NCBI GenBank assembly: GCA_001600495.1
Contig: BCKE01000021.1
Location: 339,779-403,778, forward strand
Source: Pilasporangium apinafurcum
Lineage: Eukaryota > Oomycota > Peronosporomycetes > Pythiales > Pythiaceae
Reading direction: 5' to 3'
Length of the DNA: 64,000 nucleotides
Shown here: in pieces, positions 1-64,000 of the stretch
Numbering within the stretch: position 1 is the first letter of the stretch
How the letters are laid out: every line of letters starts with the position of its first letter
Made by a program: the position numbers and the translations under genes
The notes under the pieces: model-generated
Told to the model about the DNA's origin: nothing
What the model saw: only the letters and a program-made list of their open reading frames with translations
Database searches by the model: none

Positions 1-1021
1 AGTTTCTTCCGTCTTGTTTTTCTTCCCGGATTTGTCTTTCTTTGCCTTCTTATCACTAACATTAACCGCAGAGCCGCTATTTGTCTTGGCTTTCTTCTTT
101 GGTTCCACGGGTTCTTCTTCTTCCAGCTTGCGCTTAATCGTCGTCTCCTTCTTCCCAACCGGTGGCAACTTCGCCAGCGGTGCCAACGAGTTAAACACCG
201 GTAACGCCACCGAGTCATTTGTCTTGATACTGATCGACTGAATGCCATTCCATCCCTTAGGGATATGTGCCGCGCAATTGTTCATTGCGGTCATGATATT
301 CTCCACGGCTTCGTCAGCCGTCATACCCAGATGCGCGACTTTCACGTTCACACATACGCCAGTGTTGATGTGCATGGTCGTGCGGTGGAAGACCGCACGC
401 ACAGCATGCGAGACGTCCTTGCGCGACACACGTACCGCCACGGGCTGTTTCTTCTTGACAAAAAACTTTGTACCCAGTGGCTGCTTCAAGTACGTAATGA
501 TACGATCATCAGCGAGGAACAGATCGTAGGCACCCGCGAGCGTGCGCTTGTCCTCAAATCGCGAAAAGTTCTTCTTGAGCTTCTTGATGCCCATGACCTT
601 GGCAAGACCAGGCACGGGGTCTGCTGCGAGTGCAGCTTTGATCCGCTCCTTGTCAGCGTCTTTCACGAACAAACACATCTCGACATCGTTCTCACCACCA
701 CGCAGTGAATGTGGAATGTCACTAGCAGAATATGGCACAAAAACATAAAATGAGTATCGAATACCTACATACAACTACATATACAGTTTTACGATTCACC
801 ATGCAATGTCTATATCAAACTTACATTTGAATAGGCTTGATAAATGCTTTGCTCGGGATCAATTTACGCGTGATGATGCAGGATAAGTACTCGGGGTTTT
901 CCAAGAGCGGTTTTTTGGGGATATCTGCTTTCTGTCTTTCCACAAAGCTCTGCAATGCAATCACAGCCTTGCGCACCTGTGCTTCGTCCATTGGGTTCCG
1001 CAATCCTTTTTTCACCTCCAT
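1..1021 (-). CDS. Ribosomal L1 domain-containing protein, RSL1D1/Cic1-like (3' partial)
   Basis: Exon 1 is 825..1021 and exon 2 runs from 721 off the left edge. The intron 722..824 has a GTAAGT donor and a CTAG acceptor, and joining the exons keeps the frame (KPIQ-IDIPHSLRGG). The protein opens with a helical segment (QVRKAVIALQSFVE), then a ribosomal L1 fold with motifs such as CLFVKD, GLAKVMGIKKLKKNFSRFE, YDLFLADDRI and PLGTKFF. A lysine- and glutamate-rich tail begins before the edge. Family knowledge: RSL1D1/Cic1/Utp30 proteins are nucleolar factors in large ribosomal subunit assembly and are not ribosomal protein L1 itself. The stop codon is outside the window. It is transcribed divergently from the TECR gene across about 450 nt that carry ATTGG boxes. 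Confidence 0.85.
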
Positions 1022-1176
1022 TTGCTGTTATACTTCTGCTGTAGACTAGATACGTGAAGACACCAGCGGTCCGTTGCCAATTGCTTATGGGAAGAACTCG
1101 TCGCACCAACCACCGCGCTTCCAGTAGCGCCGCTGGCGACCAACCAACCTCATCAACCAGTACTTACCGTTTATTC

Positions 1177-1289
1177 ATTGGCTAAAAATGAATGCAATCA
1201 GATTTAAAATTTTCCATTGGTAGAAATATAGCGCTTTTATGTTCTTTATTCGTCGAAACTAATCAAAATAACATATTATTGGTAGAAAT
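1177..1289. promoter_or_regulatory. Cluster of three ATTGG (inverted CCAAT) boxes in a divergent promoter
   Basis: Three copies of ATTGG followed by a short A-rich run occur at 1177 (ATTGGCTAAAAAT), 1215 (CATTGGTAGAAAT) and 1276 (TTATTGGTAGAAAT). They lie between the divergent RSL1D1-like and TECR genes. Similar boxes recur upstream of other genes in the window, which supports a promoter role. CCAAT is the NF-Y type site in other eukaryotes. Confidence 0.5.
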
Positions 1290-1474
1290 TGCTGATAGGA
1301 TCAGATTTAAATTAATTTCGAATCAGATGTTGAATGGGTTGAGGAGCTACAGGATCAGATCTGAAATTGTTCCTTCGGATTCTCTTGACACCACAGACGT
1401 GAACGTGACGTCATAAAGCGAAGTGAAGGAGGGAAGGAACCAGCAACAGCATATTCCTTTTTGCTTGGATTACA

Positions 1475-2462
1475 ATGCAGGTGAAAGTGGTGAAACCAGG
1501 TAAAAAGGTGAAGGACTTTGGTGCCATCACAGTTGATGACAAGGCCACGGTCTGGGACCTGAAACTCGCGTTCGAGAAAGTCACACACATCTCGCGTCAT
1601 CGTCAAAACTTCAAGATTGGTGCCGATAGAGCTTCGTTGGTGGTATGTTCCTCTTTCTGTTATTGTTTATGGAAAAGAGAAGGAGGAAAATATATGACTC
1701 ATATCTTTTTTTTTGTAGTCGTTGGCGGATGATAAGAAGACGTTGGCATCCTATGGCATCAAGAACGGTGCCGAGCTGCAATTTAAGGACTTGGGTCCGC
1801 AAATTGGATACCGCACTGTGTTTGTCGCCGAGTACTTGGGACCACTGGTGTTTGTGTTGTTCTACGCCACGCGTCCAAGCTTCCTGTATGGAGAAGGTGC
1901 ATCCAGCAAGCCGTTTGATGCCACGGCCTGGCTCGGTGTGGTTTGCTGGTCTATCCATTTCCTGAAGCGCGAGCTCGAGACGTTCTTCGTACATCGCTTC
2001 AGTCGCCCAACCATGCCGCTCTTTAATTTGTTCAAGAACTGCTCCTACTACTGGACATTTGGTGCGGTTATCGGCTACCCATTGTGCCACCCGGACTACC
2101 AAGCTCCAACCTCGCAATTGCAGATCCAAATCGGTTTGGCTTTGTTTGCAGTGTCGGAATTCCTCAACTTTTGTGTGCACTTGCAGCTCCGTAACCTGCG
2201 ACCAGCAGAAGGATCGAAGGAACGTCCGATCCCCAAGGGTCCGCTGTTTGCGCTTGTGTCATGCCCGAATTACACGTTTGAGGTGCTCGGCTGGGTTGGC
2301 TTCTCGATCTTCACGCAGATTTTCTTCGGCTACGTGTTTACCATTGGCGGGTTCTTGCAGATGGCCGATTGGGCATTGAAGAAGCACCGTGGTTATCTCA
2401 AAACTTACGGCGATGAGTACAAAAAATTACGTCGCAAGTCGATCGTCCCATTCGTGGTATAA
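1475..2462 (+). CDS. TECR: Very-long-chain trans-2-enoyl-CoA reductase (TECR/TSC13-like)
   Basis: Joined exons 1475..1642 and 1719..2462 give 303 aa. The intron has a GTATGT donor and a T-rich TTTTTGTAG acceptor and falls between codons. Residues 1-80 resemble the ubiquitin-like N-terminus of this family (TVWDLKLAFEKV). The rest is a steroid 5-alpha-reductase-type membrane domain with several hydrophobic helices. It contains the typical FVHRFSRPTMPLFNLFKN and FEVLGWVGFSIFTQ segments, and it ends in HRGYLKTYGDEYKKLRRK. Family role: reduction of trans-2-enoyl-CoA, the last step of the ER fatty-acid elongation cycle that supplies sphingolipids. Length and start match the family. Confidence 0.93.
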
Positions 2463-3047
2463 ATTGCTTGCCAACAAAAGCGCTGATTCGAGGAACTTCT
2501 GGTTCTTCTTTCTTTTCAGTGCGCATGAAGTGCTGTGCAACGATTGTATGGTCTAGTTCGTCAGTGTATCCTCTGGAGATTTACTGTTAATCAAGAAGAG
2601 TGGACTGCTTATTGGAGCTAACCCGTGTGCTGTGTGTTGGTTTGTTTTTTTGCTATTTTATTGCTGTATGCATCTTTGTCGATTAATAAGGAACAATTTC
2701 TTCACCGCGAAAGTCCAGTCAGTGTCTTGGTGATAATTTACAATCAGTCGGGTCGGTGCACGAATGCCATAATGCTACGATGAGCTTCATTGGTGACGGA
2801 AAGCAAATACATCACAGGTATCCATAGACAGGTGAATATGGCATTGGGTGTTCCTTATTCGTTACCTATGAGTGAAATAGTGTCGAATGTACATAAGGCT
2901 GCACACTTCACGATCTTATCTGCGCCTCAACGTCCTCCAGCGCTTAGTTTATTGTCATCAATCCCACGTTTAATCGAAAATTAGCTAGTAGTGCAACATC
3001 ATTCTTCAAATCTCAGCACGATTAGCAAGTTTTACTAAGTATCTAAA

Positions 3048-4228
3048 ATGTCCGACAGTGATCAGTCTGGTAGTAATGAATGCGGGCAGCGACGAAATCC
3101 GATCGACTGTTCTCCATCGACGTTTACGTTTGGAGTGCCAGCAATTTCGCACGCATTTAATCCACCAAACATTGGCATCAGCAAAACAGATAAAGGACCA
3201 CAAGCGCCAATAACAGAGGACGTGGATGCTGAAGGTATCATTACTTTTTCCTGCAAAACGTTTTCCAGCTACCGGTACCGCATCTTCACTCGAGATGGTA
3301 AATTGAGGATTTGGCTGGAAAATCGCAAGAGCAAACTGCAATGGTAATGCACCAGGTTATTTGCTGTTTATGGAGTAGTCTTGCTGATGGTGGACTAATC
3401 GTGCTCTTAGGCAAACAGAAGCGTTAGCTGAGGCGGATTTTGTTCCCAGTGACGGTGTCATCCCTCAGGCAACTTTTGCTGACTACGCAACAGTAAGTAT
3501 ATGCCGCTCTTGAAGTCTTGGTACTCACAATACTCAACCATCAATTGCATGCTTATATGTTTCAGTGCTTTCATGACTGTCTCAAAGCGCCATGTGACAC
3601 TAAGGATGGCGAGTTCCAACGTGATTTGACCGTACAAGCCAACAACGAGCTCGTACTGACGTTTGCCTTACAATTGCGCGTGTTTACACATATGTGGATG
3701 CCGAAGTACACGTTCACACTTCGGTCAGTGGAAGTTAAACCGCTGGACGTACTAAGTTCGCAACTCCGCGATCAGGACGAGGTAATCCAGAGTCTACGAA
3801 ATGAGGTTGCGTCCCTAAAGGAAGCCAACAGGAATGCAAAGAGGGAAGCTGTTTTTCTGAAGGTGGAATTAAAGGTGGCAGCGGCGCAGAACCAAGTTCT
3901 GGTTTGGCAAAAAGCATTTGGGGATTTTGGAAGCGGATTTCAGTTTGATGTAAAGCCAAATGGTAAAATTCTTTTCTTGCTTCCTGGGATTTATTGCGTA
4001 CAAGTGATGGTGCGGCACAACACCACCTCCAACACAGACACGTACGAGCTGCTGAAAAATGATATGAGCATCCGAAAATGCATCGACAGTAACCCCAATG
4101 GCTACTCTCAATCGTCAACTATGATGGAGATATTGGACATCGCCAAACACGACACCATCTCCGTTCGATACCTAGGCAACACGAACGCGGCAGTTGGGAG
4201 CTACTTGACGATTTTTCTGCTGAATTAG
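3048..4228 (+). CDS. Orphan-family protein with C1q/TNF-like C-terminal half, copy 1
   Basis: Exons 3048..3343, 3411..3492 and 3566..4228 give 346 aa, with all splice sites GT-AG. The N-terminal half holds a conserved module with YRYRIFTRDGKLRIWLENRK, then FVPSDGVIPQATFADYA. A segment with MWMPKYTFTLRSVEVKPLDVL follows, and then a short coiled coil (residues about 195-225). The last 120 residues look like a C1q/TNF-type jelly roll: ILFLLPGIYCVQVMVRHNTT is an aromatic-rich strand as in C1q domains, and VGSYLTIFLLN closes the fold. No signal peptide or membrane segment is visible. I do not recognise the full-length family. Two intact paralogues (8415..9551, 14264..15255) share the exon structure, including an 82-nt middle exon. 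Function is unknown; the C1q-like reading is inference from pattern. Confidence 0.72.
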
Positions 4229-4434
4229 TAAGAGTTGTCTGTTACGCGCTGTATGTACGAAAAGAACGTTGATGTCAATAGTTTAGCATGCTTGATGTGT
4301 AGATCAATCCATTTTCGCTTGCACTTAAATAAATATCATAGATTCCCATCAAGAATCACCAAATAGATGCACAACAAACACCAACTTCATTGTTTCACAC
4401 CACAGAATTACAAGCAAATAAACGTAACAGCCCC

Positions 4435-4745
4435 AGTCGCTTCCTACGGGAACAGGGCCATCTCCACAAAACTGCTTTCCAAGTACACTTTCCCATCACC
4501 CATGTACTTCACACGCAAATTATCGTTCGCTTTCATGCGAATCCTTTGGCTTTACCAAATGATTATGCTGTTGGAAAACAGACCATAATTTTAATTGTGC
4601 AATTGTGTGACTCATTTGTCGTTTTTTATATAACGCGATATCCGAGCGACAATTTGCGTGCCGAAGCGCAATACTGACGTGGTAAAGTCCATCCTCAAGC
4701 ATTTGGATCTCGCGAAACATCAAAATACATTTTGTCAAATGATTT
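4435..4745 (-). pseudogene. Relic of the C1q/TNF-like family (C-terminal part, frameshifted)
   Basis: On the minus strand, pieces in more than one frame match the family's C-terminal half: MYFDVSRDPN, then GLYHVSIALRH, then IRMKANDNLRVKYMGDGKVYLES followed by a stop. They line up in order with YFRVSTNGD, GWYMIYVVLV and MEANEVIDVFMSKGSATIQSY of the intact paralogue at 14264..15255. The reading frame is broken and no N-terminal exons are seen. It faces the intact copy at 3048..4228 tail to tail. Confidence 0.6.
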
Positions 4746-5015
4746 CTCGTCCTGTTTCTAAATCATGTAACCGAAGATTGGATCGATAGATCATTGAGCT
4801 ATGGATAGAAGCGTCGTGATATGCTTGGAGAAATTAAAGGGTGATGACACAAACCACATCGAAAGTTTTTATTGCAGCGCCCTCTTACCATAGAGAGAAC
4901 AGAAAAAAATCTCTTCAACTGTCTTGAAAATTTTTGAAATTCAATGCTATTCTTCTTATGCTGGCATCTTGAACAATCCACACATTCCTGCACTTCAAGT
5001 ATACTCAAGCTATTC

Positions 5016-6714
5016 TCATCCCCGTTCTACTTCAGTCGTTGCTTGGTCGTCATCCTCATCTTCCTCCTCTTTCGGTGTAGTACACGGCAAAAATTTTTCT
5101 GTGATCGTTCTCCAACCAGGAACACCAATGATCTTCGTACCAGCTTTGAGCTCTTCCACAAGTGTATAACATCGCGGATGGCCCTCGACTCCAAAATTCT
5201 TTCGAAACAGATCGGTGTAATCTTCTACACCACCCAAACACTCTTCTTTATATTGACACAGAATCAGTTCCATTTGAGACTTGGCTCCTTCTTCGGTGAA
5301 GCCGTTGACACGTGCTAATTCATAGGAAGCGATCGTCCATCGACGCATCCTGTCGTCGAATTTGTTGGGCATTTGCACGATCGGACGCAGACTGCCTGCT
5401 TCTGCTTGCTCTCCACTTCCACTCCCACTTGCGTTGCCGTCGTCTTCAGCTAACAGTGTCACAGTGGCGGCTGTGATTGTGTTAGCCTGCTTGCAGTTGG
5501 TGTACATATTGGTTAATGCACCGCTGAACTGATAAGTGTAGCTGTAATCACCCAAATCTTTAGCATCGACGTAATCGACAAATTTTGCAGGCAAGTCCTT
5601 GAAGAATGGGTAGAGCAATGTGTTGGGACTCGTTCGAACAGGAGTCCATACTTTTCTGTAGTCACGAATATTCATTGTGATAGTATCATCAGGAGTAAAA
5701 TTAGCTGTGCTTTGGCGCCTCGTACAATTGCTCCAGAATCGCAGGTCATTGCCTTTTTGATCAGCGGTCAAAAATACGCCTTCAGCATTAAGCTGACATT
5801 TGAGGTAGATGGTCTGCAGTAGATCAATAAAGCCGTGGTGTGTATAGAACAATGGATCTGCCGGTGATTGGAAGTAGGTCATGACTCCTCCAAGCGCGCT
5901 GTGAATCGTGTCTGCAGATCATCAAAAAAAGTAAGTGAATCCAGCAACAATAAAGAGTATCAGCATGCATGAACAAAAACTTACTATGTACGCCTCGTTC
6001 GACAGCTTTGCTGAACGTGTAATGGTCGTCGTAGCCAAAAACTTGTGAGTAGACTGAACCAAAATACGCCTCGCTAGGGTATGTGCGACTGGTGCCACGA
6101 TAACCCCGCATGATGCAATGCGAACAGCTCGTGCCATTGCCGCAGAAGTTGTAAAGAGGACCTTTATTTACACAGATGGTATCCCTTGTGTCAGTGATAG
6201 TGACGCCTTCAATATTTTGGCTGCTATCTTTCCCGGTGACAGTCCCACCAAAATCGGTGATGATCGATGAACAACCCTCAAGACTCCAACATCTTCCATT
6301 GGCATACTTGGCTGTGTTGGTCAAGTGGTCCCAGAACGGGATCGTCACACAAGCATACTCGCTTCCCATACTACGCAACATATTTTCATACCCAAGCAGA
6401 AACATGCGATGCCAATACAGGAACACACACGTGCCATGCGCCTCCAATTCTGAATACGTTTCGGTGTGGAGTTGTACGAATTTCTGATGGTAGCCGCGAC
6501 TGATAGCCTTGGCGAGAGCGGACAAGTACAATGCTTTCTCATCCGCGGAGTAGGCGTCCCATGATTTCCGGATACGTGGATCCGTGCATTGTGTACCGGA
6601 TTTTGTGGGGGTAGTTTGAGTGGTAGTCTGCGCGACGGCTTCTTCACTTGAAAGATGCAGAACAACGCCTAACGCGAGGCAAATGAACGAAAGCAAGGAA
6701 CGAAATTGGGTCAT
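5016..6714 (-). CDS. Secreted tyrosinase-like type-3 copper oxidase
   Basis: Exons 5985..6714 and 5016..5911 give 541 aa. The intron has a GTAAGT donor and a CTGCAG acceptor. Residues 1-29 are a signal peptide (SLLSFICLALGVVLHLSS). Copper site A is visible as H83, H93 and H102 in HGTCVFLYWHRMFLLGYE (H-x8-H spacing). Site B is H243 and H247 in HNTIHSALGG, completed across the splice, plus H268/H269 in SPADPLFYTHHGFIDLL. The C-terminal 200 residues include an acidic tail. Family role: oxidation of phenols or catechols to quinones, as in melanin formation or wall cross-linking. All copper ligands expected of an active enzyme are present. The substrate cannot be told from sequence. It is isolated from its neighbours by non-coding stretches on both sides. 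Confidence 0.9.
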
Positions 6715-7619
6715 TGTTTTCGCTTCTCCTTGTCTTACGCGCTACTGGATAACGTTGTAATGAAATGGACTGGTGTGTTGGCTAGTCGTGAGTTGACTAG
6801 GTGGTCAAGAAAATTTGAAAATAGCAATCATGATCGTCGCAGAGTCGGCTTTGCAAAAAATTATCGAAGAGCCACATAGTGCCATTTGATGTAGAAATGT
6901 AGAAATGCACAGCCGACGAGTGAGACCAGGCGCATGAAAATATTTGGTAAATTCGCATCTGCATGCGTCGCTTCACTAGCAAACGTGGGCCGTTCATCGC
7001 AGATCCTGGTCCGGAAAGGGTCGCTAATCTTAGATATGGATGTCAGTTCACCCACATCATGGCTTGGGAAAACCAGATGCACTCTTCATCTCTCTTTCAC
7101 GCACAACACTTTGGGATAGTATAACGGAGTCATAATGATATGCATTTGAGCACAACCAAGTTTCGAAATACATTTCTTATGGGATCTCAATCTCATGAGA
7201 TCATATGAGATACGAAAGTACCTCAGAGTTTACCAGCAAAAGCTAGCTAAGACTAGACAACCGCGGAGTATCTGTCTTCAATACTTGAACTCGATGATTT
7301 CAGACGAGTAGGTATTCATTCTTGAGAAAGATCTTTCTAGTGTGATGTTTGCTTTCCTTTCGCACCGATACTACCGCGTCCCGCTTTCTGGATAATCGCT
7401 TTGATTTTTCACATACTCGATCTCCTTTGGTATGCAGTGTCATGAATTCACATCTGTTCTTGAAAAGACGAATGTCGCTGGAAAGAGCTCATTGTGGAGA
7501 ATTGGAAACAAATTTCTGCTTCTATTGATAGGAAAAATGGGGGATAGAGGTGGAGTTGAATTTGTACATACATTCACAATTCGATACGACACACACTCTT
7601 TCTTGTCCTTCTTGAACTG
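6715..7619. other. Intergenic, nothing recognised
   Basis: Only short unsupported open frames are present. The first part is presumably the tyrosinase promoter. Confidence 0.5.
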
Positions 7620-8118
7620 GCAGCGCCGTCAGGTAACTTCTCATCCAGCTTTGCTACTTCCAGTGTACAGAACGTGAATCATCTCATCTTTCTCCACGCA
7701 AAACTATCGCTTCCAAATGCGAAACAGTGAGGAATAAAGGTTAAGTTGAGAATGGCGACATAATCGAGGGGTATAGGATACAAAGCGAAGTTGTATTTTA
7801 GTTTCCATACTGAACGCAGGAACAAGATGGTAAACATAAATACCAACAAGAACGCATCATCCTGAGTATGTATCAATCCACATGTACTAAGCCCGTCCTT
7901 CGCTGAATTGGTCAAGGTTTTTGGCGAAGTACTATGCATAGACAATTGAGGTAACGAACCGAGCTCTGTGTTGAGAATTCAGGATAATTGCATAGTGAAA
8001 GGAAGATGCAGACTATATGGATAGAAATGTGATGCATCCGTTTTTTAATCTCGGCACCTTCAATTGCTAATTCCCTTTCTAGAGCTTTGGGTAAAGCTGC
8101 GTATTCTTGTTGCTCCAT
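7620..8118 (-). pseudogene. Degraded copy of the C1q/TNF-like family
   Basis: Three segments on the minus strand match the intact neighbour at 8415..9551 in order. The first is an N-terminal piece (EYAALPKALERELAIEGAEIKK, like EALEVELALETVEIEK). The second is a middle piece (FLRSVWKLKYNFALYPIPLDYVAIL, like LPRSIWRPKYKFVLHPIALDRVDLL). The third is the 3' end: DNA at 7622-7735 parallels 8430-8545, which encodes the last strands. The coiled coil and most of the jelly roll are missing and the frames do not join. It looks like a truncated tandem duplicate of the adjacent gene. Confidence 0.7.
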
Positions 8119-8414
8119 ATCGTTTGTGTGCAGTTGTACGAGCTGTACGCAGCAAAATCAAGCTGACAACACAATTGAATAGAATCAGCTGTAAAAAACG
8201 ACATTTATTCAGAAACAATAGCTGTCAAGAGAAGAAGACCAGAATCTAGTATGATGTGTGACTCGATGATGTTTCTCTTGGGCATAAATTGAAACAATTT
8301 AATGACTTTTTTTGTTGCCATCAAAAGAGAAAGCCTACGTACGCTCTTTCGATCAATTCATGACGTTCATGTTGAAGCTATGCAGGACATTGACAGATAA
8401 CATTTCATTTTCTG

Positions 8415-9551
8415 CTATTGGACTCGTAGCGCCGTCAAGTAAGTCCCCCACCCAGCTTGACCGCTGCCGGTGTACAAAACGCGGATCATCTCGTCTTTCT
8501 CCACGCGCACCATTGCTTCCAAATGCGAAACAGTGGGATTACCACTATACGATAGCGCTTGACATGTCTGAATTGTATCAGTCATCTTCTGGAGTTCAAA
8601 CCCCATGCTAGGATTGGTGTTATTATGCTCGACCACAATGTGAATTTGGTACCAACCAGAGATAGTAAAGCGAATGGCGCCATGCAGATAAACATCAAAA
8701 TACTCAGAAGGCTGCCGGCTCTTCCAGACCATCACCTTGTTACGCTTCGCATCCTGTGCAATGAGAGCCTGTAGATACACTGGCGTGCTAGTTTGGCTTG
8801 CATTCAGCTTTGCAGGAGCCTGCTGTACTTGATTGTCCATTTTGCTTGGCATAGCGGGAAGCTGTTGAGTTGATGCGTGCTTTTTTTCCAACTGTTCACG
8901 TAGAGCGGTCATTTCTTGTTCTAACTCCTGGACTCGCGAGGTGAGCAAGTCGACACGATCGAGGGCGATCGGGTGGAGTACAAATTTGTATTTTGGACGC
9001 CAAATTGAACGCGGCAATGAAATCATTAGCGTAATCTCCAATATAAGAATATCGTTATCAGCGAGCGTCAATTCGCATGTATTCGATCTGCCTTCAGAGG
9101 CGTTAGCGAGAGCCTCAACAAAACACTATGCATGGATAACAGAGATTAAGGTAAGTTATTTTTTATATCCCAACAAGATCAGCCATATGACCTTACCGAA
9201 ACATAATCAGCCGTAGATGCATGAGGCATCACCGCGTCAGACGACACAAAATCTTCCTGGCGAAGCTTTTTCGATTCCCTAGCAGGCAACACGCAAAGAC
9301 ACTTAGTCTCGCTATCGCTTTCGAGCAAAACTGCATTCGTGGGTGAGCTCGATTTACCATTGTTTCTTCGTTGTGCGATTTTCGAACCAAATGCGCACTT
9401 GTTGAGCTTTCAAGACAATCGAGTAGCGAAAGGAAGATGCAGATTCGATTGATGGGAACGTGATACACCCTTCTTTTTCAATCTCCACAGTCTCCAATGC
9501 TAGTTCCACTTCTAGAGCTTCGGGAGGACAAGCGTTCTGTATTTGCTTCAT
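8415..9551 (-). CDS. Orphan-family protein with C1q/TNF-like C-terminal half, copy 2
   Basis: Exons 9358..9551, 9197..9278 and 8415..9125 give 328 aa. The middle exon is 82 nt, as in the other two intact copies, and intron phases agree. The N-terminal module contains FRYSIVLKAQQVRIWFENRTTKKQW and FVSSDAVMPHASTADYV. Then come SIWRPKYKFVLHPIALDRVDLL and a coiled coil with LTSRVQELEQEMTALREQLE. The C-terminal half has FTISGWYQIHIVVEHNNTN and ends in GWGTYLTALRV, like the closing strand of C1q domains. No signal peptide is evident. Function is unknown. It is adjacent to a truncated duplicate at 7620..8118. Confidence 0.72.
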
Positions 9552-11326
9552 CTTGTGTTGGTCGATAGCTATCGGTGGTATGTCAAGTAAATTCTGAAAT
9601 GACCAACTTTATGGTGAATGATCATGGAACTGTGGGAAGAATCATGGAATTTGCGTATCATTGCAATGTAGCACTGGATTTTCTCCAGAATGGTCCAACA
9701 AATTGCGGATACACCCTCAAAAATTAATAAAATCTATAATTTAGTATATACCTTATAAGATAATGGATTGAAATGAACTTCATAATATAATAAACTGATT
9801 TATTTGTGTAGATATGAATGTGCGGAGTCTACTTCAATCAGTAGCTTTCATTCCATGTGCATCAAAATGACTCGATCGTCCCAATTCTTCCATCACTGGG
9901 CAGCGTTACCAAACTACAGTTACTGTAGCTCTAAGATAATCATTCCCAATCAACCATAGCTTAAGCCTAGCGACATCAAAATGCTTGCCGGTCAGCTCTA
10001 TTGCAAAATGCTCCATGTTTGCTGGTACAGGTAAGTCCATCATTTCATATGAAATTGTTGCCTCACTAATATCCAACATATGCTAAATATTGAAAAAGAT
10101 CATATGGTAAGTCAAGGACGATCTTTGTTTCCTTTGAGTTTATTCCAAACAATCAAAACGTCTTTTCCAAGTCATTACAGCATGTGAATTTGCAAAGAGA
10201 CTCGAAGCAAACAAAGTGATTATCTTATTGTTATTTTGTCTTACTTTGGTATCTAAGCGTAATGTCGAATCTAGAGTATTGCATTGCATATGATGACTAG
10301 ATACATTTTTTATATGAATGGAAATGAGGATAATAGTCAATAGAGTGGCAAAAAAGCAAAATACATAGGATATAGAAATCTTATATTGCTTAGATGACGA
10401 ACTCGTGAGCGGTATAAACGATCACTCGAGTTGTATCCTGGCAAACAGATTTGCACTGAACGCTGATCCATCTCCAACCATCTTCTCCAACTTCAAGTCG
10501 CTAATAGAAACTTGATGTCAAAGGCAGTAGTTTTGTATTCCCTGCGTTGTAATGACAGAGCTCAAGTGCCTGAGGAGATACAGCCTATCCCAGTTCGACC
10601 CGATCAGGCATTCCCCTGCTGGATTTCGGGACTACCGACTAAGCATCCAGCAGTCACAGTGAAGGATCAAGTCTTTTGTAACTAAGGAAAATTCTCTTAT
10701 CTCACATAGATGTGGTTGAACTGTTTCATCCACCTACTGACCAGTTTTGACTCTCATTTTCAGCTAGTGGTCGCAACTTCTAACCACAAATTAAGGCGTT
10801 GAAAGTGCGAAGATCACGTCATGCCATAGTTTACTTCGATTGCGGCTTGTTTGTGAGTAGAGCAATCATTGTGCAGAGTCTGGCCAACTGTATGCAAGCC
10901 AATGAAGCACTAAGTGTCAAATATGTCGGTGTCAGAAAAATTATGAAGAAAGCAGTTATTTGGAAATGACTGTTTTTGCAATGCTGGCGAGTGAGCAGCG
11001 AGTACAGTGTGATATCTATAATCAAATTCTAAGTAAAAGAAATGTGGCTTCTCAAGCACAACGTGCAACCATACACCTAACGACGCACTAGTGTTCATAT
11101 ACACACCATTTGACAATCTTGCTTCGAATTAGTACTGTTTCTTGCTTCCATTTCTTGCCAAGAATAGATGAATATTCATTCAATACTCATTTGGTTACTA
11201 CTAGGCGCCAATCACGGTTGAAGCCATTCAAAAATAAAAGCGAGCAAGTAGATACCCGAAAATACTTTTCTGTTGACACTCAGAAGCAAATGATTGCCAA
11301 AGACGCTGCGTTTATCAGCAACAAAC
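9552..11326. other. Long intergenic stretch, no gene recognised
   Basis: About 1.8 kb with only short open frames lacking family features. It contains AT-rich parts (9720-9800). No RNA gene or repeat was recognised by eye. Confidence 0.45.
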
Positions 11327-13600
11327 ATGCCTCGCAAGTCTTCTCGGTCTGGATCTACTAATTCCATAAGTCGTTGCCATACTCGCTCTGTACGACCAGC
11401 CAGTTTCTCACATCACCAACAACATGCGCATCCTCCTTCACCACAAGTACCTCTGCGGGGACCGTCTCATCATAAAGCTTGTGTATCAGGAATTGCTTTC
11501 CTTGGATGCATCTACAACTGGTTCATACTACTGTTCCTCGCGCTGCTGGTGTTTTCACAGCTTTTTGGTATCTTCTGGAACGTCGTCGCTTCCCGTCCCC
11601 ACTTACTCTACGGTCGATCACCCTTGTTGGGAAAGTATTTGATCGATGGCAATAACGACGAGCCGTTCGCTGATCGTTCCTTGGTCTGTATCCGATATGG
11701 GAAAGTGTACCTCCCAGTTCAGCTTACGAACGCACTCGAGTCCAGTAAGAGCGTCGTTATCGATACAACCGGACAATCTGTCCATGGCTATCGCACAATC
11801 ACGAGGTCGAATGGCCTGAAAACCATTGATCCTGCTACACTTAATCATTATGCGGACAACTGTAACCTTATCGCCTCCACCATAGACCCCATACTTCGTA
11901 GCTGTCGAGCGCTGGGGTATAATGTCACCGAAGACAACCTTCGCATCGTTAACGGCCATAAAAGTAATACGGCCATGCTTATCACTGATTCATTGCCTGT
12001 ATTGATCGTTCCGTTCTGGGATAACGCCATCTTCGCACGGTATTATATACCAGGATGGGATGGAAGCACCTGCTTGTTCCGTTTAGCCGGCAAATTCGAA
12101 GACCCCACCCAAGACAAAGCCATCATTGCTGGGGTCGATCGACAGATTCGTGAAGTTCGTACTGCTGAACTGTTGAAAATTTCGGATGGTGCATGGCGAA
12201 ATGGGTGGTACGAAAGCGCTAAGTCCGATGAAAAGAGCGCGACAAAGTGGCACGCGGACGTGATAAGCACCAAATATGACAACGAATTTCAGGCTTTCAA
12301 CCGGCAATTCGACCTGCTTAGTGACAAGGAACTCGATTGTGTAAACACCAAAGATTGTGCGGGTATTCCAGCCACCGAGCATTGGGGGAAGACGTTGGGC
12401 ATCGTCGAGACAGTCGAATGGTTTACGGGCGTCGTTATAACAAATGGCGAGCGCTTCGGATTGTTCACCTACGAGTCCGTTCATTATCGAGTCGTCACAA
12501 GTGCCTACGACCTAGCTGCATTTATCTCTGATGCATCCGTGGAACTGGTACTCTTTCGCTGGCTAGTCGCGCAAGTTGCGATTTTGAAAGGATTTGTGCG
12601 CTTTCGCATGGAGCCGCTGCAATCTTCTGGTATTGGATGTATCTCCGGTGATCGTAATTTCACGCTCCTGACAATATTACTGCTTCCAAGACTCAAGATG
12701 TTGCTGGCCGCGTTTTGGACGATTGGGTGCGAGTTTGAAGGCGAACAAAAGTCACTGGCCGAGGCTTGGTTTATAATATATCCAGCACTCGCAGAATTTA
12801 TGCTATTTCTGTATAGTTGGCTCAATCTCATCGCCAAACTATTAAGAAGACGCGTAAGTGATGCGTTCTTTGGACCAACGTTACTGATATTTTGCTTGAT
12901 GCACCGCCTCCGACATGAACTATCACAATCCGGATTGTTGGGCATCGACGGCCGCACCCAGACACTCGTTCTCTCAGATGAATTTGGAAAAATGAGCGTC
13001 ATTGACTTCTTCTACACTGATACAGCGCTGCGGATGAGTGGGAACGTGACGTCTATCTTTTCGTTTAAACTCGCAGTCGTTGCTGTGAACCTCATTGGTA
13101 CTTTCATGTTTTCGGACACAGCAACATTACCAGCCGGCCAGCTATCTGTCGAGACATTTGCCCCCTCCGTCGTCGAACATGAATTCAACGTGCGTGCTGC
13201 TACTACTGGCGGGCTGGGAAGGGTTCACAACTTCCATCGAAAAAAGAAAATATTTTCTGATTTCAAATCCGGTTGTTCCAGCCCATTATCTCCACGCTTA
13301 TCAGGCTATGAGCTTTGTCGATTGGGCTATTTGGTGTTTGGTAACGATGCATATTTGATCTCATTCCGCGATTGGGTGATGATCCTGTTGTTCTCCCCAT
13401 TTAGATTCACAAGAGGGTTCGTCAATGCGCATGTGCTTGTGTATCCGATTAAGCCTTTCCAAGCACGAATATCAATACGGAAACCGCTGTTTATTTCACT
13501 GGACGATGAGAGGATACGGCGCATCCCAACATGGCAGATTGCAGTCCACCCGTTCGATAAAGATTACCAGTTCGATTCGATTGGGGTGATTTATCAATGA
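11327..13600 (+). CDS. Large orphan transmembrane protein
   Basis: A single 757-aa frame. I chose the ATG at 11327 (MPRKSSRSGSTNS) rather than the upstream in-frame start because the serine-, arginine- and histidine-rich cytosolic tail begins there. Residues 1-55 are basic and low complexity. A strong membrane helix follows (FILLFLALLVFSQLFGIFW). A central domain of about 330 residues, probably extracytoplasmic, includes an NVT sequon and cysteines. Further hydrophobic helices appear near residues 475-530 (YPALAEFMLFLYSWLNLIAKLL) and around 590. I recognise no family with certainty. The layout resembles the large uncharacterised membrane proteins common in oomycetes (inference). There are no introns. 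Confidence 0.72.
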   Translation: MPRKSSRSGSTNSISRCHTRSVRPASFSHHQQHAHPPSPQVPLRGPSHHKACVSGIAFLGCIYNWFILLFLALLVFSQLFGIFWNVVASRPHLLYGRSPLLGKYLIDGNNDEPFADRSLVCIRYGKVYLPVQLTNALESSKSVVIDTTGQSVHGYRTITRSNGLKTIDPATLNHYADNCNLIASTIDPILRSCRALGYNVTEDNLRIVNGHKSNTAMLITDSLPVLIVPFWDNAIFARYYIPGWDGSTCLFRLAGKFEDPTQDKAIIAGVDRQIREVRTAELLKISDGAWRNGWYESAKSDEKSATKWHADVISTKYDNEFQAFNRQFDLLSDKELDCVNTKDCAGIPATEHWGKTLGIVETVEWFTGVVITNGERFGLFTYESVHYRVVTSAYDLAAFISDASVELVLFRWLVAQVAILKGFVRFRMEPLQSSGIGCISGDRNFTLLTILLLPRLKMLLAAFWTIGCEFEGEQKSLAEAWFIIYPALAEFMLFLYSWLNLIAKLLRRRVSDAFFGPTLLIFCLMHRLRHELSQSGLLGIDGRTQTLVLSDEFGKMSVIDFFYTDTALRMSGNVTSIFSFKLAVVAVNLIGTFMFSDTATLPAGQLSVETFAPSVVEHEFNVRAATTGGLGRVHNFHRKKKIFSDFKSGCSSPLSPRLSGYELCRLGYLVFGNDAYLISFRDWVMILLFSPFRFTRGFVNAHVLVYPIKPFQARISIRKPLFISLDDERIRRIPTWQIAVHPFDKDYQFDSIGVIYQ

Positions 13601-14263
13601 AGATTGTAAATACTCCCAGAAAACGACCCAACCCTGGAAATCAATCATGATTTTCATCAGTATACGCGGTCGCCGTGACAAAATGCAGCATAATGGTGAA
13701 AGTATGCATGGTTTAGTGACGACATTAATCTTTTCAGCTGTTGCGCTCTTAGCAGCGTGCTACTGGAAATGAAAATTCTAGATCAATCTAGTCACGTAGT
13801 CGATAGAAGCAACAGATTAATGAAGAAGCTATAGCACCTTGAAGAAAAGGTTTATTGCTGTGAATTCTCGCATAAATTGATGGTATTTTATTGTGTTTGA
13901 ATCCATTGTACAGTTGGAAGAGACTGTGTATTCATAATGCTGCAACTACAAAGCTCCCTATTGCAAGAACACACAAAGGGAGATGAAGGACATGTCCTCC
14001 ACAAGGCGATTATTTATTTCTGTGTCAAGTTGTGTGATCCACGATGTGTTGTAACCTCAAATGACCTGAGTGAAGTTTTGTGAAAGGTTCCACGTGTGAG
14101 AATTCGTGTATATATCCCATAATTTGGATCATATGAGTGATCTTGCGATAAAGTGCTGCAATTGTGGCGGAAAATGACCTCTGCAGAACTGCTATCAAGC
14201 TAGCTCCAATTAAACGAAGGTAGTAAGTGATCATTTCTTGTTTTGCACTCAAGACCAAAGACG
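13601..14263. other. Intergenic, nothing recognised
   Basis: This stretch holds the 3' flank of the membrane-protein gene and the presumed promoter of the next C1q-like copy. No coding or repeat feature was seen. Confidence 0.45.
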
Positions 14264-15255
14264 ATGACAACCATTAACGACTGTGAGTTCGAAGGCGTCA
14301 CGACGTTTCCGTCGTCACCCACAGCCAGCTATCGATTTTTGATCAAGGTCGCAGACAACAAGCTCAGTATATCGCTCGAGAATCGAAAAAACAAAAAGCA
14401 ATGGTACGAACCGAAACTAAATGTGCGGCTATTTGAATACTGGTTGATGTAGTTTGTTCTGCAGGGAATCCGGTAAACTTGCAAAGGAAGAATTCATTCC
14501 AAAAGATGGAGCAATTCCACATGCGTCTCTGCAAGACTATGCCAAGGTATGAGTCATCTTGTTGCTGCTATTGTGCTTATTACGTAGTATGAACTTTTTT
14601 GTGCTTGCTGGTTTAGTGTTTTCAAATGTCTTTGGACAACTATCACAAAAGTGAGGCAACCGATCATCAGCCAGATTTGCGCCGACTGGAGAATGATCAA
14701 TTAAGCTTGGATTTATCCTTGCAGACCAAGGTGTTCCAGTCTGTATGGATTTCCAAGTACTCTTTTGTGATGAAGCCCATTACAATGGAGGCAATTGATA
14801 TCCTCACGTCGAAACTGCGAGACCAAGAAGAAGAATTGGCGGATCTACGCGAAAGATTTGACTCAACAGTAAAAAAACAGCACGCTCCACTAGTCTTCCT
14901 AGAAATCCAAGCGGCCACTGACACTTCGCGAGGTTATGCGATCACGTGGCAAAAATTGGATTCAAAATATTTTCGGGTATCTACTAACGGAGACAAAATT
15001 CACTTCCTTGTCTCTGGCTGGTACATGATTTACGTGGTGCTGGTTAGCAACAATTATAATTCTTCCAATACCTATGACCTACGCAAGGACGGGAAGTGCG
15101 TCAAGAGTTGTAGCAGCGATATTATTGGTAATTACCGAAATTTGCCGTTACTGGCTTGCATTCAGCAGATGGAAGCAAATGAAGTAATTGATGTTTTCAT
15201 GAGTAAAGGTTCGGCGACAATCCAAAGTTATCTCCTTGCAGTCATGCTGAAGTAG
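14264..15255 (+). CDS. Orphan-family protein with C1q/TNF-like C-terminal half, copy 3
   Basis: Exons 14264..14403, 14465..14546 (82 nt) and 14617..15255 give 286 aa. The conserved module reads YRFLIKVADNKLSISLENRK and, across the intron, KQWESGKLAKEEFIPKDG. Then come FQSVWISKYSFVMKPITMEAI, a coiled coil (LTSKLRDQEEELADLRERF) and the C1q/TNF-like half with FLVSGWYMIYVVLVSNNYNS and a final IQSYLLAVMLK. The three intact copies are of similar length (286-346 aa) and conserve intron positions and phases, which supports all the splice calls. No signal peptide is seen. The product may be a cytosolic or unconventionally secreted oligomer built on the coiled coil, which is inference. Confidence 0.74.
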
Positions 15256-15594
15256 TAGCCCGTTGTTTGTAAGAATTCGTTAGGATTCATCTTGTTTATT
15301 TACGTTCGCACTGGAATCATATATACGTCATGTTGTTGTTGCATCACTCGATTATTCCCTTCTGCGTTCTGTCCAAAGTAAGCCTTTTGTTGCGGTTACG
15401 TACTTTGTAAGAGGCTTAGAAATGAGAGACTAGAGGCTGACGATAAGGATGTGGGTTAGTTGGACTTGTTGACTTGAACCAAGTCCTAGATTTCTGTTGG
15501 GAAGCTCGTAGTCAATCACGTGATGACGCGGATCCATAACGTACCGATCTGCAAAATGTGTTATATATTTTTTTCTGTACTTTCGGTTTATATG

Positions 15595-16022
15595 CTATAT
15601 CTTTGTGCGGGGTATATGGGTGAAATTGGCGCTCTTCATCCTCTCCAACATCTTTAAATCCCGTTGCCCCTTGCGCAGCAAATGCTCAATGACGGCAAAG
15701 TTCATTCGTCCCACGGATCGTGCCTACACGCAAAATGTAGAAACCAAAAAACAATGTGAGCACCATGTTTACCTTTTATCTTTGCGGCGAGGACTGCAAC
15801 TGGCAAATCCACCATTGCATCTATCAAGCGATGGATACTAACATCATCACGGAAGCGTTCTCGCACGAACTGATACGTTGGTCCACGTAAACTTTGCGCA
15901 ACACCACTCGATAACGCGCTGTCTTTGCTGATGGCTGTACGCAACGCTTTCTTGTAAAGCGCCAATACTTGCAATTGCAAACCGGAATGCTTCGCTGGCG
16001 TCGACGTCACAGGAATGACCAT
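15595..16022 (-). CDS. SDHAF1: LYR-motif assembly factor, SDHAF1-like
   Basis: Exons 15843..16022 and 15595..15723 give 102 aa. I chose the GTTAGT donor after FRDD because it alone joins in phase to ARSVGRMNFAVIEHLL; the stronger-looking GTAAAC donor 54 nt downstream leads to an early stop. The LYR motif is visible in LQLQVLALYKKALRTA. Next come the conserved phenylalanine in VRERFRDD and the signature IEHLLRKGQRDLKML, which resembles the SDHAF1 stretch after its LYR helix. Family role: in mitochondria, SDHAF1 helps deliver Fe-S clusters to the SDHB subunit of complex II. Another LYR-family identity (for example LYRM2) is possible but fits less well. It is head to head with COX20. Confidence 0.8.
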
Positions 16023-16189
16023 CGCCTCTGTTCCGATGTTGATCAAAGTTTGACAAACTGCAAAATGCCCCAAATAGTCCATATACACCATATTTTAGGC
16101 GATTTAGTATATGTGGTCGACATTATATTGGGCATTTTTTTTCCAGCCCAAGCCATTTTCGCGTCAATATCACACTTGACTGCTCCATC
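16023..16189. promoter_or_regulatory. Compact bidirectional promoter between SDHAF1-like and COX20 genes
   Basis: Only 167 nt separate the two start codons of the divergent genes, so both promoters and both 5' leaders must fit here. Both products are assembly factors for mitochondrial respiratory complexes, so co-regulation is plausible. Confidence 0.6.
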
Positions 16190-16613
16190 ATGGCACCTTC
16201 CAATGCTACCGACGTGCTCTCAAATCCACCATGCTTTCGCACTGGACTGATGTGGGGAATCGCAACAGGTGGATTAATCGGTGTGCATCGATTCCGTAAT
16301 ACGAAGCGCGTACGAGCAGCGTGCGATGCCGCGGTGTTGGCGTTTGGAGTTGTAGCGTCTGGGTCCTGGTAAGGACGATTGATCATGAAAAGAGTTGGCT
16401 TTGAATGAACATCATCGATCCTAATATGATATGCTGGTGTTTGTATTCGATAGGATGGTGTGTCGATCGGCACACTTGACGCGTGTGCGGCATACACGAG
16501 AATTTATGGAAGTAATGAACAATCCTGAACGCAAGGCTGAAGCAGAGCAATTTCTTCGATCACGAGTAGAAACCAAAGGTGAACAACAGGATTCTGATTC
16601 ACCTTCTGCATAG
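16190..16613 (+). CDS. COX20: Cytochrome c oxidase assembly protein COX20
   Basis: Exons 16190..16368 and 16454..16613 give 112 aa. The donor is CTG/GTAAGG and the acceptor CGATAG, and together they rebuild the tryptophan codon of SGSWMVCR. Two short membrane helices are separated by a basic loop: the first around CFRTGLMWGIATGGLIGVH, the second around AACDAAVLAFGVVASGSW. The charged C-terminal tail has RHTREFMEVMN. Length and layout fit the COX20/FAM36A family. Family role: an inner-membrane chaperone for the Cox2 subunit of complex IV. Confidence 0.8.
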
Positions 16614-16740
16614 AATATAGTCCATATGGACAAATGGACAGAATGAAATCGTAATAGAGAAAAGGTTACACGTCGTGATTTGAGATACGTTGGACCCGTA
16701 CAAGTATTTACTCAAGTGATTTCGTCTTGATTTTGCTTGG

Positions 16741-19423
16741 TTAGCCAGCAAAGTCAAACGAATTCTTTCGTTCCCGACTGTAATAATCCTCATACTGATC
16801 CAAAAACTCATCGGTTTGCACCGGCGGGGGCGTTGGTGCCACTGACGACGTAGGTGAGCTAACAGCATCACTTCCGAGGCGCAACCGTTGTTTCTTCTGG
16901 AGCGCGATCGCTTCCTTCGCTTGCTTCTTCTTCGTTTCCTTGTCAACCATCTGAGAAATTACACTAACTATTTCGGTATCTACACACACACACACGCACA
17001 CACACACACACGCACACACACACACACAAAGCTCATATTAACAAATATGTCTAGTTCAACAGAAATGGAGGTTCACGCTTACGTACCTAACGGAGCAGCG
17101 GAGGCTTGTAGCGCGATTTCGATCAAGCCAGGATGATGCTTCTCCTCGTACTTAAACTTACACTTGAGTTCCTTCCGCTTTCGACTTGGAAATAATGTTG
17201 CCATCATAGAAAAGTTGGGGCCGACTTGGCTCAAGCACTAAACGCACATACATCAGCAAGACATGATTATGAAGAACACCTCTGAGAAATAAAGACCCAA
17301 GGCTACGTACATAGTAGAATTGTTTGGTTTCTTCCTTGCTCCATCGTTTGCCTGGACCATTATTGTGACCGTAAAATCGAGAGCCATTGTATCGTTGAAC
17401 GGGTTCATCCCGATCTGTAAAATCGCCAACGTGTTCGCCCAGCTTTACAGTCGATTCCATCACGACCATTTTCCCGTCCACAATCTGCACCTGCGGCGTA
17501 ACAAGTGAACCACCCATAGCAGCAGATTCCGACGAGACGGACAGTGAACGCACACGATTGAGAGCATGGGTGTTAATGAGATGCGATCCACTTCCATTCA
17601 TGTTGGCAGGGTGGTCCGCAGCTGACGCAGCCACTTCCTGCTCATGACGATTGTGCCGCCGTCCTTTCGGAACAGTGAGCGCTAATTCGCCCATAGTCAT
17701 CTGGGATGGCTCTTTCTTTAGCAGTTCATCCAGCTTACTGTTTCGCACAGTGTTCTTTCGCACCACCGACGAAAGCGAAGTAGACGAATTGCTACGCTTC
17801 CGCCTTGTTGGATTCTCCTTGCGTACAACCAACGCGGTTTCAGCAGCCTCGTCTTCTTCATGCTGACGCAACACTGACTTGGCCCAAAGTGTAGCTCGTT
17901 CTCGAGCTGGAACGAAAATCTGTATTGTTTGTCATGAAGAGTAACAGTGCTTGAGTTTCGACAATCAGATAGCGAGGTATTAGAATTACATAGACCCACC
18001 GCAAGGTTTTCTTCAGGCAAGTCCAGCTCGTTGGGATCAACATCTTCGTCCTGGTCATCATCTGGTTCTTCCTGCGAATCGCTCACATCGCGATATGATT
18101 GATCGCGCTTGACCTTACGTCGCAACTACATGATAACCAAGCATTGTAAAATATGTTTAACTAATTGCTTCGCGAGCTATGCTGGACAACACATCGATTA
18201 AAAAAACTATAATCCTTACCGAACGCCTTCGTGATGATGGAGATGCCTCTTCGGGCACTGCATCAGGAGTGCGTTTCTTGGTAGTTTTGATAGCCACGCG
18301 CTCTTTCACGACCCGTTGCGGTTGAAGAACCGCGTGTTCTTCCAGCTCTTTTTCAAGCTCTGGCACAATTGCTGCCAACAACAATGGTGATGTCGTCATA
18401 GGTCCATTATGAGAATGATGATTGGTATGAGCTGCAGCTCGACGAGGTGATTGGTGCGGTTTGATATCCAGCTTCCGCATCATTCTCTGTTTCAACAGCG
18501 TAAATTCACTTTCATAAATTCTCATATCATAATATAGAAAATATCAGCTATTGGCGCATACCTTCACAACTGGATTCCCGTTCTGACTAGGTTGCACTGT
18601 AGTCGCTGATGGTGGCATCACAACAGCAGCACGAGGTGCGAGGCGCGGACTAACGACATTTGGTGAGCGGTACACTGGTCCAGCAGACGTGATCTTCGCC
18701 AATCGCTCCACACGTGGATGTGATTGATCCTATGCATTTGTTCACATAAGATATCACATGTAGTTGAATGCAAAAGCTGATAAAACAATCGATCAAATTG
18801 AATACAATTCCATTACCATATGCCTTTGCACTGGCAGAATGGGAGACGATCGCACAGTCCCGTTAGAACCCAAACTTGAAGGAGCAGAGGATGCACGAGC
18901 AGCTGTCAACGATCCTCCGATAGCGATAGGTCCGCCGGAAGAACGCGGTTTGGATTGTGCAACGGTCGATGTAGGAGTAACAGGAGGAGGAGGAGGAGCC
19001 ACTGTGATTGGTATGGCGGGTGGTGCCACTGGTGCAGTCGTTGAGGAATTTGATTCCTTCTGCACATCTATATTTGCTGCTTGATCTTGTGACGGAGTCT
19101 AACAAGAGCAAGGTAAGATGCCATAAGATATCAAAAATTTTGGGTTGCATTAGTTCAACGCTAACGCAAATAGACCTTCGCGTTCTTCATTGTCAGTTCG
19201 TCATCACCGTCATTTCCAGTTGACAATCGTTTCGTGCGATCCACTATAATTCCGTACACAGAATATCCGCAATATTAGAGCCAATAGCACACCATCGTAG
19301 ACGAGCTTCTGATATTAACACGGTTGTACCATTGGTGGGCTTGGCTTTGGGTGCAATCGGCAACCTCGTGGGTTTGCGAGCTTTGTTCTTCAACAACAGC
19401 GGGACACGCGAGGTCGACGACAT
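16741..19423 (-). CDS. BDP1: Transcription factor TFIIIB subunit B'' (BDP1)
   Basis: A multi-exon gene starting at 19423 (MSSTSRVPLLLKNKARKP) and stopping at 16741. Exons I could place include 19330..19423, one ending in MKNAK near 19173, a proline/threonine-rich exon at about 18815-19100, the exon ending at 17311, 17087..17237 and 16741..16950. The diagnostic part is the SANT/Myb domain split by an intron: RWSKEETKQFYY, then CLSQVGPNFSMMATLFPSRK, then KCKFKYEEKHHPGLIEIAL. The N-terminal two thirds are low complexity, the tail is short and charged. Family role: with TBP and BRF1, BDP1 forms TFIIIB, which recruits RNA polymerase III to tRNA and 5S genes. Several middle exon borders are not resolved. 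It is divergent from the KH gene. Confidence 0.82.
16981..17028. repeat. (CA)n microsatellite in a BDP1 intron
   Basis: A nearly pure CA run with two CG interruptions. It lies inside the last BDP1 intron (16951..17086), and such runs are often variable in length between strains. Confidence 0.95.
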
Positions 19424-19597
19424 GATTTACTAGCTGCTGCGTTCCAGTTTATCGTATAGAAGCACCACCAGCGACACTAAACTCCAAGATTCGTCTGTAG
19501 CTTTTCGCGCGGGACAAATCGCTCGTTTGCTTGATTTCTTCGATTTCCTCAAGTCCAATTGGCACGGAAGTCAAGGACGCAGTGATTGCTTCATTTT

Positions 19598-19634
19598 AAT
19601 TGGATAAAAACATTTTTAACTATCCAATAAAAAT
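19598..19634. promoter_or_regulatory. ATTGG/CCAAT boxes in the BDP1-KH divergent promoter
   Basis: AATTGGATAAAAA at 19598 and, on the other strand, CCAATAAAAAT at 19624 form an inverted pair in the 646-nt region between the BDP1 start and the KH gene start. A CCAAT also occurs near 19652. They match the boxes seen at 1177, 24551 and 52811. Confidence 0.45.
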
Positions 19635-20069
19635 CATTATTAGTATTTTCCGCCAATCATACGTTCTTTTTATTTTCCACCAGTTATCTTGCTGTTGATA
19701 TCGCGATTCGATGCTTTTTCGCGTGGTGAAGATGATCGCCATGGGAGACAAAAATGAACCCCATGCGATCATGAAGTTACCCATGTAAATGACCTTCTAT
19801 GGGACCCAAATAATGAAGCGATGCCATAATTAGCAATTTCAAATCACATGCACTGAAGAGAATAGTAGCAATAACATTCAGATCAGGGGTGATTTTCTAC
19901 CTATCCTGTTTCAAAACGACACATCATTGGTTTAAAATAAATTTATGACAAGTGGATTGGACAAAAATGGTTTGGCGGGAGGCATTTTACACTTCGACAG
20001 GAAACAACGCAAGAGCAGTGAAGTGCACGTGAAAAAGAAACCCTCATTGGTTGTCGTTGGAGAAAACAA

Positions 20070-22322
20070 ATGGCGGATATGGACCCCGTTGCGCGCGCGC
20101 GCGCGATCGCTGCACGTTTAGCAGCCACTGCCATCCCGGCTGACAGTCTCGGCAAGCGAAAGAGCCGCTGGGAGGTGTGTTTTTTTGTTTTCTTTTTCAC
20201 CGCATTTTGTGGTACTTGCAAGAGTGGATGGAAAATGTGTGTGATTGCTTACATGGGGTAACTAATTACACTTTTTGTTTGCTTTCTGTAGGACGATGGT
20301 AATATACCTATCTTACACGTTGTATTTCTTCTGTGACCAATTGCATGGGGGATTTGACATCATAATCCATTTTGACAAGATGGAGATCTGATACCCAGAT
20401 CTTCACAGCAGTAAGTGAACGCTTGTGGCACGAGATATAATTAACGTTGCTCTGTGGGCATATCTCTTGTAGCGGATGGTGGCGTTCGCCCGGCACCGAG
20501 TGCATTTGCTGAGAAAAAACGCAAGAAAGTGTACATTCCGGTGGACAAATACCCCGATATCAACTTTATGGGTATGACACGGCTAAATGTATACTCCTTG
20601 GTCTGAATTGATAAGATATTGACGTCATTTCTTTTTGCTGTATCGATTCAGGACTGCTCATTGGGCCACGTGGATCAAACCAAAAACGCATGGAAGATGA
20701 ATCGGGAGCGAAAATTTTAATCCGCGGGAAGGGGTCATCGAAGGACCCAACCGGCGACCCCGATGAGGAAGAAGAGCTTCATGTGCTGATCACTGCAGAC
20801 ACGGACGAAGCGATTGCCAAGGCGCAAAGTGCTGTGGAGGATATTCTCTTTAACCCACAGCAGGCCATGAAGCTCAAGCAAGAGCAACTGCGCAAGTAAG
20901 TTCGCGGGAGTTCAATGACGTTGATGGCATTCTGGCGGTGTATGCTCATATAATTTCTATTGCAGGGTGGCTGAGCTGAACGGAACTCTGAATGAAAATT
21001 ATAGTGGTGGTGGTGCTGCTGCTAGTAGTAGTGGACCCACTGGACATTATGGACCAGGCGAGAAAGAAACCAGCTGCGAAATGCGCGTACCTCGAGAATT
21101 GGTTGGTTATATTATTGGTCGTGGTGGCGAAACGATTCGCGATTTGCAGATGAAGAGTGGCGCGCATATTCAGATTGTGCGCGAAGAAGAAGGAGCCCCG
21201 ATGACGTCGGATCGCTTTGTGAGTATTTCTGGATCAGAAGAAGCATTGGAGACCGCTCAGAAATTAATTCAAAACTTGATCGATGAACGTACCAATGGTG
21301 GCTTTCGCGAGCGTGATGATCGGGATCGAATGGCTCGGTATGGTGGTACCAACCCTGATGGTTCTGAATCAATGGAATTGCTGGTCCCAAATGACCGAGT
21401 AGGGTTGATCATTGGACGTGGAGGATCAACGATCAAAGCAATTCAGGCACGCACCAGCTCGAGTGTGACCATCCCCCAAACACCCGATCCAAACAATCCA
21501 ACCATGCGCTTGATTACAATTCGTGGGACGGTAGAAGCAAAAGAGGGTGCGAAGCAAGAGATCATGGCGATTCTCAACGAAGAACCAGGTGGTCGTGGTA
21601 GTTACGGAGGTGGTGCTGGCAGCGCCATCTATATGCAGGTTCCCAACGATCGTGTTGGCGTTGTGATCGGTAAGAGAGGTGAAACGATCCGTGGTATTCA
21701 GGATCGTCATGGAGTGCGTATCCAAATCCCACAAGTTCCCGATCCAGGTTCGAATCCTCCAGTGCGCACGATTTCCATCCAGGGACCTCCTGAGGCATTG
21801 CAGCGTGCGAAAGAGGAAGTTGATATGGTTATTATACAAGGAGCTGGTTCGCAGGGTGCTGGTGGATACGGTGGCCAATACGGAGGCAGTCAGTACGGTA
21901 GTAGCAGCACGTATGGTGGATATGATCAGCAACAGTATGGTTACGGTGCTCAGGGCCAAGGACAGTATGATTCTTACTACCAGCAATACTATCAACAAGA
22001 TACGACAGGAGCTTCTGCAGCTACAGCCGCGACCACAGATGCTACTGCGGCAACTGGAGCAGATGGTACTAGTGCAGCCGCTGGGGCCACAGCCGCAGCT
22101 ACTGCGGATCCGAATGATCCCAACGCATATTGGAACGGATATTATGAATATGCAGCGTACTATGGTGTGGATGCAGCTAATGCTGCGTGGGGAGTTACTG
22201 GTGAAGCGGCTCAAGCGAGTGCAGAAGCGTATCAACAATACCAGCAACAAGCTGCAGCAGCAGCTGCTACTGGAGCAACGGGAGAAGCAGCAACGACGGA
22301 TCCCGCTTCACAGGTTTGTTGA
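20070..22322 (+). CDS. Four-KH-domain RNA-binding protein (SF1/BBP-like KH plus FUBP-like KHs)
   Basis: Exons 20070..20174, 20292..20298, 20473..20571, 20652..20895 and 20966..22322 give 603 aa. The 7-nt second exon (GACGATG) is needed to keep frame. KH1 is of the splicing factor 1/branch-point-binding type: [31 protein letters not shown], and a QUA2-like helix [13 protein letters not shown]. Three ordinary KH domains follow with GXXG loops at about residues 200 (GRGG), 300 (GRGG) and 382 (GKRG). The tail is rich in Gly, Tyr, Gln and Ala, and contains [17 protein letters not shown]. Family roles: SF1 KH-QUA2 binds the intron branch point, and FUBP/KHSRP proteins act in splicing and mRNA control. 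Another exon after CAG/GTTTGT near 22315 cannot be excluded. The upstream region may also drive BDP1. Confidence 0.85.
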
Positions 22323-22825
22323 CAATTGCTTGATTTTGTGTGTGTCTGTCTCTCCGTCATGATTGTTATTCTTCGACCCTTGATGATGATGATGATGATG
22401 TGGTGACGATTTTAATCCCCCTGCCCCTTACACTTTGGCTTTTTTGGTAATCATCTTGTATGTCCTTACATGAACCAAAGGCTTCAGGTCCTCCTGGCAC
22501 AGCGTAGTTCTGCAAGGCTTGACCTCATGAATCGTGATGAGAATGAAGATTTTGTTTAGGATGACGAAGGATGGACAGATGGAAGGAACTGCAGATGAAG
22601 AAATAAACTGAAACACTGATGAAAGCGCAGAGGTAATTTCAGATTGCAACTTGCTACAATCTGTGAGACCGTGTGTAATTGATGAATGAGCCAAAGCGCA
22701 GGCATCGATGAGACAGGTAGGGAGAGGAAATATAATGATTACTTTCTAGTTATGCAGCGAATGCCTCTATGGAACGACAGTGTCATTGCACTTGGGTGTC
22801 GATATTTGTTATGGTTGTGTCATGA
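22323..22825. other. Intergenic with a short (GAT)n run
   Basis: Holds the 3' flanks of two convergent genes. A GAT trinucleotide run lies at about 22382-22400. No gene was recognised. Confidence 0.5.
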
Positions 22826-23659
22826 TCATTTAGCAATGCAGGCAAAATACGATTTATGGTCATTGACGAATCGCTTCACTTTTTGCGTTTCACTCACTGT
22901 GGCAAATACAATTCGAATGCAGTGCTGTAGATTTGACGGCTTGTAATCGTCTCCAAATTGGTCCAGATTATGAGGGATTCTAAAGCGGAAACATTTTTCC
23001 TGAATATGGACGCCCACGTCGACCATGTCATGGTAGTACATGATCATGTGGATCTCTTTCGTTTCATAGGGATGCTGAAAGATGTACGAACATCGATCAT
23101 GTCGAAAATATACTGGGCAAGGGAACCTGCACTCAAGCTTGCCAACGATGATGTTGATCGTGGTGGCTTCGAATCCAATATCGCATGTAGAGCCGCTAGT
23201 CCTAGTGATATTGTTCGCTGTGGTAGAAGTATGTTGGAGCTGATAGGCGTTCCGGAGCTGGGCTGTAACTTCCTGAGCACCTTGTGAAATAAGCTGCAGT
23301 TGCTCGGATAATGAGGGACGATGCTGCTTTGATGTTGATCTCGCCAAAGCAGCTTGCGTGGTTTTCCGTCGATTTAATGCGAGTCGACTACCGCAGTTCG
23401 TGCGATCTGGTCCTCTTTTCGGTAAACTAGCACCGGACACCAACCCATCTGTGGCTACGGAACCGATATGAGTCGATTGTGTGGTTTGGTGACATTCCTG
23501 TGTAGTTATTTTGCAGGCATCAATGTTTCTAGTCAAAGGTCCCTCGTTTGAAATCGCCTGCACCGACACAGGTCGTGTCACACGATGTAACACATAGACT
23601 GGAAACGAGTCGCCTTTGAATGGTTCAGCCGCCAGTACAGCTGTTTTTGGTGGAGCCAT
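22826..23659 (-). CDS. Unrecognised protein with a conserved-looking C-terminal domain
   Basis: A single frame of 277 aa from the ATG at 23659 (MAPPKTAVLAAEPFKGDSFP); an upstream in-frame start at 23704 is less likely. Residues about 10-25 and 135-277 look folded, with a low-complexity, basic linker between. The C-terminal 110 residues contain INIIVGKLECRFPCP, SYIFQHPYETKEIHMIMYY and FRIPHNLDQFG, then a possible final helix (ETQKVKRFVNDH). Alternating strands with a closing helix suggest a PH-like domain, but I cannot name the family. It is divergent from the Rab gene, with 1.26 kb between. Confidence 0.55.
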   Translation of the reverse strand: MAPPKTAVLAAEPFKGDSFPVYVLHRVTRPVSVQAISNEGPLTRNIDACKITTQECHQTTQSTHIGSVATDGLVSGASLPKRGPDRTNCGSRLALNRRKTTQAALARSTSKQHRPSLSEQLQLISQGAQEVTAQLRNAYQLQHTSTTANNITRTSGSTCDIGFEATTINIIVGKLECRFPCPVYFRHDRCSYIFQHPYETKEIHMIMYYHDMVDVGVHIQEKCFRFRIPHNLDQFGDDYKPSNLQHCIRIVFATVSETQKVKRFVNDHKSYFACIAK

Positions 23660-24550
23660 TTTTCGGAATCGCTGACATCTGCGTACCCACCTGACTTCGC
23701 TCACTGGCTTGACTTGATGTATTTTTAGCTTGTCCGAGTTGGAATCCTGTGTTGGTGATCCACCATCGAGCGTTCATTGCCCTGTCGCAGTGTAATCCAA
23801 AAATCGTGAAAAACCTACAAGTATGTCGCTGTGTTGTCTCGCTGGCTTTCGGCGGGAAAAGAAGATGACCAGGATGAGTCAGTCACAATAGATCCAGCAC
23901 GGTTTCCATTGTCGCGGATCGCTTATTAGCTCACCATCGGACATTGAGAGATGGGTTTATGCGTGGAATGTAAACAAAAACAAAATTGAAGATATTTTTA
24001 GCCCCTTGCAGACAGGTAGTTCAGCACGCTCCATTTTCAAGTGCATCCCATGAGAATGGTCGGTTAATCGATGGGATGACGATGGTGGCATGGAAAAGAT
24101 GCATCATCTGCAAAGCAATCATTGCTGCCTCGATCCAACGCGAAGTCAATCGGCCAGATTTTTTCAAGGTCTTCCGTCCTGTCTTCATTAACAGCGTTAG
24201 TAATGCATCCCTTGTCAGAGTCGGGGCGCATTTCGACTGGATTATTTCAGTCCATGCCACACTAATTTATAGATTAATTACAGTATAAAGGAGCATTGTA
24301 ACAAAGTCTAATACGAGAAGTCCTGCAAGATGCGTGATGAAAGAAAAAAAAAACAAATGCGAGAGAACCCCATGAGACCAAGTACGCATAACATCACCGA
24401 AGAGAGCAGTGATTGCCTACACAATATTTGATGAAATTGCGTAAACGTGTTGATGAATCAACAAAAGCACTAAAATAACTAGGTCCCACCTCCACAAACA
24501 TCGTTAATTCGACCCATGGTATGGCTTTGTGCTAGATTAATATTGTATTT

Positions 24551-24629
24551 TTTTATTGGTAGAAAATAAAAGTTAAATTTTTTATTGGTTTATAAAACTG
24601 ATAAAGCTTTTTTTATTGGCTGAAAATAG
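24551..24629. promoter_or_regulatory. Three tandem ATTGG boxes upstream of the Rab gene
   Basis: TTTTATTGGTAGAAAATAAA (24551), TTTATTGGTTTATAAAA (about 24581) and TTTTATTGGCTGAAAATAG (about 24611) are spaced about 30 nt apart, all in the same orientation, 300-370 nt before the start codon. A purine/pyrimidine-rich stretch (24700-24900) follows, probably the 5' leader. Confidence 0.55.
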
Positions 24630-24921
24630 TGCTAGCGTAACGTGGCTGGTCTCTGCCCTAAGAAACGAAAGAAAGAAAAACACACCCCCTCCTCCTGGCA
24701 TTACGACACAGCAGCGAGGCAGCAAGCGGTGACCGCCCTGCACGCAGACAATCACTTCCCCCTTCCTCCTCTTCCATCCACAGAGAGAGCGAGTGAGAGC
24801 GTGCGCACCCATCCACAGAGACAGCAGCAGTCGTCTCTGTATCCAGCCTTTCATATATCCCCTCCCTTCCTCCTCTAAAAACTCCTCCAGTTCCAATCAC
24901 ACACACACAAAGAGATAGAGA

Positions 24922-26956
24922 ATGAGTGCAACCGACGCCGACGATGCCTGGGAACGCGAGATGGAGATGGCGATCGCAGAACGTGGACGCACGCGCAGCC
25001 GATCAATCTTGGCCACACACACAGCCGAAGAAGAAGACGAGCAACCACCGGTACCGTTGGTAGCGGATGAGAATTCGAGGCACAACAGACGCACACAGTC
25101 TACTGAACGGCGCGAGGTCGAGGTACTCGATGGTGGACACAACCCAAACTGGATCGAGGAATTACGATCACCGATAAAGGACGGTAGCGGCACGTATGGC
25201 CGCAATCGCACGCTTAGCTTCAGTGCGCGAAAAACGAAAGAAATGGACGAGGTCGATGACACAAATTATCAATCGAGCAGGCGACGGAGCTGTTCATTTA
25301 CGTCAGGTGATGCTCGTAATGGTCACAGCCGTGATGGTGATGGAGAGACTAGCAGCGAAGATATAGAGAAGATCGTCAAACGTGCAACGTCATTGTCCAA
25401 GATTTATCTGGTCGGCTCGGCGCCTGTGGATGTCTCGAAATTGCAGGATAGTAGTAAAATAGTAGGCGTGAAGAAAGTTGAAGTGAAGCAACCGACCGGC
25501 GCACTATCTGCACAGGCACTCGATGCGCTTTCCGAAGGATTACAGAACACCCTCTTGATGACAGGAAAGGGTGAACCACCCTTTAGCGATGCAGAATTGA
25601 CCGAAGAACAGCTGGAAGAAAAGAAATTGGAAGAAGAAGAGGATCAAAAACTGCAGGTAGAGAAGATGTCGACAAGGAAAACTCTCTCGGCGCGAGCGTC
25701 ACTGTTCAAAAGCAAAATGTTCAAACCCAAGTCCTCAGCACGACTGATCAGTCCGCCCAATAAGGATGGGAAGGCTGGTACTGCAGCAGCAGCAACGACA
25801 GGAAATGCTTCGGATAAGTTGCAAAATGAACTGTCACCGGATATTCCCGTAGTCCCAAAGAAACGGCATAAATTGAAACTACTCCTGCTTGGCGATAGCG
25901 GTATGACATTTATCCAAAGCGTATGCTTAGTTTAGTTATGAAACAATATGTTTGACTCATGCTGTATTTGCTTTTTGGTTCAGGTGTCGGGAAAACCAGT
26001 TTAATGCGCGTCTTTTCTGGTGATGAATTCTCAGAATCTATGTTGGCCACTGCAGGGTACGCTCAGTGCCTGCCGAGGAAGAAGGAACATTATTGTGAAG
26101 CGTGACTCATATTTTGTTTGGTATTTTTGTAGTGTGGATTTTAAGCTTCGCCATATTAATATTGCTGATGAAGAGATTGCCCTTCAAATCTGGGATACTG
26201 CTGGCCAGGAACGATTTCATCGGATTACTGCGAGTACGTACAAACAAATCACTCAATAAGTTGGATTCGTTGTGGAATTGATGGAGCTAACTCGTGTGCT
26301 ATTTAATGCTGAAATGAAGCGTATTACAAGGGTGCCCACGGTATCGTCTTGGTCTACGATGTTAGTGACAAGCGAGGCTTTGACAGTACGTCCGCTTTTT
26401 CTCAAATTGAACGTAATTTTTGCGTACAACCACAAGTTAACATGATCTTTACTTCTATGGTTAATTTTGTTTAGACGTTGGGTACTGGATGAACAATATC
26501 AAACAGTACTCGTCACCGAGTATGCTACCAGCAATGCTATTAGTCGGGAACAAGATCGATCTGCCGAATCGCGTCGTGTCCTCAGAGGAGGGCCAAGCCA
26601 CTGCTAGTCAGTACCATTGCCGCTTCATTGGTATGTTTTCTGTTTAGGTGTTGAGACATATTTGTGTGTTTTACAAAACTAAAGGTTCGTTTGATTGTTA
26701 TTCTTGTAGAAACAAGTGCTAAAACGTCGGAGAACACAAATGGAGCGTTGGAAACCATCGCCCGCGATATGTTTTTAATGAGCCTCAATCGTACGTGACA
26801 AGATAATTTACACTGATGGCTCTTGTATAGTCTCGGAAGCTTACTTTACTTTCCAATGCTTGTTGTTGTGCAGCTGCCATGACACAAAAAATGCTCATGG
26901 AGAAGGAAAAATCTTTTGTAGGTCGACGAAACAAAGAAAATTGTGCCATCCAATAG
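24922..26956 (+). CDS. Rab-family GTPase with a ~325-residue N-terminal extension and CaaX end
   Basis: Seven exons: 24922..25900, 25984..26056, 26133..26233, 26320..26385, 26475..26630, 26710..26790 and 26874..26956. The GTPase begins near residue 315 with KLKLLLLGDSGVGKTS (P-loop, completed across intron 1). It continues with TAGVDFKLRHI (switch I), WDTAGQERFHRIT (switch II), LLVGNKIDLPNR (NKxD) and ETSAK. All nucleotide-binding motifs are intact. The extension is charged and serine-rich, with a short predicted coiled coil (EEQLEEKKLEEEEDQKLQ). The protein ends in CAIQ, a CaaX box that predicts farnesylation rather than the usual Rab double-cysteine geranylgeranylation. Family role: membrane-traffic switch, possibly on secretory vesicles; the exact Rab class is not clear. 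Confidence 0.87.
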
Positions 26957-27377
26957 AACCAGATCAACAAGAAAACATCTCAAAAACAAAAAACAAACCG
27001 CTCGTGCCAATTCTCCCGTTCATCGTTACCAGCTATTCGATTCGATGTTCTGTCGTCCAGTTGTTAGCAAAAGACGGAACCTTGAGAGGTTTGAATGTTC
27101 TTCTCAATGTAAGCGTTATGCTTCGACAATTGATGACTGAACATCATTTCGCAAAGGGAGCTGAGAACGAGGAATTCAGATTTATGCATGCGGAGAGTTA
27201 TGCGATTGATGACGATTAATCTACGCTAACAGTATCATCTGCGACTTATAGGACTGGTGAAGCTTTTGGCTCACAAATCGGAATTCTACTCCAATCACTG
27301 ACATTGGTCAAACTACATTCATATGATCAGCAAAGTTGATCCAGATACAACAATCAGCGCTGAATGGGAAAGATTAC
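26957..27377. other. Intergenic, nothing recognised
   Basis: Lies between the convergent Rab and temptin-like genes. No supported feature was seen. Confidence 0.45.
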
Positions 27378-28016
27378 TTAATAGCCGTGGTTTCGACGAC
27401 GAATACGGGCACGGCAGCCAGAAGGACGGCCTTCAGAAGCAGGAGCTTCCGTGGTAGGAGCCTCAGTGGTTGCCGGAGCTTCGGTCTCAGCCGTAGGCGC
27501 CTCGGTAGCTGGTGTTTCGGTTTCAGCAGCTGGGGCATCGGTGGCTGGGGCATCGGTAGCTGGAGCATCAGTCGCAGGAGCATCAGTAGCCGGAGCATCA
27601 GTCGCAGGAGATTCCGTCTCAGTAGCAGCAGAGGATGCGGTAGACGTGGCAGTAGAAGCAGCAGCGGAAGAAGAACTAGCACACACCGTCGCTTCAGTAG
27701 GAGTTGAAGCAAATGCCGTGACAGTGAAGTCTGGAGTGCCACCTTGCGACCATGTGCAGCATGGATCTCCAAACGCAGCACCATTGGTCATGGACGTTCC
27801 AGGGAAGGTCTGAGCACAGAATGCTGCCGTCCATGTGAGATCGGCTGCCTGAAAATCGGTAGCAAAGTCGGTGAACTGACTTGAATCGCTGTCTGGGTGA
27901 CCAAGTGTCATGGCGAATGATTCACCATTTGGCAAGTATGCCAAGTATGATTTCATGGCTTGAGCTGAGTGAACTGCGGCAAGCGCGAGGACGACGATGC
28001 AGGCAAATGACTTCAT
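27378..28016 (-). CDS. Secreted temptin-like protein A1 with Pro/Ala/Thr repeat tail
   Basis: An intronless 212-aa frame. Residues 1-20 are a signal peptide (MKSFACIVVLALAAVHSAQA). The domain at residues 21-115 has the temptin-type pattern YLAYLPNG, LGHPDSDSS, DFQAADLTWT and FGDPCCTW, but lacks the acidic DGDG loop. The tail is a mucin-like tract with seven or more repeats of ATDAP and relatives, probably O-glycosylated. It ends in a basic SGCRARIRRR segment without a GPI signal. Family knowledge: temptin is a secreted disulfide-bonded protein first known from Aplysia pheromones, and the role in microbes is unknown. It is head to head with A2 (29521..30057), and a 36-nt leader (28017..28052) is conserved between them. 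Confidence 0.8.
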   Translation of the reverse strand: MKSFACIVVLALAAVHSAQAMKSYLAYLPNGESFAMTLGHPDSDSSQFTDFATDFQAADLTWTAAFCAQTFPGTSMTNGAAFGDPCCTWSQGGTPDFTVTAFASTPTEATVCASSSSAAASTATSTASSAATETESPATDAPATDAPATDAPATDAPATDAPAAETETPATEAPTAETEAPATTEAPTTEAPASEGRPSGCRARIRRRNHGY

Positions 28017-28052
28017 TGTATGTGGATGGGTGTGAACCTGGTGCTTGTTTAT
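28017..28052 (-). promoter_or_regulatory. Conserved 5' leader shared by temptin-like A1 and A2
   Basis: Read on the minus strand, the 36 nt before the A1 start match 29485..29520 before A2 with two differences (start ATAAACAAGCACCAG, end CCCATCCACATACA). The flanks beyond it diverge quickly. Confidence 0.6.
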
Positions 28053-29484
28053 CGCTTTGCTTCACTGACAGAAAATAAGAGAATAAGACATGTTGTCGCG
28101 TTTCATTACAGGCGAAGCATTTGGTAGTACAGTCCATCTATTTGGAGGGTCGTACATGTTCCGGTCTCCTCACAGAATATGTAGCATAGAGCTGAAGACA
28201 GATGGTGGGATGAGGAGAAAGAGTGAACGAAGAAACGTTGAGCTGTTCGTGCTTCTGGATGTACAGCTTGGTTCTTAGAAGCAGATCCATTTGAGCCGAG
28301 TGCGAATCTGAGCGGTTGCGACTGCCTTTTAATATGCATATGTTTTGAAATAGTGTCACTGATAATTTGTGAGAAATGTCAAAAAATATTATTCACACTA
28401 TTTATGTTATTTCCGGTCAATTTTGGTGCCGAACCTATCTTTGGGTTCGAGTTCCGTGGGTCCAGTTGGTACCACCAAAATGCACCTCAACCAGTCGGCT
28501 GGCCGTAAGTTGTGGGATTTGGGAGGAGCTGCAGAAGCCAGCTGTTACGCGGCAAACAAAAGTAAATTACACAGACATTTACTCACACACGCAGAGGGTA
28601 GTGCATGTATAACCTGATAGACCAGCGCTAATTTCTCGAATCCAATTTACAAGCACATTTCTTTGTTATTGTTGTATGTGTGTTAGGAAACAGTCGATTA
28701 ATGATCGGTTGAGAATGATAACTTTGTCTTTTTTATTTTCATTGTGTTTGAACCACCAAAACACAGGAGGAGGGAAGGAGATTATCCCATAGCCTTGAGT
28801 GTAACAGATAAACTCCATTACCACCAGCATTTAAAATGTGTGTTCGCTTCTCTGGGATGGGATGTCGTCACTAACAATATGTACTCACATAACTTGACGT
28901 TTATGTGCCATCTGCTTCGGGTATGCCATCCGATATGTTCGCATGTATGGGATTTGCTATTTCCACAACCGTCAGGAAAGAAACTGCTCAAGTATAAACT
29001 ACCGTTTCTTCGTTGTCGATGGTAAAAAAAGCCTCAAAAATGGCTTTCTAACAGCGTTTGTGAAAAGAAGTTGGTTGTGCGATGGCTCCAGCATCCATCC
29101 AGTTGTTTGCCACGAATGCGCCAGCTGGTATCAAGTCACTAGGAAACGAACAGTTTTTTATTGGGCAGATGGGCAACTTTTTCCTTTTTCGCGTAGGTGT
29201 ATAGGCATAACATCTGAGTTGTGTGAGATAGGCAGTCAGTGTGGGGATCTTACAGTGAAACAGTCACCCGTTAGATTAGAAACCAGCTGGCGCCGCTTTT
29301 GATGCGCTGGGCTTTTACGCTACTTGTAATGTGATCGAAGAATAGAGAGCATGGCACCAGTTCATTTGTACTGATCAGGTGTACTTTGGTTCGGAGGGGA
29401 CATGGGCAACAGCCATCCTGGAAGACGGACCTCCGGAATCCATCACTTCCGAATTTGCCTCCTCCCCAGCAGTTCACCACAGCA
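28053..29484. other. Spacer between divergent temptin-like genes A1 and A2
   Basis: A 1.4-kb region with short open frames only. A small inverted repeat around 28436-28462 (CCGAACC...GGTTCG) superficially resembles a tRNA arm. No other feature was recognised. Confidence 0.4.
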
Positions 29485-29520
29485 ATAAACAAGCACCAGT
29501 TTCATACCCATCCACATACA

Positions 29521-30057
29521 ATGAAGTCATTTGCCTGCATCGTCGTCCTCGCGCTTGCCGCAGTTCACTCAGCTCAAGCCATGAAATCATACTTGGCATA
29601 CTTGCCAAATGGTGAATCATTCGCCATGACACTTGGTCACCCAGACAGCGATTCAAGTCAGTTCACCGACTTTGCTACCGATTTTCAGGCAGCCGATCTC
29701 ACATGGACGGCAGCATTCTGTGCTCAGACCTTCCCTGGAACGTCCATGACCAATGGTGCTGCGTTTGGAGATCCATGCTGCACATGGTCGCAAGGTGGCA
29801 CTCCAGACTTCACTGTCACGGCATTTGCCTCAACTCCCACTGAAGCGACGGTGTGCGCTAGCTCTTCCGCTGCTGCTTCTACTGCCACGTCTACCGCATC
29901 CTCTGCTGCTACTGAGACGGAAGCTCCTGCGACTGAAGCCCCTGCGACTGATGCTCCAGCTGCTACCACTGCACCAGCTGCTACCACTGCGCCGGCCACT
30001 AACGCTCCTGCTCCTGAAGCCCCTCCATCCGGCTGCCGTGCCCGCCTGCGCAAGTAA
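29521..30057 (+). CDS. Secreted temptin-like protein A2
   Basis: An intronless frame. The start at 29521 (MKSFACIVV) is chosen from the signal peptide; the longer in-frame extension is leader. The product is 178 aa. The signal peptide and domain match A1 at nearly every residue (GHPDSDSSQFTDFATDF, FPGTSMTNGAAFGDPCCTW), but the repeat tail is much shorter and reads ATDAPAATTAPAATTAPAT. It ends in SGCRARLRK. Tail length is thus the main difference between the two copies. It is tail to tail with B1 (30418..31080), 360 nt apart. A structural or wall-associated secreted role is inference. Confidence 0.8.
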   Translation: MKSFACIVVLALAAVHSAQAMKSYLAYLPNGESFAMTLGHPDSDSSQFTDFATDFQAADLTWTAAFCAQTFPGTSMTNGAAFGDPCCTWSQGGTPDFTVTAFASTPTEATVCASSSAAASTATSTASSAATETEAPATEAPATDAPAATTAPAATTAPATNAPAPEAPPSGCRARLRK

Positions 30058-30417
30058 AGTAATTAACGACTATGCATGAGTGTGGGTGATGTTCACATAG
30101 AATCGTGATGAGCAAGGCAAATGTGTCATGCAGCATAGCGAGAAGGTATGCTATTCCTACCTCTCTCACCTTCCATTCTCTGCAGCCATAGCGTGTGAAT
30201 TTGCGATGTCGAAGTACATTTAGTCTTTTTTGTTCAAGCTTAAGAAAACAATTTGTGTATGTGTACATTACTCATTCTTGTCTTGCATGTGTTCTGTTTG
30301 TAAGTGTATTACCAAGAATCGCGAATAACTGTAACTCATTTACATCACTTCCACAGAAACGGACTACATGAAGCAACATCTCAATCGAATAGAGCGATGT
30401 GTTTCCATTGAATCGAT

Positions 30418-31080
30418 CTATAGTTTGCGAGTGCGAGCGCGGCAACCAGAAGAAATAGACGTTGTGTTCGAAGTCGTGGCAGGAGCTGTAGTGGTGACCG
30501 TAGGTGTAGCAGTAGTGGTGGCTGGTGCTTCTGTTGTCTCACTTGTCGCAGAGGAGGCAGTGGATTCAGCGGTGGAGGTAGTTGTAGAAGTAGTGGTCGA
30601 CGCAGTAGAACCGGTGGATGAACTCGCCGTAGAAGCAGCGGTAGAGGCGGCAGTAGAAGCGGCGGTGGAGGTGGCAGCAGACGCAGCAGTAGAAGTAGTG
30701 GAGGTAGTGGCAGACGAAGACGCAGTCGAAGCAGACGCACTCGCACACACAGTGGCTTCGGTTGGTGTTGTTTCAAAAGCTGTGACCGTGAAATCAGGGG
30801 TTCCTCCTTCCGACCACGTGCAGCACGGGTCTCCAAATGCAGCTCCATTCGTCATCGTCGTCCCTGGGAACGTATCTTGGCAGAAATCGGTCGACCATGT
30901 CAACTCAGCTGCTTCGAATGCCGTGGCGAAATCGGTGAACTGACTAGAGTCGCTGTCTGGGTGACCGAGTGTCATGGAGAAGGACTCGCCGTTGGGGATG
31001 TATGCCAAGTATGCTTGCATGGCTTGGACAGAGTGCACAGCAGCAAGTGCGACGACAAGGATGGAAGCGATGGATTTCAT
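30418..31080 (-). CDS. Secreted temptin-like protein B1 (Ser/Thr/Ala-rich tail)
   Basis: An intronless 220-aa frame with a signal peptide (MKSIASILVVALAAVHSVQA). The temptin-like domain has YLAYIPNG, LGHPDSDSS, FEAAELTWS and FGDPCCTW. A tail of about 100 residues is almost all Ser, Thr and Ala (TSTAASAATSTAASTAAST), followed by SGCRARTRKL. There is no GPI signal. The predicted protein is identical to B2 (32703..33365), and the DNA also matched wherever I compared it. The flanks differ from the stop codon onward and from about 7 nt upstream of the start. It is head to head with B2. Confidence 0.8.
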   Translation of the reverse strand: MKSIASILVVALAAVHSVQAMQAYLAYIPNGESFSMTLGHPDSDSSQFTDFATAFEAAELTWSTDFCQDTFPGTTMTNGAAFGDPCCTWSEGGTPDFTVTAFETTPTEATVCASASASTASSSATTSTTSTAASAATSTAASTAASTAASTASSSTGSTASTTTSTTTSTAESTASSATSETTEAPATTTATPTVTTTAPATTSNTTSISSGCRARTRKL

Positions 31081-32702
31081 TTTCTGGCGGTCTATTTAGA
31101 ATTGCTGTGATGTGATATGAAGGCCGAGGCAAATTGGAGAATGAATGAAATATCTGTTATGCCAGCTTGCCTGGCTCACCACTGGAAGAAATCCCGTCTT
31201 CCCTGACGGGATAAAGCCTACTTTGCCATCATGAGCGATCGCACATGTAGGAAAGCGAAGGAATGAACATGACAGATGGTTGCGAACAACAACAAAAAAC
31301 AGTATCGTAGACCTCATTGCTGGCGAATAGGAGTCGATTCAATTCTATCCACTGTCCTACTATTTTCTGTCGTCGGTGCACAAACTGCAACTAATGTAGT
31401 ATTCTGGGGATCCAGACGGTTGGTTGACTGGATAGATAGCTGAGTTCCCGTTAATCTTTGATATATATTTCTATGATGAAGCTGATAATCGTCGCTTCCG
31501 GAGCTATCTCCATCATCTAATCGTGTTCATCCTACCCTATCTCGTCGATTTCGTGTTTTTTGGTTTTTTTCTTTTCGTGCAACATGATTCTAATACGGCA
31601 AATACTTAAGGTATGCACATATTTCAGATGCAATGGGAAGCATAGATGATTGATCGACAGATGAGATTGTGGAAGGTTTCTCCTTGTCAGAGGGAGAGGA
31701 TGGAATAAAGCATTTTGGTGGTGTCTTGTGCGCAATGCTTCTCCGCATTCAAACAAGATCAATGACTGCTGCACAAATAGTGAGTGCCCCGAAAATGGCT
31801 ACATTTGGATTATTAAGACCGCATTTTCATTTAAACCCGCATTTGCTGGAAAGTATCAATACAAGAGTAAATAGAGATTTCAGCTTCTTCGCCGAAGAAA
31901 AGAAAGTTAGCAACTCATATTCGCTCTAATATTGCTTGCCCCGTATTCGCTTTAATATTGCTCTTGAAATGCCTCGTTCATCAACGCACTTGCAGTGAAA
32001 GAATGTATTGTCAAAATGCAAGACTCCATACCGATATTTAATTTTTTGATAGCACCACCAGAACTAATATATTACCACCAGAACCGTGATTTTAATTATT
32101 ATATAGTATCGCTACCAACTGCATTAAAGCCGCAGTTCCTGAGGAGATTTTTGTCAGTTGTCCACCATGCGAGGTTGAGATGAACAAACCGTTATCATTC
32201 CATTGTACCGAAGAAAATGAAGCACATTTCTTGGACGATAATGTTCACAGAAGCTGCTACTGACTATTCTGTTTCTCTTTTTGATTTTGGTGGTTACTGA
32301 GAGCGGAAGATTGCAACTTTGGTGGGTACTGAGAGTGGAAGACTGCAGCAGTCCTGGGATGGTGGAGGGCGCCTCTCTCAGCACAAAATGAGCCATCTGG
32401 TATTCCGCATGTTGTCTGAGATATAACGTTCAATCTTTGCCAAACAACTCCAAGCAATAGGCCCAACAATGTTGCATCAGCGCACGAAAGTCTGTTCTGG
32501 CAGAGCCGTCTGTTATGACAGAACAATCAAATGGATCGCTTTGCCGCAAACAGTTGGCCTGGTTTTCGCAGTCGTGCTCGATGTTACTTTCCCACAGAAT
32601 ACAGCAACATCACCGAACAAGTAACTCACGACTCTTCTCATATTCTAACTTACCTCGGCGACCGCAACAACAACAAAACAACTCCAAACAGATCACCAGA
32701 AA
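31081..32702. other. Spacer between divergent identical genes B1 and B2
   Basis: A 1.6-kb non-coding spacer. It holds a two-copy tandem repeat at 32286-32350 and a short repeat near 31918-31962 (TATTCGCTNTAATATTGCT twice). No mobile-element coding sequence was seen. Confidence 0.5.
32286..32350. repeat. Two-copy ~32-nt tandem repeat
   Basis: GGTGGTTACTGAGAGCGGAA at about 32287 recurs as GGTGGGTACTGAGAGTGGAA at about 32319, with AGATTGCA/AGACTGCA following each. The two copies differ at a few positions. Confidence 0.75.
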
Positions 32703-33365
32703 ATGAAATCCATCGCTTCCATCCTTGTCGTCGCACTTGCTGCTGTGCACTCTGTCCAAGCCATGCAAGCATACTTGGCATACATCCCCAACGGCGAGTC
32801 CTTCTCCATGACACTCGGTCACCCAGACAGCGACTCTAGTCAGTTCACCGATTTCGCCACGGCATTCGAAGCAGCTGAGTTGACATGGTCGACCGATTTC
32901 TGCCAAGATACGTTCCCAGGGACGACGATGACGAATGGAGCTGCATTTGGAGACCCGTGCTGCACGTGGTCGGAAGGAGGAACCCCTGATTTCACGGTCA
33001 CAGCTTTTGAAACAACACCAACCGAAGCCACTGTGTGTGCGAGTGCGTCTGCTTCGACTGCGTCTTCGTCTGCCACTACCTCCACTACTTCTACTGCTGC
33101 GTCTGCTGCCACCTCCACCGCCGCTTCTACTGCCGCCTCTACCGCTGCTTCTACGGCGAGTTCATCCACCGGTTCTACTGCGTCGACCACTACTTCTACA
33201 ACTACCTCCACCGCTGAATCCACTGCCTCCTCTGCGACAAGTGAGACAACAGAAGCACCAGCCACCACTACTGCTACACCTACGGTCACCACTACAGCTC
33301 CTGCCACGACTTCGAACACAACGTCTATTTCTTCTGGTTGCCGCGCTCGCACTCGCAAACTCTAA
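32703..33365 (+). CDS. Secreted temptin-like protein B2, identical to B1
   Basis: An intronless 220-aa frame on the plus strand encoding the same protein as 30418..31080. The signal peptide, temptin-like domain and Ser/Thr/Ala tail are as described there. DNA compared over the start, signal and domain is the same, synonymous sites included. The last codon and stop differ (CTC TAA here, CTA TAG in B1), and neighbouring sequence is unrelated. It is probably kept identical by gene conversion between inverted copies, or was duplicated very recently with only the coding part retained. Confidence 0.8.
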   Translation: MKSIASILVVALAAVHSVQAMQAYLAYIPNGESFSMTLGHPDSDSSQFTDFATAFEAAELTWSTDFCQDTFPGTTMTNGAAFGDPCCTWSEGGTPDFTVTAFETTPTEATVCASASASTASSSATTSTTSTAASAATSTAASTAASTAASTASSSTGSTASTTTSTTTSTAESTASSATSETTEAPATTTATPTVTTTAPATTSNTTSISSGCRARTRKL

Positions 33366-33555
33366 GTAGAAACTGTCAAGTTTGCGAAAATTGAGTAGAT
33401 GCAGATTTTCCACGCTTCTATATGTTTTACACCATACAAAGAGTCCATTTTGGGTTATGGTCTTCAGTAATACACACCAATGTTTGCGTATCCATATTTC
33501 ACTTTTCTCTCTCATGAACCAAATTTGAAGAGCAATCGTCCACCAATTGTGGCTT

Positions 33556-34725
33556 TCATGCTACTCCAAGAGTCTTGAAACTTTCTTTCTGTGCTTCTTC
33601 TGCGTCGTTGAATGCTGGTTTGAGGAACTCAATAATGACGCGGAAGAGTTGATCAGGGGTATCTCGCAGTGGACAACATCTTTGTTCATCTTTTTTCTCT
33701 TCCTTCGTTGGATATGACGACTTGTATCGGATAAGGAAAACAAGTTTCATGCGTGACCAGATCGTATCCCGTTTATATCGATTGACAATTTCTTGAAACT
33801 CTGGCAAGATGCTGGAAGAATAGATGCGTAGCTTTAAATTCTTGTGCGTTAGCTGCAAGTACAATGTTAACCATGTTGCTCGACCCACTTTGTCTCGATT
33901 GATTCTGTACATACTTTGAAGTGCTCGCACCATCTGATATTCAATCGCCGCCTGCACACAAGTGGAGACGGTCGACTGTTCAAATGGTTGTTGATGCTGC
34001 GATTGTGCTGGAAGACGCTTTTGCGCTTGCTGGGTTTGGCTCCATTCGCCATAGTTTCGATGGCGCTTCTCCATGTAATATTCACCTTTAATCATGAGGC
34101 GCACCGTTTGATTCCTGAGTAAGTCCATGGCACATCGCTCAGTCTTGGTTTGCAAGGCGCAATACAATGCCTGCAATGGGTGGTTCTCACCGATCAACTC
34201 GTCTTCAGGCATCGCTTTAAGTAAATAGGAAGCCAATCGCCCATGCTTGGCTGTGCAAGCGAGCAGTAACGCTGTTCGATGGTGCTTATCAGTGTCACTC
34301 CAGCTCCACACCTTTCCTCCACGTTTCTGGTTCCAGTCCAGTAAGCAGTCGATCACAATGGGAGCAACCCCATACGAGCATGCGTACATCAATACGTGCC
34401 ATCGACGGTCATCTTTCGTGGCTAGCACGGCGCCTTTCGCCATCAGAAGATTGATGAAGAGAATGGCAAGTTTGGGATTTTTGCAAGTAGTTGCGACCAT
34501 CAGTGATGTTTCGTGGGAATGATTTGCATCGCGTGCATTAGCGAGCTTGGGCTCGTGGAAGAGCATCTTTCGTACTATCTGAACATCACCATAATGAAGC
34601 GCATCATGGAAGTCAGTGATAACAGCGGCGTGAAGGGCATCGGACGAGGCATTACTCCCTCTCGTCTGCCATGTCATCTGCCTTCTCAACTTGGAACGAA
34701 ATGACTGATGAAGAATTGCTTGCAT
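33556..34725 (-). CDS. Ankyrin-like repeat protein, orphan family copy 1
   Basis: A frame of up to 389 aa; the alternative start at 34677 (MTWQTRGSNASS) gives 373. Residues about 30-190 look like degenerate ankyrin repeats (DFHDALHYGDVQIVRKMLFHEP, TSLMVATTCKNPKLAILFINLL, ALLLACTAKHGRLASYLL). The second half is helical and ends near a conserved block (LRDTPDQLFRVIIEFLKPAFN). The cysteine-rich end seen in the two paralogues is absent here. It shares organisation with 35678..36916 and 37554..38714. No membrane or signal segment is visible. Function is unknown; ankyrin repeats generally bind proteins. Confidence 0.65.
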   Translation of the reverse strand: MQAILHQSFRSKLRRQMTWQTRGSNASSDALHAAVITDFHDALHYGDVQIVRKMLFHEPKLANARDANHSHETSLMVATTCKNPKLAILFINLLMAKGAVLATKDDRRWHVLMYACSYGVAPIVIDCLLDWNQKRGGKVWSWSDTDKHHRTALLLACTAKHGRLASYLLKAMPEDELIGENHPLQALYCALQTKTERCAMDLLRNQTVRLMIKGEYYMEKRHRNYGEWSQTQQAQKRLPAQSQHQQPFEQSTVSTCVQAAIEYQMVRALQSMYRINRDKVGRATWLTLYLQLTHKNLKLRIYSSSILPEFQEIVNRYKRDTIWSRMKLVFLIRYKSSYPTKEEKKDEQRCCPLRDTPDQLFRVIIEFLKPAFNDAEEAQKESFKTLGVA

Positions 34726-34739
34726 TCTTTAAATTTATA

Positions 34740-35320
34740 TATTTATAATTTTAGAAAATAAAATAAATATACTGATTTGTGATAATAACCCTTGAAGCTT
34801 CAGCTTTGGCATGCATTTGATAGAATTGTTGTTAACATGGAGGTTTTCCAGTACCCCAGAGCAGCAATGAAAAAGATTGCAATGTATCAAGTGGAATGGT
34901 GGGGTAGGCGCAATAGCTGGAGCAGAAGGAGGCAGCCACAGAAGAGAGTCTCATGTGGCTTTGCCAGATACTGATTGAAACAACAGAAATGCGTTGCAAC
35001 TAGTGTATGAATCAGACATCATTGGTCTGTTGGCGCATTTCGTGTGCATTACCGATGGGATCCCGACGCTTTACAAACTGATTTCCCGGCTACAGCGGTA
35101 GTTGGCAACGCCATGAAGTGTGTGTAGATCACAGTCATGGATCTGCTAGTCATACAAAGCATGCGGATGTAATTCAGCCACTGGTGGCTCTGCCAGATAC
35201 TGCCTTGTACATTATCGCTGGTTTTTACAGTCATAGGTTTGGTAAATCGGAGATGCATAAAGCAGCAATGAGTGGTTTCTATTGTCAGATGACATTTCTC
35301 AACACTGCGTGACTGCTGTA
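34740..35320. pseudogene. Relic of the ankyrin-like family
   Basis: On the plus strand at about 35180-35311 the frame reads PLVALPDTALYIIAGFYSHRF and then GFYCQMTFLNT. It matches the family's C-terminal block PLVVLPDNLFREVIAFYQPRF / GFCCGKEFLLGN at 36680-36810. A second related piece may lie at 34880-35090. No open gene remains. Confidence 0.5.
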
Positions 35321-35677
35321 AAACTATTCGATCAAGTTGAAGTTCACTAATCAGAAATACTGTAATTACTATCACTAATGCATTGGGCTCATTTGATTGG
35401 CTCATTTGGTAACAGCTTGAAAGTACTAACACTGAGCAGTTTCTCATTCTAGAATGCTTCGGAACTGTGACAGTAAGCGTATTTGCACTAATATAGAACT
35501 ATTATTGATGTGACATGCATTATTTTAACCAATAGAAGCATTTTATAGGTTACTTATTAGGTAAGATAATAGAGATATTAGTAGCGCTTTTTGATTGGGC
35601 AATGGTCTATTTTTTTCTGATAATCGATCAGATCCCATTTGGAGTCACTTCAAAAAGAGCAAGCACAACAAAGCGAA

Positions 35678-36916
35678 ATGACGTCTCATCGGAACAGCGG
35701 CTTTTTCGCAGACAACGCGTCGCCATCATCGCAGTTCATCGATTTGCTGCGTCATGGCAACATAGAGGAAGCGTCTGAGAGACTGAAAATTTCACCATGG
35801 TTGGCGCTCCCTACTCCCAGCAGCAGTCGGTCGGGGATAGCGCCGATACCACTCATGGTGGCTTCCACCTATGCCAACCCCACGATAGCCATCGAGATGA
35901 TCAACATGCTGATGCAGTATGGTACGAGTTTAAGCCATCGCGAGGGCGTGGATATAGTGTTGTATGCGTGCCGACAAGGAGTTGCACCAGCGGTGCTTGA
36001 TAACTTGCTGATGTGGATCGAGAAATCGTCTTTGGACAACCAATCGAGAAGATTTCGACTACTTTCGCTAGTGGAAACAGATGAAGACAATTTAAATGCG
36101 CTCGTGCAGGTGTGCAAATCGAAGAATGTGGTTTTGGTGTCGCATTTGATGATGCTGGTGCAGCGAGAGATGATGAGATTGAGTGCGGATGCATATGCGA
36201 ATCGACGGAGTACTAACGACGTGTTTTTGAAAGTGTTGGAGGCAGCAATAGAGATGGGGGATGAAGCGTATGCGATAAAAATCTTATGGCTTCCATTAGT
36301 ATTGCAAAGTGCAACTTATATGGGGCAATCTAATCCCTGGGATCACGATGACATGGACAGAAAGAAGAAAATGACTACTATTTACACTTGCGTGGGAACT
36401 GCACTGCGACGAACTATGATCAGCCTAGTGTCAGCAATGGAGACAATCAATCGACTCGCAGTACGTCGAGCAGCATTTGTATACATGAGCGAATTTGCGA
36501 GGAATGTTGACTCTACGCCGTGGATTCAGAGAGTCAGTCAACAATACAGGCGTGATCAACAATGGCGAAAGGTACAGGATGTGTTTCTCGTCCGTCATCG
36601 CCTACGTGAGCCACATCCTGCGCATCATAAAGCCACAGGAGTTAACGGAGCTATTAGACAAAGTCAGTATGGAGAAGCACATCCGTTGGTGGTGCTGCCA
36701 GACAACCTGTTTCGTGAAGTGATTGCCTTCTACCAACCAAGATTCGATCCCCAGCAAGAGGTCGCGGAGATTACCGAGGGTTTTTGTTGCGGAAAGGAAT
36801 TTTTGCTGGGTAATTGCCGCTGTCGTGAGTTTGCTAGTGCGGTGGTGGTGTATGATCCCATCTGGAATCTTCAGCGACAGGATTTTGAGGATTCAGACAA
36901 CGAAGAGGGTATCTAA
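35678..36916 (+). CDS. Ankyrin-like repeat protein, orphan family copy 2
   Basis: An intronless 412-aa frame from the ATG at 35678 (MTSHRNSGFFADN). N-terminal degenerate ankyrin repeats include FIDLLRHGNIEEASERLKIS, PLMVASTYANPTIAIEMINM and YACRQGVAPAVLDNLL. The middle is helical. The C-terminal block LPDNLFREVIAFYQPRF is followed by a cysteine cluster, FCCGKEFLLGNCRCREF, which suggests a metal-binding knuckle. The tail is acidic. Similar-length paralogues flank it on both sides. Function is not recognised. CCAAT at about 35529 lies 150 nt upstream. Confidence 0.68.
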   Translation: MTSHRNSGFFADNASPSSQFIDLLRHGNIEEASERLKISPWLALPTPSSSRSGIAPIPLMVASTYANPTIAIEMINMLMQYGTSLSHREGVDIVLYACRQGVAPAVLDNLLMWIEKSSLDNQSRRFRLLSLVETDEDNLNALVQVCKSKNVVLVSHLMMLVQREMMRLSADAYANRRSTNDVFLKVLEAAIEMGDEAYAIKILWLPLVLQSATYMGQSNPWDHDDMDRKKKMTTIYTCVGTALRRTMISLVSAMETINRLAVRRAAFVYMSEFARNVDSTPWIQRVSQQYRRDQQWRKVQDVFLVRHRLREPHPAHHKATGVNGAIRQSQYGEAHPLVVLPDNLFREVIAFYQPRFDPQQEVAEITEGFCCGKEFLLGNCRCREFASAVVVYDPIWNLQRQDFEDSDNEEGI

Positions 36917-37447
36917 ATGGTATGGAGCTTTGATACGCAGGCAGATGGCATGAGATTTTCGCAATTTTGGAGATACTGACAGCAGCCATTATAGCCACAT
37001 TGACGTATACGATAAGGCTACCTTTCAAACAAGCTGTTATTGAAATGAAGAAATGGTCTAGGAGCAAGTTGGTAGCACATAACGTTTAATAATGTTGTTA
37101 GACCTTATACTTCTTGGATAATGCTTAGTGTTTTGCAGCTTTGTCTATGCTGATCATTTCAAGTTGTATGCTAACTTCTCTATCCAGATAAGGCGCACTT
37201 GTACTAGAAGTCTACCTGTCTCGCCTTCTCTTCATTTGCAAAAATCCTGTGCGGACAGACAGCCATGCTAACCACCGACGCATGGTTTGGTATCGATTTG
37301 ACAACAAGACACGCACATGCAGAATATGTCGCTCGTCTGTAGCACTGATGAAGCAATTTGCACGAGTGAGATGCCGACTCTAAATTGCTTACAGATCTTC
37401 CGTCTTCATGTGATGCAGACCAGCATCACTTCAACCATCGTAATTTT

Positions 37448-37500
37448 ATCCAATAAAATGTTAATATTTCGTAATAAATATATTTTATTGGTAAAAATTA
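37448..37500. promoter_or_regulatory. Inverted pair of CCAAT/ATTGG boxes before ankyrin-like copy 3
   Basis: ATCCAATAAAATG at 37448 and TTTTATTGGTAAAAATTA at 37483 face each other about 55-100 nt upstream of the start at 37554. The arrangement resembles 52811..52870 before RRS1. Confidence 0.5.
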
Positions 37501-37553
37501 TTTATTTGTTTTTTGTGGGTTTCATGAGCGATGCTGAAGAATGACAAGTAAAC

Positions 37554-38714
37554 ATGAATGCATGGCATTTGGGAACGATGACGTCCTTTCGTGCTCTTCC
37601 AGAGGCTTCGAATGTGCCACACACACAACCACACTTAGAACGACAACTGCGCGATCTACTAGAACGTGGTTATGTACAAGAAGTGGCTGATTTCCTGACT
37701 GATTCGCCTGCTGCGATTGATTGTCTAAAGCAGAGCTCTTTGTGGATCGAGATTGCATTGGTACGCAAGGAGCAGCCAGTGGAGATGATTAATTTGCTGA
37801 TGAACCACGGTGCTACACTTAGTACAGTCTTTGATTCTTCCCAGCGCGTGTTTCGACATGCGTGTATAAATGGCGTCGATCCAGCGGCGATTGAGTGTCT
37901 TTGCAATTGGAACGATGTCAAACGAGAGCCAAAATTTCAGTTGTCTGATTCAGTGTTGGAGATCGCGTGTCGATCAACCAACATCCGGTTAATTGGCTAC
38001 TTGCTGGAGCGCCTTATGCATGCAGAGTTGCCTGCCGAGTCGAATTGTGTGAGTGCGGTGCTATTGCTGGTGAAGACGGCGATTCAGATGGACGATGAAC
38101 CGTTTGTGCTGGAGCTTTTGCGAGTGCCACTTGTGATGACTGCATTAGGCCAGTGTCAATCCCAGAAAGAATGCTGGAAAGATAAATATGATGGACGGTT
38201 GGTGACGATCTACACTTGCACAGCACTCGCCATTCGTCAGAATATGAGTACTATCTTGACAGCTATGGAAGAAATCAATTCGATTGCGGTTCGGAAGACA
38301 GCATTCACCGCCGTGTATCAATTTCACTTGGATCGATTCTATATCCCAATAGAGCGACTTCCATTGTCTCCTATGATTGAAGAAATCGCCTCTCGCTACC
38401 CGGCAGACGCTCAATGGGCAACCGTGAGAGAGCTCTTTCTTGCTCATAGGCGTGTGGGCATCGAATGTGATGATGCCATTAGCTGCATTCACTCTGTAAT
38501 TGGGGACTCATCATGGATTTTGCTCACTGTGACGCTACCAGACCATCTCTTTCTCACAGTGGTTCGCTTTTTCCAACCGAAATTTAACGAACAGCAAGCA
38601 GTGCACACGTGTTCAGCGGGCTTTTGCTGCACGAAAGAGTTCCTGGCGGGCAAATGTCGTTGCCATACGTCAAATTTTGCAACATTTACTGGAGGCGTGG
38701 GTCGTTTCACATGA
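37554..38714 (+). CDS. Ankyrin-like repeat protein, orphan family copy 3
   Basis: An intronless 386-aa frame; a second in-frame start at 37578 is possible. Degenerate ankyrin repeats: LRDLLERGYVQEVADFLTDS, VEMINLLMNHGATLS, RHACINGVDPAAIECLCNW, LEIACRSTNIRLIGYLLERL. A helical central part follows, then TLPDHLFLTVVRFFQPKF and the cysteine cluster GFCCTKEFLAGKCRCH, almost superimposable on copy 2. The same order and length argue for a genuine family produced by local duplication. Function is unknown. Confidence 0.68.
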   Translation: MNAWHLGTMTSFRALPEASNVPHTQPHLERQLRDLLERGYVQEVADFLTDSPAAIDCLKQSSLWIEIALVRKEQPVEMINLLMNHGATLSTVFDSSQRVFRHACINGVDPAAIECLCNWNDVKREPKFQLSDSVLEIACRSTNIRLIGYLLERLMHAELPAESNCVSAVLLLVKTAIQMDDEPFVLELLRVPLVMTALGQCQSQKECWKDKYDGRLVTIYTCTALAIRQNMSTILTAMEEINSIAVRKTAFTAVYQFHLDRFYIPIERLPLSPMIEEIASRYPADAQWATVRELFLAHRRVGIECDDAISCIHSVIGDSSWILLTVTLPDHLFLTVVRFFQPKFNEQQAVHTCSAGFCCTKEFLAGKCRCHTSNFATFTGGVGRFT

Positions 38715-38849
38715 ATCGGATACAGTTCCGTCATTTGTAGATACAGCTTACAGAAGTGAGCTAAAGATGAATCCTCTCGATTCATATTAGCCAAGGCTTG
38801 AATTTGCTAAGTATTGTCGAGCGATGTGGCTAGTCGGTTGGCGTGACTC

Positions 38850-39075
38850 AAGTATTGTACATGCATACTTATACCCGGAAGCGTTTTGTAGTTGAGACGA
38901 CCGAGTGGTTGGCCTTGAAGTATCCGAATGTATTACCGCTTCACGGGGTATGTCACATGGGGTATTCATTATTTGTCATGATGGACAACACCGGGAACGG
39001 CAGTTTCCTCGGCTACTTGGCGACCCACTATGGGACGATTGGTAAAGGTATAACCATGACTATTTGTTGTTCAAA
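38850..39075 (+). pseudogene. TKL kinase relic (N-lobe piece)
   Basis: The frame reads KRFVVETTEWLALKYPNVLPLHGVCHMGYSLFVM and then NTGNGSFLGYL. This matches the N-lobe segment RDKFIRETTIWYELRSPHILTLYGACHVGFPLFFV of the kinase-like gene 39699..41105. There is no glycine loop, lysine or C-lobe. It is a fragment left by duplication. Confidence 0.65.
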
Positions 39076-39698
39076 GGTAGTAGTAAAAATGAGCTGTTGA
39101 CTCGTGGGTTGACTATGCCATTGAGCGCAATGGTGCAGCAACCTCCGATTCAGATGTCGCAAAGTTGCGGGCTCTTCGATTTGTAGTTTACCTAAAACTG
39201 CATTTTCCAATGTATGATGATGAGCAGCAGCAAGTCGAATACTTTTTGATCAGGTCTTCCACGCACAACCACTGTGGGTGATGTGGATGAGAAAGCATCC
39301 CCCTGTTAAAGAACTTCAATGGCTACATTCGAAAGCTGCATTTTCTGTGGGATAAAATAGATGTGACCAGTGAAAAAAAATAGCATTTTAGTTGGTAAAA
39401 CAACACACTTTAGTTACTTAAATAATACCTCGTACTGGTCAAAACCGTCCCCTGTCTTAAAGGTGCTATTTTTATTTAGGTTTCTTTCTATCAAATTATT
39501 TGTAATTGAAAACTGTTAAATTTGTACTGGATTAAGTTCACTGTAGCCGTATAGTTGTCCAAAAAAAATAAGCAGCACCTGAAGCTGACAATCGTAGGTA
39601 TAGCAATCCATCCATGCGCTCACAATCGATTTTTCTCTCCAGTTATCAACGCCAAACTCACCAGACGCTTTAGTCGGTGTACATACATTGACACTGCC

Positions 39699-41105
39699 AT
39701 GGCGGATGACCTCGTTGTCAGTGGGATCGTGGAGCTCAGCAAGCTCGTCTCTGAGTTGCGCAGTAGTCGAGAAATGTGTCAGGACCTCATCAATCGTCTG
39801 GAGCCCATCCATAACCAGCTCAGGATGATGCGAAGCGAAGGGAATCGCGAAAACACAAACGCACTCGACAAGTACTCCAAGTTGGTGGAAGATCTGATCC
39901 ATTTTCTGAATATGCATCTAGAATGCAATTTCTTCATGCGCATGACACGCCACTGGAAGGTCAAGGAAAGGATCACTCGCTACCACACAGAGGTCGACAC
40001 GATCATGGCATTGCTCCAACTCGAATTCCAGCACGAATTAATCAATCGAAACGAACGACTTGAACAGATGCACCGCAAGGACGTTTCCGAGTTGGACGAT
40101 ACACTGGAACACAACCAAAGCGAGGTCGTGAGGGATCTGGAGAAAGGAGGAACACCAAGTGTCACACTCGCAGATATGAAATACGAGCTCAAATATAATA
40201 AAAAACACTATTCACCCGCGGAACGGAAGATGATGCAAAAGGCGTACATGACCGTCAAGTCGTATTCGAATGTGGAAGTGCCATCTATGCCCAAATGGTA
40301 CATTTCGCGGTCCAATATTCGGTTTGAAGAAAATCCATTTGCTACTGGGCCATTTCGCAATCTGCATTATGGAATCCTCTACCCTGGTGACAAAGTGACC
40401 GTCAAGCTAGTTCTCGCTGATGAAAATGATAGACAAGCCCGCGACAAATTTATTCGGGAAACAACGATCTGGTATGAACTTCGAAGCCCGCACATTCTGA
40501 CGCTCTATGGTGCTTGTCATGTCGGCTTCCCATTATTTTTTGTCTCTGAGACGGCAGAGAATGGCAACTTCAACCAATACTTGCCAAAGAACATGGATCG
40601 TTTCTGGAAGGTGTTTCTGGATGTTGCGCGTGGTCTCGCGTTTCTCCACTCCAAGAATCATGTACACAGCAACCTCAAATGCAATAACCTACTGGTCCGA
40701 GCCGATGGCACAGCAGTGATTTCGGACTTTTGGTATGCATTCGTTCGTGCCAATTCCGCGCTGAGTGCCAAGGAACAATCACCGACCTGCTACTGGCGAG
40801 CTCCGGAGATGTTAGAAGCCAGCGGTGCACAAGGTAATGCACGCTTTCAGTCGGATGTGTACGCGCTTGGAATGTGCATGTATGAAGGCATGTCTGGCGG
40901 ACTACCTTACCAAACAGACGATGAAGATACGATCGTGAAGAAAATTCTTAATGGTGAACTACCTCCACGCACAGACAAGATCACGGATGATGCTTGGGAT
41001 TTGATCCAACTGATGTGCACTCGCGATTACCACGATAGAATAACTCTCGATGAGGTGATAAAGCGAATGGCCAGGTTAGCCGAGCCGGAAGAGCCGGTGA
41101 ATTAA
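39699..41105 (+). CDS. Helical-domain TKL pseudokinase (MLKL-like layout)
   Basis: A 468-aa intronless frame from the ATG at 39699 (MADDLVVSGIVELSKLV). Residues 1-150 are all-helical with HeLo/four-helix-bundle character (KYSKLVEDLIHFLNMHLE, HTEVDTIMALLQLEFQHEL), then a helical linker. Residues about 205-460 are a TKL kinase fold. The beta-3 lysine is kept (VTVKLVL), but the glycine loop is degenerate (NPFATGPFRN), the catalytic HRD aspartate is asparagine (HSNLKCNN) and DFG reads DFW. It is therefore predicted to be catalytically weak or dead. The APE (APEML) and SDVYALGM motifs remain. N-terminal helical bundle plus TKL pseudokinase is the layout of MLKL, a membrane-lysing death effector; homology of the helical part is inference only. 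Neighbouring kinase relics show local duplication. Confidence 0.75.
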   Translation: MADDLVVSGIVELSKLVSELRSSREMCQDLINRLEPIHNQLRMMRSEGNRENTNALDKYSKLVEDLIHFLNMHLECNFFMRMTRHWKVKERITRYHTEVDTIMALLQLEFQHELINRNERLEQMHRKDVSELDDTLEHNQSEVVRDLEKGGTPSVTLADMKYELKYNKKHYSPAERKMMQKAYMTVKSYSNVEVPSMPKWYISRSNIRFEENPFATGPFRNLHYGILYPGDKVTVKLVLADENDRQARDKFIRETTIWYELRSPHILTLYGACHVGFPLFFVSETAENGNFNQYLPKNMDRFWKVFLDVARGLAFLHSKNHVHSNLKCNNLLVRADGTAVISDFWYAFVRANSALSAKEQSPTCYWRAPEMLEASGAQGNARFQSDVYALGMCMYEGMSGGLPYQTDDEDTIVKKILNGELPPRTDKITDDAWDLIQLMCTRDYHDRITLDEVIKRMARLAEPEEPVN

Positions 41106-42436
41106 TAACCTGTCAGAATTGTAAGCATGTCAATCGCAATGCCAGCGTGTTTTGCTATGAATGTGGCCAACGGCTACGTCAGCCGTAAGCATATGCAGAC
41201 GACGAAACAGTTTTCCACTCTTTACTATTTTGTGAAATATTGTTCTTATCTACGTACATGTGATATTAATCTGCTTTATGTGCTTGTGCGTGAGCAAAGT
41301 GGCTGAAGGTTTAGCCATGGGATTTGAACATAAAAGCAAGAGTGCATCTTCGTTGTCACCTCATTGCAGCAAACCATATTTAATGTCTATCATTTACTGA
41401 TTGTATTCGCGGCTCACCGTGTACGTGGGGATTATAAATGGAATGAATATGATCAATAGCATGTGATGCTCAAGTCATAGGACGAAAGTCTGGGTGCTTC
41501 TGTGAAAGAACACCAAGTATGTACTGAGATAAGCTACATGCGGGAACATATTTATTGGACCGCAAACGCATCCTCCTCACGATGTATTTAATCAGACGTG
41601 CGAGATTTCTTTTGTATCCACCCTTTCTGTCAAGTAAAAAATACCTCCATGATGCTTGTCTGGCCACCATTCTCACCATCGCAAAGCTCTCTTGACAATA
41701 TTATTCATTTACTACGCTCGCTTCCTGCCTTCTCAATTGGATCTGCTGTTGTAAAAAGACAAGGGTATCAGTGCATCTCCTGCCAGACCGAGTATGAGAT
41801 TGATATGATGACCAACACATTCGCTTTGCAAATGGACGTATCAACTGATGGCTTTTGGTGCACGATATAGTCCTTCAGATAGCCATTACAATCTGTCCTG
41901 TTCTGCCAAGAGATCACCATGACTGATCACATCACATGCCATGCAGGTATCTGGAAGACCATTTGCTATATAAGATGGTTGGGAATGAGTGATCACTGCA
42001 TCGTATTTTGCTTTTCATGCTTTGCAACCACATCGAGAAAAAAATTTAATGCATCAATGGCTACAATCCTGAATCCAATGCCCCATCTGTGTATTTTTCT
42101 GTATGATAGTACAGAATAACTAGCCAAATCTAAAATTTTTGCGGTAATTCGTCTAAATTGTGCTGTTAAATGGATGTACAAGCAGACAATTCAAGTCTTT
42201 TAGAATAAAATAAAACGTTACTTCCTCTCTTCTAAAGGCATCGTTTTGTAAACAAAGCACAAAATGCCTGAATTCTGTACTGAATTAAGTTCATAGTATT
42301 CATTTCCTATTTGTACTGGTAAAAAAAATTGGACAGACTGATCCTATTTTTTTCTGCAAATAGGAGATGATCATACGCAGCTCAGATGGAGGAGGTAGGA
42401 AGAGCATCACTTTCATCCAGCGCGCTAGTCAGCTAT

Positions 42437-42530
42437 TACACAATCGAGCCCACAGTTACCATGGCAGAATAACTCTCGACGAGACGATAAAGCGAATGAC
42501 CAAATTGATCGAACAGGAAAAAAGCTGAAT
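42437..42530 (+). pseudogene. TKL kinase relic (C-terminal tail)
   Basis: The frame reads YHGRITLDETIKRMTKLIEQEKS and stop. It parallels YHDRITLDEVIKRMARLAEPEE at 41030-41093, with closely similar DNA (AGAATAACTCTCGA). A TTTGTACTGG stretch near 42310 also recalls 39519 upstream of the pseudokinase, suggesting a whole copy once lay here. Confidence 0.65.
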
Positions 42531-42539
42531 ATACTGAAA

Positions 42540-43990
42540 TACCAAGGATGTAAAAGCGAGCTTTTGCCTGAATGCAAATTCTGTAGCGGCTGTGGGTTGC
42601 ATGCTGGCATGAAGAAGATCAGCGTGGCTGCATGATTACTTCGATGATATATATTTAGCAATGGCAGAAATGTTGTTAGCTTTGTCATAGGCAACTAACA
42701 TCAATCAATTAATGATTCCATATCCTAACTTGATTTGAATGACGACTATTGCGCGTACAAGCTTCTAAATGATGTTCACCACGGAGTCGACTGCACATAT
42801 CTCATGCAGCGGCAGCATCGAAGGTACCATGCTGTTGCCCGTGCGTGTTAAGATCTCCGCCCATTAGTAGTAACAATGTCTATTGATGTTGTATGGGATG
42901 CATTTGCAAAAAAAATAAATATGTGCACCCTTGACGCCCGAATGCCGAGTGTACCCACCCATGATATCTCTTTCATTGTTGAAGTAAAGTCATAAATCTA
43001 TCATCTCTGATGAAATAAGTTATGGACTGCCAGCGCATCTTACTCAAAGATCCATTTACTATTAACCGCATCTTTTTTGTCGCGCTTGTATCCGTAGACC
43101 ATCACCATCATCCTTCCTGTGTCCTTCTGCTCCCAAAGCAACAATTTGTGATATATCCAGCTATAATACACTCATTTAATGCATACATGGACGAAAGTTG
43201 TCAGCCTGAATGCAGCGTCAAGTGATGTTCTCTGCTGAATCTCGGCAGCATCCTGCTATTCGTCCGCCGCGTGTTTTGCAACAAGTCTATTCGAGTTTAA
43301 CCAACTGCAGACAATATTTTATCAATTTCATCGAGCTTCAGTTTGTTTCCTGCTGCTATCGATAGAAAAGTCATGCTGGTATGTGCTACCCATCTATAGG
43401 TGGTAAGATGCAGATCCCAACCATCCGCACCCAAAAAATCTTCCCTGTGTACCTATAGACTTAGCATACGCATGCGCGTGCAGTGTACATCTGATGCAAA
43501 AGGATCCTACTCTCTAGCCACTACGTTCATGAAAAGCGCATCGCAATCTGCTTTTCACTTGTCATGAAAAAGCAGTCCATTTGTTAGTTTCTTTATTCAT
43601 TGGTATGGGTAATATCAGTTGGTTCTTGGTCTCTTTTAAATAAACTTCTTCCATCTTGACATCCTTTTCCTTTCACCTGCTGGAGTTCCCAACTAAACAC
43701 GAAAATCGCGCTGTCGCCTAGACTTTAGCTGCCCAACTCGTAGCCAATTCTCCTGAGTAAAATAAAACTCCATTTGTATGGCTTATGAGATAGAAATGTC
43801 GATGCTTTATGCAACGCATGGGTCCAATGGGTTCATTCTTCTGACCAAACCTGATTCGTGGAACCCAAAGAACATTCCCAAAAAATAAATTAATCACCAC
43901 CGGAAATGCTCTGCACGTTCACGGTTTGAGTCCTTGGAAGAGTGAAGACACTTAACCAATCATCAGCAAAGCACCACGATTGTTCTTGTA
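42540..43990. other. Intergenic, nothing recognised
   Basis: About 1.45 kb between kinase loci with only short, unsupported frames. No repeat or RNA gene was recognised. Confidence 0.4.
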
Positions 43991-43999
43991 TCGCTGTGG

Positions 44000-46981
44000 A
44001 TGGATATGGCAGAAGCGTCCTCTAGTTATATGGACAGCCAATCGACAGATGTCTCCTGTAAAGGCGATGAAGATACACAAGCACTACATGAAGCCGTATC
44101 CAGAGAAAATATTGAAATGGTGCAGTTCTTGGTGCAGAACGGTATCAATGTCAACCGTCGCAATAATAAAGTATGGACAGCACTGCATAAAGCCGCCAGA
44201 TTCGGAAACGTCGAAATGGTGCAGTTTTTGGTGCAGAACAGTATCAATGTCAATCATCGCAATAAGAAAGGATGGACAGCACTACATGAGGCCGCCAGAT
44301 TCGGAAATGTTGAAATGGTACAATACTTGGTGCAGAACGGTGCCAAAGTCAATTATCGCAATAAGAAAGGGCGAACAGCACTTCATGAAGCTGTTAGATC
44401 TGGAAACATCGAAACGATGCAGTTCTTGGCACAAAACGGTGCCATAATCAGTTATCACAATAAGAAAGGACGGACAGCATTACATGAAGCCGCCAAGTCT
44501 GGAAACGCTGAAATGGTGCAGTTCTTATTGCAGAACGATGTCACAGTCAATGATCACGACAATAGTGGACGGACAGCACTACGGAATGCTGCCGACAAAG
44601 AGATGGTTAAGACGGAGAAACACTTGCTGAAAATTGACACACATGTGGACATGGATCCAAGTTGTGGCGATAGACGAAATTTCAAGCACAGATTGTCTGA
44701 TGCTCAAAGTGCTGAGGCTGTTTCTGACCCAATATCGAGGAAAAAATCTACTGCTGAGTGGTCTATTAACCAAAGCGACGTCAAGCTTGACGCAAACAAA
44801 GATGCTCTAGATGGTGGCTTCTTTGCAACCATCCATCTTGGTAAGTGGATGGGTGCACCTGTAGCAGTAAAGAAAATGACTTCAAGCAATCTCAGCTCGC
44901 TCTTCCATGAAGAGGTGAACACGTGGTTCCATCTCAACCATCCACATGTGGTGAGATTATACGGCGGCTGGGATGATGGTACACCATCGTTTGTATGTGA
45001 ACACCCAAGCAATGGGACACTTGCTTCATACTTGAAACAACACGACCACTATCGTGTCACATGGACGAAGCTGTATGAGGTAGCATTGGGTTTACAATAT
45101 TTGCACGAGCGTAACATTGTTCACGGCGACCTCAGATGTGGCAATGTTCTGGTTGGAGGTGATGGAGTTGCAAAACTCACTGGTTTTGGTTTCAGTTTTG
45201 ATAGCAAGCGAGTTGATACTTCACGCAACACACATGTGTTTAGTGGACTGAGATGGAAAGCTCCTGAATGCTTCGAAGGTAAACATCCATCGTTTGCTTC
45301 GGATGTTTATTCATTGGGAATGACTATGATCGAGGCTGTGAGTAGAAATGTCCCATGGGGAGAGAGAGTTGGTGCATCTTTCCTTCGTCGACGGATCCGA
45401 TCCAAAAAATTACCTGATCAACCTATGGTTTTCACTGATGATCAATGGGATTTGGTGAAACGCATGTGTTCGTTTGATCCCCAAGAGCGACTGACAATGT
45501 CTACAATAGTGCGTGAGCTGCAAAGTTTTGCCAACGAAGAAACAATGGATGGAATGAACGAAGTCCATGACCCGACATCGGAGAGTTGTATAAATGTGAA
45601 AGAATATCGCATCCGTGATCTTAACAATATTCCAATTGTGCTTGCGCTGGAAAGGATCGAGTCATTTTGCTCACAGTTCAAAACCGAGAACCTGATGAAT
45701 CATCGAGTATATACACGACTTGTGGACATCTACAATCAAATACAAGAGCTGAATCAATCTCCTGAGCTGACATTATTCACTAGCTACATCAAGATTCTTG
45801 TTCGCTCCTACAACGATCTGCAGGCAAGCACCTCGAAATCTCCACTGGCCAACTTTGTTGCAAGTCGACAAAGAACAGATAACTCCTTCATAATCCATGG
45901 TGAACTGGATCGACTGATGCAACGACTCGGTTTATCCAAAGCTGATTCAGTCCACGAGTGGATGGAGAGATGGAAGACAGATCAACAGCAGCAAATGAAG
46001 CGTTTTTCGGAACAACTCAACACACTACAACCTATGCTGCACAATTCGACCACGAATGAGCAAACTGAGGCTTTGACTTGTTTGCGCTTCGAACTGAGCA
46101 AGCACCGCACCAACTATGATACGATTGATTCGACTATCATTGAAGAAGCATGTACAAAGATTGCGACTGTGCATAATGTGTCTGTGGAAGACTGGTTTAT
46201 TCCTGCATATGAAGTGACTTTTGACGAGCTTGATGCGTTCAGTGAAGGATCATATGGGTCTGTGCATCACGGAACATGGTTGGGCTCTGATGTCGTTGTC
46301 AAGAAAGTATTTCAGCAAGATAAAAACTATCACGAGATTTTTGAGCGAGAAGTGGAGATTTGGTTTGGACTCTTCCATCCACATGTGGTCAGACTCTTTG
46401 GTGCATGTCATGTCGGCGATTACCCATTTTTTGTATGTGAATACGCTGGGAATGGGCAACTTGATTCATATTTGAAGAAACACCCCAAAGAAACATGGTC
46501 TAAGTTATATGAAGCAGCACTGGGACTACAGTACTTGCATTACCGCAACATAGTTCATGGTGACCTCAAGTGCAACAATATTTTGGTTGGAAGTGATGGT
46601 CTGTCGAAACTGACAGATTTTGGGTTAAGTTTGGATAGCAAGAGTGAAAAGAAGCACGACACCCATGGTCCAGTTGGTGCAGTTCGATGGAAAGCGCCAG
46701 AGTGCTTGAAGGGTGCGGAACCAACATTTGAGTCGGATGTTTATTCGTTTGGGATGTGTATTGTGGAAGCTGTGAGTGGAGAGTTTCCATGGGGAAATGC
46801 ACTTGCTGATGTTGTTGTGAAGTTTCAGGTCAAGAAAGGGAGGCTACTTAAGCAGCCTGTAGGTTTTAAAGATGATCAGTGGCAGTTGGTGACGCGGATG
46901 TGCAACTTTGATCCCAGTAAGCGACTACAGATCAACAAAGTGATCCAGGAGCTTAGAAAATTCGCCGAAGTTGCCGCTTAA
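44000..46981 (+). CDS. Ankyrin - pseudokinase - helical - kinase protein (tandem TKL)
   Basis: A 993-aa intronless frame. Residues about 25-200 hold five to six ankyrin repeats of 33 residues (GRTALHEAAKSGNAEMVQFL). Kinase domain 1 (about 260-510) keeps VAVKK and HGDLRCGN, but its glycine loop is degenerate (DGGFFATI) and DFG is GFG (KLTGFGFSF, near residue 391). It is therefore probably a pseudokinase. Residues about 525-720 are helical (LVRSYNDLQAS, DRLMQRLGLS), recalling the N-terminal half of the 39699..41105 protein. Kinase domain 2 (about 735-990) has every key element: SEGSYGSV, VVVKK, HGDLKCNN, TDFGLSL, APECL. It is predicted active on Ser/Thr. The pseudokinase-before-kinase order is like that of JAKs and suggests regulation in cis, which is inference. 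Confidence 0.85.
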   Translation: MDMAEASSSYMDSQSTDVSCKGDEDTQALHEAVSRENIEMVQFLVQNGINVNRRNNKVWTALHKAARFGNVEMVQFLVQNSINVNHRNKKGWTALHEAARFGNVEMVQYLVQNGAKVNYRNKKGRTALHEAVRSGNIETMQFLAQNGAIISYHNKKGRTALHEAAKSGNAEMVQFLLQNDVTVNDHDNSGRTALRNAADKEMVKTEKHLLKIDTHVDMDPSCGDRRNFKHRLSDAQSAEAVSDPISRKKSTAEWSINQSDVKLDANKDALDGGFFATIHLGKWMGAPVAVKKMTSSNLSSLFHEEVNTWFHLNHPHVVRLYGGWDDGTPSFVCEHPSNGTLASYLKQHDHYRVTWTKLYEVALGLQYLHERNIVHGDLRCGNVLVGGDGVAKLTGFGFSFDSKRVDTSRNTHVFSGLRWKAPECFEGKHPSFASDVYSLGMTMIEAVSRNVPWGERVGASFLRRRIRSKKLPDQPMVFTDDQWDLVKRMCSFDPQERLTMSTIVRELQSFANEETMDGMNEVHDPTSESCINVKEYRIRDLNNIPIVLALERIESFCSQFKTENLMNHRVYTRLVDIYNQIQELNQSPELTLFTSYIKILVRSYNDLQASTSKSPLANFVASRQRTDNSFIIHGELDRLMQRLGLSKADSVHEWMERWKTDQQQQMKRFSEQLNTLQPMLHNSTTNEQTEALTCLRFELSKHRTNYDTIDSTIIEEACTKIATVHNVSVEDWFIPAYEVTFDELDAFSEGSYGSVHHGTWLGSDVVVKKVFQQDKNYHEIFEREVEIWFGLFHPHVVRLFGACHVGDYPFFVCEYAGNGQLDSYLKKHPKETWSKLYEAALGLQYLHYRNIVHGDLKCNNILVGSDGLSKLTDFGLSLDSKSEKKHDTHGPVGAVRWKAPECLKGAEPTFESDVYSFGMCIVEAVSGEFPWGNALADVVVKFQVKKGRLLKQPVGFKDDQWQLVTRMCNFDPSKRLQINKVIQELRKFAEVAA

Positions 46982-47559
46982 CCAAACGCAAACTTTCTTA
47001 AAATCGGTCGAGTTTAACGATAATATTTTGAATGGATAGTCAAGTGATAGACAGGTGATCCGCAGGAGAAAGCACCTCAAAGAAAACTTTAAGAGTAATG
47101 CATATCATCGAGTAATAGAGGAATAAGAAGAGGGAACTGAAGGGATTTCATTCGTACTTAAATATGCATCACATTGCTGGGAAGTGAGTCGTACATGCGT
47201 TCGTACTGGTAGCTCTTTATGGTGCACATTCATATGAACTTGCAACTAAGAAGCAAGCTCGACGATTCCGAACTGACTCCGTTCGTTGTGGTCTAATAGA
47301 CAGTCATGATTTCTGGCGACGTCATCATCATAAACAAGAGTGGAGTGGATGTTGGCGATAAGCGAGTGAAGATATTGAAGCACGTTGTGACCTGTATTGA
47401 CTGACATCTCCATGTACATTATGTGATGTCTCACTGCGTATTGCTACACCTCTTCGATCGTCATGGCATGAATAGGAGTCACCAAATCGCTTTTATTTCC
47501 GATCGAAACGGTAGATATCAATGGTTGAGGTGAGCTCTTCGCTGGATTCGTCTTTGTGA

Positions 47560-47957
47560 AAGTGCTTCATTTGGTCATATGTTCAAAGGAACTTGGCTTG
47601 GCATTGATGTTGCAGTGAAATATCTGAGCCACTACCCTTGAATCACCCGAATGTGGTCAAGCTGTATGGCGCTTATCCGCATGGTTCTGAGCATTTGTTT
47701 GTGTATGTGTTTGCTTCGAACGGAACATTATAAGCTATGTAGAGAAGCATAATAGCTCTTCCCATGTATGGAAGATGATTCCACCGAAATCGGAGAGCAT
47801 AGTTGACATGCAATGGGAGTTCGTTAAGCAGATGTACTCATACAGCCAACGAATTGACATCGTACCAGAAATCATAGCACTCCAAGCGCAACATGCCAGT
47901 TTGTACCCATTTGCTCAAAGTGGGTATAACGTCAATATAACAATTATTGATTTATAA
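47560..47957 (+). pseudogene. TKL kinase relic
   Basis: Pieces in changing frames read GHMFKGTWLGIDVAVKYLSH, then LNHPNVVKLYGAYPHGSE with FVYVFASNGTL and a stop, then MQWEFVKQMYS. They match the N-lobe and the end of kinase domain 2 upstream (HHGTWLGSDVVVKKV, HPHVVRLFGACHVGD, DQWQLVTRMC). The catalytic and activation segments are gone. Confidence 0.7.
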
Positions 47958-48167
47958 CCGTTATCTAACGCATTCTTCAGCAACGTTGCGACAAAGTAGT
48001 CAGTGAAGAGAGAGGCTATTATTTGGGTGGAATTTTTGTGGGACGAAGAAGAAAACCACAACAGGAAAAGGAGCGACTTGTACGCCCAATTGATTGCGCT
48101 TGGAGCAGCAGGCAGAAGCAGGAGGATTCGCTAGAGGAAGAACACATATACAGAGCTTCATAAAAAA

Positions 48168-48698
48168 ATGGCAGGGCGATCAAACCATCCGATGTACAAC
48201 GATCGCGTTGGTCGTGAGGGAGACTACCACGCCATGTCGGCGCAAGAGCTGGAGGCACGACGTGATGATGACCTGGCACGGCAGGATGCGATGTTGGACC
48301 AGATTCACGGTGGAGTGAAAGGTCTAAGGAACCACGCACTTGCGATTAACGGCGAAGTTGTGGAGCAGAACGCCATGATCGACGATATCGGCAACGTACG
48401 TGCTACGTTTGATTTATTGGGAGAGGTTGGCATCATTTTGTTTTATGGCTGATTTGTCTGGTCTATCAAATTGTTATATGTAGCGAATGGATGATGCACA
48501 AGTGGATTTGGAGCGACAAGAACAAAACGCTCGTGAAGTGAATGCTAAAAAGAAAAAGGTACATAAGGCATTCTTTGTATTGTGGGTTGTGAATTTTGTA
48601 TTGATGTTCGCTTTTTTCTTTCCTTGTAGGCTTGCAAACTGTACGTTATCATCGCGATCTTGATCGTAATTCTAGTCTTGCTCTTCGTCATTCTATAA
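48168..48698 (+). CDS. Qc-SNARE (BET1/syntaxin-8-like)
   Basis: Exons 48168..48395, 48484..48558 and 48630..48698 give 123 aa, with all junctions between codons. The SNARE motif spans residues about 35-95 (RQDAMLDQIHGGVKGLRNH, GEVVEQNAMIDDIGNRMDD), with the zero-layer glutamine in VVEQNAM. A lysine run precedes a C-terminal membrane anchor (LYVIIAILIVILVLLFVIL), so it is a tail-anchored protein. No N-terminal regulatory domain is present, as in BET1-type and other short Qc-SNAREs. Role: the Qc helix of a four-helix fusion complex at Golgi or endosomal membranes. The exact class is uncertain. Confidence 0.88.
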
Positions 48699-49172
48699 CC
48701 CAACTAGACGAAATAAATAACGAGAGCGGGTTATGATGAGTACAAGCAGGGAAACAAGCGTTCATGATCGGCGCTCAAAGGCTCGCGATGTATTGTTATG
48801 TATTGCCTTTATTCACAGCTACACAAGAACGAAAAAAAAAAAGAAAGCAATACAATTTTGCTTTTCTACATCATAGCTTTTCCCGCATTTGCTGATTATT
48901 CAGATTTGTGCTCGAAAAGTATGGGGAGAAATGATAAGAAAAATATTGTGTGCATTTGTTGGATGAATTATGATATACTTATGATGCAAACACAAAACTG
49001 GGGAGGCAGCTATCGCTTGACGGCACGACATGAATCAAATGGCAACTCAATCAGAGCAACGGCAACAATCTATGTTACGTTGCTCGTTTTCGTTCACCTT
49101 CTTTGTTTCTCTACTCACATACTTACTCCTAAGTGGGATTCGTGACAGACGTGGATGTCTATGCTCTCCATG

Positions 49173-49820
49173 TTACATATTGACAATGGCAGCAACGCCA
49201 GCAGCCACCAACGCAATACCACCAGTCAGTGTCTTCATAGTCGTCGCAGCCGAGGTCAACACTGCACTTTCATCAGAATCATCTTCGTCATCGTCTGCAG
49301 GTGTTGACGGCGTCAACGTCGTGCTCACAGGAGAGATGTCAATATCACCAACGTCGCCTGCCTTCACCGTCCCAGCACCAGACCCACTACCTGATGTCGT
49401 TGTTGTCGTTGTTGTGGAAGAAGTGGAACAACCAGCAGTGAGTTTGTCATTCGACGGAGTCTTGGACGCATCACTAGGGTGACTCACACCGTCCGTGATC
49501 AAATCGCCAGTGTTAGTCGTCGTCCACGTACAGCACGGATCGCCCAGCTCCTGTCCGTTCGTATAACCATCGCCATCCGTATCTGCTTCGCAGAGTGCGA
49601 CAGTCCAGGCGTTTCCCGCAGCAGCGAAAGCGTCACCGAACGCATTGGTGCCTTCCAGACCTTCTGCATCAGGATGACCAATAGCAGGGGAATCGGGGAT
49701 ATTGTCACCATTCGGAAGCAACGCCACGTATTTCGTATATGCTTCCACAGATTGCATCCATTGACTGGACGCGGTCAAGCACAAAAGCGCTGCTGTTACT
49801 GATACAAACGATCGAACCAT
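49173..49820 (-). CDS. Temptin-like protein with predicted GPI anchor, copy C1
   Basis: An intronless 215-aa frame. A signal peptide (MVRSFVSVTAALLCLTASS) is followed by the temptin-like domain at about 28-120: YVALLPNG, AIGHPDAEG, FAAAGNAWTVALCEADTDGDGYTNGQELGDPCCTW and GVSHPSDA. Unlike the A and B copies, it keeps the acidic DTDGDG loop, which resembles a calcium-binding loop. A Ser/Thr/Gly-rich stalk and a hydrophobic end (GGIALVAAGVAAIVNM) behind small residues suggest a GPI anchor. It is tandem with C2 (50562..51281). It is probably a cell-surface protein. Confidence 0.82.
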   Translation of the reverse strand: MVRSFVSVTAALLCLTASSQWMQSVEAYTKYVALLPNGDNIPDSPAIGHPDAEGLEGTNAFGDAFAAAGNAWTVALCEADTDGDGYTNGQELGDPCCTWTTTNTGDLITDGVSHPSDASKTPSNDKLTAGCSTSSTTTTTTTSGSGSGAGTVKAGDVGDIDISPVSTTLTPSTPADDDEDDSDESAVLTSAATTMKTLTGGIALVAAGVAAIVNM

Positions 49821-50561
49821 CTTGTGAAAGGCGCAATGATGAGTTTGCTGATACTAAAATGAGATGAAACTGGAAAAACCGAGCACAATAAGAGAAACGT
49901 CGACGTTCGATCACCAGGGGATCAAAATGAAAAGAAGAAGCGCGACTGGCACTGGGGTTTTTCTTGTTTCCCGCTGTTCTTGTTTGTGTAGTAGCTGGAT
50001 GGACGTTCGATGGTGTGTTTCTGTCTCTGAGGTCAGCGACTGCAGCGCGACAACTGACGTCTCATGCCGAAAAAGGAACCAGCTGGCGTTCACCTAAAAC
50101 ATGTGGCGCTCCCGAAGGATAAAACAGAACGAGAAACGAAATGCATGAGTGATAAGATGCTAAAGATGGGAAACCGGTTTTTACCGGTATTTTGAAACCT
50201 ATATTTTCTTAAAATTAATAAAAATATAATCAATAGATAACGAATTTCACAATCATGCTTTTATATATATTATAAAAAAGATATTTTAAATGGAATAAAA
50301 TGATATCGATATAGAAAGTTTGAAAGTAGTTTCCGATCCGTTACAATGTAACGATCAATCATGTCATTGTGAGATGGGCTATCATGAAGCGAAAGAATGT
50401 AAGGTGACCAAACATGGATGCCACCATCAACACTTGTCGCTGTATGTGTATGTGCACATCATGACATCCGCAAAAACAAAAAATGCAAGTTATGAATGTA
50501 AAATATTTTAGAAAGGATGGCTACATCTATTACATCATTAACATTCACAATCAAAGTACGT
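49821..50561. other. Spacer between tandem temptin-like genes, AT-rich in part
   Basis: It contains the presumed C1 promoter (49821-50100), an AT-rich stretch (50190-50310) and ACCGGT repeats at about 50173-50186. No gene was recognised. Confidence 0.45.
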
Positions 50562-51281
50562 CTACAAGCCCATGAAAGCAGCAGCAGTTGATACCACGCA
50601 CATGGCGACTACACTGAATGCAACGTTAATGCTAGAAGCAGCCGAGCTGCCACTCGCGGAAGCCGATTCTGCTGTGGTGGAACCAGATGCTGAAGACGCT
50701 GATGGCGCAGTGGTCGTCACAACGGAGGTGTCTAGAGAGCCATCCGTGTCAGCTGCAGACACCGTCCCAGTTGTGGACGAAGCGGTGGAACTGGTCGTTG
50801 GAGCGGCAGTAGTGGTCGCTGGCGCAGTTGTAGTGGAGGCGGACGCAGACGCAGCGCTATCCGCTGTCGTGCTAGCAGCTGTCGAAGTGGAACTGCAACC
50901 AGCGATGAGCTCAGCGTTTGATGGAGTCTTCGTTGCATCACCAGGGTGACTAATACCACTGGCGATCAAGTCGGCTGTACTAGCGGTTGTCCACGTGCAA
51001 CATGGATCACCCAACTCTTGACCGTTCGTGTAACCATCACCATCGGAATCAGCTTGGCACAATGCAGTGGTCCATTCGTTGCCAGCTTTAGCGAACGCAT
51101 CACCAAAGGCATTCGTCCCAGTTGTGCCCGTGTCATCGAGATGCCCAATTGCAGGGGCATCAGGAACATTAGCACCGTTTGGAACCAACTTCACGTATTT
51201 AGCGTAGGCTTCAACAGAGCTCAATAGTTGCGTGGAGGCGCCAACGCATACAAGACCAGCGACGAGAAGTGAGTGCTGCAT
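50562..51281 (-). CDS. Temptin-like protein with predicted GPI anchor, copy C2
   Basis: An intronless frame. The start at 51281 (MQHSLLVAGLVCVGASTQ) is preferred because the signal peptide begins there; the product is 239 aa. Domain motifs: YVKLVPNG, AIGHLDDTG, FAKAGNEWTTALCQADSDGDGYTNGQELGDPCCTW and GISHPGDA. The acidic loop is intact. The stalk is longer and more Ser/Thr/Ala-rich than in C1 (TTAPATTTAAPTTSSTASST). It ends in a hydrophobic segment (AFSVVAMCVVSTAAAFMGL) consistent with a GPI signal. The close match to C1 in the domain and free variation in the stalk suggest tandem duplication. Confidence 0.82.
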   Translation of the reverse strand: MQHSLLVAGLVCVGASTQLLSSVEAYAKYVKLVPNGANVPDAPAIGHLDDTGTTGTNAFGDAFAKAGNEWTTALCQADSDGDGYTNGQELGDPCCTWTTASTADLIASGISHPGDATKTPSNAELIAGCSSTSTAASTTADSAASASASTTTAPATTTAAPTTSSTASSTTGTVSAADTDGSLDTSVVTTTAPSASSASGSTTAESASASGSSAASSINVAFSVVAMCVVSTAAAFMGL

Positions 51282-53006
51282 GATATTGATTTGTGTTGTT
51301 TGGTGAAAAGGCTTGTGATTGATAGCAGGCAAAAGCGATAATGAAGGCGACTGATTGAGCGCAAATGCTACCGACTAGAATCGCATTTTTCCGTTTTGGA
51401 GATGGTGGGATCTGGATTTGTGACTAGTGCATCTGTTCAAGATTTGACCAGCTGGTGAAAAGGAAGACCACTGGAATATAACGTAATTGTACACTAAATT
51501 AAACGGCTTTCTTACAGACCACCACAAAATCATATCTCGGTAAAGTTGGGGCTTCGCTTTGGTCTTCTGGTAAAAATGCAGCAGCGTCGCAATTGTTGAC
51601 TGATAATGAAACTTAAACGGTAGAAGCCAGTACGCAAATTTCTGCAGTTGTGAATTGATATCTTATGCATCGGGATGGAGCGATTCTGGTGGATATGGCG
51701 GGATCAGAACTGCATTTATTTTTTTTATGATGCATTAATTCGCACAAACAGAGAGATATCTGCAATAGCTTTGTAAAGGATGGTCCGATAATGGCCTTTG
51801 TAGTCTCTCGATTGAGTTTTGATATGTATGGGTGTTGTCCATCGCCCATTTTCTCCTTAATCATTTGGTGGGTTCTCTCATGGTGTAATGCTGGCGAAAG
51901 TAACGCGTCTAGAAATATCGATGTCCTATTGGATGATACCACCAAGCGAATGTTTGGTAAGGGTTAGACGAATCACATCAGCGTTTGCTCGCTAATATCT
52001 AGAATACAAAACCCTCAGAACGAGTGACCATGCTCAGCTCTATACGGTTGTGCATCGAACAGCCAATCTCACTCTCAAGTGCTGTATAGACTTACCACCC
52101 TAATCTACTTTGATAGCGTTGTTGTACGTACAAAACAGACGTATTTGAATCACTTTCTTTGCGTCTACTTTGAACGGCATTCAATCGCACCAAAGGATTT
52201 CAAGTTGGGTATTACTTGAAGTCAGTCTACTCGCTGCACAAGAACGTACCAGCCACTACACAACGTGGAGATTTTAACTTCTCAAATCATTCCCGTCACT
52301 CTTCTTATCGTTGAAAGCGATAGCAATCATAATATTAGCTCAGGACGTTGGACTATTGGCTTTGAAAGATGTTTCTACATGTAGATGCAATTTTGCTTCT
52401 CTTTGTTCCTTAACGGCTCCACAAAGAGAGTACACTAAGAAATGCTAACAAACAAAGCGAATACTGCGACAGTTTACCTAACTCAGCATCCTATTGTGAC
52501 GACAAACTACACCATGTTTGTTGAAGGAACCTTGACGCAAAGATTGAAAGTGCGACGCAAAACGTTGGGTAATGTCAATTGTGATGTTCATAGACCACTT
52601 TTGATGACCACATTGCAAGTAACGGTGTCTTGCTATTAAGACTGTGGTACATGTTGTGTCAGAGTATTTTGCTTTTGTTCATTGTTTTTGCTTGCGATAT
52701 CTTTCGAACGCAGACGCATGTCACTGCGTTTTGGTAGTCATTTGGATCGTGTGATTGTCGATTGATGGAATGCTTCATTTCAAGATCGCCAAAACCGCTT
52801 TGATAGTAATTCTATTGGCTAAAATTATGCACAGAAAAATGAATAATTATATCCAATAAAAAATGATAATTATGCAAAAACACACAACCATTAGGCAAAA
52901 AGATGCACTGAACTGATAACCAATCACCTTCGGTTTTCGATTTGCTGGTTGACACGAAGAGCTACGAAGAAACCAAGTGTAAACGGCATTGGGTAGGATC
53001 AGAAAA
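51282..53006. other. Long intergenic stretch
   Basis: About 1.7 kb. Near its right end are ATTGG/CCAAT boxes belonging to RRS1. The rest has only short frames of no recognised family. Confidence 0.45.
52811..52870. promoter_or_regulatory. ATTGG/CCAAT box pair upstream of RRS1
   Basis: TCTATTGGCTAAAATTAT at 52811 and ATATCCAATAAAAAATGATA at 52849 form an inverted pair about 150-195 nt before the RRS1 start. Another CCAAT lies at about 52920. Confidence 0.5.
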
Positions 53007-54146
53007 ATGGCGGTGGTGAAGGCGTCGGAAATTGCACCTGCTGCCTATGCAGCAGGCTCTACCAGCAATATCCAGAAAGAAGATGACTTGGTGTATGATA
53101 TCGGCAACCTTGCAGCGTTTGACACTCATCCATTCGCGTACAAGAACGAAAAAGAGCTGGCACTGCATGCGCGTGAAAATGTTCAATTGCTGATCAACCA
53201 CATCTTCGACTTGCCACGTGAAATGTCCGATATGGGTCCACTGGCACAATTGCCAGCTCCAGAGTTGACGATCCCGCGTGAGAAACCACTTCCAAAACCA
53301 AAGGTGGAGACGAAGTGGGAAAAGTTTGCTAAGGAGAAGGGCATCGTCAAGCGCAAGAAGAGCCGCATGGAATTCGATGATAACACTGGAGAGTGGGCAC
53401 CCACATGGGGCTACAAGCGTGCAGGTGATGACTTGAACGATTGGGCAGTTGAAGTGAAGGAAGGTGACATGGAAGACCCTTGGACCAAACGCAAACAGGA
53501 CAAACGTGCACGTGTCGAGAAAAACTTGCAGGCGCAAGCCAACAACCTTGTAAGTGTATATCATGCTTGTTTACTTACATGATGTAACTACATGGTTCTA
53601 AGTGTAGCGATGTTTTGTGTGGTTGTATGTGCAGAAACATGGCCGTGGTAAGCAGCCTACAGGTGCTGCGCGTACTCCAGCGGGTATCCCAGTGGAACTC
53701 ATGAACACAGAAAATGTCAAGGCCAAGCAACGTGGCAAGGAAGGTACCAAGAAGACGCTTGAGAAGGTTCAGTTCTCTACGGCGTCTATGGGTAAATTTG
53801 ACAAAATGCGTGAGGGTGAAACGGAACGCAAGCAAACAGGAAAGCGCAACAAATTCTTGCCGTTGACTGGTGCAGAGACAACCGAAAAGGAACGTAGTTT
53901 GAATGCACTTAAGCGAGTGCTGGGGCGAGAAGAAAATGCTGGCAAGAACAAGGGAAAAACTTACGATGATGAAGAGGAACAAGAAGGCGGGAAGCGTAAA
54001 AAGGTACGTTATTTAACCTGCTACAAGTCTCGTGTGTGAATTTCTTTGTAATGTTACATGTGTATCTATTGTAGGGTGGCAAGAAATTGCGTAATATCAC
54101 AAAAGGTCACGCCAAGAACGCTTCCAAGAAGAGAAGAACCAAGTAA
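53007..54146 (+). CDS. RRS1: Ribosome biogenesis regulatory protein RRS1
   Basis: Exons 53007..53549, 53635..54003 and 54075..54146 give 327 aa, all junctions in phase 0. The N-terminal core matches the family: LVYDIGNLAAFDTHPF, NVQLLINHIFDLPRE, LPAPELTIPREKPLPKP, TKWEKFAKEKGI, EFDDNTGEWAPTWGYKRA and DPWTKRKQDK. The second half is lysine-rich (LKRVLGREENAGKNKGK) and ends in a basic tail. Role: a nucleolar factor that, with RPF2, brings the 5S RNP into the pre-60S ribosome. It shares the ribosome-assembly theme with the RSL1D1-like gene. It is convergent with the SELENOK-like gene. Confidence 0.93.
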
Positions 54147-54290
54147 ATGGATGGTAGTCTCCCAGATAGAAGAACGAGTATACACGCTAAATATGTTGCA
54201 TGCAATGATGTTGTTTCTCGTGTTTATTACGTTTCATTTCGTGCAAAGGAGCTAAGATACAGGTCGCATTATCTGACCACGGAATCAGCG

Positions 54291-54872
54291 CTAACAACCA
54301 CCGCCGCAGCAGCCGCCGCCCACTATAAATTGACAAAGATTCATCAGGCACACCTTCTGAGCAACTATTATATCAACACATGACTACTACTTACTTGGCT
54401 GATTGATCGTGGCTTGGTGATTAATTCTTCCCATCGGTCGACGTGGTCCGACGTTACCGCGTGGTCCATTGCCGCGTCCAGAAGAAGATGAGGACGACGA
54501 ACTGCTGCCAGCATTTCCAGAACTTCTCAATGTCGCTGGGTCCTAAACGAAGACATGTATACGCATACACAATACACACTATCAGGGTCATATTTAGATG
54601 AATGTCATAGTATGGATGTCTGTATATTTATACCGAGAATAGGGACGACGCGCTGGTTTTTTGGACAAATACATCGTCACAAGGTAGATCACGAAGAGAC
54701 ACAGGGATACAGTCAGTTCATTTCTGCGTTTCGCCACTGCTCATACCATTACTATGACAACGTACAACATTCCCACGAAGTTCACGATTCCCCAAAACAA
54801 ATCTGAGACAATGGATATCCGCCAAGGCGAGCGCTTGGCCACCACATCCCCGCTACCACTTACATACGTCAT
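54291..54872 (-). CDS. Selenoprotein K homologue, cysteine form
   Basis: Exons 54747..54872, 54395..54542 and 54291..54322 give 101 aa. The N-terminus MTYVSGSGDVVAKRSPWRIS and the helix SDLFWGIVNFVGMLYVVIVM match SELENOK, an ER membrane protein with one membrane segment. Then comes a Ser/Gly-rich part and the signature GPRRPMGRINH. The last 32-nt exon (GTAAGT donor, TTTATAG acceptor) adds QPMGGGCCGGGC and a TAG stop, aligning with the animal end that carries selenocysteine. Here the position is cysteine and no in-frame TGA exists. Family role: ER-associated degradation, Ca2+ handling and a partner of palmitoyltransferase DHHC6. An alternative tiny exon between exons 1 and 2 is possible. It is divergent from bL27m. 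Confidence 0.82.
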
Positions 54873-54939
54873 GCTGTGTTTGCTTCTTGTTTGTTGAGCG
54901 CTTTTATTTTTGATCTTCCTCGCATGCTCCAATCTCAAC

Positions 54940-54994
54940 CGGTATACCGATATGTAAACGGTATAAAATGTAACTTGGTTACTTTAAAGTAACC
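54940..54994. promoter_or_regulatory. Palindromic elements in the SELENOK-bL27m divergent promoter
   Basis: Two perfect palindromes lie in the 182 nt between the two starts: CGGTATACCG at 54940..54949 and the 18-nt GGTTACTTTAAAGTAACC at 54977..54994. The second is flanked by further GTAAC/GTTAC half-sites. They could be binding sites for dimeric factors. Confidence 0.45.
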
Positions 54995-55054
54995 TGGTTA
55001 CGTTTTGCCGTGCTTTTGTGGACCAGCAACTCCAATTGTAAGAGCGTTGCAGCG

Positions 55055-55587
55055 ATGGCGATGGCAATGGGCATGGCGCGCGTCTTCGGACACAGCGTCG
55101 CTTCCTCTGGACGTGTTCTCGGACGGTCTGCTTTGATCACAGATGTGCGCACTGCCAATGGTACTGGAATGCCAGAATCGATGTACACGATTTCTCGTCG
55201 TTGGGCGACCAAGAAAGCTGGTGGCTCCACGAAAAACGGCCGTGATTCCGAATCGAAGCGCTTGGGTGTGAAGAAATTTGGAGGGTAGATACTTTTCTGC
55301 TTGTTTGTCTGCGTGATGAAAGGTTGATTGAGACAAGTAGACTTAGTGTGCTTTCGATTTGATGCATTTTTTTCGATAGACAAAGCGTTGTAGCGGGTAA
55401 TATCATCATCCGTCAACGCGGCACCAAGTACCACCCAGGCCGTGGTGTTGGTATCGGCAAGGACCACACGATCTTCGCGACTAAGGATGGTTTTGTGCGT
55501 TTCTGGTACAATGTACCGAAGAAGCGCCAGGAAGTGTCGGTGAAGCCCACTCGTGAACCACTGCGTGTGACCCAGAGCAGTGCATAA
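55055..55587 (+). CDS. Mitochondrial large ribosomal subunit protein bL27m
   Basis: Exons 55055..55284 and 55380..55587 give 145 aa. The intron splits the glycine of KKFGGQSVV. Residues 1-50 form a basic, hydroxylated mitochondrial presequence ([19 protein letters not shown]). The mature part has the bacterial L27 signature [21 protein letters not shown] and [19 protein letters not shown], then [14 protein letters not shown]. Role: lies near the peptidyl-transferase centre of the mitochondrial ribosome. I prefer the start at 55055 to the in-frame one upstream because the presequence is then of normal length. Confidence 0.95.
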
Positions 55588-56169
55588 AGGAGGAGGTGAA
55601 GAAGAAAGCCGAACAGATGAAATATGACATGTTGTTAGAAATTTTTCTCTTGGCTGATGAGATATTGTCTCCTTTGCTGGCCTTTACGTTGTGCTGTCGG
55701 CGTGGATGCGTAGTCTCAAGCACCAGATTCTCGATCCTCTATACAGCTGACTAGCCTTTCATGCTTATGACTTCTATCTGCTCTTGACCAGGAATTTTCT
55801 CGTTTCAGGTACGATTGCTTGTTCAGTTCCCTTCGTTGCTTTAAGTTTGGTTAAAATCAAAGGATTCAACCAAGGAAAATCAGTCGGACTTGGCAATTGA
55901 TTGATAAGACCATTCAAGGAGTCGTGCATGGAGCGAAGAAACTGATATGCATCGTGCACACTACTGGCACTCCCATGAATCTACTAGTGCAAAACGCATT
56001 ATCTTGCTTGCGCTTTAGCAAGAAGCATGCATAGCATTTTTTTTATAGTGACATCAACGACTCTTTGGGTAGCCGCGATCTTTTTGAGCAGTGCAGTGAC
56101 GCTTCATGATGCTCACCCCGCATTTCATCATCTACCAAATTAACCCAAGACAAGAGCAAGGGCAACAAG
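55588..56169. other. Intergenic, nothing recognised
   Basis: A 3' flank and upstream region. A short open frame on the minus strand at 55774-55959 has no recognisable family. Confidence 0.45.
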
Positions 56170-56715
56170 ATGACCACAGCAGAAATAGAAGCCACTCCAT
56201 TTGATGATATTAATGAGGTGGATTCCGCGCGTTTGATCCTTGCCGATCAGCTATATCCATTTGCACCAGTAGATCCAGACGATGATCGAATACTGACCAA
56301 CATGCAGAAATACCCAGACGAGCCACCACTTGACCCAAATCAACCATCTTCACGAGTGCTCGTAGCTGAGCAGAAATACCCCGACGAGCCCCCTCTGCCC
56401 CCAAAGTCTACTGAGCCATCCACTGTGGTATTGAGCATGCAAAAACACCCACATGGGGTTTCTACGGATCCCAAAGATGGCAGAGGACGGTTGCTTGTGG
56501 CTGAAGACACCTACAATGTATCGCCTCGACAGCTTCTTCGCACTGGTGATGATGGAATCATAAAGTTCCATCGGAGTGGGATATCACCTGAACATATTGC
56601 CATGGGTAGCGCTTTCCTTTTTGTTGTAATTGGACTAATCATACGTCGCTTCCGGAACCCAATCAAGAAGAAAGATAATTACGTGGAGGAAGATGCCTAT
56701 GTCCTTTTTCATTAG
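56170..56715 (+). CDS. Small tail-anchored protein with KYPDEPP repeats
   Basis: An intronless 181-aa frame. It contains four related blocks of about 30 residues: LILADQLYPFAPVDP, ILTNMQKYPDEPPLDP, VLVAEQKYPDEPPLPP, VVLSMQKHPHGVSTDP, and a fifth weaker one (LLVAEDTYNVSPRQ). A single membrane helix near residues 140-160 (IAMGSAFLFVVIGLIIRRF) is followed by a lysine-rich cytosolic end. There is no signal peptide. I do not recognise the family. The repeats, acidic and proline-rich, may bind a partner. It could be tail-anchored or a type III membrane protein. Confidence 0.6.
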   Translation: MTTAEIEATPFDDINEVDSARLILADQLYPFAPVDPDDDRILTNMQKYPDEPPLDPNQPSSRVLVAEQKYPDEPPLPPKSTEPSTVVLSMQKHPHGVSTDPKDGRGRLLVAEDTYNVSPRQLLRTGDDGIIKFHRSGISPEHIAMGSAFLFVVIGLIIRRFRNPIKKKDNYVEEDAYVLFH

Positions 56716-56786
56716 TGGTTGTATATTTCGAATGCCTCTGTTTCCAATATATGGATTCTCCTTTATATTTTGCTCCTGCTGTTCAT

Positions 56787-57068
56787 TCATGTGGATGATT
56801 GATTTTCGTTTGGATTGTTGTAGATCTGGACCCAATTCAACACCGAACACATGTCGGTCTTGTGTGTCTTGCTTGTCTTTGTTAGCACGTTTTGTCCACT
56901 TCGACGATCATTTTCGCCGTAGTTCTGGTGCGTTTGCGAGATCTGAAAGTTTAGCTGATCGTGAATACATTCACTGTGGACGGAATTGGTTGCTAGTAGT
57001 AAGAATGAAATAAGCAGCAACACATACAGTGCGTATCGCCGCACACGTCTGTTCAGGATCCTCTTCAT
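56787..57068 (-). CDS. Possible small secreted or membrane-anchored protein (weak)
   Basis: A 93-aa frame starting MKRILNRRVRRYALYV, with a hydrophobic segment (LLLISFLLLATNSVHSE) that reads as a signal peptide or anchor with a plausible cleavage after VHS. The remainder is polar. It overlaps the likely 3' UTR of the upstream plus-strand gene and has no recognised homologue, so it may be a chance frame. Confidence 0.22.
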   Translation of the reverse strand: MKRILNRRVRRYALYVLLLISFLLLATNSVHSECIHDQLNFQISQTHQNYGENDRRSGQNVLTKTSKTHKTDMCSVLNWVQIYNNPNENQSST

Positions 57069-57142
57069 TGTAAGTAGGTACATTCGACTGTATGTTGGGA
57101 TAATAAAAGCAATGCGACGATTACCTGGAACAGTTGATGTAA

Positions 57143-57372
57143 ATGAAAAAAATGGAGCAAGATATTGCATTTATTCAACTACAGACGCGACGACGGCACC
57201 ATGTAACCGTTGAGTCGATAAAACTTTCCCGGATGTTACTACGTAGTATGAGCGAGCAAACAATAATCCATTGCCTGAACTCGTCCGAGGAATTCTCCTG
57301 TGGTGGAGGATTTACGGTGGAGACATTGCTCATTTGGCTGGAAAACACAGAAACGAACGACAGATGGTATGT
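57143..57372 (+). pseudogene. Isolated first-exon fragment of the C1q/TNF-like family
   Basis: The frame reads NSSEEFSCGGGFTVETLLIWLENTETNDRW, then GTATGTAGC, a donor-like site after TG. It matches the end of exon 1 of the intact copies (KLRIWLENRKSKLQW / LSISLENRKNKKQW with the donor splitting the Trp codon). No downstream exons 2 or 3 were found before the next gene. It is a solo duplicated exon, or an extremely decayed gene. Confidence 0.45.
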
Positions 57373-57919
57373 AGCGCTAATCATTATGACTCAAAGCGTT
57401 GAATTTAGCATTGTTTATATTAATTCTATGTGAATGAATTGGCGCATTGATGACTGAAACGAGCACAAATTCATTAAAAGCAATACTGGCAACATCGTCA
57501 TGGAGTAACGACAGTTAGATCATCCAATGGGTGTTTTGCTTTGTGCCAGAAGACCCAATGCCAATCTGTACAAGACTCAATAGTATGGCATCGAACTCGG
57601 CATTTATTTACATCGAGTACAGGTGAGTGAAGCAATGGATGAATGGATCAAACAAATTTTTTGCTCGAGACGTGCGAGTAACCGCCCTATTGGCACTTTA
57701 TTCGCCTGCTAGATGGACAGGAGTGCAGACAAGCTTGCAGAGTTTGCTTTCAGATACCAATTCGACAATGAACTACTCATACGCTCAAACTTGATCCATT
57801 GATGATCATCAGCAATAAACTGCCTTCTCACTGTACTTAACTGCAAAATTTTATAAAAAATTATCCTCTTATATTAGATTGTATCAGATAAAAAAATTAA
57901 TATTCGTTTTCAGAGGCAA
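57373..57919. other. Intergenic, nothing recognised
   Basis: Region before the glycosyltransferase gene. A TTTTCAG directly before 57912 could be the acceptor of a 5' UTR intron. Confidence 0.35.
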
Positions 57920-59623
57920 ATGCTTTCAGAATTGCGCTCTCTACACCCAGAACCCAAAATGGAGTGGAGCGACGAGAAGCAGAAGAACTGCTGGGATGTG
58001 TATGGCAGCAACTGGCCAGCGCACCTACTGCCGCGTTCGCTGTATCAGAAGCTCGTCACCCTAGTATCCATTGGTCTTTTGGTATTGCTGATTGAGAGCC
58101 GGTCGTCGGATTTCGTCGGCATCGAACCGAATGACCAGGATCTCCAATTCTATCCAGAGGAGTTGCTCACGTCCGACATGGCCGACGAAATCGATACAAA
58201 GGAATTACTGCATCTAAGCTTGCTGCATGAAGCCTGTATGCAGTATAAAGACAGTGTCATTCCGTGGACGTATGGATTGCATGGTAAAGTTGCAAGCCCG
58301 GATGATACGATCATTGATGGGGATGATCCGAATCTGCTGGAAAAGATACGCCAATGTCCTGATATTGATATTTTCCTACCAAGAGGCATTCGAGGCGATG
58401 GATATTGCGAAGATGCCATGGGATATACAAAATGTAAGTCATTTGGTGACTATATACATGAACAATTTCTTTTTTCTAAATTTTTCTGGTGAATGTGTGT
58501 AGATTTACAGTCGCGCGTGTTGCCTTTATGGGCCGTGACGATGCAATATGAGGACAAGAAGACCGGTGAAAAATTTACGTATCATGACTTGTGTCCGAAA
58601 ACGCCGATGATTTTCATGAACCACTACTGGGATGGGATTACAGATTTGCCGGAATGGCCAAAAAACAAACTAGTCTATTTAATGCCCAATATCGAAATGT
58701 TTGAACTCGAAGCGAAGGATTATTGGCGGGTCGATGTCGTACTTTGCAAGACTGCGATATGTGCGCGGCGTGTGAACATGTGGTATCTGCAGGAAGGAAA
58801 TCCACGAAACACTCGAGTAATATACACGCGCCATACATCATCGGATGTCGCAACATACGCGAAAAACCAACTTGGATCTGGTGGATATAGTCCCAAGAAC
58901 TTTTCGAAAATGGAGTTTATTCATACAGCTGGCAAAAGGTGAGCGGCAAACAATGATGATGTACGCTGTATGTTCATGGTGTTGTGTTAACATGAGTGCT
59001 TTCTGCATTATAGTGTGGAGAAAGGAACAAAGGGCGTGCTCGACTGTTGGCTTTCTCGTCCAGATTTTCCTCCGTTAAGTGTGTTTATCGATCGAGATAG
59101 CTACAATGCCAACATACGTGAGGAATACGGAGTACTACTGAAGCAAGCAACTGATCGTATCAATATGAACATCGGCCGTGTTGAAGCCAACGTTTTCGGG
59201 AAAATGATCGCCGAAGCTGCGTTCATCTTGTGCACGAGTGTGCAAGAAGGATATGGCCATTACATTAACCAAGCACGAGCAAATGGAGCGGTAATAATCT
59301 CTACGAATCTGCCACCAATGAACGAACTGCTTTCTAAAGAATCGGCGGTGTTACTACCTCCACGACGCTGGACTATCCAGAAACAGCTCCTCGGTGGAAG
59401 ATACGACGGCGAGCACGGATTGAAAGATGTGAAAGGGCTGAGTTCAGTCATTACCGGGCCAGATATCTGTGATGCAGTCGAAAAAGTTTTGACTATGACC
59501 GAGGAACAACGCGAAGCGATGGCTGCACGAGCCCGGAAGCAATATCTGGTTGATACCCGTTTTTTTGCGGCGAAAATGAAGGAGCTTCGTGCGTTTACGC
59601 AAAGCGAAACACGGTTACAGTGA
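57920..59623 (+). CDS. Type II membrane glycosyltransferase-like protein (GT-B fold, GT4-like)
   Basis: Exons 57920..58433, 58503..58938 and 59014..59623 give 519 aa; a second in-frame start is at 57959. A short cytosolic N-terminus is followed by a membrane helix (LYQKLVTLVSIGLLVLLIES), giving type II topology. The middle part has DIFLPRGIRGDGYCED and VYLMPNIEMFE. The C-terminal third looks like the nucleotide-sugar half of a GT-B fold: VLDCWLSRPDFPPLSVFI, then CTSVQEGYGHYINQARANGAVIISTNLPPMNELL, where the conserved glutamate and the G-x-G context match GT4-type enzymes. Possible role: Golgi glycan synthesis. Donor and acceptor are unknown. Confidence 0.75.
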
Positions 59624-59997
59624 ACGAAAGTGCTGTGAATCAGATTGAAGTCGTTAAAATGTTTGATGTCGTTCGTTGTACAGTATGCTCTTCACGAGAA
59701 AATTTTTAGATAAAGCATTAACAGAGCGATTTTGCAAACGATACTGCGCTAGCATCTTCATTCGTTCAACAGTCGAAAGACATGACCAAGTATGTATCCT
59801 CTGTTAAAGTTAGATATTTGGTATTCATCCTGAAGCCATTAGAGAGTGGAATCTTCAAGGACCGGTTAACACCAGAGCTATCTCAAGCACAGAACGCGGC
59901 TGTATGATCTTGAATCAGTTGTCAGCCTTCCAGTGCTGAAAGAATTTCAGCAGACAGACTCCATTTGAATGTGCGCAATCGATCTTGAAGTATGTAG

Positions 59998-60222
59998 CTT
60001 CATCACCCTGTACAACTCTCATGGCATGACGTTAAGCATGAGAGAATCAACTACGCGATGAAGCACCAGAAAGTCTTTGACTATTCTCACTGCAATTTCG
60101 TCCTTGATAGAGATATCAACGCTGTTAGAAATATATTTCTCAAGAATGAACGCTTACTTATCGAGTCCAGATGTCGGAGATGGCCACTCCATGATTGTCA
60201 AGTCTTAATTAGCTTTTGCTAG
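59998..60222 (+). pseudogene. Fanzor/TnpB-like relic (C-terminal zinc ribbon and RuvC-III)
   Basis: A 74-codon frame reads ...HQKVFDYSHCNFVLDRDINAVRNIFLKNERLL and stops at 60220. The DRDINAVRNIF segment is the RuvC-III motif of TnpB/Fanzor nucleases (usual form DRDxNGARNI). The second CxxC of the zinc ribbon has lost its first cysteine (DYSHC). The frame is closed upstream by a stop at 59995. It is a decayed 3' end, unlike the intact motif at 63666..64000. Confidence 0.6.
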
Positions 60223-60306
60223 TCAAGTCAGACCCGAACAAAAAAGAGGAGACTCTCCCTGAGTTACCGGTATCTGTTGGTTTCTCATATGATCTCTTCG
60301 AGGTAG

Positions 60307-61249
60307 ATGACGAATATGGAACATCATGACAAAGCGCTTCGCCATGGATCTACACCTGCGGCGCGTGGGATCCTCCTCCTCACCGCAAAGCTCGTTGCAA
60401 TCTTTGGTACATCGTTAGTGGTGGCTTTGCTGCTCTGTTCGTATCTGCTTCAACAAGTACGCGACAGCGACACAAAAGCAGGGTTAGCCACATCGAAACT
60501 GGACCAACTCTCGATTCGGAGCTTCTCGTCATTAGAAGAGCTTCAGAAATCCCACGAAACTTTTCAGCACATATTTGCAGTGCAATTCCCGCTAGCGCTT
60601 CTCTGTTTTGCGTGCATCTACGTCATGAAACAGGTGCGAAATTTACGTGAGTATGGGATTTGTGAGTTTTTATCTACAAGAGGTGGATGAATAACCCCCG
60701 GCTATTGGCACTTGTTAGACGTTTGCGATCCCAGGCTCAGCACTACTTAACATCTTTGCCGGGGCAATTCTTCCATTCTCGTTGGCTTTCCCATTAGTGG
60801 CATGTTTGACTGCATGTGGTGCCTCGTTTTGCTATTTGCTGTCGCATTTCTTGGCCTCGGAAGCGATTGTTGTTGGAGTCTGTGATCGAGTTTTGCCAGG
60901 AAAGCTTGGGCAATTGCGACATCAAATCGAACAGGCCCAACAAGATGGTCGACTACTGTACATGCTGCTATTTCTGCGCGTATTTCCGTTCTCACCCAAT
61001 TGGTTCCTAAACATGGCGAGTCCATGGCTAAAGGTACCGCTGCGGTTGTTCACACCGTCAGTGTTGTTTGGCCTCATGCCGTACAATTTCATTACAGTTC
61101 ATGCAGGTGCCATGCTGTCAACGCTGAAGAGCACGAGCGACTTGCTGGATCCGCGCACGATGGGGTCACTCATTCTGATCGCGCTGGCCATGCTAGTGCC
61201 AACGCTACTTAAGAAAAGGCACAAGGCCAACGAAGCCAAAGACCGGTAG
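60307..61249 (+). CDS. TMEM41/VTT-domain membrane protein
   Basis: Exons 60307..60633 and 60719..61249 give 285 aa with a phase-0 junction. An N-terminal helix (LVAIFGTSLVVALLLCSYLL) is followed by a charged loop. The VTT (SNARE-associated, DedA-like) domain then shows KQTFAIPGSALLNIFAGAILPF across the splice, TACGASFCYLLSHFL, the conserved LRVFPFSPNWFLNMASP and LFGLMPYNFITVHAG. The tail is lysine-rich. Family role: TMEM41B/VMP1/DedA proteins are ER lipid scramblases linked to autophagosome formation. The FAIPGS and P-F-x-P-N motifs place it with TMEM41 rather than VMP1. Confidence 0.88.
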
Positions 61250-61723
61250 AACGAAGAGCACATGGATTATAAAAAAAATTAACAGCGAACTCAATTCCAT
61301 TATTATGGGCATTTGCCCGGGATTATTGTCCTTACTGGTTTAGAGTAACATCACATGTGATAAACAAGAACATACGCATTCTGCTAAGGATACGATGAGA
61401 AGCCTGGTGCATTGCGTAGGTTAATCTGAGTGAGCTGTGGCATATAGTTAAAATAAGGCGGTTCATAGAGAACTCGGCTCAGCAAACTATGTTTTGGACG
61501 TTCCAACGCAGTAGATTTACTTGATGTGCAGTTACTGGGATTGATTGCATGAAACGGAGGATAGTACGGTTTCGAGCTCTAACAAGGGTTCATTGACAAT
61601 CGAACTGCTATCCAAGCGCAGGAAGTTCTGACCTTGAGGCTCACAAGAATAGCCTTGTTCCGATGAATTGAATATAGCACTAAGCGTATTGACTAAAGGC
61701 AGCCATTCGTTAACGACTTCTCT
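61250..61723. other. Intergenic between convergent genes
   Basis: No feature was recognised. Confidence 0.45.
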
Positions 61724-63340
61724 TCATGAATCTGAAGAAGTGATAATAGTCAACTCCGGACCGATCGACAAAAACTCCCAATGCAACACGATAGAGAGCA
61801 CGTCCATAGCGTTTCGGCGCGCATCAAAATTAGTCGTATAGTCGGTCCGTCCGGTCCATTGAATTTCGGAGTACTCCTCACCTGTCACCGGATTCTTGAC
61901 ATCCAAGAGTTCGATTGCAAAAGTGAGTCCAACCCAATGAAGCTGCCTCCCTAATTCATCGTGTCTCATCGAAGGCAATTCATCTTCAAAAGTGACAGGC
62001 GTGATGGTGTGTGTACCAATCCAATACCCTGAAGCAGGCAGCTTGGGACCAGATGGGTCCGATCGATTAACTACCTCAGCGTTGGTCTCAATACGGAAGC
62101 GAAGAAAAGCAGCTCTAAATTGGTTCGGCCGGTCGGGTGCTGAATTCTGACGACCAGCCACGTAGGCATCGTTGTTGATGTACTGTAACACATCCAAGCG
62201 GTGGGTGTCTTTGTCGTACCGCTGAAAATGCCTAAGCCGCTTGTCGGATTCAAAAGTTGTGTCCATGATCTTGTGGAGGGGCAGCTTCTTGAATCGTTTG
62301 GTGCACAGAAATTCCAATTGACTTCCCATAATTCGACGGCGGACGTCCCACCCCAGTACCTGTAAATGATCTCGCAACATCTCAGATGTCGCATTCTCCA
62401 ATTGGTTTTGGATCTTGCGGATTTCACGTGTGTTTTCCAGGATTTTCTCCTTCATAAATTCTTCAGTCACGGGATGGAAGCGGAAAATCCTGGCGGCCTC
62501 TTCTTTTTCAAGTTCACGTGGTTGTGCGGCCGGATCTGTGTCATTGGAGAGCTTGTCGATGTACGGAGTCGAATCCACGACGCGGCTTAGCTCCCTTTTC
62601 CATACACCAAGGTCCTGTAGTGCTGCTTTCAGGTACATTTTCTCCGCACCCAGCCGTTTGACAAGCTCCATTGGATCTTCTCCATAGGCCCCTCGACCTA
62701 CTATTCCACTTGGCTTCTGATGCCATGTTGAGCCAACACGCTGTACCAGCGCATTGTACTCCTTCTCCAACTGTGCGACGGTTTGTTTCATGCGCTCGAG
62801 GTTCTCTCTCTCTTTTTGTCGAGTGCGGCGCATTAATTCCCGATTTTTGGCGCGCCGCATTTCCGCTGGCTCTGCAGCTGATCTATAGGAGACCTTTCTG
62901 GGGTAGCGTGATACTTTTCCTTGTGATGAGGGAACTGGAGAATGTGACAAAGACTGCAACTCACCATCATGACACTCTAACGCTCTACCGATCCCTGGGA
63001 TGGTCTCACCAACCAATGGCCGTGACGACAATAATGCGGCATCCGCATCGGCTGGACTCATTGGGACGTATTGCTCCAGCAATTCCTCCCATTCTTCACA
63101 TTGGTTTTGCGTTGTTTCATATCCATGCACCATCATGTCCATCTCTTGGGTTTCCACCGTCTTCGCCACATGGAGCTCTGATTCTGTGCTGGTAGTGCCG
63201 ACACTCGCTATCAGCGACCTTTCGAACCAGTTTGCAGCACCATCGAACGCACCGACGTCTTCCTCTTGTAGTTGAACGGATCCAACGCCATCGTCGCTTG
63301 CCATGCTTGTCATTTTCTTGCCGCTTGAAGTATAGCACAT
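61724..63340 (-). CDS. bZIP-like transcription factor with long START-like C-terminal region
   Basis: A 538-aa frame. The first Met at 63340 or one at 63313 (MTSMASDDG) could start it. Residues about 150-205 form a bZIP: basic region MRRAKNRELMRRTRQKEREN, then heptads (MKQTVAQLEKEYNALVQRV). The canonical Asn-x-x-Ala-Ala-x-x-Cys/Ser-Arg is changed to Asn-Arg-Glu-Leu-Met-Arg-Arg-Thr-Arg. Residues about 290-538 form one long domain with mixed strands (YWIGTHTITPVTFEDE, WVGLTFAIELLD, EIQWTGRTDYTT), reminiscent of the START-like region of oomycete M96/bZIP-related proteins. Non-canonical bZIPs are known as an oomycete trait. Probable nuclear regulator, perhaps ligand-sensing; the latter is speculation. 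Confidence 0.75.
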   Translation of the reverse strand: MCYTSSGKKMTSMASDDGVGSVQLQEEDVGAFDGAANWFERSLIASVGTTSTESELHVAKTVETQEMDMMVHGYETTQNQCEEWEELLEQYVPMSPADADAALLSSRPLVGETIPGIGRALECHDGELQSLSHSPVPSSQGKVSRYPRKVSYRSAAEPAEMRRAKNRELMRRTRQKERENLERMKQTVAQLEKEYNALVQRVGSTWHQKPSGIVGRGAYGEDPMELVKRLGAEKMYLKAALQDLGVWKRELSRVVDSTPYIDKLSNDTDPAAQPRELEKEEAARIFRFHPVTEEFMKEKILENTREIRKIQNQLENATSEMLRDHLQVLGWDVRRRIMGSQLEFLCTKRFKKLPLHKIMDTTFESDKRLRHFQRYDKDTHRLDVLQYINNDAYVAGRQNSAPDRPNQFRAAFLRFRIETNAEVVNRSDPSGPKLPASGYWIGTHTITPVTFEDELPSMRHDELGRQLHWVGLTFAIELLDVKNPVTGEEYSEIQWTGRTDYTTNFDARRNAMDVLSIVLHWEFLSIGPELTIITSSDS

Positions 63341-63665
63341 GCGACAGAAAAAAATTACAAAAACGGCTATTTCCTAATCACAACTCCCTTATTCGATATT
63401 TAATATTGAATATAAATTGTATATTGATTTTATTACTTCAAATCTCATATATTTATAAACATTAAAGTAAATTATAAATTATCATTTATCAAATCAAAAA
63501 GAATTGCATGAATTACGAAGCATGCAGTAACCAATACGCCTAAGGAGATCGTCATAGATGCCAAAGATACCAAAGTACCGAACACCTACTCCCTCTTGGG
63601 CCTATAACACCAGTAAAGCTGGCAGGACTCCTCGAAGAANGCGACTTCGATATTTTTTTGCTTTA
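63341..63665. other. AT-rich intergenic stretch with an undetermined base
   Basis: 63370-63520 is strongly AT-rich. One undetermined base (n) lies at about 63640. Confidence 0.5.
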
Positions 63666-64000
63666 TCAGGCGAAGTGTTCGCGCAAGATAGATCCGCNGA
63701 TATTCTTGTGGAAGATGTTCTTTGCGGCACTTACATCACGATCGTGATCAAACGTACACTTCTTGCATTTGAATGTCTCGCTTTCACTGAGTCTCTTGTT
63801 GATCTTCCCGCAGCGTGAGCACGAGATGGACGTGTATCTCTCACAGACTTCTTCCAAGTGTCCGCCTATGCGCTCCATCTTCTGTGTTAGGAGCATTCTG
63901 AACTGATAATGTGACTGAGCCAACATCATCCGCGTCGTCGGACTTGAAATCTTGCGCTTGCGTCCACGTACTGTCAGCATCTCCTCTGGCTCCCATAAGT
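63666..64000 (-). CDS. Fanzor/TnpB-like RNA-guided nuclease, C-terminal part (5' end beyond window)
   Basis: The frame is open from the right edge to a stop at 63666, so at least 111 codons are seen. It shows RKRKISSPTTRMMLAQSHYQFRM (a stretch usual before the ribbon), then a zinc ribbon with both CxxC pairs intact (CSRC and CKKC). RuvC-III follows as DHDRDVSAAKNIFHKN. This matches OrfB zinc-ribbon proteins of the TnpB/Fanzor class. Eukaryotic members (Fanzor) are RNA-guided DNA endonucleases carried by transposons. The first two RuvC motifs are off the window. An undetermined base (n) sits at about 63698, just after the motif. Whether the protein is intact cannot be told here. Confidence 0.75.
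   Translation of the reverse strand, partial: LWEPEEMLTVRGRKRKISSPTTRMMLAQSHYQFRMLLTQKMERIGGHLEEVCERYTSISCSRCGKINKRLSESETFKCKKCTFDHDRDVSAAKNIFHKNIXGSILREHFA

Follow-up and report, generated by a model that had tools for sequence, protein, structure and literature searches.

The right edge of the window (the whole 64-kb stretch of DNA that was analysed) probably carries the 3' end of a mobile element encoding a Fanzor2-type nuclease. Fanzors, the RNA-guided nucleases of eukaryotes, matter both for practical use and for the study of evolution; they are DNA-cutting enzymes of a known type that are spread by mobile DNA. The frame at the edge, here called copy A, is a real C-terminal TnpB/Fanzor fragment cut by the window edge, and its C-terminal nuclease part, comprising the end of the long helix, the displaced RuvC-II glutamate (E-alt), the zinc ribbon and the RuvC-III aspartate, is intact. 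Two further loci in the window, relics B and C, share a 3' tail with each other and, on the evidence set out below, probably with copy A. The coordinates of all features are collected in Table 1.

Table 1. Features of copy A and of relics B and C, in window coordinates
Feature	Position	Strand	Basis
Copy A, C-terminal 110 codons and stop of a gene for a probable Fanzor2-type RNA-guided nuclease	63666-63998	-	PF07282; 9b0l by sequence and fold; tree group
Displaced RuvC-II glutamate (E-alt) codon, E53	63840-63842	-	Six residues between E53 and C60
C4 zinc ribbon CSRC...CKKC (C60, C63, C78, C81)	63756-63821	-	4/4 Cys invariant, 22 aligned sequences
RuvC-III aspartate codon, D88, in DRDVSAAKNIF	63735-63737	-	Invariant, 22 aligned sequences
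Candidate right end and 3' part of guide (omega) RNA, copy A	63545-63629	-	Relic-defined blocks in order; alignment
Candidate guide site if the scaffold ends at 63545	63525-63544	-	Position only
Relic B, decayed Fanzor C-terminus, 74-aa frame	59998-60222	+	PF07282 6e-5, under its cut-off
Relic B 3' tail (hairpin 60208-60223; end TCTCATATGATCTC 60283-60296)	60201-60296	+	Tail comparison
Relic C, final codons (about a dozen) of a related frame, with its 3' tail	~7197-7339	-	DNA match to relic B

Identity of the right-edge frame

Copy A is an open frame of 110 aa that ends in a TGA stop (63666-63668) and stays open as far as the window end, beyond which its start would lie. It matches PF07282 (Cas12f1-like_TNB) over model positions 1-60 of 60, with an E-value of 8.3e-20 and a score of 71.2 bits (cut-off 26.3). 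The window was also scanned in six frames, taking open stretches of at least 20 aa and two profiles that did not contain the right-edge fragment. The fragment ranked first (E-alt profile 1.4e-26, all-reference profile 1.3e-24), about twenty orders of magnitude ahead of the second, relic B at 59998-60219 (2.9e-6 and 9.4e-6), and the third stood at 0.42 and 0.0099. With this ranking and these E-values, the match of the fragment lies far beyond chance.

The TnpB/Fanzor motif [TS][TS]xx-C4-x(5,50)-RD, given in the available text of PMC3627910 together with a distant upstream D that would here fall outside the window, is present in the fragment as TSIS followed by C60, C63, C78 and C81, five residues, and RD. 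The fragment keeps the E, the four Cys, the RD and 14 other positions that are invariant in a 7-sequence alignment. An earlier note on this DNA had proposed a Fanzor/TnpB-like gene with an intact zinc ribbon and a RuvC-III motif entering from the right edge. Both motifs are in frame as it described, and the identity that it gave is upheld by the PF07282 match and the predicted fold and gains support from the E-alt glutamate, which had escaped it. The ambiguous base that it had flagged for resolution, at 63698, is the first base of an NGC codon, which reads S, R, G or C and can never be a stop, so that the frame stays open. The only other N in the window (63640) lies outside the frame.

Probably Fanzor2 rather than Fanzor1

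Among solved structures, the best match to the fragment by sequence is the mimivirus Fanzor2 (9b0l, 1e-8). A structure prediction covering fragment residues 1-99, with an input of 18 aligned sequences (mean pLDDT 81.8, pTM 0.50), also gave 9b0l, titled mimivirus Fanzor2, as the best of 241 solved-structure matches (E 3.1e-4). The sole Fanzor1 entry in the best 50 of these 241 was 9cf1, at rank 49 with an E-value of 2.1; this is a Parasitella Fanzor, named Fanzor1 in the available text of the Cell paper. When the predicted fold was searched against viral models, the top rows were giant-virus transposases. Viruses that Bao and Jurka record with Fanzor2 families (mimivirus, Cafeteria roenbergensis virus, Chlorella viruses and Feldmannia virus) took ranks 8, 9, 20, 22 and 27, and two that they record with Fanzor1 families took ranks 43 and 49, a ranking that gives a lean and no proof because some viruses could carry further types.

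Over the 110 aa compared, the fragment is thus most likely of Fanzor2 rather than Fanzor1 type, as judged by sequence, by predicted fold and by a tree without Fanzor1 references. That copy A is instead a Fanzor1 seems improbable, given a Fanzor2 as nearest solved structure by both routes and the lower ranks of the two Fanzor1 viruses. Such an assignment would nevertheless fit the oomycetes listed by Bao and Jurka, in which Fanzor1 families exceed Fanzor2 families; E-alt is common to both types according to the available text of PMC10711439, and the tree contained only references other than Fanzor1.

Placement relative to the E-alt/DPG group

In the available text of PMC10711439 the Fanzor fingerprint consists of DPG in RuvC-I together with a glutamate displaced to a position six residues ahead of the zinc ribbon, and an E-alt/D-hydrophobic-G clade is described as well. 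E-alt typifies Fanzors and the bacterial proteins closest to them. E53 of the fragment lies six residues before C60, which is the E-alt position of this fingerprint; the canonical RuvC-II glutamate position falls in the first residues of the fragment, at the window edge, where the alignment is unsure. DPG is found in 7 of our 10 E-alt references, the other three (L079, L084 and L086) having a RuvC-I of the D-I/L-L-G type, as against 3 of the 80 references without E-alt. E-alt therefore makes DPG likely in copy A and does not prove it. The RuvC-I of copy A, where DPG would stand, lies past the right edge of the window, as do REC and WED.

Tree input consisted of 122 matching frames from 118 loci, with the [TS][TS]xxCxxC pattern required and near-identical frames collapsed. 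In a first tree of 91 C-terminal domains, including the fragment and mimivirus L79, the fragment lay within the E-alt/DPG group, beside mimivirus L79 (support 100/87 and 100/86). A second tree of 33 rows, for which 22 of the 80 non-E-alt rows were drawn at random, again placed it within this group (95/85 and 95/84). Constraining the 33-row tree to group the 7 E-alt/DPG references without the fragment lowered the likelihood by 2.6, with a p-AU of 0.195; this constraint was not rejected, and the fragment may lie inside these references or just beside them. The fragment branch is long (1.24).

The fragment scores 87.4 bits against the profile of the 7 E-alt/DPG references and 77.9 against that of the 80 others, and mimivirus L79 has the same pattern (85.8 and 78.4 bits). 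This lean is moderate, since one of the 80 non-E-alt references reaches 84.7 bits with the E-alt/DPG model, near the value for the fragment. Taken together, these comparisons place the fragment with the E-alt/DPG group, inside or just beside its 7 references. Relatives were sought by a profile scan run from alignment A3, alignment A1 being too variable. Single-protein scans confirmed no close relatives in viral contigs and gave three bacterial loci in genome contigs.

In the viral-contig loci L076, L080 and L083 the TnpB has GIDPG in RuvC-I yet alanine at the E-alt position, so the two halves of the Fanzor fingerprint are separable in these loci. L079, L084 and L086, also on viral contigs, combine E-alt with their D-I/L-L-G RuvC-I, like the E-alt/D-hydrophobic-G clade in the available text of PMC10711439. 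On viral contig L070 the E-alt match is followed, some 1 kb downstream, by a second TnpB of the non-E-alt type (about 4040-5230).

Two relics with a shared 3' tail

Relic B, whose frame matches the end of the PF07282 domain, is 40% identical to copy A over 35 aa (E 1.3e-5 to 4.3e-5), and in a gapless extension of this match three of its four zinc-ribbon Cys are replaced by D, H and Y. Relic C matches relic B at 69% DNA identity over 117 bp (E 3e-7), and its tail contains hairpins at 7232-7247 and 7206-7225 and the end TCTCATATGATCTC at 7197-7210. The two relics share a 3' tail past the coding part: their homology passes the coding part, reaches this identical 14-mer and then stops. The first tail block scores 44 between them, and 0 of 2000 shuffles were as high. 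We infer that relics B and C represent earlier copies of related elements, largely lost by now except for their 3' ends.

Fanzor2 elements are IS607-type, with a serine recombinase and without TIR or TSD; the left end of the copy A element and any transposase would lie outside the window. A search of the window for inverted copies of the 14-nt end, allowing up to 3 mismatches, found 8 against 7.97 expected, and thus none beyond chance. Near relic C there are two direct repeats, one just upstream (7612-7729 / 8418-8535, about 118 bp, 80% identical) and another at 7969-8091 / 9400-9524.

The tail of copy A and a candidate guide RNA

Past its stop, copy A has a first hairpin at 63609-63623, a GGTACTTTGGTATC hairpin at 63566-63579 and a terminal GATCTC at 63545-63550, and the tails of all three copies finish in GATCTC. 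The first hairpin is found in 3 of 3 copies, as GCCAG-CTTTA-CTGGT in copy A, ATTAGC-TTTT-GCTAGT in relic B (60208-60223) and GCTAGC-TTTT-GCTGGT in relic C (7232-7247); several stem positions differ among them and the pairing is kept. Copies A and C have a second hairpin element in common, GGTACTTT[G/C]GTATC, and share the 15-mer GGTACTTTSGTATCT, a pattern picked after seeing the sequences.

The tail blocks were defined from relics B and C only, after inspection of copy A. The 130 nt past the stop of copy A match both blocks in order, which 7 of 4000 random window stretches equalled or bettered; the best of these outscores the copy A tail (74 vs 70), and either block alone often turns up by chance (383 and 101 of 4000). 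In the pairwise comparisons, shuffling the dinucleotides of copy A gave the real score in 152 of 2000 cases for A-B and in 32 of 2000 for A-C; the random stretches used there excluded the surroundings of the three copies, so that their number was a little under 2000. A three-copy tail profile recovers exactly its three source copies, as it must by construction, and nothing more to E 10. The relics-only nhmmer profile, searched up to E 50, returned both relics and five weak places (E 4-33), with copy A absent, and because of this the tail link for copy A is only moderate. Default MAFFT fails to align hairpin 1 of copy A with the relic hairpins, and folding a default-type alignment to a consensus gives a poor result (-4.05 kcal/mol, covariation term +0.12); the tail alignment that we used (MAFFT localpair, low gap cost) was chosen after inspecting the sequences.

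Taken on sequence similarity, the tail of copy A is on balance probably homologous to those of the relics. The alternative, that the likeness is due to chance and that a guide RNA, if there is one, lies elsewhere, is less likely, though by no means remote. It would account for the miss by the relics-only profile and for the modest pairwise scores, and is opposed by the two blocks, which keep both their order and their register relative to the stop codon, at the rarity given above, and by the A-C 15-mer, which has no other exact occurrence in the window.

TnpB and Fanzor guide RNAs derive from the right end of the element (available text of PMC10432273 and PMC10711439), and the tail is therefore where the end of the scaffold would be expected, with the guide running from 63544 downwards. 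A candidate guide RNA at 63545-63665, perhaps extending into the 3' end of the frame, is plausible by analogy with these systems. It had earlier been suggested that a guide RNA might lie in the AT-rich stretch 63360-63660; this placement is not supported. The counterpart of the relic tails is 63545-63629, which has ordinary GC (0.446 for 63545-63665), and the AT-rich part proper (63360-63540, GC 0.238) falls outside it, separating the copy A tail from the bZIP frame and lying immediately 5' of the latter. Viral contigs contained 0 stretches that matched a DNA pattern of the tail, and the Rfam search (gathering thresholds) and the tRNA search each gave 0 matches.

Possible mechanism and state of the element

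In the reading that we favour, homology would run past the stop into a short hairpin tail ending in GATCTC, as it does in the relics and, with moderate support, in copy A. This tail would mark the element's right end and would supply, once transcribed, the 3' part of the guide-RNA scaffold, and the sequence just beyond 63545 would serve as the guide. By analogy with the family, from which transcription, processing and cutting are all taken, the protein-RNA complex may cut guide-matching DNA next to the target motif of the element, and such cutting would favour its retention and spread. Retention and spread by guided cutting have been proposed for TnpB and Fanzor generally.

The window shows only the last 110 aa of the protein and gives no support to the live copy that the earlier note had envisaged. 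It is quite possible, if not quite an even chance, that copy A is a dead 3' remnant, inactive like the relics and just younger. Two relics in the same window indicate that copies decay here with their 3' ends kept, and in Chlamydomonas, Fanzor families frequently show 5' truncation but keep the 3' end intact (available text of PMC3627910). Against this, the frame of copy A is open for 110 of 110 codons and keeps its invariant positions, unlike relic B with its lost Cys. Should the gene instead be intact past the edge, which we consider unlikely though far from negligible, it would be a live stramenopile Fanzor2 with a compact guide RNA and a tail that is recognisable even in relics with no coding part. 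Solo right ends could then map old insertions and former guides, and the DNA addressed by the present guide would be that immediately 5' of the bZIP gene.

Comparison with known systems

Copy A shares its zinc ribbon, RuvC-III RD and E-alt glutamate with the mimivirus Fanzor2 (TnpB-like L79, 9b0l), to which it is 38% identical over the C-terminus. Unlike that protein, it lies in a eukaryotic contig among cellular genes, is known here from the C-terminus alone and has no transposase visible in the window. Cyanobacterial pro-Fanzor TnpB (available text of PMC10711439) and the E-alt/DPG proteins L004, L005, L066 and L067 have E-alt, the same zinc-ribbon spacing and 33-35% identity to the fragment, but come from bacterial, phage or viral-contig contexts. 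The Fanzor1 proteins SpuFz1, GtFz1 and PpFz1 have a TnpB-type C-terminus with E-alt according to the descriptions available; structurally, Fanzor1 is the poor match noted above for 9cf1.

The protein type is already known, and copy A adds a member: Bao and Jurka (2013, Table 1) give Fanzor2 families from Phytophthora sojae, P. capsici and P. ramorum. These families represent the same type of protein in apparently similar hosts, oomycete-like in gene content, a comparison at the level of the published table. Among the titles and abstracts listed for Fanzor and TnpB in oomycetes there was no paper on copy A. If complete, the gene would be a candidate Fanzor2 from a lineage represented in the available literature by a table entry. 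Three copies in a 64-kb window, two of them 3' ends, may allow the right end and guide-RNA scaffold to be located by comparison alone.

Genomic neighbourhood

Copy A is encoded in a eukaryotic contig, as judged by the domains of its neighbours: KH repeats, ankyrin-kinase fusions, tyrosinase, Temptin, steroid dehydrogenase, VTT and a bZIP-like frame. Such a set of genes is suggestive of oomycetes. The bZIP match falls below its Pfam cut-off, and the first three ATGs of this frame are at 63340, 63313 and 63304. A recent bacterial TnpB, whether contamination or a fresh transfer, is very improbable. Bacterial TnpB C-termini do match the fragment widely (at E 0.01, 213 records from phages and 2114 from plasmids), but the best of these are all less than 60% identical, the fragment carries the E-alt glutamate, its GC (0.491) is like that of the bZIP frame (0.502) and the neighbours on the same contig are eukaryotic.

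Elsewhere in the window, an inverted repeat (30419-31113 / 32670-33364, 98.7% over 695 bp) spans the Temptin_C frames, and a second inverted pair (27519-28067 / 29470-30021) is 92.6% identical. The tyrosinase domain (region 5016-6741, minus strand) is divided between two overlapping frames, 5016-5918 and 5824-6741, which points to an intron or a frameshift in this gene. A 1011-aa frame at 43946-46981 on the plus strand has ankyrin repeats and two kinase matches, and contains a 99-bp tandem repeat at 44114-44582.
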